Positions 1-36,895 of a stretch of DNA of 36,895 nucleotides are shown piece by piece. The stretch spans positions 1 to 36,895 of the forward strand of contig JAEUKZ010000092.1 in NCBI GenBank assembly GCA_016793045.1, in the 5' to 3' direction. Each line of letters opens with the position of its first letter. Positions within the stretch are counted from its first letter, which is position 1. A model generated the notes under the pieces. That model worked only from the letters and a program-made list of their open reading frames with translations, did not search any database and had not been told where the DNA came from. The position numbers and the translations under genes were made by a program. Source of the stretch: Alphaproteobacteria bacterium (lineage in GTDB: Bacteria > Pseudomonadota > Alphaproteobacteria > CACIAM-22H2).

Positions 1-1
1 G

Positions 2-499
2 GGCGCGATGGCGGTGCCGAGCTATGCGCTGCTGCTGCCGACCCAGATCCTGTTCGTCGAGTTCGGCATCTTCAACACGGCGGCGGCGCTGCCGATCCTC
101 TATGCCGCGCACGTCATCCCCTTCGCGGTGTGGATGACGCGCGCGCATTTCCTCGCCGTCCCGCCCGAACTCGAGCAGGCGGCGATGGTCGACGGCTACA
201 CGCGCGCCGAGGCGGTGTGGAAGGTCGTGCTGCCCGGCGCCAAGCCGGCGCTGATCGCCGCCGGCGCCTTCGGCTTCCTCTATTCCTGGAACGACTACAT
301 CACGGCGACGACGATGGTCGACACGCCGGCGCTGCGCACGCTGCCGGTGGCGCTGATCTTCTTCCAGGGCTTCCACGGGCGCGACTGGGGCGCGCTGATG
401 GCGGGCGCGATCATCGCGACGATGCCGCCGGTGACGCTGTTCCTGCTGTTCCGCCGCTACCTCATCGGCGGGTTCTCCGAAGGCTCGGTCAAGGGTTAG
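2..499 (+). CDS. ABC sugar-type importer permease, MalG/UgpE-like (5' end outside window)
   Basis: This is the C-terminal 165 residues of an inner-membrane permease of the carbohydrate ABC importer family; the reading frame is open to the window edge, so the start lies upstream. The EAA loop that contacts the ATPase is seen as ELEQAAMVDGYTRAEAVW followed by VVLPGAKPAL. The segment FLYSWNDYI and the C-terminal ending YLIGGFSEGSVKG are typical of MalG/UgpE-type subunits. The ATPase gene follows 7 bp downstream on the same strand, so the two belong to one operon, with the partner permease and binding protein presumably upstream. The family is clear; the substrate (sugar, polyol or glycerol phosphate) cannot be told from this fragment. 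Confidence 0.93.
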   Translation, partial: GAMAVPSYALLLPTQILFVEFGIFNTAAALPILYAAHVIPFAVWMTRAHFLAVPPELEQAAMVDGYTRAEAVWKVVLPGAKPALIAAGAFGFLYSWNDYITATTMVDTPALRTLPVALIFFQGFHGRDWGALMAGAIIATMPPVTLFLLFRRYLIGGFSEGSVKG

Positions 500-506
500 G
501 ACGGAC

Positions 507-1607
507 ATGGGCGAAGTCAGCGAAGCGCGCGGCAATCCGGCGCGGTCGGTCGCCTTCGAGGGCGTGTCGAAGCGGTTCGGCGGCGTCGCCGCGGTCGAGA
601 ACGTGAGCCTCGACGTGCGGCCCGGCCAGTTCGTCACGCTGCTCGGGCCATCGGGCTGCGGCAAGAGCACGACGCTCAACATGATCGCCGGTCTCGAACT
701 GCCGACCGAGGGACGGATCTCCATCGGCGACGTCGATGTCACGGATCTGCCGCCCGCCGATCGCGACATCGCGATGGTGTTCCAGTCCTACGCGCTCTAT
801 CCCCACCTGTCGGTGTTCGAGAACATCGCGTTCCCGCTGCGCGCGCGGCGCCGGCGCGCGCCCGACGAGATCGTGCGGCGCAAGGTGCGCGACGTGGCCG
901 AGGTGCTCGGTCTCGCCGGCCTGCTCGACCGCTTGCCGCGCCAGATCTCCGGCGGCCAGCGCCAGCGTGTGGCGCTCGGACGCGCCATGGTGCGCACGCC
1001 GACCGTCTATCTGCTCGACGAGCCGCTGTCGAACCTCGACCAGCAGCTCCGGGTGCAGATGCGCTCGGAGCTGAAGGACCTCCATCTGCGCCTCGGCGCC
1101 ACGATGATCTACGTCACGCACGACCAGGGCGAGGCGATGACGCTGTCCGACACCATCGCGGTGATGTCGGGCGGGCGCATCGAGCAGCTCGGCGCTCCGC
1201 GCGCGCTCTACGAGCGGCCGGCCAATCTCTTCGTCGCGCGCTTTCTCGGCGAGCCGGGCATGAACGTGTTCGAAGGGACGCTCGATGCCGGCGGCTTCGC
1301 GGCGGCAGGGATCGCGCTCGCGCCGCCGCCGTCGCTCGCCGCGCGGAGCGGCATGGTGTGCGCCGGCATCCGCCCCGAAGACCTGGTGCCGGCGCCGGCT
1401 TCAACCGCGGCGATCAGAGGCCGGGCGCGAACGGTCGAGTTCCTCGGCGCCCGCGCGCTGCTGCGGCTCGATGTTGCCGGCCAGGTCGTGACTGCGTTCG
1501 TGCCGCTCGACGCCGCGATCGCGCCTGGCGACGAGGTCGGCCTCGCGCCGACCGCGCCGCAGCGAGTGCGCTGGTTCGACGCCGCGTCCGGCGCCGCGAT
1601 CGATTGA
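507..1607 (+). CDS. ABC importer ATP-binding protein, MalK/UgpC-like
   Basis: Cytoplasmic ATPase (366 aa) that powers the permease encoded just upstream. Walker A is GPSGCGKST (about residues 47-55), followed by the Q-loop VFQSYALYPH, signature ISGGQRQR, Walker B VYLLDEP and switch histidine in THDQ. About 120 C-terminal residues form the TOBE/OB-like regulatory domain of the MalK/UgpC subfamily, and the length fits that family. An AGGA ribosome site lies just before the ATG, overlapping the permease stop. The gene is last in its operon and converges on the M81 peptidase gene with only 7 bp between stops, leaving no room for a dedicated terminator. The substrate is unknown. A second, separate ATPase of the same class sits at 9885-11036. 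Confidence 0.95.
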   Translation: MGEVSEARGNPARSVAFEGVSKRFGGVAAVENVSLDVRPGQFVTLLGPSGCGKSTTLNMIAGLELPTEGRISIGDVDVTDLPPADRDIAMVFQSYALYPHLSVFENIAFPLRARRRRAPDEIVRRKVRDVAEVLGLAGLLDRLPRQISGGQRQRVALGRAMVRTPTVYLLDEPLSNLDQQLRVQMRSELKDLHLRLGATMIYVTHDQGEAMTLSDTIAVMSGGRIEQLGAPRALYERPANLFVARFLGEPGMNVFEGTLDAGGFAAAGIALAPPPSLAARSGMVCAGIRPEDLVPAPASTAAIRGRARTVEFLGARALLRLDVAGQVVTAFVPLDAAIAPGDEVGLAPTAPQRVRWFDAASGAAID

Positions 1608-1614
1608 GCCGCCG

Positions 1615-3090
1615 CTAGGCGGGCCGGTTCGCGCCCGCGAACGGGTCCTCGACGCGCGGCCAGTACGGGCGCGTGAGCTTCGTGAACGGGATGTTGGCGA
1701 AGTCGGGCGGGATCGCGCCCGGCGTGGTGACGTAGCGGATCTCCTTCGCCAGCGGCGCGAAGCCGGCGTAGAAATGCTGCGTCGATTTGACCACGACGAG
1801 CGCCTTCTTCGCCGGATCGATGCCGAAGGCCGTGAAGGCGTCGGGGTGGAAGACCTGGCTGCGCACGCTGGTGAGCACGAGGTCGATGCCGCCCGCCGAC
1901 ACCCACACCGAATCGCCGAGCTGCGACTTCCGCCCGCCGAGGCCGGTCTGGTAGAGGTCCCTGACGATCTTGCGCACGGTCACGGTGAGATCGACCGGAT
2001 CGCCGGAGGCGCGGCCGCACTTGCCGCCGATTCGCAATTCGAACGTGGCGCCTTCGCCCGCTTCGATGCACATCTGGACCGCGATCGGATCCCAATAGCA
2101 GCCGGAGACGACGTTGGTCAGGCCGCGGTCGAGAATGCGGCGCAGGATGAAGGTGCTGTCGCCGGGCGCACCGCCGCCGGCATTGTCGGCGACGTCGGCC
2201 AGCACGATCGGCCCGCCGGTGACGGCCGAAGCGCGGTCGAGCGCCAGGTCGATCGTGTCGGCCGGGGTGGCGGTCTCGTGGCGCAGCGCCCAGATCTCGC
2301 GCGCGAGCTGCGCCGCAAGCTTTTCCGCCTTGGCGCGGTCGCCGTCGGCGATCACCAGCATCTTCGCGCCCACATCCTCGGTGTCGCCCCAGGGAAAGCC
2401 GTGGCCGAACGACACCGAAAGGATGCCATCCCTGCCTTCGAGCGCCTGCATGCGCGCGACGAAGCTCTTCATCGGCTCGACCGGCGTGCGCCACATGTTG
2501 ATCATGCGGCAGTCGTGCAGCGCCATCACCGGCTTGACCGCCCCCGCCGCGGCGCGCGCGCAGAGTTCGTAGAGTTCCTCCGCGCGGGGGACGTAGTCGA
2601 TATGCGGGTATTCCTTGAAGGTGATGATCGCGGTCGCATTGTCCATCATCAGCCTGGTGATGTGGCAGTGCAGGTCGAGCTCGAGGCCGATCGGCACGTC
2701 CGGCCCGACGATGGCGCGGATGCGCGCGATGGTGTCGCCCTCGCAATCGTCGTAGCCCTCCGCGACCATGGCGCCGTGCATCAGCAGGAGGACCATGTCG
2801 ACCGGCATCGCCGCCTTGACGTCGGCGATGATGTCGTCGCGCAGGCGCTCATAGACCGCGCGCACTGTGCGGCCGGCCGGCTGGGCGAATGCCGCGACGC
2901 TTTCGACGATGGTGTGGCCGTCACGTGCAGCGAGGCGGCGCCAGGCTGCCTGGCACACCGCCTCGACCGCGGTCGGGTCCAGACTGGCATCTCTCCGCCG
3001 ATAGCCCGCGTTGTGGAACGCGTTCACCCCCGTGGGCAGCGGCGAGAAGGTGTTGGTCTCGGTCTCGAACGAAGCGATGACGATCTTCAC
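1615..3090 (-). CDS. M81 family metallopeptidase, MlrC (microcystinase)-like
   Basis: Predicted cytoplasmic zinc hydrolase of 491 aa, the usual size of M81/MlrC proteins. In the founding member MlrC, the zinc ligands Asp-x-His and a second His 22 residues on finish cleavage of linearised microcystin. Here D139, H141 (ELDLHCH) and H163 (EYPHID) reproduce that spacing. The N-terminus MKIVIASFETETNTFSP is the family's conserved opening, and GFPWGDTEDVG is a second family motif. The start is GTG with GAGGG 8 nt upstream. M81 proteins are common in alphaproteobacteria beside ABC importers and most have no known substrate, so a microcystin role should not be assumed. A small peptide, amide or other imported compound is more likely. 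Family assignment is firm; substrate is open. Confidence 0.92.
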   Translation of the reverse strand: MKIVIASFETETNTFSPLPTGVNAFHNAGYRRRDASLDPTAVEAVCQAAWRRLAARDGHTIVESVAAFAQPAGRTVRAVYERLRDDIIADVKAAMPVDMVLLLMHGAMVAEGYDDCEGDTIARIRAIVGPDVPIGLELDLHCHITRLMMDNATAIITFKEYPHIDYVPRAEELYELCARAAAGAVKPVMALHDCRMINMWRTPVEPMKSFVARMQALEGRDGILSVSFGHGFPWGDTEDVGAKMLVIADGDRAKAEKLAAQLAREIWALRHETATPADTIDLALDRASAVTGGPIVLADVADNAGGGAPGDSTFILRRILDRGLTNVVSGCYWDPIAVQMCIEAGEGATFELRIGGKCGRASGDPVDLTVTVRKIVRDLYQTGLGGRKSQLGDSVWVSAGGIDLVLTSVRSQVFHPDAFTAFGIDPAKKALVVVKSTQHFYAGFAPLAKEIRYVTTPGAIPPDFANIPFTKLTRPYWPRVEDPFAGANRPA

Positions 3091-3109
3091 GTGGCGGACC
3101 CTCGGCTGG

Positions 3110-3631
3110 TCATTCGGCGTTCTGGCGGACGGGACAGTTGGCGGCGATGCGCCGCAGCAGGAATACCCGGTCGTCCGGTCGTGGATTGAAGCGCTCGTCG
3201 CGCGATTCGTCGGGGCACGATCCCGTCATCACGAATCCGTCGCCAGCATCGAGCGTCAACTCCCCGGGCGCGCGGTTGCGGAAGCGCAGCGCGATGCTGC
3301 CGCCGTCGCATTCGACTCCGCACGACACGCGGTTGCCTTCGCGCGTGCAGATGAAGTTGGCGACGTAGGTCGCGGCCGGCTCGCGATATCGCCGCGAGCC
3401 GTCGCGGAACTGCAGATTCATGACCGCCGAAACCGTCTGCGCCTCGGGGTGGCGGTAGAAGCGGATGCGCATGGCGCGCACGTGCTGCGACGGATGGTTG
3501 GCGAGGTGGCGCGAATCGTAGACACGCTCATAGCAGGCGGGCAGGTCGAGCCCGATGTCGTCGGCGGCGCCGGCGGCGCCGGCGGCCGCCGTCGCGATCG
3601 CCAGTGCAAAGAGAATCCGGATGGTCAGCAT
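3110..3631 (-). CDS. Small secreted protein of unknown function
   Basis: I do not recognise this 173-aa protein. It begins with a clear Sec signal peptide (MLTIRILFALAIATAAAG, cleavage probably near AGAADD). The mature part is rich in Arg and contains several cysteines (ACYERV, FICTRE, SCGVEC, GSCPDE, NCPV), suggesting a disulfide-bonded periplasmic or secreted domain. I prefer the ATG at 3631, with AGGGGG 5 nt upstream, over a GTG two codons earlier. It lies 19 bp behind the M81 gene on the same strand but upstream of it in transcription order, so both may share a transcript. Codon usage matches the neighbours, so this is a real gene rather than a chance frame. Confidence 0.75.
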   Translation of the reverse strand: MLTIRILFALAIATAAAGAAGAADDIGLDLPACYERVYDSRHLANHPSQHVRAMRIRFYRHPEAQTVSAVMNLQFRDGSRRYREPAATYVANFICTREGNRVSCGVECDGGSIALRFRNRAPGELTLDAGDGFVMTGSCPDESRDERFNPRPDDRVFLLRRIAANCPVRQNAE

Positions 3632-3712
3632 CGTCACCCCCTGGTCATCGCGTCACGCTAGCAGGTCTGCGCCCGCGCGGCACCAGCCCGCAGCGGAGAT
3701 CGGCCTTCGCGA

Positions 3713-4963
3713 TCAATGCATGTTGGCGGGCACGTTGCGGAGCCACACATGGCGGCGCCAGTACAGCCCGACGAGGACGGTGAGCAGCGCACCCGAGATG
3801 CCGTAAACCGTCGACATGGCCGCGAACCCGAAGCGATCGATGATGGGGCCGGATGCGATGAGGCCGAGCGGCAGGCCGTAGACGGCCAGCACGCGCAGCC
3901 CCATCACGCGGCCGCGAAAGCTCGCATCGGCAACGCGCAGCAGGACGACCGACATCGGCACCATGCACAGGTTCTGCAGGAATCCGCAGAGCGCCAGGAT
4001 CAGCAGCGCGTCGACGGCCGAGCCGGCCAGCGCGAGCGCGACGATCGAGCCGTACCAGAGAACGCCGCAGACGATCATCGTGCGCGCCGCCGGGATGCCG
4101 CGCCTGCTGACGCCGAGCGCGATCGAACTCACCAGGGCGCCGCCCGAGAACGAGGCGACGAGATAGCCGAGCCATGCCTGGTCGAGGTGGTAGACGTCGC
4201 GGGCGACGTAGGGCAGCAGGCCCAGGAAGATCGGCAGCGCCGTGACGTTGACCAAGAAGGCCAGCGTCATGGCGGCGAGCAGGGCCGGCGTCCGCGCGAC
4301 GTAGGCTGCGGCGTCGCGAATGTCGCGCCAGGGCGACGGGCCCGCCGGGCCGCCCGCGACCGCCACCGGCCGCGCATGCCTGATCCGCACGAAGAGCGTC
4401 AGCACCGTGCTGGCCGCGTACAGCCCGACGATCGCGAGATAGGCGGTGCCCATGCCGACCGCCGCCACCAGCCCGGTGCCCACCAGCGCGCCGGCGATGC
4501 GCGCCGAATCCGACGTCGTACGCGAGATGCTGACCGCGGCCATCAACTGGCCGTGGGGGATGATCGCCCCGATCAGCGCATTGCGCATCACGAGGTCCGA
4601 AGGCCGGATGATGCCGGCGAGGGTGGCGACGACGAAGACGAGCAGCGGCCCGGCGGCGCCCGCGAGGAGACCGATCGCCAGGGCGCCGGCGAGGAGGACA
4701 TAGGACGCGCGCATCGCGCAGAGCACGTTGCGGTGGCCCATCCGGTCGCCGGCGACGCCGAAGGCCGGCGCGATCAGCGTGCCGAGATACTGCAGGCCCC
4801 CGAACGCCGTCAGCAGCAGCACCGATCCGGTTTCGACCAGGACGTACCAGCCGAGGATGATGATCTCCATTTCGGCCGCCCACGACGTCGCAAGGTCGGC
4901 GGCCCACTGGAATCGGAAGTCGCGGAAGCGAAACGGCCCGGCGGACTGCTCGGGGCGGGGCAT
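3713..4963 (-). CDS. MFS transporter, probable exporter (EntS/MFS_3-like)
   Basis: Inner-membrane protein of 416 aa with about 12 hydrophobic segments in two halves. The loop between helices 2 and 3 carries the major-facilitator motif A as GDRMGHR. A conserved opening (FRFRDFRFQWAADL) and early helices (EMEIIILGWYVL) resemble the MFS_3 group, which includes the enterobactin exporter EntS and many drug exporters. The last residues, after WRRHVWLRN, form a short cytoplasmic tail. The gene is divergent from the sulfatase-family hydrolase at 5206 across 242 bp. No regulator is adjacent. The cargo cannot be predicted; proton-coupled efflux is inferred from the family. Confidence 0.87.
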   Translation of the reverse strand: MPRPEQSAGPFRFRDFRFQWAADLATSWAAEMEIIILGWYVLVETGSVLLLTAFGGLQYLGTLIAPAFGVAGDRMGHRNVLCAMRASYVLLAGALAIGLLAGAAGPLLVFVVATLAGIIRPSDLVMRNALIGAIIPHGQLMAAVSISRTTSDSARIAGALVGTGLVAAVGMGTAYLAIVGLYAASTVLTLFVRIRHARPVAVAGGPAGPSPWRDIRDAAAYVARTPALLAAMTLAFLVNVTALPIFLGLLPYVARDVYHLDQAWLGYLVASFSGGALVSSIALGVSRRGIPAARTMIVCGVLWYGSIVALALAGSAVDALLILALCGFLQNLCMVPMSVVLLRVADASFRGRVMGLRVLAVYGLPLGLIASGPIIDRFGFAAMSTVYGISGALLTVLVGLYWRRHVWLRNVPANMH

Positions 4964-5205
4964 CTGATTCCATCCGGTTCGTGGGGGGTGAACGGCGAGC
5001 GGGTCCTGAACGCGCGAAACCGGCGACCGTCATCGCGTTCTCGTCGCCCAGCCTCGCATGTTCCGCCGGCGCCGTCGATGCCGTGGGCCGCCGCAAGAGG
5101 CCGACGGACCTCTTGGCCGGCGCGCGCGCACGCGGCACAATCGTTCCTTCGTGCCAGGCAACGCCATCGCGGCTCAGCAGTCCGACCCATCGGGAAAGTG
5201 CGCCA
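4964..5205. other. Divergent intergenic region, MFS gene / sulfatase gene
   Basis: This 242-bp gap separates two divergent genes and must hold both promoters. Open frames run through it, but they lack ribosome sites and start codons in sensible positions, so I see no gene here. One sigma-70-like promoter candidate for the rightward gene is listed separately. Confidence 0.6.
5113..5141 (+). promoter_or_regulatory. Candidate sigma-70 promoter for the sulfatase-family gene
   Basis: TTGGCC (5113-5118) and CACAAT (5136-5141) are separated by exactly 17 bp; each matches 4 of 6 consensus positions. The site lies 64 bp before the chosen ATG. Matches this weak are common by chance, so it is only a candidate. 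Confidence 0.28.
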
Positions 5206-6771
5206 ATGACCAAGCCCCGCCGTCGCAACGTCCTTCTCTTCCTCGCCGACCAGTGGCGCGGCGACACGCTGGAACGGGTCGGCCATCCGCTGATCCGCAC
5301 GCCCGCGATCGACGCGTTGGGGCGCGACGCGGTGACGTTCCGCAACTGCTTCACCAACGCGACGCCCTGCGGGCCGGCACGCACGTCGATGCTGACCGGC
5401 CAGTACATGATGAACCACCGGGTGGTGTGGAACGGCACGCCGCTCGACCGGCGGCACAGCAACCTGGCGCTCGAAATGCGCCGGCTCGGCTACGAGCCGG
5501 CGATGTTCGGCTACACGAGCTCGACCCCCGATCCGCGCGACCATGCGCCGGACGATCCCGCCATGCGCGAGCCGCACGGCAACATGGTCGGCTTCGTCGA
5601 CATCGCACCCGGCCTGCCGACCGCGCGGCCCTACATGTCGCACGTGCAGAAGCTCGGCTACCCCGTTCCGGCCGAGCCCAACGATTTCTGGCTGCCCGAC
5701 GAGAGCGAGGCGCGCGCGGCGGCGGCGGCGGGCAAGGGGCCGACCTGGGCCCCGGCACGCTTCACGTCGGAGCACAGCGACAACGCCTTCCTGATCGACG
5801 AGACGATGCGCTACATCGCGGCGAAGGGCGACCGTCCCTGGTTCGTCCACGTTGCGACCATGCGCCCGCATCCGCCGTTCATCGCGCCGCGCCCGTATCA
5901 CGACCTCTACCGCGCGGAGGACGTGCCGCCGCCGCGTCGCGCGGCGTCGCGCGATGCCGAGGCGCAGCAGCACCCGCTGCTGGCACGGCTGCTGGCGACG
6001 ACGACCCAGCTCGACTATTTCCGCACCGGCAAGGGGCTCGCCGCCGATCTCGACGAGAAGGCGCTTCGACAGCTCCGCGCGACGTACTACGGAATGATGG
6101 TCGAGCTCGACCATCATTTCGGCCGCCTTATGAAGTTCCTCAAGGACACCGGGCAGTACGAGGACACGCTCATCATCTTCTCGAGCGACCACGGCGAGAT
6201 GCTGGGCAACCACCACATGCTCGGCAAGTCGGGTTATTTCGACGACGCCTTCCACATTCCGTTGATCGTGCGGGCGCCCGAGGCTGCGGCGGCGCGCGGC
6301 GCCGTCGTCGACGAATTCGTCGAGACGATCGACATGATGCCGACGATCATGGAGTGGCTCGGCGCCGAAGTGCCGGTGCAGTGCCAGGGCGCCTCGCTGC
6401 TCGGTTTCTGCCGCGGTACCCCGCCGGCCGCCTGGCGCGACGCGGTGTTCTTCGAGTTCGACTATCGGTTCATCGCCGGCGACGATGTGGCGCTGCCGCG
6501 CCGCCTCGACCAGATGTGCCTCGCGGCGGTGCGCGACCGCCGCGGCAAGTACGTGCATTTTCCCGGGCTCAAGCCGCTGTTCTTCGACCTGTCCGACGAT
6601 CCGCACGAATTCGTCGATCGCGCCGGCGACCCGGCCTGCGCGGGGCGGCTGAGCGACTACCGTGCCCGGTTGCTCGACTGGCGGATGGCCTGCGCCGATC
6701 AGACCTTCACCAACACCCAGGCGACGCCCGGGGGCCTGGTCGTGAAGCGCGATCCGCTGCGCTGGGCCTGA
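5206..6771 (+). CDS. Sulfatase superfamily hydrolase, phosphonate monoester hydrolase/arylsulfatase type
   Basis: Predicted 521-aa metal-dependent hydrolase of the alkaline phosphatase/sulfatase fold. The formylglycine motif is CGPAR with nucleophile C55 (TPCGPARTSMLTGQ), close to position 57 in Rhizobium phosphonate monoester hydrolase. Metal and active-site elements include D15 (FLADQWRGD), SDHGEMLGNHHMLGK and the adjoining YFDDAFHIPL. The run YMMNHRVVWNGTPLD and the TPDPRDHAP segment resemble that hydrolase rather than classical choline or arylsulfatases. It would split phosphonate monoesters, phosphodiesters or sulfate esters after conversion of Cys55 to formylglycine by another enzyme. 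The frame is open upstream, but ATG 5206 immediately precedes the conserved N-terminus. The gene stands alone, divergent from an exporter and convergent with an ABC importer operon. Confidence 0.88.
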   Translation: MTKPRRRNVLLFLADQWRGDTLERVGHPLIRTPAIDALGRDAVTFRNCFTNATPCGPARTSMLTGQYMMNHRVVWNGTPLDRRHSNLALEMRRLGYEPAMFGYTSSTPDPRDHAPDDPAMREPHGNMVGFVDIAPGLPTARPYMSHVQKLGYPVPAEPNDFWLPDESEARAAAAAGKGPTWAPARFTSEHSDNAFLIDETMRYIAAKGDRPWFVHVATMRPHPPFIAPRPYHDLYRAEDVPPPRRAASRDAEAQQHPLLARLLATTTQLDYFRTGKGLAADLDEKALRQLRATYYGMMVELDHHFGRLMKFLKDTGQYEDTLIIFSSDHGEMLGNHHMLGKSGYFDDAFHIPLIVRAPEAAAARGAVVDEFVETIDMMPTIMEWLGAEVPVQCQGASLLGFCRGTPPAAWRDAVFFEFDYRFIAGDDVALPRRLDQMCLAAVRDRRGKYVHFPGLKPLFFDLSDDPHEFVDRAGDPACAGRLSDYRARLLDWRMACADQTFTNTQATPGGLVVKRDPLRWA

Positions 6772-6783
6772 TCCGAACGGAAA

Positions 6784-6813
6784 CGGGCGCCGGCGATCGC
6801 TCGCCGGCGCCCG
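6784..6813. terminator. Convergent terminator-like hairpin
   Basis: There is a perfect 13-bp stem (6784-6796 with 6801-6813) and a four-base loop TCGC, between the stops of two convergent genes (6771 and 6835). On the minus strand the stem is followed by TTTCCGTT, and on the plus strand by a non-T tract. It is therefore a better terminator for the ABC binding-protein transcript, though its stability probably stops both. Confidence 0.65.
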
Positions 6814-6834
6814 CAACACGGTCTTCGCCGACCT

Positions 6835-8100
6835 TCAGCGCGGCAGCAGCGCCTGAACGTCCGTGGTCATGCGCGCCAGCACCGCGTCGGGCTGCTGGCT
6901 GCGGTTGACGACGGTCTGCAGGTGATCGCGGATCACGTCGTTGATGCGCGCGCCGTTGGCGCCGGGGAAGGCGTACCAGTCGCGCGCGACGCGCATCTGC
7001 TGCAGCGTCACCGCATGGTTCGGGTTGTCGCGATAGTAGTTGCCGAGCATCTCCGGCGTGTTGCGCGGAATGTCGGTGAGCGGCACGTAGCCGGTGTTGC
7101 GCACCATGATCGTCGCGCCTTGCGGGCCGGAGGCGAAGGTCAGGAAGCGCCACGCCGCCTGCTGCTTGGCCGCGTCGCGCGCCAGCATCACGCAGGCCAT
7201 GCCGCCGACCGGCAGGCGCGCTTGCGCGCCGCCCGGCAGCGGCATCGGCGCGGTGCGCACCGGGAAGCCCTGGCCGACGGTGCGCATGATGTTGCCGAGC
7301 TGCGCCGAGGAGTCGATCAGGATGCCGAGGCGGCCGCCGAAGAAGTCCTGCGACGCGGCGGCATAGTTCGAATCGGGCATGCCGGCGTCGTTGACGAGGC
7401 GGGCGAGCAGCCGGATCGCCTGTTGTCCCGGCGCCTGGTTGAAGGCGACCTGGCGCTCGTCGTCGGTGAGCTGGTTGCCGCCGTAGGAGGAAACCAGCGC
7501 CTGCCACATCCAGTTGCCGACGATCTGCCAGCTCAGGAAGATGCCGGTGCGGCGTTCGGCCTGGTTGTTCATGCGGCGCGCGAGGTCGATGATCGCGTCC
7601 CAGTTGTCGGGGAAGCGGTCGGGGTCGCCGCCGGCGGCGCGCACGAGATTGGCGTTGTAGTAGATGGTCGGCATCGACATCGAGAAGCCGAGTCCGACCT
7701 GGCGGTTGCCGACGCGGCCGAGCGACAGCGCCGCCTCGGTGAAGCCGTAGCTGCGCCAGTTCGGGTCCGCGGCGATGAACGGGTCGAGCGGCTGGGCGAG
7801 CCCGCGCTCCGCGAGGACGCGCTGGTTGAACATGCCGTGGCAGCCGACATCGGGATTCTGGCCGGTGAGCGCGTCGCGCAGGTGGGCCGCGAGGATCTCC
7901 GGATAGCCAGGCGGCGGCGCCAGCATGTTGACCCGGATGTTCGGGTTCGCCGCCATGAACTGGCGGGTGATCTCGTCCATCGTCTCCTTGAACAGGCCGG
8001 GCTGCGCGTACTGGACGCGGATTTCGACGGTCTGCGCCGACGCGCTCGCGGCGAAGGCCGTCGCGATCGCGAAGATGCTCGTGGCGAGCCAGTTCTTCAT
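6835..8100 (-). CDS. ABC sugar-type importer, periplasmic substrate-binding protein
   Basis: Periplasmic solute receptor of 421 aa for the importer encoded by the three genes upstream in the operon. A Sec signal peptide (MKNWLATSIFAIATAFAASASAQ) is followed by the family-1 binding-protein pattern (VEIRVQYAQPGLFKETMDEI, then QFMAANPNIRVNM). The central SYGGNQ and the late FLTFASGPQGATIMVRNTGYVP are typical of UgpB/MalE-like receptors. The frame is open upstream, but ATG 8100 has AGGAG 8 nt before it and starts the signal peptide. It is the last gene of the operon and ends next to a strong hairpin. The ligand is unknown; sugars, polyols and glycerophosphate esters all fit the family. Confidence 0.93.
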   Translation of the reverse strand: MKNWLATSIFAIATAFAASASAQTVEIRVQYAQPGLFKETMDEITRQFMAANPNIRVNMLAPPPGYPEILAAHLRDALTGQNPDVGCHGMFNQRVLAERGLAQPLDPFIAADPNWRSYGFTEAALSLGRVGNRQVGLGFSMSMPTIYYNANLVRAAGGDPDRFPDNWDAIIDLARRMNNQAERRTGIFLSWQIVGNWMWQALVSSYGGNQLTDDERQVAFNQAPGQQAIRLLARLVNDAGMPDSNYAAASQDFFGGRLGILIDSSAQLGNIMRTVGQGFPVRTAPMPLPGGAQARLPVGGMACVMLARDAAKQQAAWRFLTFASGPQGATIMVRNTGYVPLTDIPRNTPEMLGNYYRDNPNHAVTLQQMRVARDWYAFPGANGARINDVIRDHLQTVVNRSQQPDAVLARMTTDVQALLPR

Positions 8101-8126
8101 GCTCGTTCTCCTGAGGGTTGGCGGGT

Positions 8127-8960
8127 TCAGCCTTTGACTCCGGTCAGCGTGATGCCTTCGATGAAGCGGCGTTGGGCGAGGAGGAACGCGACGACGAGCG
8201 GCGCGGTGATCACCACCGTCCCTGCCATCAGCGGGCCCCAGTCGGAGCCCGCCTCCTCGCTGCGGAAGAACACGACGCCGAGCGGCGGCGTGGCGAGGTC
8301 GCGGGTGCGGATGACGATCAGCGGCCAGAGATAGTCGTTCCAGTTCCACACCAGCGAGAAGATGCCGAAGGAGAGCAGCGCGGGCACCGCGGTGGGCGCC
8401 ATGATGCGCCAGACGATCGCGAACTCGCCCAGCCCGTCGAGCCGCGCGGCGTCGATCAGCTCGTCCGGCACGGTGCGGAAGAACTGGCGCATCAGGAAGA
8501 TGCCGAAGACCGAGCAGACGTGCGGGATGACCAGCGCCGCGTAGGTGTCGAGCAGGCCGGCCTGCCACATCATCAGGTAGAGCGGGATCACCGGCGCCTG
8601 GCCGGGGATCATGAGCCCGACGATGACGAGCGCGAAGAGCAGCTGCCGGCCGCGAAAGCGCAGCTTGGCGAGCGCGTAGGCGCAGGGCAGCGCGATCAGC
8701 ACCTGGCTGCTGAAGATCAGCCCGCAGACGATCACGCCGTTGAGGAGGTAGCGCGCCAGCGGCACCTGGGTGAAGGCGGCACCGTAGTTGCGGTCCGCCG
8801 CCCAGACCTGCGGCAGCAGGGTCAGCGTGTCGCCGAAGATCTCGTTGGGCGGCTTGAGCGACGTCGACAGCATCCAGACGAACGGCCCGAGCATGACCAC
8901 CGCGCCGGCGAGCAGCACGGCGTGACGGAACGTCGAGAAGGCGAGTGCGCGCGCGTTCAT
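8127..8960 (-). CDS. ABC sugar-type importer permease, MalG/UgpE-like
   Basis: Inner-membrane subunit of 277 aa with six predicted helices. Helix 1 is about residues 14-34, followed by the conserved WMLSTSLKPPNEIF. The EAA loop is DELIDAARLDGLGEFAIVWRIM plus APTAVPAL (split here), and NWNDYLWPL and the C-terminal GITLTGVKG are hallmark MalG/UgpE motifs. Its ATG overlaps the stop of the preceding permease as ATGA, showing translational coupling. A 26-bp gap with a strong AGGAG separates it from the binding-protein gene. It pairs with the MalF-like subunit and the ATPase encoded upstream. Confidence 0.95.
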   Translation of the reverse strand: MNARALAFSTFRHAVLLAGAVVMLGPFVWMLSTSLKPPNEIFGDTLTLLPQVWAADRNYGAAFTQVPLARYLLNGVIVCGLIFSSQVLIALPCAYALAKLRFRGRQLLFALVIVGLMIPGQAPVIPLYLMMWQAGLLDTYAALVIPHVCSVFGIFLMRQFFRTVPDELIDAARLDGLGEFAIVWRIMAPTAVPALLSFGIFSLVWNWNDYLWPLIVIRTRDLATPPLGVVFFRSEEAGSDWGPLMAGTVVITAPLVVAFLLAQRRFIEGITLTGVKG

Positions 8961-9892
8961 CCGTAGTGCACCCGGCGGTCCATCACGCGGGCCTGGACGA
9001 GCGTGAGCGTCACCACGATGGCGAGGAAGATGACCGTGAGTGCCGCCGCGTGCGCCGCGCGCAGGTAGCTGAACGCCTCGCGGTAGATCGAGAACAGCAG
9101 CACTTCGCTCGCACCCGCCGGTCCGCCCTGGGTCAGCACCTGGACGCTGTCGAAGATCTGGAAGCTGCGGATCGCGGTGATCAGCACCACGAACATCGAC
9201 GCCGGCCCGAGCATCGGCCAGGTGACGCGGCGGAAGCGCTCCCACGCCGAATCGACGCCGTCGATCGCCGCGGCGTCGTAGAGGTCTCGCGGGATCGACT
9301 TGAGGCCGGCGAGGAACAGCACCATGTTGAGGCCGATCGCCTGCCAAGTGCCGATCAGCGCCAGCGCCGGCAGCACGGTGTCGGGGTTCTGCAGCCAGTG
9401 CGTGCCGGAAAAGCCGAGCGCGCGCGCCATGACGTTCACCGCGCCGACGGTCGGATGCAGCAGGAACTCCCAGACGATCGACATCGCGATCAGGGTCGAT
9501 GCGACCGGCAGGAAATAGGCGGCGCGGTAGAAGCTGCGCAGCGACGTGCCGGCCTCGATCAGCAGCGCGACGCCGAGCCCGATGCCGACGGAAAGCGGCG
9601 TGACGATGCCGACATAGACGAAGGTGTTGCGGAGCGAGCGCCAGAAGCTGCGGTCGCCGAAGATGGCGGCGAAGTTCTCCAGGCCGATCCAGTTGAAGCT
9701 CGTCGCGCCGAACAGCCAGTCGGTGAGCGACATCACCACGACCGCCACGGTCGGTCCGAGCAGCAGCAGGATCAGCAGGAAGAACGCTGGTCCGGCGAGC
9801 GCCCAGGCGACGAAGGCCTCCATCCGCGCCGCGGCGCGATGCGCCTCGCTGACCGGTTGGCGCGGGACGCTGCCCTGCGCGACGCTAGCCAC
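8957..9892 (-). CDS. ABC sugar-type importer permease, MalF/UgpA-like
   Basis: Inner-membrane subunit, partner of the MalG-like protein. The sequence shows the UgpA pattern: LTDWLFGATSFNWIGLENF after helix 1, FYRAAYFLPV before helix 3, an EAA loop DLYDAAAIDGVDSAWERF with TWPMLGP, and LTQGGPAGASEVL near the end. I chose the GTG at 9892, which overlaps the ATPase stop by 8 bp and has GAGGT 6 nt before it, giving 311 aa. ATG 9823 (288 aa, MEAFVAWAL) is the alternative and lacks a good ribosome site. The 3' end overlaps the next permease start as ATGA. Overlaps at both ends mean tight co-translation of ATPase and permeases. Confidence 0.93.
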   Translation of the reverse strand: MASVAQGSVPRQPVSEAHRAAARMEAFVAWALAGPAFFLLILLLLGPTVAVVVMSLTDWLFGATSFNWIGLENFAAIFGDRSFWRSLRNTFVYVGIVTPLSVGIGLGVALLIEAGTSLRSFYRAAYFLPVASTLIAMSIVWEFLLHPTVGAVNVMARALGFSGTHWLQNPDTVLPALALIGTWQAIGLNMVLFLAGLKSIPRDLYDAAAIDGVDSAWERFRRVTWPMLGPASMFVVLITAIRSFQIFDSVQVLTQGGPAGASEVLLFSIYREAFSYLRAAHAAALTVIFLAIVVTLTLVQARVMDRRVHYG

Positions 9893-11036
9893 GCGCGACC
9901 TCGCGCAGGCGGCCGCCGGGCCGCACCCGCGCGCCGTTGGCGTCGAACCACAGCAGCCGCGCCTGATCGGGACGCAGAGCCACCGGGTTGCCGATCGCGA
10001 ATCCCGCCGCGCGGTCGGGATCGACGCGCACCAGCACGCGGCCGGCCCCGTCGAGCGCGACATGCAAGAGCGCCTCGGCACCGAGATGCTCGAGATGGGC
10101 GAGCGTCCCGTGCCAGCATTCGCGCGTTCCGGCGGGCACGGCGGCGACCGCTTCCGGCCGGATGCCGAGCGACAGCCGCGCGCCCGGCGTCTCGCGCGGG
10201 CCGGGCAGAGCGAGGCCGAGGCAGTCGATCGCCCCGTCGCCCCGCGCGACCGCGGGCAGCACGTTGATCTTCGGGCTGCCGATGAATTCAGCGACGCGCA
10301 GGTCGTCAGGCTCGGCGTAGAGCTGGCGCGGCGGCGCGACCTGGATGAGCTCGCCGCCCATCATGACGGCGACGCGGTCCGACATCGTCATCGCCTCCGC
10401 CTGGTCGTGGGTGACGTAGACGAACGTCGCGCCAAGGCGGCGGTGCAACTCGGCGATCTCGGCGCGCATCTGCACGCGCAGCTTGGCGTCGAGATTGGAC
10501 AAGGGTTCGTCCATCAGGAACACCTGCGGGTGACGGACCATCGCGCGGCCGAGCGCGACGCGCTGGCGCTGGCCGCCGGAGAGCTGGGCGGGCTTGCGGT
10601 CGAGCAGATGGGCGATCTCCAGCGCCTCGGCGACCTGGGCGATCTCGGCGGCGATGGTGGCACGGATCTCGCGCGTGCCGGGCATGAAGCGTCCTGCGAG
10701 CGGCAGGCGCTGCCAGCGGTCGAGACGGCGCATCACCAGGGGCAGCGCGAGGTTCTCGCGCACGGTCATGTACGGGTAGAGCGCGTACGACTGGAACACC
10801 ATCGCGACGTCGCGCGCCTTCGGCCGGTAGCCGTCGACGACGACGTCGCCGATCGAGATCGAGCCCGCGTCCTGGCGTTCCAGGCCGGCGATGATCCGCA
10901 GAAGCGTCGACTTGCCGCAGCCGGACGGGCCGACCAGGGTCACGAATTCCCCCGGTTCGATTGCCAGCGAAACCCCTTTCAGGACCTCGACTGGACCGAA
11001 ATGCTTGCGGACGTCTCGAATGCCGACCGTGGCCAC
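9885..11036 (-). CDS. ABC importer ATP-binding protein, MalK/UgpC-like
   Basis: Cytoplasmic ATPase (383 aa) and first gene of the minus-strand importer operon. Walker A is GPSGCGKST (36-44); the Q-loop VFQSYALYPY, signature LSGGQRQR, Walker B VFLMDEP and H-loop THDQAEAMTMSD are intact. The C-terminal third is the TOBE regulatory domain. The start is GTG, with a GGGGAAG ribosome site about 8 nt upstream. Placing the ATPase first, ahead of both permeases and the receptor, is less usual than receptor-first order. The upstream 148 bp are shared with a divergent dehydrogenase gene and contain a perfect 16-bp palindrome that is the likely control site. Confidence 0.95.
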   Translation of the reverse strand: MATVGIRDVRKHFGPVEVLKGVSLAIEPGEFVTLVGPSGCGKSTLLRIIAGLERQDAGSISIGDVVVDGYRPKARDVAMVFQSYALYPYMTVRENLALPLVMRRLDRWQRLPLAGRFMPGTREIRATIAAEIAQVAEALEIAHLLDRKPAQLSGGQRQRVALGRAMVRHPQVFLMDEPLSNLDAKLRVQMRAEIAELHRRLGATFVYVTHDQAEAMTMSDRVAVMMGGELIQVAPPRQLYAEPDDLRVAEFIGSPKINVLPAVARGDGAIDCLGLALPGPRETPGARLSLGIRPEAVAAVPAGTRECWHGTLAHLEHLGAEALLHVALDGAGRVLVRVDPDRAAGFAIGNPVALRPDQARLLWFDANGARVRPGGRLREVARG

Positions 11037-11104
11037 GCTGCGAACTTCCCCCCGAGCGACGGGCGCGCAGGGTGACCGCGCACCGCCTTTATCGTTATTG
11101 TCGA

Positions 11105-11120
11105 TGTCATCATGATGACA
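11105..11120. promoter_or_regulatory. Perfect 16-bp palindrome, candidate operator
   Basis: TGTCATCATGATGACA reads identically on both strands and lies between the divergent ABC operon (start 11036) and the dehydrogenase gene (start 11185). A perfect 16-mer is unlikely by chance in this G+C-rich DNA, especially as it is locally A+T-rich. It overlaps a candidate -10 box for the ABC operon, which suggests repression by a dimeric regulator. No regulator gene is adjacent; the nearest is the GntR/FCD gene at 14141. Confidence 0.6.
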
Positions 11121-11136
11121 GGCCGCGCAAGGTCAA
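11109..11136 (-). promoter_or_regulatory. Candidate sigma-70 promoter of the ABC operon
   Basis: On the minus strand TTGACC (plus 11131-11136, 5 of 6 consensus) is followed after 16 bp by CATGAT (plus 11109-11114, 4 of 6). The -10 box falls inside the 16-bp palindrome, and transcription would start roughly 60 bp before the GTG of the ATPase gene. Confidence 0.35.
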
Positions 11137-11184
11137 GCGCGGTTTTCGAATCGTGGCCTGCGAACGCGAAAACGGGGGTAACTC

Positions 11185-11955
11185 ATGTATCGGGAGAAAC
11201 TGTCCTTCGACGGCCGCGTCGCCGTCGTCACCGGCGGGGCACGCGGCATCGGCCATGCGATCGCGTCGGCGCTCGGCGAATTTGGCGCCCATCTGGTGAT
11301 CGCCGACCGCGACGAGGCCGCCGCCCGCGGCGCCGCGGACGGCTTCGTCAGGGCCGGCAGGCGCGCCGAAGCGGTCGGGCTCGACGTACGCGATCCGGCC
11401 GCCGTGCAGCGCGTCGCGGCCGACCTCGCGGCGCGCCACGGCAAAGTCGATGTCCTGGTCAACAACGCCGGCATCGCGCGCAATTCCCCGGCGATCGACA
11501 CCACCGACGCCGAATGGCTCGAAGTGATGGACGTCAACCTGAACGGCGTCTTCTGGTGCTGCCGCGCGTTCGGGCGCGACATGGTTGCGCGCGGACGCGG
11601 GGCGATCGTCAATATCGGGTCGATGTCGGGGATCGTCGCCAACAAGCCGCAGCCGCAGGCGCACTACAACGCCTCGAAAGCGGCGGTGCATATGCTCACC
11701 AAGTCGCTGGCGACCGAATGGGCGGGTACGGGCGTGCGCGTCAACGCGATCGCGCCCGGCTATATCGGCACCGAACTCACGCAGCGCGGCCTGTCCAATC
11801 CGCAATGGAAGGAGACCTGGCTGGCGATGACGCCGCTGGGGCGCGTCGGCGAGCCCGGCGAGGTGGCCGGCGTGGCGCTGTTCCTCGCCAGCGACGCCGC
11901 GAGCTACGTCACCGGCGCGGTGGTGAGCGTCGACGGGGCCTACACGGCCTGGTAG
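11185..11955 (+). CDS. Short-chain dehydrogenase/reductase (SDR)
   Basis: Predicted NAD(P)-dependent oxidoreductase of 256 aa, the classical SDR length. The cofactor motif is TGGARGIG (16-23), with D41 at the end of strand 2 (VIADRD), which favours NAD(H). NNAG follows at 93-96, and the catalytic set is S148, Y161 and K165 (YNASK). The conserved PGYIGTELT and the C-terminal VTGAVVSVDGAYTAW are typical of polyol and sugar dehydrogenases as well as FabG-like enzymes. It is divergent from the sugar-type ABC operon with a shared palindromic operator, so the simplest inference is that it oxidises the imported sugar or polyol, or a product of it. Confidence 0.92.
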   Translation: MYREKLSFDGRVAVVTGGARGIGHAIASALGEFGAHLVIADRDEAAARGAADGFVRAGRRAEAVGLDVRDPAAVQRVAADLAARHGKVDVLVNNAGIARNSPAIDTTDAEWLEVMDVNLNGVFWCCRAFGRDMVARGRGAIVNIGSMSGIVANKPQPQAHYNASKAAVHMLTKSLATEWAGTGVRVNAIAPGYIGTELTQRGLSNPQWKETWLAMTPLGRVGEPGEVAGVALFLASDAASYVTGAVVSVDGAYTAW

Positions 11956-11965
11956 GGGGTCTCCG

Positions 11966-13024
11966 TCAGCCGTGCAGCTTGCGAAGAAGCTGCGCCGCGT
12001 CGACCTCCGCGCGCAGCTTCCGGAAGACCTCGTCGACGTCGACCTTCGCCGCCGAACCCGGCGCGAAGCCGCAATCCGGGTTGATCGTGATGCGCTCCTT
12101 GTCGATTCGGGTCATCGCCTGTTCGACGCGCTGCGCGATCGTCGCGGGCGAGTCGACCTTGCCCGGGGTCACGTCGACGCAGCCCAACCCGATTTCGAAG
12201 TCGCTGCGCAGCTGCGACAGCGACTCGAGGTCGGCGGCGCCGGCGGCAGTGAACTCCATCGTCAGGTGCTGCACGCGCAGTCGATTGAGCGGCCCGATGA
12301 TCGGGCCGTAGCCGCCGCTGTGACTCTTCTCGCCGCGCACGCGCGCGCCGGCGCGCCGGCACAGGTGGACCGCGAACTTGACCCCCGCGATCCCGTCGAC
12401 GATCGCGTTGATCATGTCGGCGGCGAAGTCCGCGGCCCGGTCCGGATCGTCGTAGGTTGCGCGGACGGCGGGATCGACGAACAGGCAGAGATGCGGATCG
12501 TCGATCTGCACGATGTCGACTCCGACGTCGCGGATCAGCTCGATTTCGCGGCGCAGGATCGGCACGCAGGCGCGCACGAAGTCGTCGCGCTTGGGATAGG
12601 CGCCCGCCGAGCGCTTCGCATCCCACAGCCGCTCGCCCAGCAGGGCCGGCGCGGGCAGGGTGACCTTGGTCGCGCGCGTCGCATGCGCTTTGACGAAGCG
12701 CGCCTCGCGCGCGATGAAGCCGGCATCGGCAGGCGACAGGCGGTCGGTGACGATCGTCCACGGCCGGCCGTCGGCGGGGTTGGTTTCGAGCGTGAAGCCA
12801 TGCGCGAGCTCGGCGATCACGCCGATATAGGAGCGCCGCCGCCATTCGCCGTCGGTGACGACGTCGAGCCCGGCCTGCTCCTGCATGGCGATGACGTAGC
12901 GTACCGCGGCGTCCATGCGCTGCGCCTCCGCATCGCCGCCGCGCAGGTCGAGCAGCTCACGCACGAAGTCCGGTCGCGGGATCGAGCCGACGACCGATGC
13001 CGGGAAAAGAGGAAGCGCGGTCAT
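11966..13024 (-). CDS. Short MetE-like zinc methyltransferase (cobalamin-independent methionine synthase family)
   Basis: This 352-aa protein corresponds to the catalytic C-terminal barrel of MetE without the N-terminal half. MetE transfers a methyl group to homocysteine bound by zinc; its zinc set His-x-Cys, Glu and Cys is present as H220/C222 (AVHLC), E257 (TMEFT) and C318 (INPDCGF). VVTDGEW (about 55-61) and QIDDPHLC (173-180) occupy the substrate-site positions; MetE normally has IDEP, so one acidic residue differs. Short MetE homologs often use other methyl donors or acceptors, so methionine synthesis is not assured. Its ATG overlaps the stop of the upstream nucleotidyltransferase gene (ATGA), implying a joint role. 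It converges on the SDR gene with 10 bp between stops. Confidence 0.88.
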   Translation of the reverse strand: MTALPLFPASVVGSIPRPDFVRELLDLRGGDAEAQRMDAAVRYVIAMQEQAGLDVVTDGEWRRRSYIGVIAELAHGFTLETNPADGRPWTIVTDRLSPADAGFIAREARFVKAHATRATKVTLPAPALLGERLWDAKRSAGAYPKRDDFVRACVPILRREIELIRDVGVDIVQIDDPHLCLFVDPAVRATYDDPDRAADFAADMINAIVDGIAGVKFAVHLCRRAGARVRGEKSHSGGYGPIIGPLNRLRVQHLTMEFTAAGAADLESLSQLRSDFEIGLGCVDVTPGKVDSPATIAQRVEQAMTRIDKERITINPDCGFAPGSAAKVDVDEVFRKLRAEVDAAQLLRKLHG

Positions 13025-13773
13025 GGCTGCCAGAGCCGTTGTGCGAGGTCCATGTCTTCCTGCGTGTCGATTTCGCGATAGCGGCCGTGTGTGTCGGCAT
13101 GGTGCAGGACGTGGCCGGCCTCGATCATGTCCTGGAACTGGTGGATCAGATACGCCTTCTGGAACGTCGCCGCCTCGCGATAGGGCTTGTCCCAGTGGGC
13201 GGCGCGGCGCGCGTGGTAGTGCTCGCGGAAGGCGCGCGCGCCGGCCGGCGTGAACTTGGCGACGCCGATGAACTCCCCCGTCGCGTCGTCGTTGGCGATC
13301 GCACGGTGGACGCGCTGGACGCGCCCGTCCGCGGTGATGACCTTCTCGGCGTCGTGCGGCGGGTGGCGCGTGCGCGGCCGATAGTGCTCGCGCCAGTCGG
13401 TGTCGACGCCGAGCACGATGTCGCCTTGCGCCCGCGCGAGTCGCTCGACGATCGAGCCGGTGAACAGGATGTCCGAGTAGGTCGTGATGAACGGCCGGTC
13501 CATCAGGTCCTCGGCGCACATCAGCGACACCAGGATGTTGTTGTTCGGCCAGTCCGGGTTGTGGCGGAAGGTGAAATGCGGGTACTCCGCCTGCACCGAT
13601 TCGATGCGATAGCCGCCGATGAAGCAGATTTCGTCGACGCCGCCGCGCCGCAGCGCCTCGACCGTCCAGTCGAGGATGCGCTTGCCCTGGATTTCGGCGA
13701 AGCACTTTGGCGCATTTTCGGTCGTCGGCATCAGCCGGCTGCCGCGGCCTGCGCCGATGATGATGGCTCTCAT
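13021..13773 (-). CDS. Nucleotidyltransferase, LicC-like (sugar-phosphate/phosphocholine NTP transferase family)
   Basis: Predicted cytoplasmic NTP transferase of 250 aa. The nucleotide-binding signature IGAGRGSRLMPTTENAPKCF covers about residues 6-25, with FIGGY, the NNN turn after PDWP, and the metal-binding Asp in YSDILF typical of LicC and related phosphocholine or phosphonate cytidylyltransferases. It would activate a phosphorylated small molecule or sugar as an NDP or CMP derivative. It is followed directly by the MetE-like gene through an ATGA overlap; I know of no characterised pathway that joins these two activities. The ribosome site is weak (GAG 6 nt before ATG 13773). A leader of about 300 bp without a gene precedes it. 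Confidence 0.87.
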   Translation of the reverse strand: MRAIIIGAGRGSRLMPTTENAPKCFAEIQGKRILDWTVEALRRGGVDEICFIGGYRIESVQAEYPHFTFRHNPDWPNNNILVSLMCAEDLMDRPFITTYSDILFTGSIVERLARAQGDIVLGVDTDWREHYRPRTRHPPHDAEKVITADGRVQRVHRAIANDDATGEFIGVAKFTPAGARAFREHYHARRAAHWDKPYREAATFQKAYLIHQFQDMIEAGHVLHHADTHGRYREIDTQEDMDLAQRLWQP

Positions 13774-14140
13774 GCGTAACTCGATGGCGGAATGCGGGGA
13801 TCGGTGGGTCTCGCCTGCGCAGAGGAGGTGGGACCTTCGCGCAGCGCGCTCAACGGGCGACTCGCGGTCAGAATGCCGAATTTTCGGGCGGTCGGGAAGC
13901 CCGGCGAGCGATCGGGACGCGCGCCGTCATGCCATGTGCGGCTCCTACCGTCGAAAGTACTGCGGGAGGCCCCGCCGCGCCGGCGGTCGCCCCGGGCGCG
14001 GCCGATGAGACCGATGGGCCCGCGCCGCGCGGCCGCGGAATCCCCCTGGCAGGCCGCCCGAGCCGTCGCGGCGAAGTTTCATGTATACATTGTGAAGGGT
14101 ATGTGTTCACAATTTCACTGATGTGTGCGGAGATTGGCGG
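13774..14140. other. 367-bp divergent intergenic region with possible leader mini-ORFs
   Basis: No conserved gene lies here. On the minus strand, ahead of the nucleotidyltransferase gene, TAGGAG (plus 13942-13947) is placed 6 nt before ATG-GCA-TGA (plus 13927-13935), a two-codon frame. An overlapping 20-codon frame (plus 13868-13930, opening MTARVPIARR) starts 2 nt further on. Either could be a leader peptide, but neither has independent support. I looked for SAM, cobalamin and T-box features and did not find them. The right end carries the palindromic sites listed separately. Confidence 0.4.
14082..14112. promoter_or_regulatory. Palindromic sites upstream of the GntR/FCD regulator gene
   Basis: TGTATACA (14082-14089, inside the 10-bp palindrome ATGTATACAT) resembles known FCD-type GntR operators. 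Immediately after it, TTGTGAA (14090-14096) and TTCACAA (14106-14112) form a perfect 7-bp inverted repeat with a 9-bp spacer. The sites lie 29 bp before the regulator start, so autoregulation is the simplest reading; the divergent nucleotidyltransferase transcript could also be affected. Confidence 0.55.
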
Positions 14141-14848
14141 ATGAAGCGTACGTCCGGTCACGTTCCCAGCGCTGACGCGATCCGCCGGCAGGTGGCCGAC
14201 GAGGTCGTCACCGGCGTGCTGCCGCCGGGCACGCGGCTCGAGGAACTCGAGCTTGCGGGGCGATTTGGCGTCTCGCGGACTCCGGTGCGCGAGGCGCTCC
14301 GCCAGCTTGTGGCGACCGGTCTCGTCCAGATGCGACCGCGCAAGGGCGTGGTCGTCACCCAGATCGACGCGGACGGCCTTGCCCAGCTCTTCGAGGCGGT
14401 CGGCATTCTCGAAGGCACCACCGCCGGCCTCGCCGCACGTCGAATGACGGCGACGGCCCGCAAGCGCCTGCAGCAGCTGCAGCGTCAATGCGTGGCCGCC
14501 ATGCGCGCCGGCGACCGAAACGCCTATGTCGCGCACAACCAGGAATTCCACGAATGGATCGCGGCATCGGCCGGCAACGCTCCGCTCGAGGAACTTGTCG
14601 TGGCGCTGCGGCTGCGCCTGCAGCCATTCCGCAATGCCGCGTTTCGGGCCAAGCCGCAGCGCCGGATGGATCGGATGACCAGTTCGATGACGGAGCACCA
14701 GGTGCTGCTCGATGCGATGCTCGCCGGCAACGCGGCGGCCGCGGAGACGGCGATGCGCGAACATGTCGCGTCCTCCGCGGCGAGTGTGCTCGACTTCTAT
14801 CTCGATGCGCGTAGGCCGAAGCCGGCGCGCGACCGGGGGGCGGCGTGA
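14141..14848 (+). CDS. GntR family regulator, FCD (FadR) type
   Basis: DNA-binding one-component regulator of 235 aa. The winged helix-turn-helix occupies about residues 8-75 (IRRQVADEVVTG, LEELELAGRFGVSRTPVREALRQL, split here). The ligand domain is all-helical FCD with likely metal-binding residues in NQEFHEW, EHQVLLDAM and REHVASS. FCD domains usually bind small carboxylic acids. ATG 14141 is chosen because GGAG lies 8 nt upstream; a GTG at 14123 would add six residues. The stop overlaps the next gene's GTG (GTGA), so regulator and hydrolase are co-translated. It most likely controls this operon and itself through the palindromes just upstream. Confidence 0.92.
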   Translation: MKRTSGHVPSADAIRRQVADEVVTGVLPPGTRLEELELAGRFGVSRTPVREALRQLVATGLVQMRPRKGVVVTQIDADGLAQLFEAVGILEGTTAGLAARRMTATARKRLQQLQRQCVAAMRAGDRNAYVAHNQEFHEWIAASAGNAPLEELVVALRLRLQPFRNAAFRAKPQRRMDRMTSSMTEHQVLLDAMLAGNAAAAETAMREHVASSAASVLDFYLDARRPKPARDRGAA

Positions 14849-16644
14849 CCTTCACCACGCGGCCGGAAATCCGCGGGCGCTTCGGGGTCGTCGCGGCGAC
14901 GCATTGGCTCGCGGCGCAGGCGGCCATGCGCATGCTCGAACTCGGCGGCAATGCGTTCGATGCCGCGGCGGCGGGGGGCTTCGTCCTCCAGGTCGCCGAG
15001 CCGCATCTCAACGGCCCGGGCGGCGACGCGCCGATCCTGTACTGGTCGGCCGCCGACCGGTACGCCCGCGTCCTCTGCGGCCAGGGTCCGGCACCCATGC
15101 GCGCGACGATTGCCCACATGCGTGGTCTCGGTCTTGACCTGATCCCCGGCACCGGCCTTCTGCCCGCGGTCGTGCCGGGGGCATTCGATGCATGGATGGC
15201 GCTCGCCGCGGCACACGGCACGATGGATCCGGCGGAAATCCTGGCCCTTGCGATCGGCTACGCGGAAGACGGCGTCCCGGTCCTGCCGCGGCTCGCGGCA
15301 ACCCTTTCGGCGCTTGAGACGATCTTTCGCCGGGACTGGCCGGATTCGGCCGCGCTCTACTTTCGAAACGGCATTCCGCAGGCCGGGGCGGTATTCGCCA
15401 ATCCGGTCCTTGCCGCGACCTGGCGACGGCTGGCGGCCGCCGGCGGCGGCACGCGCGCACAGCGCTTCGACGCCATCCGCGCCGCCTGGTCGGACGGCTT
15501 CGTCGCCGCCGCGATCGCGGACTATTGCGCGCGCGCCGCCGCCGTCGACATCACCGGGCGTGCCCACCGCGCCTGCCTGCACGGCGACGATCTCGCAGGC
15601 TGGCGCGCGCCGGTTGAGGCGCCGACCGTGCTGCCCTGGCGCGGCCGTCGCGTTCTCAAGTGCGGACCGTGGAGCCAAGGGCCGGCGTTCCAGCAGATGC
15701 TCGCGATTGTCGACGAGGATCCGCGTGCCGCGGGCGATCCGGCCGGCGAGGACTTCGTCCACCTTTTGGTCGAGGCGGCCAAGCTCGCGTTTGCCGATCG
15801 CGAGACGTACTACGGCGATCCCCGGCAGGCGGACGTGCCGCTCGAACGCCTGCTCGATCCGGCCTATGCAGCGGCACGCCGGCGCGAGATCGGGGATCGG
15901 GCGTCGGCGACGTTTCGTCCGGGCGCGATCCCGGGCTTCGGCAAGGCCCCGGACTTCGCCGCGGCCTTGGGTCGCAAACGCGAGGATGGCCTGCTCGCCG
16001 CCTATGGGGCGGGCGAGCCGACATTCGCTTCCGGCGATCCGGCGCATCGGCCAGCGGCGCTCGTCGGCGATACCTCGTCGATCGTCGTGGCGGACCGCTT
16101 CGGCAACATGGTCGCGGCGACGCCGTCGGGCGGCTGGCTGCAAGCTTCGCCGGCGATTCCTGAACTCGGGTTCTGTCTGGGGACGCGCGGCCAGTCGTTC
16201 TGGCTCGACGAAGGGCACCCGAACGCGCTCGCGCCGGGAAAGCGGCCGCGCACGACGCTGACGCCGACCCTCGTGCTCGACGATGCCGGTCCGGTCTACG
16301 CATCGGCCTCGCCCGGCGGCGACCAGCAGGATCAATGGCAGCTTCAGGTCATGCTTCGACATTTCGTCCACGGGCTCGACCTGCAGTCGGCGATCGATCA
16401 CCCGACCTTCCATGCGGAACAGTGGCCGAGTTCCTTCTATCCGCGCGGCGCGGTCGCCCAGGCGGTCAAGATCGAGGATCGCTTCCCGAAGGCGACGCTC
16501 GAAGCGCTCACCGCGCGCGGCCATGCGGTCAAGCCGGTTCAGCCATGGTCCGAGGGGCGCGTGTGCGCGGTCGCGTCCGGCGACGGCTGGCTCAAGGCGG
16601 CTGCAAGCCCGCGCGGGCAGCAGGCCTACGCGGTTGGCCGATAG
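14845..16644 (+). CDS. Gamma-glutamyltransferase-like Ntn hydrolase
   Basis: Predicted 599-aa proenzyme of the GGT family, which self-cleaves before a Thr to give a large and a small subunit. The Thr is T410 (GDTSSIVVADRFGN), predicting chains of about 409 and 190 residues, the family's usual sizes. Conserved elements include GGNAFDAAAA, VVPGAFDAW, the segment ATPSGGWLQASPAIPELGF and ASPGGDQQDQWQLQ. No signal peptide is visible, so it is probably cytoplasmic, unlike E. coli GGT. Residues after the nucleophile are SS rather than the common TH or CH, which may alter specificity. Co-translated with the GntR gene and 17 bp before a TRAP importer, it probably hydrolyses an imported gamma-glutamyl or other amide compound. 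Confidence 0.88.
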   Translation: MTFTTRPEIRGRFGVVAATHWLAAQAAMRMLELGGNAFDAAAAGGFVLQVAEPHLNGPGGDAPILYWSAADRYARVLCGQGPAPMRATIAHMRGLGLDLIPGTGLLPAVVPGAFDAWMALAAAHGTMDPAEILALAIGYAEDGVPVLPRLAATLSALETIFRRDWPDSAALYFRNGIPQAGAVFANPVLAATWRRLAAAGGGTRAQRFDAIRAAWSDGFVAAAIADYCARAAAVDITGRAHRACLHGDDLAGWRAPVEAPTVLPWRGRRVLKCGPWSQGPAFQQMLAIVDEDPRAAGDPAGEDFVHLLVEAAKLAFADRETYYGDPRQADVPLERLLDPAYAAARRREIGDRASATFRPGAIPGFGKAPDFAAALGRKREDGLLAAYGAGEPTFASGDPAHRPAALVGDTSSIVVADRFGNMVAATPSGGWLQASPAIPELGFCLGTRGQSFWLDEGHPNALAPGKRPRTTLTPTLVLDDAGPVYASASPGGDQQDQWQLQVMLRHFVHGLDLQSAIDHPTFHAEQWPSSFYPRGAVAQAVKIEDRFPKATLEALTARGHAVKPVQPWSEGRVCAVASGDGWLKAAASPRGQQAYAVGR

Positions 16645-16661
16645 CACGGAGAATCACGGCG

Positions 16662-18530
16662 ATGGCAACTTCGATGGACGTCAGCGCTTCACCGCCGAGT
16701 CGCTTCGTCGTTGGTGCCGCGACGCTGACGCGCGGGCTCGATTCCACGATCGGGGCGCTGGTCACCGGCTGCCTGATCGCGATGATCGGCATCGTCGGCG
16801 CCGGCGTGTTCGACCGCTACATCCTGCATTCCTCGCTCGCGTGGAGCGAGGAGGTGTCGATCTGGCTGTTCCTCTGCATCATCTTCCTCGGGCTTCCGCT
16901 CTCGGTCTCGCGCGAGGTCGGCCTCTCGCTCGGCGGCCTGTCGACGCGCCTCGGCGGCGTTCCTCTCGCAGTCCTCAAGGTCGTCAACGACGCCATCGTC
17001 GCCTATGTTCTCGTGCTGCTGGCGATGGGCGCGTGGGACGTCGCCGGCCTGATCGGCGGCGTCACGCCGGTCCTCGGCCTGCCGTCGTGGATTCCCTATT
17101 CGGTTCTCGTGGCCAACGCGTTGGCGACGCTGGTCTTCGTCGCGCTGAAGGTCGACGCTCACGGCCGCATTTCGCCGCTGCCGCTGGTCGCGATCGCCGT
17201 AGCGGTGCTCGCCTGGGCGGTGTTCCACCGCTTCGAACTCGTCATCCTGCCGGATGTCAGCCCGAGCCTCGTTGCCTTCATCGCCTTCCTGGTGTCGCTG
17301 ATTCTCGGCGTGCCGGTCGCCTTCGCCATGCTGTTCGGCGTCTTTCTCGCCCGCCTCGTCGGGGCGCCGATCCCAGAGGCCGGCATCGTGCAGCAGCTCG
17401 CCGCCGGCGCCTCCAAGTTCCTGCTGCTGGCAATCCCGTTCTTCCTGACCGCCGGCACGCTGATGAATATCGGCGGGCTGGCGACGCAGATCATCAACTT
17501 CGCGGCCACGCTGGTCGGCCACATCCGTGGCGGACTCGGCCAGGTCGTGGTGGCGACGGCGACGATGTTCGCCGGCATCTCGGGATCGTCGATCTCGGAG
17601 GCTGCGGTCGCCGCCAAGCTGTTCACGCCCGACCTGGTGCGCAACGGCTATCCGCGCGAAACCGCCTGCGCGATGATCGCCGCGGCGTCGGTGATTCCGA
17701 ACATCATCCCGCCCTCGATCGCGCTCCTGCTGCTCGCATCCTCCGCCAATCTCTCGGTCGGCGACCTGTGGATGGCCGGCGTGCTGCCCGGCCTCGCGCT
17801 GTCGCTGTCGCTGATGCTCGCGATCTACGTCATGGCGCGCATCTACGGCTATGGCGGCAAGCCCGAGCGCGCGCCGCTGGCCAAGATCGCGCGCACCGGC
17901 CTGAAGGCGGCGCCGATCCTGTTGCTGATGGTCATCATCCTCGGCGGCATCCGCTTCGGGATCGTGACGCCGACCGAGTCCGGCGTGCTGGCGGTTCTCT
18001 ATGCGCTCTTCCTTGGGCTGTTCGTCTACCGCGCCTACGACTTCCGGACCCTGCGCGATGGCCTGTCGCGCTCCGCGGTCGAGACGGCGCTGGTGGGCCT
18101 GCTGATCGGCGCCTCCGCTCCGTTCGCCTTCATCTTCATCGCCGAGCGCGTCCCGCAGGAGATCGTCGCCTTCGTCTCCGGCATCGTGGGCTCGAAGTTC
18201 ATGATGCTCCTGCTCGTGAACCTGGCGCTGCTGTTCTTCGGGATGATCCTCGACATCGGCGTCGCCATCCTGATCCTCACGCCGATGCTGATGCCGCTCG
18301 CCTTGCAGTTCGGGGTCGACCCGATCCACTTCGGAATCATCGTCGCAGTCAACCTCATGCTCGGGGGGCTGACGCCACCGGTCGGCATGCTCGTCTACGT
18401 CACGAGCTCGGTGACCAACACGCCGGCCGACGGAATCTTTCGCGCGATGGGCCCGACCTTGCTCGCGATGCTCGGTGCGCTGACGCTGATCTCCGCCTTG
18501 CCCTGGCTGTCGCTCGGGCTGATCCGCTGA
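16662..18530 (+). CDS. TRAP transporter permease, fused small (DctQ) and large (DctM) subunits
   Basis: Inner-membrane protein of 622 aa. The first ~170 residues are the four-helix DctQ part, with FDRYILHSSLAWSEE and WLFLCIIFLGLPLSV. From about residue 200 the DctM part follows (VSLILGVPVAFAMLFGV, GISGSSISEAAVA, IPNIIPPSIALLLLA, GGLTPPVGMLVYVTSS). Fused QM proteins of this kind occur in many proteobacteria. It moves a substrate, usually an organic acid, using an ion gradient together with the periplasmic receptor encoded next. ATG 16662 follows a GGAG; an ATG four codons later is also possible. It belongs to the operon 14141-20995. Confidence 0.94.
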   Translation: MATSMDVSASPPSRFVVGAATLTRGLDSTIGALVTGCLIAMIGIVGAGVFDRYILHSSLAWSEEVSIWLFLCIIFLGLPLSVSREVGLSLGGLSTRLGGVPLAVLKVVNDAIVAYVLVLLAMGAWDVAGLIGGVTPVLGLPSWIPYSVLVANALATLVFVALKVDAHGRISPLPLVAIAVAVLAWAVFHRFELVILPDVSPSLVAFIAFLVSLILGVPVAFAMLFGVFLARLVGAPIPEAGIVQQLAAGASKFLLLAIPFFLTAGTLMNIGGLATQIINFAATLVGHIRGGLGQVVVATATMFAGISGSSISEAAVAAKLFTPDLVRNGYPRETACAMIAAASVIPNIIPPSIALLLLASSANLSVGDLWMAGVLPGLALSLSLMLAIYVMARIYGYGGKPERAPLAKIARTGLKAAPILLLMVIILGGIRFGIVTPTESGVLAVLYALFLGLFVYRAYDFRTLRDGLSRSAVETALVGLLIGASAPFAFIFIAERVPQEIVAFVSGIVGSKFMMLLLVNLALLFFGMILDIGVAILILTPMLMPLALQFGVDPIHFGIIVAVNLMLGGLTPPVGMLVYVTSSVTNTPADGIFRAMGPTLLAMLGALTLISALPWLSLGLIR

Positions 18531-18573
18531 AGCGGGTGAATTGCCATCCAATGAAAACAGGGAGTATCAGACC

Positions 18574-19572
18574 ATGACCCATTCGATCTCGCGGCGCTCG
18601 CTCCTGGGTGCCGCCACCGCGGGCCTCGCAGGTGCCGGATTTCCCGCCATCGTCGCCGCGCAGCGCGTCAAGACGCTGACCATCACGTCGATTCTCGGCC
18701 CCGAATCGCCGCAGGCCAGGGTCTGGATCAAGATGCAGGAGGAGGTCGACCGCCGCCTCGGCGCCAACCGCATCCGCTTCAACGTCGTCACCGGCGGCGT
18801 GATGGGCGGCGAGCGGCAGGAGGCCGAGGGCATCCGCGTGGGCACCATCCAGGGCTCGCTCTCCACGCTCGCCAACCTCACGGCCTGGGTGTCGGACGGC
18901 GCGCTGTTCGACATGCCGTTCATGTTCCGCGACGAGGGCCATATCGGGCGCGTGATGGCGGGACCGATCGGGCAGGAGCTCTCCGCCAAGTACCTGCAGC
19001 AGGGGTTCCGCGTGCTCGGCTACATCAACTACGGCTCGCGCAACCTGTTGTCGAAGACCGCGGTCGAGCGGCCCGAGGACGTCCGCGGCAAGCGCATGCG
19101 CGTGATCCCGAGCCCGCTTCACATCGAACTGTGGCGCTCGCTCGGCGCCAACCCGACGCAGACCGCGATCACCGAAGCCTACAACGCGCTGCAGACAGGC
19201 GTCGTCGACATGATGGATTTCACCAAGTCGGGCTATGCGCAGCTCAAGCTCTACGAGGTCGCGCCGTTCTTCACGCTCACCAACCACATCTGGGCGCTCG
19301 GCGTGATGTACTTCTCGGAGACGTTCTGGCGGACGCTCTCGGCCGAAGAGCAGCAGGCGATCCAGCAGGCGGCGACCGTGTCGACGCCGCACTTCAACGC
19401 GCTTGCCAACGAGGATCACGGCCGCGCGCTTACCGAGGCGACGCGTGCCGGCGCGCGCATCATCGAGCCCGATCCGGCGCCGTGGCGTGCGGCGATGCAG
19501 CCGTTCTGGCAGTCCTTCGCGCCGCGCGTCGGCGGGCTTGACCGCGTGACGGCGGTGGCCAACACGCAATGA
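18574..19572 (+). CDS. TRAP transporter periplasmic binding protein, DctP-like
   Basis: Periplasmic receptor of 332 aa for the fused TRAP permease just upstream (43-bp gap). The signal is of twin-arginine type, SRRSLLGAA followed by AGLAGAGFPAIVAA. DctP features include GVMGGERQEAEGIRVGTIQG, DMPFMFRDEGH, and the segment VRGKRMRVIPSPLHIELWRSL with the Arg (RMRV) that usually clamps a substrate carboxylate. ATG 18574 has AGGGAG 9 nt upstream. The ligand is probably an organic acid. The stop overlaps the next gene (ATGA). Use of Tat export suggests it is exported folded, as seen for some other DctP proteins. Confidence 0.94.
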   Translation: MTHSISRRSLLGAATAGLAGAGFPAIVAAQRVKTLTITSILGPESPQARVWIKMQEEVDRRLGANRIRFNVVTGGVMGGERQEAEGIRVGTIQGSLSTLANLTAWVSDGALFDMPFMFRDEGHIGRVMAGPIGQELSAKYLQQGFRVLGYINYGSRNLLSKTAVERPEDVRGKRMRVIPSPLHIELWRSLGANPTQTAITEAYNALQTGVVDMMDFTKSGYAQLKLYEVAPFFTLTNHIWALGVMYFSETFWRTLSAEEQQAIQQAATVSTPHFNALANEDHGRALTEATRAGARIIEPDPAPWRAAMQPFWQSFAPRVGGLDRVTAVANTQ

Positions 19573-19808
19573 GCGGGCCCGGCGCCGGCACGCCCGACGC
19601 TGAGGACGATCGCGAGATCGACGTGCGCGAGGCGATCATCGAGATGGTGATCGCCTCGCTGCGCCGCTGGGAGGGGTTGGCCGTGACCCGCGAATCGCTT
19701 CGCGCCGACGCGTCCCATCGCGCCGCCTTCGTGCGCGTGCTGCGCGAGTGCCGGCCGCTGCCGATCGTCAAGGCGATCGAGGCCGACGCGCTCGCCAACG
19801 CTCTGTGA
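19569..19808 (+). CDS. 79-aa protein of unknown function in the TRAP/alcohol dehydrogenase operon
   Basis: I do not recognise this protein. It is small, acidic at the N-terminus (PDAEDDREIDVREAI), then probably helical (IIEMVIASLRRWEGL), ending DALANAL, with no signal or membrane segment. It begins with ATGA overlapping the DctP stop, and its own TGA is followed 32 bp later by the next gene's start. The tight coupling and normal codon bias argue that it is real. It could be an accessory subunit or a small regulator of the neighbouring dehydrogenase, but nothing in the sequence shows this. Confidence 0.65.
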   Translation: MSGPGAGTPDAEDDREIDVREAIIEMVIASLRRWEGLAVTRESLRADASHRAAFVRVLRECRPLPIVKAIEADALANAL

Positions 19809-19840
19809 CGCATCCGACATCCGTTTTCGAGGTATCGACC

Positions 19841-20995
19841 GTGCATCCCTTCACGTTCCTGCATTCGACCCGCCGCGTGATCTTTGCGCCTGGGGCGCTC
19901 GACCGGCTTGCCGACCTGGCGAAGGAGCACGGCGTTCAGCGGCCGGCCGTGGTGCTCGACGGCTACTTCGCGACGCAGCCGCTGCGCGACCGCCTGGTCG
20001 CGCTGCTCGGACCGGCGACGCGCGTCCATCCGGTGCCGCAGCAGGAGCCGGACCTGCGCATTGTCGAGTCCTGCCGGGCGTTCCTCGCCGCCGAGCCGTT
20101 CGACATGCTGGTCGCGGTCGGCGGCGGTTCGGCGATGGACGCCGCCAAGGTCGCGCGGATGCTGGTGTCGAATCCCGGCGAGGCCAGCGCGATCGCCGGG
20201 CCCGTCGGCGTCAGGATGCGGCCGCATGCCTCGCTGCTGGTCTGCGTCCCGACGACCGCCGGCACTGGCAGCGAGGTTTCGGAATCCTCCGTGATCGCGG
20301 CGCTCGACGGGAGCTACAAGCTTATCTTCCGTTCCGCCGAGATGACCGCGTCGATCGCGCTCCTCGACCCGACGCTCACGACCAGCGCCCCTGCGGGCGT
20401 CACCGCCGCTTCCGGCTACGATGCGGTCACCCACGCCGTCGAGGCGTTCACCGCCAAGACCGCCAATCCGATGACCGATCCGATCGCGCTCGCGGCGATG
20501 GAGAGCCTCGCGCGCCACCTGCCGATCGCCCATGCGGAGCCCGGCAACGTGGAGGCGCGCGGCGCCTGCCTTGTCGCCTCGATGCAGGCGGCGATCGCGT
20601 TCAATTCGGCGAATCTCGGGATCGCGCACGCGATCTCGGGCGCGCTCGGCGCGCTGCACCATGTCGGGCACGGGTTGGCGAACGCGCTGGCACTGCCCTG
20701 GACGATGGCGTTCAATCAGCCGGCGCTCGGCGCCAAGGGCGAAACGATCGCGCGCATCTTCGGAGGGCGAAGCGCAGCCGAGGGCCTGTCGAAGCTGCGC
20801 CACCGCGTCGGCCTCGACATCGCCCTCGATCGCGTCCTGCCCGCCGGGGCGGACTACGACGCGATCGCCGCCGGGTCGATGAAATCCGGCCAGGTGCGCG
20901 TCAATCCGCGCACGCCGACCGTCGCCGACATGCGTGCCATCCTCGAAGCGATGCGCCGGCCGACCGGCGGGACCCAGCCCGAACTGGGCCTCTGA
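19841..20995 (+). CDS. Iron-containing (group III) alcohol dehydrogenase
   Basis: Predicted 384-aa NAD(P)-dependent dehydrogenase of the Fe-ADH family. Cofactor motifs are VGGGSAMDAAK (GGGS at 94-97) and PTTAGTGSEV; the iron ligands are D194 and H198 (YDAVTHAVEAF), H263 (AHAIS) and H277 (GHGLANA). The motifs fit alcohol or lactaldehyde dehydrogenases; maleylacetate reductases have different residues at both cofactor motifs. I chose GTG 19841 (GAGGT 7 nt before) over GTG 19805, which overlaps the preceding stop but has no ribosome site. Last gene of the GntR-GGT-TRAP operon, it probably oxidises an alcohol released from, or reduces an aldehyde derived from, the imported compound. Its stop is 6 bp from the convergent diiron gene. 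Confidence 0.9.
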   Translation: MHPFTFLHSTRRVIFAPGALDRLADLAKEHGVQRPAVVLDGYFATQPLRDRLVALLGPATRVHPVPQQEPDLRIVESCRAFLAAEPFDMLVAVGGGSAMDAAKVARMLVSNPGEASAIAGPVGVRMRPHASLLVCVPTTAGTGSEVSESSVIAALDGSYKLIFRSAEMTASIALLDPTLTTSAPAGVTAASGYDAVTHAVEAFTAKTANPMTDPIALAAMESLARHLPIAHAEPGNVEARGACLVASMQAAIAFNSANLGIAHAISGALGALHHVGHGLANALALPWTMAFNQPALGAKGETIARIFGGRSAAEGLSKLRHRVGLDIALDRVLPAGADYDAIAAGSMKSGQVRVNPRTPTVADMRAILEAMRRPTGGTQPELGL

Positions 20996-21001
20996 CTGCG
21001 A

Positions 21002-21940
21002 TCACTCCGCCGCGAGGGTCCGCTTCGCGGCGTCGGGTCCCTCGATCTCCGGGATGATCGGAATCGGCACCGCGTGGGGTGCGACGTCCTCGCGGATCAC
21101 CTTGAGCGCGTCGGCGATGATCTGAACCTCTTCGTCCGGATGCGTCGCGCCAAGGCCGTATTCGGCGGCCAGCGTACGCGCGCGCGCCGAGCGGCGGCGT
21201 TCGTCCGGCGGCAGGTTGACGACCGAATAGACGCCGTTGAGCAGGCTGCCGCGCAGCTTCTTGGCGAACTTCTTGCCGAGGAGTTCCTTCTCCTCCGCCG
21301 TCAGGCCGTCGAAGAACCGCCGCATCAGGATCTTGCCGAACAGCACGTGGCGGGCCTCGTCGCGCAGGATCAGCTTGCAGGCCTGGCGGATCGGCTCGAA
21401 CCTGGCGTTGCGATACCGCGCCGTCAGCAGCTCGCCCGAAAGCTGCTCGAACAGCGTGTTCACCGCCATGCCGGCGTAGAACGACATCGCCTTCTCGTCG
21501 CGCTCGTCGTGATACTTGGGGATGATCATCTGGAAGTAGTCCGATCGCGGTACCGCCTGATACCCGCCCAGCGCGTCGGCGATACGGAACGACGCTTCGT
21601 GATGGCGCAGTTCCTCGACCATGAAGTTCGCGACATGCTGCTTGATCTCGAAGGGCAGGTGCTCGAACACGGCCTGGCGCATGCGCTCGGCGCCATAGGG
21701 GACCGCGCCGTGCTCCATCCACGCCCGCAGCGACCACCACTCCGCCCCGGCCTCGCGTACCTCCTGGGGCAGCCCGGCGGTGGCCTCGCGCAGCGCCGCC
21801 CAGTCGATGTCGACGGCGGCATCCCAGGCGAGCGTGCGCGCCTGCAGGCAGAGCTGCCACACGTCGTCGTAGGCAAGCGCGGCGACGATCGGGTAGGGAT
21901 TGGGGTTCTGGACCACTTCTTCGAGCATCGAGGCGTCCAT
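21002..21940 (-). CDS. Ferritin-like diiron protein, putative oxygenase
   Basis: Protein of 312 aa with a four-helix diiron signature: two ExxH pairs (MVEELRHHE, E110 and H113; LRDEARHVLFG, E195 and H198) plus acidic partners likely at E67 (EWW) and E165 or E170 (FEQLSGE). This ligand layout is shared by ribonucleotide reductase R2, AurF/CmlI N-oxygenases and related enzymes, which use O2. The overall sequence is not one I can assign to a named member. ATG 21940 follows GGAG by 8 nt. It is single and divergent from a UTRA regulator gene with 54 bp between, so a small-molecule inducer probably controls it. Hydroxylation or N-oxygenation is a guess from the fold. Confidence 0.8.
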   Translation of the reverse strand: MDASMLEEVVQNPNPYPIVAALAYDDVWQLCLQARTLAWDAAVDIDWAALREATAGLPQEVREAGAEWWSLRAWMEHGAVPYGAERMRQAVFEHLPFEIKQHVANFMVEELRHHEASFRIADALGGYQAVPRSDYFQMIIPKYHDERDEKAMSFYAGMAVNTLFEQLSGELLTARYRNARFEPIRQACKLILRDEARHVLFGKILMRRFFDGLTAEEKELLGKKFAKKLRGSLLNGVYSVVNLPPDERRRSARARTLAAEYGLGATHPDEEVQIIADALKVIREDVAPHAVPIPIIPEIEGPDAAKRTLAAE

Positions 21941-21954
21941 CGGGCGAACTCCAT

Positions 21955-21978
21955 CTTTGTACGCAATACCAGACAAAG
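21955..21978. promoter_or_regulatory. Inverted repeat between diiron gene and UTRA regulator gene
   Basis: CTTTGT (21955-21960) and ACAAAG (21973-21978) form a perfect inverted repeat with a 12-bp spacer in the 54-bp divergent gap. Its position and A+T content make it a good candidate operator for the adjacent GntR/UTRA regulator. Confidence 0.45.
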
Positions 21979-21994
21979 CTAGCATGGCCGGGCG

Positions 21995-22795
21995 ATGACG
22001 CCAAAGACTTCGTCCAGCCGCGCCGCGCGGCTCGACCGCGCCTCGGCGCTGCCGCTGTTCGCGCAGCTCAAGCAGTGGCTGCTCGCCGAGATCGCCGGCT
22101 GGCCCGATCCGGCACGCCGCTTCCACACCGAGGCCGAAATCGCCGCCCGCTTCTCGGTCAGCCGCCATACCGTGCGCCGCGCCATCGCCGACCTCGTGCG
22201 CGCCGGACTGCTCGCGCGCTCCCGCGGCGCCGGAAGCCACGTGCAGCAGCCGCGGCTGGCGGAAACGATCGACTCGCGGATGGACGTGCGCGGCGACTGG
22301 CGCGCGCTTGGCGTCGCGATGGCCATCCGCGTGCTTGACTTCGCACGTCAGGCGGCCGGGCCGGCGTTCGCGGCCGAACTCGGCGTCGCGCCGGGTGCGG
22401 AGATCCGCGCGATCCGCCGCCTGCGGCTCGTCGCCGGCGTTCCGGTGGCGCTCGACGAGCGCATCCTGCCGCTCGACGTCGCGGCACGCGCGAAGCTGAC
22501 GCGGCGATCGGCGGCAGGGTCGATCATCGACGCGCTGCGCCGCGCAGGCTTGACCGCGTCGGCGGAATGGCACATCGACGCGGTGCGTGCCGATGCGGAG
22601 GAGCAGGCGATCCTTCAAATCGACGCGGGCGCCCCGCTGCTGGTGCGCCGCATGCGCTATCTCGACCAGAACGGGCGCTGCATCCTCGCCGGCCGGTCGA
22701 TCCATCGTGGCGACCTGATGAGCTTCGTCGTGCGCCTGCCGCTCGATCGCGATCTCGGCAATCGCGTCGACTGGTTCACCCGGCAGCGCGGCTGA
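21995..22795 (+). CDS. GntR family regulator, HutC/UTRA type
   Basis: One-component regulator of 266 aa. The winged helix-turn-helix is at about residues 18-85 (PLFAQLKQWLLAEI, FHTEAEIAARFSVSRHTVRRA, DLVRAGLLARSRGAGSHV; segments split). The ligand-binding UTRA domain follows (IRAIRRLRLVAGVPVALDE, LPLDV, AILQIDAGAPLLVRRMRY). UTRA proteins sense metabolites such as urocanate, sugars or phosphonates. Divergent from the diiron gene with only 54 bp between them, it most likely represses that gene and itself. The ribosome site is weak. The C-terminus converges on the intradiol dioxygenase gene. Confidence 0.92.
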   Translation: MTPKTSSSRAARLDRASALPLFAQLKQWLLAEIAGWPDPARRFHTEAEIAARFSVSRHTVRRAIADLVRAGLLARSRGAGSHVQQPRLAETIDSRMDVRGDWRALGVAMAIRVLDFARQAAGPAFAAELGVAPGAEIRAIRRLRLVAGVPVALDERILPLDVAARAKLTRRSAAGSIIDALRRAGLTASAEWHIDAVRADAEEQAILQIDAGAPLLVRRMRYLDQNGRCILAGRSIHRGDLMSFVVRLPLDRDLGNRVDWFTRQRG

Positions 22796-22799
22796 CCGC

Positions 22800-22834
22800 C
22801 GCGGCGTTTCGACGAAGGCAGGCCGGACGCCGCG
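22800..22834. terminator. Possible convergent terminator hairpin
   Basis: An 8-bp perfect stem (22800-22807 with 22827-22834) encloses a 19-nt loop in the 54-bp gap between the convergent UTRA regulator and dioxygenase genes. There is no T tract on either side, so it is only a weak candidate. Confidence 0.3.
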
Positions 22835-22849
22835 CCCGCTGTCGCGCCT

Positions 22850-23749
22850 CTAGGCGAGCGTCGCCGCCGGATCGGCGCCGACGCGTCCGCCCCGCCGATC
22901 CGCCTCCGACTCGCGCGAAACCGTGAAGTCGAAGCGGATGCTCGGAAGACCCTTGATCGGGCATTCGGGGTCGTTCTGCTTGATCTGGGCGACCAGATCG
23001 GCCGACGCGCCGAAAACGACGTCGTCATGCAGGTGGGGGTCGCCGGAAAGATAGAGCGCCGTCACCAGCTCGCGATAGCCGACCGCGCCGATCAGGAAGT
23101 GAATATGCGCCGGCCGCATTCCGTGGCGCCCTTGCGCGCGGACCATGTCCCACACCGGTCCGTCCATGGGAATGTAGTAGCCGAGCGGCCGGACGCTCTT
23201 GAGGACATATGACCCGTCGGCCGCGGTGACGAACGAACCGCGGTAGTCGTTCCTCTCGGGCGTCACCTGCATGTCGTAGCTGCCATTGGCCGCGGTCTGC
23301 CAGACCGTCACCATCGCGTTCGCGATCGGCGCGCCGTCGACGTTCGTCACGCGCCCCCACAGGACGATCTCGCCGGTGGAGACGTCGCTGCCGATCTGCG
23401 CGCCGCGTTCCATCACCGGCGTGTTCTCGCGGAAGAAAGGCCCGAGCAGGCTGGTGTGCGTGGCATCCTCGAGCGCGGTGGTGTCGTGCAGCGTGTTGAC
23501 GAGCGTGGACAGCCCGAGCGTGTCCGACAGCAGGATGAATTCCTGGCGCGAGGCCGAGCACATGTGGCCGACGCGCGTGAGGAACTGGATGCCGAATATC
23601 CATTCGGCGGGGGTGAGGTTGACCTCGCGCGCGAAGGCATGGAGATGGCGGACGGCGCTCTCCATGATCGTCTTGAGGCGCGGGTCCGTCGTCGTCGACA
23701 TCTGCTCGATCGTCGCGGCCGTGATGTTGTCAGGCGTGTACTCGATCAT
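22850..23749 (-). CDS. Intradiol ring-cleavage dioxygenase, hydroxyquinol 1,2-dioxygenase-like
   Basis: Non-haem Fe(III) enzyme of 299 aa that would open an ortho-dihydroxy aromatic ring between the hydroxyls. The N-terminal dimerisation/lipid-binding domain (about 20-95, LTPAEWIFGIQFLTRVG, RQEFILLSDTLG) is followed by the catalytic sandwich. The iron ligands are Y158 (NGSYDMQ), Y191 (PLGYYIP), H215 and H217 (RPAHIHFLI), the same 33-24-2 spacing as known hydroxyquinol 1,2-dioxygenases. Catechol or a substituted catechol remains possible. SD AGGGAGG is 9 nt before the ATG. Its own promoter and operator sit between it and the end of the IclR gene. No gene for maleylacetate or muconate processing lies beside it, so the next step is encoded elsewhere. 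Confidence 0.92.
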   Translation of the reverse strand: MIEYTPDNITAATIEQMSTTTDPRLKTIMESAVRHLHAFAREVNLTPAEWIFGIQFLTRVGHMCSASRQEFILLSDTLGLSTLVNTLHDTTALEDATHTSLLGPFFRENTPVMERGAQIGSDVSTGEIVLWGRVTNVDGAPIANAMVTVWQTAANGSYDMQVTPERNDYRGSFVTAADGSYVLKSVRPLGYYIPMDGPVWDMVRAQGRHGMRPAHIHFLIGAVGYRELVTALYLSGDPHLHDDVVFGASADLVAQIKQNDPECPIKGLPSIRFDFTVSRESEADRRGGRVGADPAATLA

Positions 23750-23796
23750 GAGGTGGCGCCTCCCTGGATCCGGTCAGCTCGCGCCATTCGCGCGCT

Positions 23797-23824
23797 GTTT
23801 TCGCTTGGCGAAGAAATTTTCGCT
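23797..23824 (-). promoter_or_regulatory. Three-half-site IclR operator of the dioxygenase gene
   Basis: Read on the minus strand, AGCGAAA, then CTTCGC (inverted), then GCGAAA occur at fixed spacing. The same order and spacing recur at 24762-24789 on the plus strand, with only the spacer bases differing. This three-repeat architecture is that described for PcaU/PobR-type IclR regulators, and an IclR gene lies between the two copies. The first base is 34 bp downstream of the first base of a perfect TTGACA. Confidence 0.72.
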
Positions 23825-23829
23825 GTCCT

Positions 23830-23858
23830 ATGGTGCGAAGCGCGCCCCGGCTTGTCAA
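23830..23858 (-). promoter_or_regulatory. Candidate promoter of the dioxygenase gene
   Basis: A perfect -35 TTGACA (plus 23853-23858) is followed after 17 bp by CACCAT (plus 23830-23835). The TGA inside TTGACA is the stop codon of the IclR gene. The -10 match is weak, consistent with a need for activation. Predicted transcription starts at the edge of the operator. Confidence 0.5.
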
Positions 23859-24733
23859 GATTGGCGGCGGCCCGCCGGGCGCGCGAGGACGCGGCGCGGC
23901 GGCTCGGCCGCCGCCGCGCGGCCGGTCGGGAACGAGTGGTACAGCGCCGGATAGCGTTGCAGCATCTGCGCGATGCGCCGCGACGCGGTGCGCAGCTCGT
24001 CGAGTCGCTGTTCGACCAGGTTCTCGATGCTCAACCGCCCCGTGTAGCCGGACGAGTTCACCGCCGCCACGACCTCTCCATGCAGCCCGTGAATCGGCAC
24101 GGCGAGCGATGTCACACCGTAGGCGAGCTGATCGACGGCGGTCGCGTAGCCGAGTTCGCGCGCGGTCGTGATGAGCCTGCGCAGCTGCGCGCGGTCGGTG
24201 CACGTGGCCCCGGTGAGTTTGTCCAGCTTTGCGGCGGCGAGGTAACGGTCGAGCGCATCGGGCGGGAGCCCCGCGAGCAGCACGCGCCCGAGCGACGTCG
24301 CATGCGCGGGATAGGTGACGCCGATGCGCGCCATCGGGCGGACGCCGCGCTGCTCGGACACGTGAGCGACGTAGAGGACGTCGTCGCCGGTCAGCACCGC
24401 GACCGAGGCTGCATCGCCGAAAAGGCCGACGATCCTGCGCAGCTCCGGCATAAGCGCATCGTCGACATGAGCGGCCCGGAGATAGCCGGAGCCCAACGCG
24501 AGGACGCGCGCACTGAGCAGAAATTGGTTCTCCACCTTGCGCAGGTAACCGAGCGTCGCCAGCGTATGGAGGTTGCGCCGCGCGGTCGCCGGCGTGAGGT
24601 TCGCGCGCCGCGCGACTTCGCTCAGCGAGAGCTGCGGATGCGCCTCGTCGAAGCACTCGATTACCGCCAATCCGCGCGCCAAGGCATCGACGAACTCCTT
24701 GTCCTTCGCCGCCGCCTGTCGGTCCCTTGACAT
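23855..24733 (-). CDS. IclR family regulator (PcaR/PcaU/PobR-like)
   Basis: One-component regulator of 292 aa. The helix-turn-helix lies at about residues 15-75 (FVDALARGLAVIECF, LSLSEVARRANLTPATARRNL, LATLGYL), and the ligand domain follows with VAVLTGDDVLYVAHV, ARIGVTYPAHATSLGRVLLA and the late SLAVPIHGLHGEVVAAVN. The opening resembles the protocatechuate-pathway subgroup. ATG 24733 is chosen because SRDRQAAAKDKEF is a normal N-terminus and GGGGG lies a few bases before it. Operators with the same three-half-site design lie before the dioxygenase gene and before the lyase gene, the latter covering the likely iclR promoter, so it should control both units and itself. The ligand is probably an aromatic acid or ring-cleavage product. 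Confidence 0.92.
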   Translation of the reverse strand: MSRDRQAAAKDKEFVDALARGLAVIECFDEAHPQLSLSEVARRANLTPATARRNLHTLATLGYLRKVENQFLLSARVLALGSGYLRAAHVDDALMPELRRIVGLFGDAASVAVLTGDDVLYVAHVSEQRGVRPMARIGVTYPAHATSLGRVLLAGLPPDALDRYLAAAKLDKLTGATCTDRAQLRRLITTARELGYATAVDQLAYGVTSLAVPIHGLHGEVVAAVNSSGYTGRLSIENLVEQRLDELRTASRRIAQMLQRYPALYHSFPTGRAAAAEPPRRVLARPAGRRQS

Positions 24734-24754
24734 CGTCCCCCGCTCTGGTAGTTT
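24727..24754 (+). promoter_or_regulatory. Candidate promoter of the lyase/CoA-transferase/Liv operon
   Basis: A perfect TTGACA (24727-24732) overlaps the IclR start codon on the opposite strand. After 16 bp comes TAGTTT (24749-24754, 3 of 6). As at the dioxygenase promoter, the -10 is poor and the operator begins 35 bp after the start of TTGACA. Confidence 0.45.
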
Positions 24755-24761
24755 TTCTAAG

Positions 24762-24789
24762 AGCGAAATATACTTCGCTAGGCGAAATA
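24762..24789 (+). promoter_or_regulatory. Three-half-site IclR operator of the lyase/Liv operon and iclR
   Basis: AGCGAAA (24762-24768), CTTCGC (24773-24778, inverted) and GCGAAA (24782-24787) repeat the arrangement at 23797-23824. On the minus strand the same stretch contains a TATATT box (plus 24767-24772) and the 17-bp spacer up to TTGTGT (plus 24790-24795), the probable iclR promoter. Binding here would therefore block iclR while acting on the rightward operon. Confidence 0.75.
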
Positions 24790-24795
24790 ACACAA
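24767..24795 (-). promoter_or_regulatory. Candidate iclR promoter
   Basis: Minus-strand TTGTGT (plus 24790-24795) and TATATT (plus 24767-24772, 5 of 6) are 17 bp apart, about 35 bp before the IclR ATG. The -10 and spacer are fully inside the three-half-site operator, which predicts autorepression. Confidence 0.5.
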
Positions 24796-24813
24796 TAGGG
24801 AGGCGTGGCGCCA

Positions 24814-25623
24814 GTGAAGATCGGGCCGGGCAGCGATCCCAGATCGGCCATCAGCGCCGCCAACGCCGACGCGATCGTCGTCCGTGGCTTCGACCTTTGC
24901 GCCGACCTGATCGGCGCGGTGTCGTTGACCGACCATTTCTTTCTGCTCGTCACTGGCCGCAAGCCCACCGACGGTCAGCGCCGGGTCCTCGATGCGACCC
25001 TGGTCGCGATCGCCGAGCATGGGCTCGTGCCGAGCGTGCAGGCATCGCGCATGACCTACGCCGCCGCGCCGGAGGCATTGCAGGGCGCCGTCGCGGCCGG
25101 AATTCTCGGCTGCGGCTCGGTCATCCTCGGCGCGTCCGAGGCGGCGGGGCTGTTCCTGGTCGACGTGCTCGCCGAAGCCGGTCCCGACGACTCCGCGCTC
25201 GACGCCGCGGCGCGTAGCGTGGTCGGCCGCATGCGCGCGGCCAAGCGCCCGATTCCGGGCTACGGCCATCCGCTCCACAAGCGGCAGGATCCGCGCGTCG
25301 GGCGCCTGCTCCGGGTTGCGGAGGAGGCCGGCATGGCGGGGCGGCACATTCGCGCCGCCATCGCGGTCGAGGGCGTGCTGCCGGCGACCATCGGCAAGGC
25401 GCTGGCCATGAACGTGTCGAGTGCGATCCCGGCCGTGCTGCTCGATGCCGGCTTTCCCGTGCAGGCGCTCAAGGGCGTGCCGATCCTCGCGCGGACCGCG
25501 AGCCTGGTCGCGCACCTGGTCGAGGAGCAGCTTCGACCGATCGGCTTCATCCTCAGCGAGCATGCCGGAAAGGCGATCGCATACGACGGCCCGGCGCCCG
25601 CCGGCTTCGTGCCGACGACGTAG
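24814..25623 (+). CDS. Citryl-CoA lyase / short citrate synthase-like protein
   Basis: Protein of about 269 aa matching only the catalytic core of citrate synthase, the size of citryl-CoA lyases. The three catalytic residues are conserved: H69 (AEHGLVPS), H152 (GYGHPLHK) and D211 (LLDAGFP). Such proteins split, or form, a citryl-CoA-type thioester into acetyl-CoA and an oxo acid. I prefer GTG 24814, with AGGGAGG 10 nt upstream; GTG 24805 (three residues longer) is only 1 nt from that site. It is the first gene of the IclR-controlled operon, 14 bp before a CoA-transferase, suggesting that the transferase makes the CoA thioester and this protein cleaves it. The true substrate is unknown. Confidence 0.85.
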   Translation: MKIGPGSDPRSAISAANADAIVVRGFDLCADLIGAVSLTDHFFLLVTGRKPTDGQRRVLDATLVAIAEHGLVPSVQASRMTYAAAPEALQGAVAAGILGCGSVILGASEAAGLFLVDVLAEAGPDDSALDAAARSVVGRMRAAKRPIPGYGHPLHKRQDPRVGRLLRVAEEAGMAGRHIRAAIAVEGVLPATIGKALAMNVSSAIPAVLLDAGFPVQALKGVPILARTASLVAHLVEEQLRPIGFILSEHAGKAIAYDGPAPAGFVPTT

Positions 25624-25637
25624 GAGGCGAGGGCGCG

Positions 25638-26792
25638 ATGACCAAGGTGCTGACCGGCATCCGCGTAATCGAGATGGGCACGTTCATCACCGGGCCCGCC
25701 GCGGCGATGTTCCTTGCCGATCTCGGCGCGGATGTCGTCAAGGTCGAGCGCCCGGGCAGCGGCGACCCGTTCCGCGCCTTCAAGGGTGGCCTCTACAGCC
25801 CGCACTTCCAGACGTACAACCGCAACAAGCGTTCGATCGCGCTCGACACTGCGAAGCCCGAAGACAAGGCGGTGTTCGACGCGCTGATCGCGTCGGCCGA
25901 CGTCTTCATCCAGAATTTCCGGCCGGGCGTCGCCGAACGGCTCGGCGCCGGCGAGCAGGAGCTTCGCGCGCTCAATCCGCGCCTGGTGTACTGCGCGATC
26001 TCGGGCTTTGGCGACAGCGGACCAGCCAAGGATCGCCCGGCTTTCGACACGGTCGCGCAGGCGGCAAGCGGCTATCTGCGGCTGCTGATTCCGCCGGGCG
26101 ATCCACGGGTCATCGGTCCGGCGATCGCCGACGCGGTGACGGGATTCTATGCGGCGTTCGGCGTCCTCGCGGCGCTGGTCGAACGCCAGCGGACCGCCAA
26201 GGGCCGCCGCGTCGACGTCTCGATGCTCGAGGCGATGTGCCATTTCAACCTCGACTCGTTCACGCATTTCTTCTCGGCGGGCGAGGTCATGACGCCCTAC
26301 AGCCGACCCAGCGTCTCGCAGTCCTATGTGATGCAGTGCGCCGACGGCGCGTGGATCGCGCTGCACCTGTCGTCGCCCGAGAAGTTCTGGACCGGGCTGG
26401 TCGACGCGGTGGAGCGGCCCGAGCTTCTCGCGGACCCGCGCTTCGCGGCCCGGGCGGACCGGATCGCGCACCACGGCGAGCTGATCGCCATCATGACGCC
26501 GATCTTCAAGACCCGCACGCGCGAGGAGTGGTGCCGGCGGCTCGAGGCGCGCGAGGTGCCGCATTCGCCGGCCTACGATTCGAACGAGGCGCTCGACGAT
26601 CCGCAGGCGCGCCATCTCGGCATCCTCGTCGAGGCCGAACACCCGGTCATGGGGCGCTTCCGTACCGTCCGCACGCCGCTGTCCTTCGACGGGCAGCGCA
26701 TCTCGGACGTGACCGCGCCGCCGGTCCTCGACGAACACGGAGCGGAGCTGCGCGCGCAGATCGGCAAGGCGCGCGTGACGGCCGCGCAATAG
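25638..26792 (+). CDS. Class III (CaiB/BaiF) CoA-transferase
   Basis: Predicted cytoplasmic CoA-transferase of 384 aa, the usual family length. Hallmarks are GIRVIEMGTFITGPAAAMFL, LADLGADVVKVERPGSGDP, the NRNKRSIALD segment, and the probable catalytic Asp at D165 (GPAIADAVTG), equivalent to the Asp that forms the acyl anhydride in formyl-CoA transferase. It moves CoA between carboxylic acids, here presumably activating the acid brought in by the Liv-type importer. SD GGAGG lies before ATG 25638. Its position between the lyase-like gene and the importer genes supports a role in a short catabolic route. The CoA donor and acceptor cannot be read from sequence. Confidence 0.93.
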   Translation: MTKVLTGIRVIEMGTFITGPAAAMFLADLGADVVKVERPGSGDPFRAFKGGLYSPHFQTYNRNKRSIALDTAKPEDKAVFDALIASADVFIQNFRPGVAERLGAGEQELRALNPRLVYCAISGFGDSGPAKDRPAFDTVAQAASGYLRLLIPPGDPRVIGPAIADAVTGFYAAFGVLAALVERQRTAKGRRVDVSMLEAMCHFNLDSFTHFFSAGEVMTPYSRPSVSQSYVMQCADGAWIALHLSSPEKFWTGLVDAVERPELLADPRFAARADRIAHHGELIAIMTPIFKTRTREEWCRRLEAREVPHSPAYDSNEALDDPQARHLGILVEAEHPVMGRFRTVRTPLSFDGQRISDVTAPPVLDEHGAELRAQIGKARVTAAQ

Positions 26793-26830
26793 GTTCAGGT
26801 AGCAAGCACGCCGCAGGTGAAAAACAACAC

Positions 26831-26843
26831 GCCCCTGAGGGGC
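26831..26843 (+). other. Intercistronic hairpin before the Liv-type receptor gene
   Basis: GCCCC-TGA-GGGGC forms a 5-bp stem in the 68-bp gap between the CoA-transferase and receptor genes. No T tract follows, so it is a likely mRNA-processing or stability element rather than a full terminator. Confidence 0.4.
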
Positions 26844-26860
26844 CTAGGGAGGAGACAACG

Positions 26861-28126
26861 ATGATATCGCGCAGGCGCTTCAGCAAGATCGCGGCCGGAA
26901 CCGGCCTGGCACTCGCCGCTCCCGCACTCTCGACGTCTTCATTGGCCCAGGCGCAGCCGATCAAGATCGGCACGAGCATCTCGCTCACCGGGCCGCTTTC
27001 GGGAACCAAGAACGCGCTGACCGGCTATCAGCTCTGGCGCGACGACGTAAATGCGGCGGGCGGGTTGCTCGGCCGGCCGGTCGAACTGGTCACGTACGAC
27101 GACCAGAGCTCGCCCGCGCAGATTCCGGCCATCTACTCGAAGCTCGTCGACGTCGACCGGGTCGATCTGCTGATCTCGCCCTATGGCGCCGTGCTCTCGG
27201 CGCCGGTCATGCCGTTCGTCAAGCAGCGCGACCTGTTCCTCGTCGGCATGTTCGCGCTCGCGGGCAACGACACGGTGCGGCACGACAAGTACTTCCATGC
27301 CTGCCCATGGGGGCCGAACTCGCAGGTGAACTGGGCGCGCGGCTTCTTCGACCTCGCGCGGGCGGCAGGTTGCACGAAGGTCGCGATCATGTCGGCGGAC
27401 ATCGAATTCGCGAAGATCTCGGCGGCCGGCGGCAAGGCGATTTCCGAGGAATACCGGATGTCGGTCGTCTACGACCAGAGCTATCCGCCAAATCAGACCG
27501 ACTTTTCGGCGATCCTGCGCAACATCCGCGCCGCGCAGCCGGAAGCCGTGTTCGTGTGCTCCTACCCGCCGGACAGCACGGCGCTCATCCGCGGCCTGTC
27601 CGAGGTCGGGATCGGCGACAGCGTGAAGATCTTCGGCGGCTCGATGATCGGCCTGCAGTATGCGTCGCTGCTGGCGAATATCGGGCCCGCGCTCAACGGC
27701 ATCGTCAACCTGCACCTCTACGTGCCGGAACCGACGATGCGCAACCCGGCGATCGACGGCTTCCTGGCGCGCTATGAACCGCTCGCGCGTGCGCAGCAGC
27801 TCGATGCGCTCGGCCATTACGTCCCGCCGTTCTGCTATGCCGCGGGCCAGATCATCGAGGCCGGCGTCAAGGGCGCCAACACCCTCAACCACGCGCAGAT
27901 TTCACGCTATCTGCACGCCAACCCGGTCCAGACGATCGTCGGGCGCGCCACGTTCAACGAGCTTGGCGACTGGACGGAAAAGCGCGTCTTGATGGTCCAG
28001 TTCCGCGGCATCAGGGGCCGCGACGTCGAACAGTTCCGCCAGCCCGGCCGGCAGGTCATACTCGACCCGCCCCCGCTGCGCACCGGCGAACTGGTTGCGC
28101 CATTCGGCGCGGCGCGCTCCGGCTAG
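26861..28126 (+). CDS. Branched-chain amino acid-type ABC importer, periplasmic binding protein (LivK-like)
   Basis: Periplasmic receptor of 421 aa, type I binding-protein fold (Peripla_BP_6). A twin-arginine signal (SRRRFSKIAAG, then LALAAPAL) precedes the mature IKIGTSISLTGPLSG. DDVNAAGGLLGRPVELVTYDD and the late YVPPFCYAAGQIIEAG are family motifs. SD AGGGAGGAG precedes ATG 26861. Liv-type receptors outside the amino-acid group often bind aromatic acids or amides, which fits the regulon here. The gene is bracketed by two intercistronic hairpins, a pattern that usually raises receptor mRNA above the membrane components. Confidence 0.93.
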   Translation: MISRRRFSKIAAGTGLALAAPALSTSSLAQAQPIKIGTSISLTGPLSGTKNALTGYQLWRDDVNAAGGLLGRPVELVTYDDQSSPAQIPAIYSKLVDVDRVDLLISPYGAVLSAPVMPFVKQRDLFLVGMFALAGNDTVRHDKYFHACPWGPNSQVNWARGFFDLARAAGCTKVAIMSADIEFAKISAAGGKAISEEYRMSVVYDQSYPPNQTDFSAILRNIRAAQPEAVFVCSYPPDSTALIRGLSEVGIGDSVKIFGGSMIGLQYASLLANIGPALNGIVNLHLYVPEPTMRNPAIDGFLARYEPLARAQQLDALGHYVPPFCYAAGQIIEAGVKGANTLNHAQISRYLHANPVQTIVGRATFNELGDWTEKRVLMVQFRGIRGRDVEQFRQPGRQVILDPPPLRTGELVAPFGAARSG

Positions 28127-28144
28127 GGCCGGCCGCCCGGGCGA

Positions 28145-28167
28145 AGGCGGGGCCAGTCGCCCCGCCT
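28145..28167 (+). other. Intercistronic hairpin after the Liv-type receptor gene
   Basis: There is a perfect 9-bp stem (28145-28153 with 28159-28167) and a 5-nt loop, starting 18 bp after the receptor stop and 46 bp before the permease start. It has no T tract, so partial termination or 3'-end protection of the receptor message is likely. Confidence 0.5.
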
Positions 28168-28213
28168 CGCCAGCGGGCGCCGCGCCGTGGCAAACGATAC
28201 GCGCGTAGGGACG

Positions 28214-29089
28214 ATGTTCCTCGAGATCCTGATCAATGCGGTGGCGACGGGCCTCCTGCTGGGCAGCATCTACGCGGCGCTGGCGCTCGGGCTGGCGGTG
28301 ACGTTCGGCATCCTTCACATTCCGAACATCGCGCATCCGGTCTTCGTCGTGCTCGGCGCCTATCTCGCGGTGGTCGCCAACGAGCGCGGCTGGGATCCGA
28401 TCCTGGCGGCGCTCGCGGGCGCGCTGCCGTTCTACCTGCTCGGCGCGCTCTTCTACGAGTTCTACGCCCGCGTCTTCGAGCGGCGCGGCGAAGCCGACAC
28501 GATGCAGGCGCTGACGCTGTTCTTCGGGGTCTCGCTCGTGGTCGAAACGGCGCTGGTGCTGAAGTTCGGCACCAACCAGCAGACCGTCGACGTCGACTAT
28601 GTCGGCCAGAGCCTGCGCATCGGGCTGCTCGTCATGCCCTATCGGCTGCTGGTGCCCGCGCTGGTCGCGCCGGTCATGATCCTGACCTTGTGGGCGTATC
28701 TGAAGTTCACATATGCCGGCATCGCCATCCGCGCCGCCGCCCACGACGTGCGCGCGCTGCAGGTCAGCGGCGTCGACCCGCACTGGATCAAGCGCCATGC
28801 CTTCGGGATCGCATCCGTCACCGCGCTCGTCGCCGGCGCGATTCTGGTTATCATCGGACCGGTCGATCCGTTCTCGGGGCGCTTGCAGATCGGCAGGGCA
28901 TTCGCCGTCGTCATCCTCGCAGGGATGGGGGCGGTGCCTGGTACGATCCTCGCTGCGTTCATCATCGGTGTCGCCGAATCGCTCGTCTCGGCGTTCCTCA
29001 ATCCGTCGTGGTCGCCCGGCGTCGCGTTCCTGATCCTCCTCGCCACGCTCGCGCTCAAGCCCCAGGGCCTGTTCGGAGCCTCGCGATGA
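28214..29089 (+). CDS. Liv-type ABC importer permease, LivH-like
   Basis: Inner-membrane subunit of 291 aa. Typical LivH segments are INAVATGLLLGSIYAALALG, LAVTFGILHIPNIAHP, GIAIRAAAHDVRALQVSG and GRLQIGRAFAVVILAGMGAV. I chose ATG 28214, preceded by TAGGGA, over GTG 28187, which lacks a ribosome site. Its stop overlaps the next permease start (ATGA). It works with the LivM-like permease and two ATPases encoded downstream and the receptor upstream. Confidence 0.93.
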   Translation: MFLEILINAVATGLLLGSIYAALALGLAVTFGILHIPNIAHPVFVVLGAYLAVVANERGWDPILAALAGALPFYLLGALFYEFYARVFERRGEADTMQALTLFFGVSLVVETALVLKFGTNQQTVDVDYVGQSLRIGLLVMPYRLLVPALVAPVMILTLWAYLKFTYAGIAIRAAAHDVRALQVSGVDPHWIKRHAFGIASVTALVAGAILVIIGPVDPFSGRLQIGRAFAVVILAGMGAVPGTILAAFIIGVAESLVSAFLNPSWSPGVAFLILLATLALKPQGLFGASR

Positions 29090-30036
29090 AGCGGCAGGAC
29101 GTCGCCTTCGCTGCGGGGGCGATCGTCGTCCTGCTGATGGGCTTCGGCGCCGTGCATGCCGTGGCCAATCCGTACTTCTTCTTTGCCGGATACGTGATCG
29201 TCCAGTACGTCGTCCTGGCGACCGCTTGGAACATCCTCGGCGGCTACGCGGGATACATCAATTTCGGGCCTGCCGCGCTGTACGGGGCCGGCGTCTACAC
29301 CTCCGCGCTGCTGTTGAAGGCGTTCGGCGCACCGCTGGTCGTCAACATCGTCGCGGCGGGCCTCGTCGGCATGGTTCTCGGCCTCATGATGGGCTACCTG
29401 ACCCTGCGCGTTCAGGGAGTCTACTTCGCGATCGCGACCATCGCCCTCGTCATCATGCTGGAGACGGTCGTCCACAACATCGAGTATCTCGGCGGGGCGC
29501 GCGGGCTTGCGCTGATCGCTCCCGAGCCGCCCGCCTGGGCGGTCGGCCGCACGCAGTTCGTGTTTCTCGTCCTTCTCGCCATCGCCGTCATGTCGGTGGC
29601 GCTGGCGCGCTGGATCGAGCGGTCGTGGATCGGGCGGGGGCTGCGCGCGCTGCGCGCCAGCGAGGAGGCGGCGGAATGCGCGGGCGTGGCGACGTTGCGC
29701 CTCAAGCTCGCGGCGTGCGCGGTCAGCGGCGCGCTGCTCGCGGTCGCCGGTGCGCCCTACATCTACTACGCCTCGTATATCGATCCGGGGTCCGCGTTCA
29801 GCCTGACGCTCGGGCTCAACACGATTGCCATGCCGCTGATCGGCGGCACGCGGTCGTGGGCGGGGCCGGTGATCGGCGCCCTGCTGCTCGCGAGCGTGCA
29901 GCAGGCCGCGACCGTGACGATCTCGTCGGAACTGAACGTCCTGATGGTCGGGCTGGCGCTCATCGTCTTCATCGCCGCGGCGCCCGACGGGCTCATCGGC
30001 TTGGCCGAGCGGCTCCGGCGGAAGATGCACGCATGA
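29086..30036 (+). CDS. Liv-type ABC importer permease, LivM-like
   Basis: Inner-membrane subunit of 316 aa. LivM markers are TAWNILGGYAGYINFGPAAL, YGAGVYTSALLL, LRVQGVYFAIATIALV, IGRGLRALRASEEAAECAG and GGTRSWAGPVIGALLL. It starts with an ATGA overlap with the LivH-like gene and ends with an ATGA overlap with the LivG-like gene, so the three are translated together. No fused ATPase domain is present, unlike some LivM proteins. Confidence 0.94.
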   Translation: MKRQDVAFAAGAIVVLLMGFGAVHAVANPYFFFAGYVIVQYVVLATAWNILGGYAGYINFGPAALYGAGVYTSALLLKAFGAPLVVNIVAAGLVGMVLGLMMGYLTLRVQGVYFAIATIALVIMLETVVHNIEYLGGARGLALIAPEPPAWAVGRTQFVFLVLLAIAVMSVALARWIERSWIGRGLRALRASEEAAECAGVATLRLKLAACAVSGALLAVAGAPYIYYASYIDPGSAFSLTLGLNTIAMPLIGGTRSWAGPVIGALLLASVQQAATVTISSELNVLMVGLALIVFIAAAPDGLIGLAERLRRKMHA

Positions 30037-30758
30037 GCGAGCCCGTCCTCGCGGTCAGGGATCTCACGAAGAGCTTTGGCGCGCTCAGGGCCCTCGGCCC
30101 GGTCAGCTTCGCTCTGCGGGGCGGCGAGCGGCTGGGGCTCATCGGTCCGAACGGCTCCGGCAAGACGACGCTGATCAACTGCCTGTCCGGCACACTGCGC
30201 GCGGACGACGGGCGGATCTGGTTCGCCGGCCGCGACGTGACGAACGTGCTCGCCTTCAAGCGTGCGCGCATGGGTCTCGCACGGAGCTTCCAGATTCCCA
30301 AGCCGTTCGTCGGCATGACCGTGCTCGAGAACGTGCTGGTGCCGCTGGATCAGATCGGCGACGGATCGGACCATGAGGCCCGCGCGATGGCGATTCTCCG
30401 CTCGGTCAGGCTCGACGCGCGTGCCGGCGACGACGCGAAGCGTCTTTCGCATCTCGAACTGCGCAAGCTCGAACTCGCCCGCGCGCTGGTGGGCGCGCCC
30501 AAGGTTCTGATCGCCGACGAAGCCATGGCCGGGCTCTCGGAACCGGAAATCGACGAAATCCTCGCGATCCTGCAGCGGCTCAGCGAAGCGGGCGTCGCGG
30601 TGATCATGGTGGAGCACATCATGCATGCGGTGATGCGCTTCTCGCAGCGCGTGATCTGCTTCGAGACGGGCCAACTCATTGCCGAAGGGACGCCGCAGGA
30701 GGTCGCGGAAGATCCGCTCGTGCAGAAGGTGTATTTCGGTGAACCGGCTCGTCATTGA
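30033..30758 (+). CDS. Liv-type ABC importer ATPase, LivG-like with altered signature
   Basis: Cytoplasmic ATPase of 241 aa. Walker A GPNGSGKT is intact, as are the Q-loop region ARSFQIPKPFVGMTVLENV and H-loop VEHIMHAVM. The signature, normally LSGGQ or LSYGQ, reads LSHLELRKLELARAL, so the conserved Gly is Leu. Walker B ends ADEAMAGLS rather than DEPAAGL. The DE catalytic pair is kept. Its partner LivF has a standard signature, so one of the two composite ATP sites may be weakened. It overlaps both neighbours: ATGA with the LivM-like gene and 20 bp with the LivF-like gene. Confidence 0.92.
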   Translation: MSEPVLAVRDLTKSFGALRALGPVSFALRGGERLGLIGPNGSGKTTLINCLSGTLRADDGRIWFAGRDVTNVLAFKRARMGLARSFQIPKPFVGMTVLENVLVPLDQIGDGSDHEARAMAILRSVRLDARAGDDAKRLSHLELRKLELARALVGAPKVLIADEAMAGLSEPEIDEILAILQRLSEAGVAVIMVEHIMHAVMRFSQRVICFETGQLIAEGTPQEVAEDPLVQKVYFGEPARH

Positions 30759-31500
30759 AGGGCTGGAAGCGGGCTACGGCGCGGTGTCCGTGCTGCGCGG
30801 CATCTCGATCGAGGTCCGCCAGGGCGAACTCGTGGCGCTGCTTGGCACCAACGGCAACGGCAAGAGCACACTGCTCAACGCGATCCTCGGCTTCGTGCGC
30901 CCGACTGCGGGGCGCGTGGTGCTGGAATGGGACGGCCAGACGATCGACCTCACCGGCGCGCCGCCGCACCGAATCGTGGACGCCGGCATCGCGCTGGTGC
31001 CCGAAGGGCGCCGGCTTGCGCCCAATCTCACCGTCGAGGAGAACCTGCTTCTGGCGGGCAGCGGCCGACGGGCGCGCCGCGACGCGCGGCGGAACCTCGG
31101 ATTCTGCTTCGAGACGTTTCCGATTCTCAAGGAGCGCCGCGCTCAGCGTGCCGCGACGATGAGCGGCGGCCAGCAGCAGATGCTGGCGATCGCGCGCGCA
31201 TTGATGACCTCGCCGCGCATCGTGCTCATCGACGAGCCTTCGCTCGGCCTCGCACCGATCGCGGTAACGCAGGTCATCGCCACGATCCGTTCGCTCCAGG
31301 CGACGCAGAACCTCACCATCGTCATCGCGGAACAGAGCGTCGTGCAGGCGATCGACATCTCGGCCCGGGCCTATGTGCTCGCGCACGGAAGCATCTTGCG
31401 GACCTTCGCGCGCGGCGACTCCGCGGCCGATCTCGACGACATCCGCCGTGCGATGCTGGGCGTCGGGGAGAGCCGGCGGCCGACCGAAGCGGCGCAGTGA
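30739..31500 (+). CDS. Liv-type ABC importer ATPase, LivF-like
   Basis: Cytoplasmic ATPase of 253 aa, last gene of the IclR-controlled importer operon. Walker A GTNGNGKST, signature MSGGQQQML, Walker B IVLIDEPSLGLAP and the switch region IVIAEQSVVQAI are all intact and typical of LivF. GTG 30739 lies inside the end of the LivG-like gene and begins VNRLVIEGLEAGYG, the family's normal N-terminus; an upstream frame extension is spurious. No plus-strand terminator with a T tract is visible after it. Confidence 0.94.
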   Translation: MNRLVIEGLEAGYGAVSVLRGISIEVRQGELVALLGTNGNGKSTLLNAILGFVRPTAGRVVLEWDGQTIDLTGAPPHRIVDAGIALVPEGRRLAPNLTVEENLLLAGSGRRARRDARRNLGFCFETFPILKERRAQRAATMSGGQQQMLAIARALMTSPRIVLIDEPSLGLAPIAVTQVIATIRSLQATQNLTIVIAEQSVVQAIDISARAYVLAHGSILRTFARGDSAADLDDIRRAMLGVGESRRPTEAAQ

Positions 31501-31585
31501 TCGCGCCGACGATGTGCGCCGAACCGACGATCCGGAGATGACGTGATGCGGGCCGCGCCGCACATCCCCGGGCGAACTTCGCCTG

Positions 31586-31622
31586 AAAAAAAGTCGGCCG
31601 CCGGATCGGAGATCCGGCGGCC
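31586..31622 (-). terminator. Intrinsic terminator, minus strand
   Basis: A perfect 12-bp G+C-rich stem (31596-31607 with 31611-31622), three-base loop, then GAC and seven T on the minus strand. It ends the trxB-lysR transcript and/or the candidate small RNA. On the plus strand the stem is preceded by A and not followed by T, so it should be weak for the Liv operon. Confidence 0.85.
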
Positions 31623-31744
31623 AAGTTGAACAGGGAGGCTTCACGTCTGGGAGACGTCGGGTCCGAAGACCCGTGCCGCCGAACCTCGGTCCGGCAGCGC
31701 CAGCGATGCTGCGTCGCAGCAGCGCTGCGTTAAGAAATAGGCTG
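31586..31744 (-). ncRNA. Candidate structured small RNA or lysR 3'-UTR RNA
   Basis: Read on the minus strand, consecutive hairpins occur. The first pairs 31701-31705 with 31723-31727 and, inside, 31707-31711 with 31717-31721. A GCCG/CGGC helix around 31675-31695 comes next. Then a CGGGTC-TTCG-GACCCG stem with the ultra-stable UUCG loop (31658-31673), and ACGTCT-CCC-AGACGT (31643-31657). An unpaired stretch with CCTCCCT (31632-31638), complementary to a Shine-Dalgarno site, precedes a 12-bp terminator stem followed by seven T. A weak promoter candidate (TTGTCT, 18 bp, TTTACT; plus 31751-31780) lies just upstream. Exposed CUCCC-type motifs are a feature of known alphaproteobacterial small RNAs, but I cannot assign a family. 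It may instead be processed from the lysR transcript. Confidence 0.5.
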
Positions 31745-31817
31745 CCCAGAAGTAAAAGGAACCGCTGATTTCGCAGACAAGGCATGCATCGTCCGCATGC
31801 AATCGCCTGCAGAATCG

Positions 31818-32711
31818 TCAGAACTGCGCTTCCGAAACTTTTCTTATGAGGAAGTCGCGGAACACCGCGATCCGCTTGGAATTGCGCAGTTCTTCCGGGT
31901 AGACGAAATAGGATTCATAGGACGGCCCCTCGAGCTCGGGCAGCACCTGGGTGATCCGGTCACTCTCCTGAACCATGTAGTCCGGGAAGGCCGCGATGCC
32001 GATCCCGTTCTCGACCGCACGCAGGATCGCATAGACGTTGTTGACCATCAGCGCCGGTTCGCGCCGCCGCCCGGGTTCGGTGCCCGCCTCGAGCAGCCAG
32101 TTGACGCCGGGGAATGGCGGGTGCGGATCGGCGCCGTAGACGATGATCCGGTGCTTGTCGAGATCGGCCGAGCTGCGCGGCGTGCCGTGGCGCTTGAGAT
32201 AGGCCGGTGCGGCGAAGACGTGGACGTGGATCGTGAACAGATGGCGCTGGATCAGGTCGGCCTGGCGGGGCGGCTGCATGCGCACGGCGCAATCGGCTTC
32301 GCGCATCGACAGGTCGAGTTCGGCGTCGTCGACGAGCAGGTTGACCTGGATGTCGGGATGCTGGTCGACGAAATCCTTGAGCCGCGGCGTGAGCCACACC
32401 GAGCCGAAGGTGACCGGCGTGGTCACGCGCAGCAGGCCTGAGGGGCGCTGCGTGCTCTCGCCGATCTGCGATTCGGCGGTGGCCAGCTTGGCGAAGACCT
32501 CGCGCACGGTACGATGCAGCAGCTCGCCCTGCTCGGTCAGGATCAGACCGCGCGCGTGGCGGTGGAACAGCGGGGTCTTGAGCGAGTCCTCGAGCGCGCT
32601 GATCTGCCGGCTGACGGCGGACTGGCTGAGATTGAGCGTGTCGCCGGCATGGGTGAAGCTCCCGGCCTCGGCGACCGCGTGAAATATGCGCAGCTTGTCC
32701 CAGTCCATCAT
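31818..32711 (-). CDS. LysR family transcriptional regulator
   Basis: DNA-binding regulator of 297 aa. The helix-turn-helix is at the N-terminus (DKLRIFHAVAEAGSFTHAG, LNLSQSAVSRQISALEDSL), and the two-lobed substrate domain follows from about residue 90 (LRVTTPVTFGSVWLTPRL, AVENGIGIAAFPDYMV). ATG 32711 or 32708 (MMDW) can both start it. It lies 34 bp downstream of trxB on the same strand, a pairing seen in other alphaproteobacteria, so it is probably co-transcribed with trxB. Its targets are unknown. About 200 nt of structured sequence and a strong terminator follow its stop. Confidence 0.93.
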   Translation of the reverse strand: MMDWDKLRIFHAVAEAGSFTHAGDTLNLSQSAVSRQISALEDSLKTPLFHRHARGLILTEQGELLHRTVREVFAKLATAESQIGESTQRPSGLLRVTTPVTFGSVWLTPRLKDFVDQHPDIQVNLLVDDAELDLSMREADCAVRMQPPRQADLIQRHLFTIHVHVFAAPAYLKRHGTPRSSADLDKHRIIVYGADPHPPFPGVNWLLEAGTEPGRRREPALMVNNVYAILRAVENGIGIAAFPDYMVQESDRITQVLPELEGPSYESYFVYPEELRNSKRIAVFRDFLIRKVSEAQF

Positions 32712-32745
32712 TGGCGATGACGCGGCGTGTCGGCGTGATTGGGAA

Positions 32746-33711
32746 TCACTGCGCGGCGAGCGCGAGCGATTCGTGGTGGGCGAGGAAGCGCTCGGCCTCG
32801 AGCGCCGCCATGCAGCCCATTCCGGCTGCGGTGACGGCCTGGCGGAAGACCTTGTCCTTGACGTCGCCGGCGGCGAACACGCCGGGGATGTTGGTCGCGG
32901 TCGAATCCGGCTTGGTTATGGCGTAGCCCTCGGCGTCGAGGTCGATCTGGTCCTTGAAGAGCTCGGTCGCGGGCGTATGCCCGATCGCGATGAACAGTCC
33001 GTCGACGGCGATCGTTCGTGCCGGCCCGCCGGCGAGGTCGCGCAGCTTGAGGCCGGTAACGCCCGGCGGCTCGGCGGTGCCGAGCACCTCGTCGACCGCG
33101 GCGTTCCAGATCACCTCGATCTTGGGATTCTTGAACAGGCGGGCCTGATTCGTCTTGTCCGCGCGCAGCGAGTCGCGGCGATGAATCAGCGTCACCTTCG
33201 CCGCATGATTGGTGAGGTAGAGCGCTTCCTCGACCGCGGTGTTGCCGCCGCCGACGACCGCGACCTGCTTGTTGCGGAAGAAGAAGCCGTCGCAGGTCGC
33301 GCAAGCGGATACGCCGAAGCCGCGATACCTTTCCTCGCTCGGCAGGCCGAGCCAGCGCGCCTGCGCACCCGTGCAGATGATCAGGGTTTCCGCCTGGTAG
33401 ATGTCGCCGCCGTCGCCGATCGCCGTGAATGGGCGCCGCGACAGGTCGACCTTGGTGATCGTGTCCTCGATCAGTTCGGTGCCGACATGCTGGGCCTGGG
33501 CGGCCATCTGGTCCATCAGCCACGGCCCTTGGACCGCTTCGGCGAAGCCGGGATAGTTCTCGACCTCGGTGGTGATCGAGAGCTGGCCGCCGACCTGGAT
33601 CCCGCGGACGAGCAGGGGCGACAAATTGGCGCGCGCAGCGTAAATCGCTGCGGTGTAGCCGGCCGGGCCAGAGCCGAGAATCAGGACTTTCGTGTGGCGT
33701 GTCGTAGGCAT
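32746..33711 (-). CDS. trxB: Thioredoxin reductase
   Basis: Cytoplasmic NADPH-dependent flavoenzyme (321 aa) that reduces thioredoxin. FAD-binding GSGPAGYTAAIYAARA is at about 13-28; the redox-active pair is C137 and C140 (ACATCDGFFF), matching C135/C138 of E. coli. The NADPH-binding VVGGGNTAVEEA follows, and the second FAD motif is IPGVFAAGDVKDKVFRQAVT. Length and all motifs fit the low-molecular-weight bacterial enzyme. Transcription starts in the 111-bp gap shared with the divergent Lrp-type gene and probably continues into lysR. Confidence 0.97.
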   Translation of the reverse strand: MPTTRHTKVLILGSGPAGYTAAIYAARANLSPLLVRGIQVGGQLSITTEVENYPGFAEAVQGPWLMDQMAAQAQHVGTELIEDTITKVDLSRRPFTAIGDGGDIYQAETLIICTGAQARWLGLPSEERYRGFGVSACATCDGFFFRNKQVAVVGGGNTAVEEALYLTNHAAKVTLIHRRDSLRADKTNQARLFKNPKIEVIWNAAVDEVLGTAEPPGVTGLKLRDLAGGPARTIAVDGLFIAIGHTPATELFKDQIDLDAEGYAITKPDSTATNIPGVFAAGDVKDKVFRQAVTAAGMGCMAALEAERFLAHHESLALAAQ

Positions 33712-33822
33712 GGCGACTGACGGGGACTCCGTGCGTCAAACCCCTAACGTAAGTGCCACGGGGCTTGGACACAAGCATGGGGTAGCCCGGAGGCGCAATC
33801 CTGTTGCGAGGTCACAGGGGCC

Positions 33823-34341
33823 ATGCAAGATTCTTTCAACAACGACGACCCAGGGACGGCGCCAATGCGCGGTGTGAAACTCGACCGGATCGACCGACGC
33901 ATCCTGCGCGACCTCCAGGCCGACGGCCGGATGACCAACGTCCAACTTGCGGAACGCGCAGGAATCTCGGCTCCCCCCTGCCTACGGCGCGTGCGCGCGC
34001 TCGAACGGGCTGAAGTCATCCGTGGATACCATGCCGACGTCAGCCCGACCGCGCTCGGCTACAATGTCACCGTCTTCGCGCAGGTCGGCCTGTCGAGCCA
34101 GGCCGAGCAGGATCTGCGCGCCTTCGAGGCGCTGGTGAACGACTGGCCGGAGGTGCGCGAATGTCACATGCTGGCAGGAGAGACGGACTTCCTGCTGAAG
34201 ATCGTGGCCGCAGACTGGGATGCTTATCAGCGATTCCTCACGACGCAGCTCACGACCGCACCCAACGTCAACCACGTGAAATCGTCCCTCGCGATCCGTA
34301 CCGCCAAATGGCAGCCCGGCGTGCCCGTGACGGTGGATTGA
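33823..34341 (+). CDS. Lrp/AsnC family transcriptional regulator
   Basis: Regulator of 172 aa. The AsnC-type helix-turn-helix (LDRIDRRILRDLQADGRMT, LAERAGISAPPCLRRVRALE) is followed by a RAM ligand/oligomerisation domain (ECHMLAGETDFLLKIVAADW, HVKSSLAIRTAKW). ATG 33823 has GAGGT 10 nt upstream; an inner ATG at 33865 begins right at the conserved domain and is an alternative that removes a 14-residue extension. It is divergent from trxB, an arrangement found in many alphaproteobacteria. It probably responds to an amino acid; target genes cannot be inferred. Confidence 0.93.
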   Translation: MQDSFNNDDPGTAPMRGVKLDRIDRRILRDLQADGRMTNVQLAERAGISAPPCLRRVRALERAEVIRGYHADVSPTALGYNVTVFAQVGLSSQAEQDLRAFEALVNDWPEVRECHMLAGETDFLLKIVAADWDAYQRFLTTQLTTAPNVNHVKSSLAIRTAKWQPGVPVTVD

Positions 34342-34398
34342 CGGTGCGCACCGGCGGAGCCGACATGCGCGCCCGCGGTGCGCGGCGATCGTCTCGTT

Positions 34399-34416
34399 CT
34401 TCCGCCGTCGCGGAAG
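34399..34416. other. Small hairpin after the Lrp-type gene
   Basis: A 7-bp perfect stem (CTTCCGC/GCGGAAG) with a 4-nt loop in the 100-bp gap before the antiporter gene. It lacks a T tract; a weak terminator or a leader structure is possible. A 12-bp palindrome, CGGTGCGCACCG (34342-34353), directly follows the Lrp stop codon. Confidence 0.35.
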
Positions 34417-34441
34417 CCTAAAGCATTGGGGGAGGATTCGC

Positions 34442-35872
34442 GTGCGGAGACGTCTCAGCGGAATGATGGCGGCGATCGCGCTGGCGGTCGTGCTGATGGT
34501 GCCGGAACTCGGCTTCGCGGCGGAAACCGATGCCCATGGCGTCGACGGGCGGCAGCTCGGCCTGATCTGGGCGGCGCCGTTCGTCGGCATCCTGCTGTCG
34601 ATCGCGCTCGGCCCGCTGCTGGCACCGCATTTCTGGGAACATCACTACGGCAAGATCGCGGCGGGCTGGGCGCTTGCCTTCCTGCTGCCGTTCGCCGCCG
34701 TGTTCGGCCTCACGATGGCGATGCAGCAACTCCTGCACACGCTGCTGCTCGAATACATCCCGTTCATCGTCCTGATCTTCGCGCTGTTCACGGTGGCCGG
34801 CGGGATCGTCGTGCGCGGCGCGTTTTCCGGCACGCCCGGCTCGAACACCGCGATCCTCGCGGTCGGCGCGGCGGCGGCGAGCTGGATGGGCACGACCGGC
34901 GCCTCGATGGTCCTGATCCGCCCGCTGATCCAGGCCAACCGCTGGCGGCGCAACGCGGTCCACGTCTTCGTGTTCTTCATCTTTCTCGTGTCGAACATGG
35001 GCGGCCTGCTGACGCCGCTCGGCGATCCGCCGCTTTTCCTCGGCTTCCTGCTCGGCGTCGACTTCACCTGGACGCTGACGCGGCTGATCCCGCACTGGCT
35101 GGTGATGATCGTACCGCTGCTCGCGATCTTCTACGTGCTCGACACGATCCGCATCCGCGGCGACGGCGCGCCGCCGACAGTGCCGCCAACGCCGCTCGGG
35201 CTCGGCGGCGGCATCAACGTCGTGCTGCTGCTCGCGGTCATCGCGGCGACGCTGATGAGCGCCAACTGGCGGCCGGGCATGGGCGTCAGCGTGATGCACA
35301 TCGACGTCGCGCTGCAGAACATCGTCCGCGACGTGCTGCTGATCGCGATCGCACTGCTGTCGTATCGGCTGACTCCGGCCGAGGCGCACGAGGCCAACGA
35401 GTTCTCCTTCGGCCCGATCAAGGAAGTGGCCAAGTTGTTCATCGGTATCTTCATCACCATCGCGCCGGTGATCGCCATGCTCGCGGCGGGCCGCGAGGGC
35501 GCGTTGAGCGGGCTGGTCGCGCTGTCGACGCAGGCGGACGGCAGCCCGAGCAATGCGATGTATTTCTGGCTGACCGGCTTTCTGTCGAGCTTCCTCGACA
35601 ACGCGCCAACCTACCTCGTGTTCTTCCAGCTGGCCGGCGGCGACCCGGCGCGGCTGATGGGCGAGCTTGCGACGACGCTCGCGGCGATTTCGTGCGGTGC
35701 GGTGTTCATGGGGGCCAACTCCTACATCGGCAATGCGCCCAACTTCATGGTGAAGGCAGTGTGCGAGAGCCGCGGCATCCGCATGCCGAGCTTCTTCGGC
35801 TATTGCGCGTGGGCGGTGGTGTTCCTCGTGCCGCTTTATGCGGTGGTGACGTGGCTTTTCTTCCTGCGCTGA
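34442..35872 (+). CDS. Sodium:proton antiporter, NhaD/ArsB (ion transporter) superfamily
   Basis: Inner-membrane protein of 476 aa with about 11-13 helices. It opens with a hydrophobic leader segment (MMAAIALAVVLMVPELGFAA). Conserved reentrant-loop motifs appear twice: TGASMVLIRPLIQAN with NMGGLLTPLGDPPLFLGF in the first half, and SSFLDNAPTYLVFF with GANSYIGNAPNFMVKA in the second. These are hallmarks of NhaD-type Na+/H+ antiporters and related citrate/arsenite carriers; NhaD function is the most likely. GTG 34442 has GGGGGAGG 6 nt upstream. It is followed 22 bp later by a stress-protein gene, suggesting a shared transcript for salt or pH stress. Confidence 0.88.
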   Translation: MRRRLSGMMAAIALAVVLMVPELGFAAETDAHGVDGRQLGLIWAAPFVGILLSIALGPLLAPHFWEHHYGKIAAGWALAFLLPFAAVFGLTMAMQQLLHTLLLEYIPFIVLIFALFTVAGGIVVRGAFSGTPGSNTAILAVGAAAASWMGTTGASMVLIRPLIQANRWRRNAVHVFVFFIFLVSNMGGLLTPLGDPPLFLGFLLGVDFTWTLTRLIPHWLVMIVPLLAIFYVLDTIRIRGDGAPPTVPPTPLGLGGGINVVLLLAVIAATLMSANWRPGMGVSVMHIDVALQNIVRDVLLIAIALLSYRLTPAEAHEANEFSFGPIKEVAKLFIGIFITIAPVIAMLAAGREGALSGLVALSTQADGSPSNAMYFWLTGFLSSFLDNAPTYLVFFQLAGGDPARLMGELATTLAAISCGAVFMGANSYIGNAPNFMVKAVCESRGIRMPSFFGYCAWAVVFLVPLYAVVTWLFFLR

Positions 35873-35894
35873 GCGCGGGTTTCGGGAGGGTAGA

Positions 35895-36728
35895 ATGCTG
35901 AAAAGCGTCCTGGTGGCGATCGACGGAACCGACGCGGCTTTGTCAGGCTTGGCGCTCGCCCGCCGGCTCGCGCAGCGCCACGGCGCCAAGCTCACAGGGC
36001 TCGCGGTCGTCGACGTGCCGTTCATCACGGCGCCCGAGGCGACGCCTATCGGCGGCAGCTACTACAAGGCCCACAAGGACGCCGACCTGGTAAAGCGGGC
36101 CGACGAGCAGGCGCGCACGATGCTTGCGGTGTTCGATGCCGATTGCCGGCGAGACGGCGTGGCCAGCACGGCGCTCGAGCGTGAAGGCGATCCGTACGAA
36201 CATCTGCTCGGCCTCGTCGACGTCCACGACCTCGTCGTCATCGGCCGCGACACTAGCTTTCACTCGGTCGCCTCCGATGCGGTCACGGCGACGGTCAATC
36301 GGCTGCTCAAGGACAATCCGCGGCCGATCGTCGTCACGCCGGCGGCATCGAGCGTCAGCGACGTGACGGTGGTCGCCTATGACGGCAGCATTCCGTCGAT
36401 GCGCGCGCTGCAGATGCTGGCCCTGCTCGGCATCGCGCTGTCGGGGCAGACGCACATCGTGACGGTCCGCGACGACGAGCGCGACGCCTCGGCGATCGCG
36501 CAGCGCGCGCAGGCCTTCCTTCAGCTCTACGGCATCGCCGCGGAGGCGCATCCGATCGGCACGGCGCGCCACGCCGCCGACGTCCTGGTCGAGCGGGCGC
36601 GCGACCTCAAGGCCGGCCTGCTCGCGATGGGGGCGTTCGGCCACCGCGGCTGGCGCGAACTGCTGCTCGGCTCGGCGACATCGCGTCTGCTCGACTCGGC
36701 AGCGACGGCCTTGTTCGTGCATCATTGA
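35895..36728 (+). CDS. Tandem universal stress protein (two UspA domains)
   Basis: Cytoplasmic protein of 277 aa with two Usp domains, about 1-150 and 155-277. The first begins MLKSVLVAIDGTDAALSGL; the second begins VTVVAYDGSIPSMRAL. The C-terminal domain keeps the ATP-binding pattern (MGAFGHRGWRELLLGSATS), while the first domain's equivalent (IGRDTSFHSVASDAVT) is degenerate, so probably only one nucleotide is bound. SD GGGAGGG precedes ATG 35895. It sits 22 bp after the antiporter gene and converges on the dapA-like gene with 6 bp between stops. Confidence 0.93.
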   Translation: MLKSVLVAIDGTDAALSGLALARRLAQRHGAKLTGLAVVDVPFITAPEATPIGGSYYKAHKDADLVKRADEQARTMLAVFDADCRRDGVASTALEREGDPYEHLLGLVDVHDLVVIGRDTSFHSVASDAVTATVNRLLKDNPRPIVVTPAASSVSDVTVVAYDGSIPSMRALQMLALLGIALSGQTHIVTVRDDERDASAIAQRAQAFLQLYGIAAEAHPIGTARHAADVLVERARDLKAGLLAMGAFGHRGWRELLLGSATSRLLDSAATALFVHH

Positions 36729-36734
36729 GCGCTG

Positions 36735-36895
36735 TCAAGCCGGAACGGCGTCGGCCACGGCCGGCCGCGCGATCTGACGGTCGATCCGCGCCGCGAGCGC
36801 CGCGCTGACCGGTGTCATCGGCAGCCGCAGATCGGGCGCGCGCAGCAGGCCGGCGCGCCACAGCCAATGCTTGATCGGCGCGGGGTTCGGTTCCG
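36735..36895 (-). CDS. 4-hydroxy-tetrahydrodipicolinate synthase (DapA) family, C-terminal fragment
   Basis: Only the last 52 residues are in the window; the gene continues beyond the right edge. The visible peptide (EPNPAPIKHWLWRAGLL, RAPDLRLPMTPVSAALAARI) matches the C-terminal helices of DapA-type aldolases, where (E/T)NP-P-K and a LRLP-(L/M)-P-S run are conserved. The family includes true DapA, which makes the lysine and peptidoglycan precursor, and sugar-acid aldolases; this fragment cannot separate them, though the spacing suits DapA. It is too short at the edge to show any active-site lysine. Confidence 0.75.
   Translation of the reverse strand, partial: EPNPAPIKHWLWRAGLLRAPDLRLPMTPVSAALAARIDRQIARPAVADAVPA

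Follow-up and report, generated by a model that had tools for sequence, protein, structure and literature searches.

Does one IclR-type regulator govern the catabolic genes on both sides of its own gene, and if so, by which kind of control? The question arose from a 36.9-kb stretch of DNA, the whole of which is here referred to as the window. An earlier reading of the sequence alone had proposed that two matched operators on either side of iclR define a regulon of a dioxygenase gene, a lyase/CoA-transferase/Liv operon and iclR itself.

The regulator and its neighbouring genes

The iclR gene (23855-24733, minus strand) starts with ATG and encodes a protein of 292 aa. Its N-terminal HTH_IclR (PF09339) and C-terminal IclR_C (PF01614) domains scored far above the cut-offs and place it in the IclR family. 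The best-scoring family model was TIGR02431 (pcaR_pcaU; PcaR/PcaU/PobR), but the score of 238.4 bits was below the curated cut-off of 284.75. Moreover, the targets are dioxygenase, lyase, CoA-transferase and Liv genes instead of beta-ketoadipate genes. For both reasons the regulator was filed only as an IclR-family member related to PcaR/PcaU/PobR. The label PcaU/PobR type, as given by the sequence-only reading, holds for the closest model but not for the cut-off, and the operator position described below favours repression over an activator mode. According to the main text of Suvorova and Gelfand 2021 (PMC8222616), the recognition-helix residues of PobR are Arg56, Thr57, Arg60 and Arg61. The corresponding helix of the window protein (TPATARR), judged by eye from the HTH alignment, appeared to keep the Arg-Arg pair and to have Pro-Ala at the positions of Arg56-Thr57. 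A second IclR protein, 44% identical, is encoded in the same genome (G000:C383:35147-35905), and no GCGAAA-type operator was found at its locus.

The left target (22850-23749, minus strand; PF00775, PF04444) is an intradiol dioxygenase of the hydroxyquinol-1,2-dioxygenase type, with the (chloro)hydroxyquinol 1,2-dioxygenases 8r2x, 3n9t and 1tmx as best PDB matches. The right target on the plus strand is a citryl-CoA lyase-like gene (24814-25623; NF004868 above cut-off). Here, the GTG at 24814 was favoured as start over 24805, based on AGGGAGG at 24797-24803 and on orthologues that align from codon 4. The lyase gene is followed by a class III CoA-transferase gene (25638-26792; PF02515) and by Pfam-assigned genes of a Liv-type ABC transporter (26858-31500, plus strand), comprising a substrate-binding protein up to 28126, permeases and two ATPases, with which the operon presumably ends. 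Additionally, a GntR/UTRA regulator gene is located at 21995-22795. The gene at 19748-20995 encodes an iron-containing alcohol dehydrogenase; it may be a maleylacetate reductase, an activity that would suit a hydroxyquinol-type dioxygenase.

Composition of the two operator sites

The motif AGCGAAA-n2-T-n-CTTCGC-nAn-GCGAAA was present in exact copies on either side of iclR, at 23824-23799 on the minus strand (AGCGAAAATTTCTTCGCCAAGCGAAA) and at 24762-24787 on the plus strand (AGCGAAATATACTTCGCTAGGCGAAA), which confirmed the previously reported match of half-sites and spacing. The genome scan that had been suggested as a check was run as well: GCGAAANNNNNTTCGCNNNGCGAAA occurred exactly twice in the 5.34-Mb genome, both times next to iclR. 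No further copy was found in the window, even with three mismatches allowed, and none in 100 dinucleotide shuffles of it. Three genome matches with two mismatches were rejected as additional regulon members because each lay within a long ORF, and an AT-rich match with three mismatches 5' of a histidine-kinase-like gene (L053) was too weak to be counted.

Most relatives carried four alternating boxes, TTTCGCn3GCGAAA-n4-TTTCGCn3GCGAAA, corresponding to two tandem palindromes 19 bp apart. In the window, the right-hand operator (24754-24787, plus strand; TTTCTA-aga-GCGAAA-tata-CTTCGC-tag-GCGAAA) had a decayed box 1 (24754-24759) and intact boxes 2-4, matching 21 of 24 consensus positions. The left-hand operator (23799-23832, minus strand; CATAGG-aca-GCGAAA-attt-CTTCGC-caa-GCGAAA) had lost box 1 and retained boxes 2-4 as the exact three-box copy. 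The three half-sites are therefore what remains of an operator with four boxes. Three boxes had been described, and all three are indeed intact at both sites, but the ancestral form has four and the right-hand remnant TTTCTA had gone unreported. The same decayed TTTCTA box was present in L067 (genome G062). Three-box second sites 3' of iclR, before the next unit, were found in L019-L021.

Promoter elements at the two sites

Of the three TTGACA hexamers in the window, two precede the operators. The -35 box of the lyase operon promoter (24727-24732, plus strand) lies 27 bp before box 1 and overlaps the iclR ATG (24733-24731). In the dioxygenase promoter the -35 box (23858-23853, minus strand) precedes box 1 by 26 bp and includes the stop codon of iclR (23857-23855); its geometry is that of the conserved lyase promoters. 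From the first T of TTGACA to the A of AGCGAAA we counted 35 bp on the right and 34 bp on the left, as noted before. The overlaps with the start and stop codons of iclR are likewise real by coordinates. Since the site is farther from iclR in the relatives examined, they appear to be incidental to this genome.

The likely -10 element of iclR, TATATT (24772-24767, minus strand), would lie under the right-hand operator, 17 bp after a weak -35 element, TTGTGT (24795-24790, minus strand). The earlier claim that this operator covers the iclR promoter thus stands for the -10, while the -35 is weak. A strict promoter scan found no promoter here, including that of iclR, and the -10 elements are weak.

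Conservation of the operators in relatives

IclR orthologues with ~45-56% identity were gathered from genome contigs, whole genomes and plasmids, and every position of each locus was scored against TTTCGCn3GCGAAAn4TTTCGCn3GCGAAA (maximum 24). Twelve further records carried an orthologue of the window IclR or its linked lyase. In the window and in these records (L067, L016, L018-L021, L058, L060, L062, L066, L068, L069) the site upstream of the lyase gene was the best or near-best of the locus, with scores of 17-22 of 24. Absence of the motif in relatives keeping the gene order had been named as the finding that would speak against the proposal; we looked for it and found the motif at the lyase promoter in all 12 records. 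None of 1000 shuffles matched the score of the lyase-promoter site at any promoter. In 11 of 13 loci no background window scored as high, the exceptions being L068 and L069, where the high-scoring windows include the second operator 3' of iclR. Both sites of L068 were also present in L065. The site precedes the start codon of the lyase gene by 11-22 bp in most loci, by 27 bp in the window and by 66 bp in L068/L065.

In eight loci (L016, L018-L021, L058, L060, L064) the distance from TTGAC to box 1 was exactly 28 bp, namely at seven lyase promoters and at the TRAP-transporter unit of L064. The Neorhizobium/Sinorhizobium sites (L059, L061, L063) had TTGAC 21-24 bp upstream, and it was absent from the 28-bp position in L067, L068 and L066. 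No other observation argues as strongly as this fixed spacing for a function of both the -35 box and the operator.

A second site before the unit downstream of iclR was found in the Neorhizobium, Sinorhizobium, Aminobacter, Niveispirillum and Rhodobacteraceae-like loci, and sites on either side of iclR were also present in L059, L061, L063, L064, L065/L068 and L069. The Liv transporter was orthologous (~50-64% identity) in L059, L061 and L063, there with an operator in front, and the CoA-transferase of the window was 67-76% identical to those adjoining the operator in most relatives. In L017, whose IclR is 56% identical, we looked for a tandem palindrome and found none; the lyase, CoA-transferase and dioxygenase genes are absent there too. 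Sites kept beside orthologous genes support the predicted regulon of dioxygenase, lyase/CoA-transferase/Liv operon and iclR, and the comparison as a whole argues that both window sites are functional and probably bound by the regulator. On plasmid pEL101-243 of Agrobacterium deltaense (L062, 7990-10445), an IS66-type insertion separates iclR from the lyase gene and the lyase site remains.

A promoter-operator signature in the class

Promoter and operator were combined into the signature TTGAC-N29-36-CGAA-N6-TTCG-N5-CGAA. Across 385 genomes of the class it had five matches, two in this genome and one each in three others, and all five adjoin an IclR-family gene. In L075 and L076 the IclR gene at the signature adjoins 3-oxoadipate CoA-transferase-like genes, as identified from translated sequence. 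A reversed control pattern also gave five scattered single matches, so that the raw count is not above background and it is the link to IclR that counts. As every match lies beside an IclR gene, the signature is associated with IclR-type regulation. Because TTGAC followed by alternating GCGAAA boxes picked out nothing but IclR-linked sites in the 385 genomes, it offers a way to find the cluster in other genomes. An unannotated aromatic-catabolism cluster thereby becomes a defined regulon with a predictive signature.

Comparison with known IclR systems

The main text of Suvorova and Gelfand (PMC8222616) describes WTT-11-AAW palindromes for IclR regulators; 32 orthologous groups have three-box sites, and 94 have tandem sites with a spacing of 18-22 nt, explained by tetramers. 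Both window sites correspond to the group 1 palindrome with an alternating third box, and they share with the published sites the TTTCGC-N3-GCGAAA palindrome, the second palindrome 19 nt away and the location near gene starts and beside the regulator gene. The 19 nt between centres in the relatives falls within the tandem range; of the window sites, the right one has a decayed outer box and the left one has lost it. A group with this regulator, lyase and CoA-transferase is not named in the main text of that study and may be in its supplement. Three-box and tandem sites and their regulatory logic are already well known, and the window is a new example of them.

PcaU and PobR of Acinetobacter baylyi share with the window protein the IclR family, aromatic catabolism, a palindrome with an external direct half-site and a divergent target operon. 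However, their half-sites are GTTCGAT and GTCCGAT instead of GCGAAA, and they are activators, whereas the window operator lies on -10/+1 and the protein is below the cut-off of the family model. The nearest published palindrome is that of PcaR from Corynebacterium glutamicum (GTTCGC-N3-GCGAAC), which differs in the outer base and in the pathway genes. TtgV of Pseudomonas putida is also an IclR-family protein, but it controls efflux pumps, has low similarity to the window IclR (E 1e-12) and has a different operator sequence. It provides the one IclR-DNA structure (2XRO) cited in the main text of PMC8222616.

Proposed mechanism and alternatives

With a probability of roughly 85%, judged from sequence comparison, the two sites would be operators of the adjacent IclR, each placed within a sigma-70 promoter, at which the protein represses by blocking the polymerase until an inducer relieves it. 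With a -35 box 26-28 bp before box 1 and a spacer of 16-18 bp, the -10 would fall on the border of box 1 and the transcription start inside the operator, which would cover about -10 to +20. Together with the covered -10 of iclR, this makes occlusion-type repression with autoregulation most likely. IclR would probably bind as a dimer of dimers on one DNA face, contacting GCGAAA half-sites that alternate. The ancestral target would have been two palindromes 19 bp apart, of which three good boxes and a remnant are left here. As the operator starts just after the -10 set by the conserved TTGAC, the bound protein would span about -12 to +22 and most likely block the polymerase. The right-hand operator, lying also over the -10 of the divergent iclR, would allow autorepression. 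An aromatic substrate or ring-cleavage product may release IclR, so that the dioxygenase unit, the lyase/CoA-transferase/Liv operon and iclR would be induced together. The sites, their uniqueness in the genome and their conserved positions beside orthologous genes are observed; we infer that IclR binds and represses, in which oligomeric state, with what effector and from which starts the genes are transcribed.

Since IclR proteins can both repress and activate, the regulator might instead be an effector-dependent activator of the catabolic promoters, in the style of PcaU/PobR/PcaR, and a repressor of iclR only. We regard this as rather unlikely, although PcaR/PcaU/PobR is the closest family model, the third box is essential in some members according to the main text of PMC8222616, and the weakness of the -10 elements might call for an activator's help. 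Starting at the -10, the operator runs past the predicted start to 11-27 bp from the lyase start codon (66 bp in one locus pair), and a -35 box that is near consensus and conserved should need no activator. Furthermore, the sites of PobR and PcaU lie upstream of the promoter.

Binding of the sites by another regulator, with iclR merely adjacent, is improbable. The IclR paralogue (G000:C383) with its 44% identity and the GntR-type protein (21995-22795) are the candidates. Against them, the motif follows the window-type iclR across genomes, the locus of the paralogue has no such site, and the promoter-operator matches in the 385 genomes were in five of five cases beside an IclR gene. Even less probable is a function of the palindromes in RNA, as attenuator, terminator or ribosome-site hairpin. 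In favour of it are the closeness of the sites to start codons and a terminator-like call for one half of the left palindrome, read on the opposite strand. On the transcribed strand, however, no T-run accompanies the hairpins, which have 5-6 bp. Conservation extends to the letters of the boxes and not just to their pairing, and the right site lies between two divergent genes, where it overlaps promoter elements. Chance, for which the coincidence of TTGACA with the start and stop codons of iclR could look contrived, is refuted by the genome-wide uniqueness of the motif and the conserved operator and TTGAC spacing.

Apparent exchange of the dioxygenase and a possible catabolic module

In L067 and L018-L021 the dioxygenase gene lies between lyase and iclR, one operator being common to dioxygenase and lyase, whereas in the window it lies beyond iclR with its own operator and -35 box. 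The dioxygenases of these relatives share 76-85% identity, and that of the window is only 33-36% identical to them; in the same comparison iclR is 49-54%, the lyase 48-53% and the CoA-transferase 71-72% identical. Apparently non-orthologous to its counterparts, the window enzyme seems to be newly recruited under a second operator. The simplest reading would be that a different dioxygenase was recruited in this way, with rapid divergence of one dioxygenase as a possible alternative. If so, the regulon would have been rewired by placing a non-orthologous enzyme behind another copy of its operator. The window gene (22850-23749) and its counterpart in L019 (5084-5947) thus encode enzymes of equivalent regulons in an apparent non-orthologous replacement.

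The type of dioxygenase in the regulon varied: hydroxyquinol type in the window, a different intradiol enzyme in several relatives and an extradiol enzyme in Martelella and Sinorhizobium. Elsewhere, the window-type IclR accompanies extradiol dioxygenases and TRAP transporters. In L058, L061, L064 and the window (24814-26792), lyase and class III CoA-transferase recur with IclR, intradiol/extradiol dioxygenases, an amidohydrolase and Liv/TRAP transporters. Tentatively, and with some doubt, these genes may form an undescribed aromatic module of ring-cleavage dioxygenase, CoA-transferase and citryl-CoA-lyase-like enzyme, with dioxygenase and transporter exchanged and IclR and operator fixed. CoA-transferase and lyase together would then cleave a citrate-like ring-fission product. 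In the open literature searched, no description of a ring-fission route with CoA-transferase, citryl-CoA lyase and an IclR regulator was found, which makes it a lead.

Scanning for four boxes in general also turned up L070 (GTTCGT..GCGAAC) and L023 (GTCCGC..GCGGAC), where the half-sites differ but the 19-bp geometry is kept, suggesting that specificity drifts while the geometry stays. The altered half-sites GCGGAC (L023, 313-346), GCGAAC (L070, 5524-5557) and GCGCAA (L066, 11102-11135) form a natural series for IclR operator specificity.

Follow-up and report, generated by a model that had tools for sequence, protein, structure and literature searches.

On the minus strand of the window (the whole stretch of 36,895 nucleotides that was analysed), next to a trxB-lysR gene pair, lies an element that is very probably the gene of an independent, trans-acting small RNA. 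It appears to be the counterpart of AbcR1 in Rhodospirillales-type bacteria, activated by an LsrB/VtlR-type regulator and built on a different RNA body. AbcR RNAs control nutrient uptake in bacteria that live as plant symbionts or as pathogens of animals and plants. In the proposed mechanism, the neighbouring LysR protein would bind ATGC-N7-GCAT at about -64 and activate the RNA, which would be transcribed from its own promoter and end at its own terminator. Its two CUCCC motifs, of which the first lies in a hairpin loop and the second is single-stranded, would cover GGGAGG ribosome-binding sites by analogy to AbcR1, presumably with the use of Hfq. The targets would most likely be uptake and catabolic genes, and a PhaR-type site covering the transcript's first bases may make the RNA subject to repression that depends on carbon storage. 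As far as the literature search reached, the novelty lies in the lineage, in the RNA body and in the fixed PhaR-type site, an RNA of this kind being known already. That search brought up no RNA described at this locus in bacteria other than Rhizobiales, and most subscription papers, including PMC5846693 on VtlR conservation in the class, lay beyond it.

Fold and boundaries of the RNA

The initial annotation had described minus-strand hairpins with a 12-bp stem, a seven-T tract, a UUCG loop, a CCUCCCU motif and a CUCCC loop, and all of these were found at agreeing coordinates (Table 1). Five consecutive hairpins are predicted on the minus strand within 31586-31744, the last being the perfect 12-bp terminator stem followed by seven T, and 31480-31900 contains no second terminator-like site. 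The folding energy of the 159-nt stretch was -83.6 kcal/mol, against a mean of -58.3 in 200 dinucleotide shuffles (z -5.4, 0/200 as low). Within the window RNA, the unpaired probability was 1.0 for the CCC in the loop of the CUCCC hairpin and about 0.8-1.0 for UCCCUGUU. The outer limit was revised: the element had been taken to reach 31744 and to lie about 200 nt downstream of lysR, and the start is now predicted near 31727, 91 nt from the lysR stop.

Table 1. Positions of the RNA, its parts, the candidate promoter elements and the adjoining genes
Feature	Position	Strand	Basis or remark
Small RNA, 141 nt predicted	31587..31727	-	Fold; putative start; 3' end inside the T tract 31586-31592
5' hairpin, overlapping the PhaR-type palindrome	31701..31727	-	Fold
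Second hairpin	31675..31698	-	Fold; sequence not kept among relatives
cUUCGg hairpin CGGGUCUUCGGACCCG; C(UUCG)G loop within GGGUCUUCGGACCC (31659-31672)	31658..31673	-	Helix 1 of R1
ACGUCUCCCAGACGU hairpin; CCC in loop, first anti-Shine-Dalgarno motif; CUCCC loop 31645-31655	31643..31657	-	Helix 2 of R1
GCCUCCCUGUUCAACUU, second anti-Shine-Dalgarno seed and linker, mostly single-stranded; CCUCCCU 31632-31638	31623..31639	-	Alignment, fold
Intrinsic terminator; 12-bp stem 31596-31622, T7 tract 31586-31592	31586..31625	-	Helices 3 and 4 of R1
PhaR(AniA)-type site TGCGACGCA (YGCRNYGCR) inside palindrome TGCTGCGACGCAGCA (31707-31721), about +10 to +18	31710..31718	-	80 nt after box start
Predicted -10, TATTTC within CCTATTTC	31734..31739	-	39 promoters aligned on box
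Predicted -35, poor fit to family consensus	31756-31761	-	39 promoters aligned on box
GCATGCCTTGTCT, 6/7 positions of GCAT-N3-TG-N3-T, about -60 to -48	31775..31787	-	Published VtlR/LsrB consensus
ATGCGGACGATGCAT, LysR-type palindrome T-N11-A (ATGC-N7-GCAT), candidate LsrB/VtlR box, centre about -64	31784..31798	-	Upstream-region comparison
lysR, LsrB/VtlR group, proposed small-RNA activator	31818..32711	-	PDB 9hh1 match; trxB-lysR order
trxB, thioredoxin reductase, first gene of the conserved trxB-lysR pair	32746..33711	-	TIGR01292, 400.5 bits, above cut-off

Conservation and covariation

A BLAST search with the 159 nt found homologues in 27 of 41 genomes (own genome included) and 13 of 25 genera. 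The core alignment comprised 26 of the 30 BLAST loci, with L002, L013, L017 and L018 omitted as near-copies. From the CUCCC hairpin through GAAGCCUCCCUGUUCAACU the alignment is nearly invariant, the GCCUCCCUGUUCAACUU region being invariant or almost so across all 26 members, and the stems and terminator vary. Because RNAalifold gave a poor structure of 13 pairs on the raw alignment, the structure was written by hand for R1, a covariance model of the RNA core. R1 matches the window at 31587-31678 with 82.8 bits and has 57 matching places across the window and 80 named LysR loci; named and unnamed loci come partly from the same genomes (for example L005/L031, L017/L032 and L003/L033).

All 22 modelled pairs change on both sides with pairing preserved, including 6/6 in helix 1 and 10/10 in terminator helices 3 and 4, and 90.7% of cells are paired (96.8% in helix 2) against 70.0% in shuffles (0/500 as high) and at most 53% when the pairing was slid; these counts were taken from the alignment fitted to R1 and are hence biased towards it. 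The compensatory changes that the initial annotation proposed to look for in relatives are thus present in 22/22 core pairs, and its minus-strand small RNA with anti-Shine-Dalgarno motifs is supported by conservation, by this covariation and by the nearly invariant seeds. Judged from sequence comparison, the element is a conserved small-RNA gene rather than a chance fold. The UUCG loop to which weight had been given is present in the window but not kept among relatives, which have other loops; on the alignment it is an incidental feature, and what is conserved is the CUCCC hairpin with the linker GAAGCCUCCCUGUUCAACU. A coding role was ruled out, since loop and terminator lengths vary by non-multiples of three.

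Tandem R1 RNAs were seen at L046, L048 and L109 (about 3.5-4.5 kb), most with their own LysR-type box, and recall the AbcR1/AbcR2 tandems. The search of the plasmid collection gave no match for the Azospirillum copy.

The LysR neighbour and synteny

The LysR protein encoded in the window matched the LysR-family regulator of PDB entry 9hh1 at 6.4e-103, the next entry following at 5.4e-33. The initial annotation had named lysR with neither its LsrB/VtlR type nor a link of the RNA to AbcR1. The aligned 9hh1 sequence has four cysteines spaced like C144, C236, C244 and C273 of Agrobacterium tumefaciens LsrB (PMC11975290), and 9hh1 is presumably LsrB itself. In the window protein the cysteine matching C144 is retained, and a valine stands at the position of C273; because the equivalent of this key residue is absent, the inducing signal may differ. 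Genes of the DUF1127 type are known VtlR targets (PMC12595884).

The gene trxB adjoins lysR in most related loci. Beyond trxB lies an Lrp-type gene, and on the other side of the RNA a converging liv-type operon, of which the livF-type gene ends at 31500. The RNA thus lies downstream of a pair of the trxB-lsrB/vtlR type, as AbcR1 does; in A. tumefaciens the gene order is trxB-vtlR/lsrB-abcR1-abcR2 (PMC7486931). When named genomes were scanned with the LysR alignment, 80 loci were obtained, and R1 matches were present in 52 of them, 50 at most 800 nt downstream, invariably on the lysR strand. The 28 loci with no R1 match include some that are ended by contig ends. Seen from the RNA, this LysR gene lies upstream on the same strand in 20 of 29 loci (the 30 less the window's own).

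The candidate promoter

The regions upstream of 56 R1 matches and of the window RNA were searched for the palindrome, and a perfect ATGC-N7-GCAT was found in 39 of these 57, compared with 0.77% of shuffles and 3 of 51 downstream controls. The consensus-box, PhaR-motif, alignment and spacing tests used 55 matches and the window, one L109 match at 4056 being omitted, and the promoter alignment and spacing tests were narrowed to the 39 regions with a perfect box. The consensus of these 39 promoters was AGCYATGCR-N5-YGCATR-N-CTG-N3-T, followed by an AT-rich patch, TGG around -35 and CYTATNT around -10. From this -10, the transcription start is placed near alignment position 72, corresponding to about 31727 in the window.

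The right half of the palindrome together with the following TG and T equals the published VtlR/LsrB consensus GCAT-N3-TG-N3-T (PMC7486931; also PMC8844928), which had been derived independently. All 7 positions of this consensus were matched in 15 of 56 regions; shuffles reached this in 2.8% and downstream control regions in 2 of 51. In the abcR1 promoter of Sinorhizobium meliloti, to which LsrB binds and for which it is required, the box occupies -61 to -49 and the -10, of RpoD type, is CTATAT (PMC8844928); relative to the predicted start, the family box occupies -60 to -48. Two features of the window count against the proposed regulation: its box has 6 rather than 7 of the consensus positions, and its -35 is poor.

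The distance from box to RNA core was 55-174 nt (sd 25) in the 39 perfect-box promoters. Box and -10 travel with the RNA where lysR is 0.6-2 kb away (L038, L044, L046 and L048), and the tandem RNAs at L046, L048 and L109 have separate boxes. The initial annotation had left it undecided between an independent and a 3'-UTR-derived RNA. Of the two, an independent RNA is now favoured, as the box keeps to the RNA and tandem copies have their own, and a 3'-UTR origin is disfavoured.

The PhaR-type site

YGCRNYGCR is the core of the S. meliloti PhaR/AniA consensus (PMC12542648). Of 56 regions, 28 had it in the 120 nt preceding R1, where 4.5 would be expected, and in 15 of the 39 perfect-box promoters, the window included, its first base follows that of the box by 79-82 nt, despite the variable distance from box to RNA core. 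Counted from the box the spacing is rigid and places the motif at about +10. A PhaR gene is encoded in the window's own genome; its presence does not discriminate, the gene being found in 15 of 16 cases with the motif and 20 of 22 without it.

The PhaR-type palindrome doubles as the 5' hairpin of the RNA and could be an RNA hairpin only, with no operator function. An operator is preferred because L032, L046, L048, L066 and L070 keep YGCRNYGCR without complementary arms, but only L032 among these five promoters is near the 80-nt offset, and the box of L032 is imperfect. The fixed PhaR-type site suggests a carbon-storage input, with repression by PhaR put forward as a proposal; such a site would directly wire carbon storage to uptake control.

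Comparison with known RNA families

At gathering thresholds no Rfam family was found in the window and none at all in 20 further R1 loci, and no match coincided with the R1 RNA in the further R1 loci searched. A permissive search of the window gave suhB/MmgR as the best match (RF00519, 25.8 bits, gathering 41), followed by F6 (17.7 bits), ar14 (17.5 bits), BjrC1505 (RF02356, 17.0 bits, gathering 50) and SorX (RF02784, 15.8 bits, gathering 46.6; best relative 42.6 bits, also below). The family comparison suggested by the initial annotation gave a likeness to suhB in the CUCCCU-ACUU-terminator arrangement and no alphaproteobacterial family at gathering. For ar15/AbcR (RF02345, gathering 40 bits) the window was unmatched at gathering and up to E 10; a search of the whole genome with RF02345 also returned nothing anywhere, and as its controls were silent too it was not counted as evidence of absence. 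Given R1 matches at E <= 0.001 in 177 genomes out of a class sample of 385, and no Rfam match at gathering in any member checked, the family merits a dedicated model.

The ar8 RNAs (MmgR, SisA-D; the suhB family) share with the window RNA a CUCCCU linker, ACUU, a terminator and a PhaR motif near the promoter. The ar8 10-mer UUUCCUCCCU (PMC12559287) is absent from the window, which has GAAGCCUCCCU instead. SorX of Rhodobacter sphaeroides has the CCUCCCUGUU core before its terminator, as does the window RNA; it derives from the 3' UTR of ompR-1 (PMC8625941), whereas the neighbour gene in the window is a different one and an own promoter is predicted. SmelC671/sm84 of Rhizobiales, compared by description only (PMC3927594), likewise has a long single-stranded region, containing conserved CUCCCUGU, between variable hairpins. 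In BjrC1505 the GCCUCCCUGUU-AAC-GCCGCCGG-terminator stretch aligns with the window, but the 5' structure does not fit.

A true suhB/MmgR-type RNA was found elsewhere in the genome, at L143:1516-1585 (contig C47), with 56 bits, above gathering; the window RNA is thus not the genome's MmgR. Upstream of this suhB-type RNA is a PhaR-type motif, TGCAGTGCG. The genome also has weaker siblings of the RNA core at L141:1501-1573 (C154) and L142:1501-1573 (C394), with R1 scores of 38 and 32.5 bits and SorX scores of 32.0 and 27.6 bits, below gathering. An int-alpA RNA (RF02996, 50.9 bits) lies near one family member, at L128:74-141.

Alternative explanations

That the RNA is simply another ar8 (SuhB/MmgR/SisA-type) RNA which adjoins lysR by chance, with no special tie to AbcR or LsrB, is considered unlikely. 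Its best Rfam match and its CUCCCU-ACUU-terminator layout are those of suhB, MmgR also has a PhaR site (PMC12542648) and several ar8 siblings per genome are usual (PMC12559287). The score nevertheless stays under gathering where the copy at L143 exceeds it, the 10-mer is missing, and an LsrB-type box is tied to the window RNA type. Cleavage from the 3' end of the trxB-lysR mRNA, as SorX is cut from that of ompR-1, would agree with the shared strand and the short gap to lysR, and with a SorX whose core is similar and itself 3'-UTR-derived (PMC8625941), relatives reaching 42.6 bits with its model. This origin is judged quite improbable, since box and -10 accompany the RNA even at loci with a distant lysR and the tandem copies have separate boxes. 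A bare lysR terminator region, with no regulatory RNA, would account for a strong terminator facing the convergent liv operon and its livF-type gene; it leaves unexplained why the GAAGCCUCCCUGUUCAACU linker is invariant, why the CUCCC hairpin covaries and why a promoter is predicted for the RNA itself, and can be given hardly any credence.

Candidate targets

AGGGAGG, fully complementary to CCUCCCU, precedes the ATG of the liv-type solute-binding gene that starts near 26876 (window 26847-26880), and livK is repressed by AbcR1 in S. meliloti (PMC3712013). In the own genome, 4 of the 9 genes with ACAGGGAGG-N3..10-ATG encode solute-binding proteins, judged by sequence. Across loci from 23 genomes the proportion was 18/31 (by eye with Pfam support), against 13/27 for a control with permuted prefix (CAAGGGAGG) and about 11/24, by eye only, for another ribosome site (ACAAGGAGG). 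For the three sites about 100, 125 and 61 matches were listed, of which the 37, 30 and 30 accompanied by loci were read; ORFs shorter than 60 aa had been excluded before counting (6/37, 3/30 and 6/30). In these 23 genomes the RNA complement was not separable from control ribosome sites and no target class emerged; target enrichment was dropped as evidence, the control sites being about equally rich in solute-binding genes.

Relation to AbcR

AbcR1 (ar15, RF02345) of S. meliloti and A. tumefaciens and AbcR2 of Brucella likewise lie directly downstream of trxB-lsrB/vtlR, and the LsrB-type box of AbcR1 is about as far from its start as the candidate box of the window, with 6 of 7 positions, is from the predicted start. 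AbcR1 and the window RNA each expose one anti-Shine-Dalgarno motif in a loop and another as a single strand, and each has its own terminator (PMC8844928). The seeds differ, being CUCCC and CCUCCCUGUU in the window and CUCCUCCC and UUCCCCUC in AbcR1, as does the order of hairpins (PMC8844928). AbcR1 carries CUCCUCCC in a 5' loop and UUCCCCUC unpaired, whereas both motifs of the window RNA are in its 3' half (PMC8844928). Unlike AbcR1, 15 of 39 R1 promoters have a PhaR-type site added.

In 30 Rhizobiales LysR loci, R1 scored at most 16.1 bits throughout. The AbcR motif pair CCTCCC...TTCCCCTC was found downstream of lysR in 11 of the 30; loci are termed AbcR-like here on the motif pair (CCTCCC, 15-45 nt, TTCCCCTC), with no model match implied. 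Rfam at gathering gave no match in 20 of the 30 loci. The ar15 model exceeded gathering in L101, one of 18 loci searched, and stayed below it in L110 and L103. In L158, L164, L167, L169/L103, L087, L095 and L106 an LsrB-type box, imperfect in some of them, precedes CCTCCC by 80-94 nt. On a quick tree of 111 LysR proteins, a single change separates 53 R1 loci from 17 AbcR-like loci; when the other loci are counted, 19 changes are needed.

We read these likenesses as one slot common to both types, in which the body of the RNA has diverged or been replaced; the window RNA is not assigned to ar15, whose model it does not match. The wider proposal seems to us evenly balanced, namely that one slot, consisting of trxB-lsrB, an LsrB box at -60 and an anti-Shine-Dalgarno RNA, extends across Alphaproteobacteria, with the RNA body changed once to or from AbcR and a PhaR operator at +10 either gained or retained in some Rhodospirillales-type lineages. 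If so, seeds, hairpins and targets would have been re-cut under a fixed promoter, one RNA would read LsrB state and carbon-storage state together, and the LsrB-RNA circuit would predate Rhizobiales; the cultured and harmless genera Azospirillum, Thalassospira and Kiloniella, which have the locus (A. brasilense L053, Thalassospira L046 and L048, Kiloniella L039), would then serve as test beds.

Further RNAs were observed behind boxes of this type. At L108:3394-3930, downstream of lysR, tandem CUCCC-rich RNAs are R1-negative, each with an ATGC-N7-GCAT box, and score 30.6 and 27.9 bits with ar14 (gathering 58.8). CUCCC-rich RNAs behind a LysR-type box were also seen at L105:3547-3674 and L097:2714-2838, with weak likeness to ar7 (35.3 bits) and ar14 (33.4 bits), below gathering; going by these last two, RNA bodies of more than two kinds may occupy the slot.
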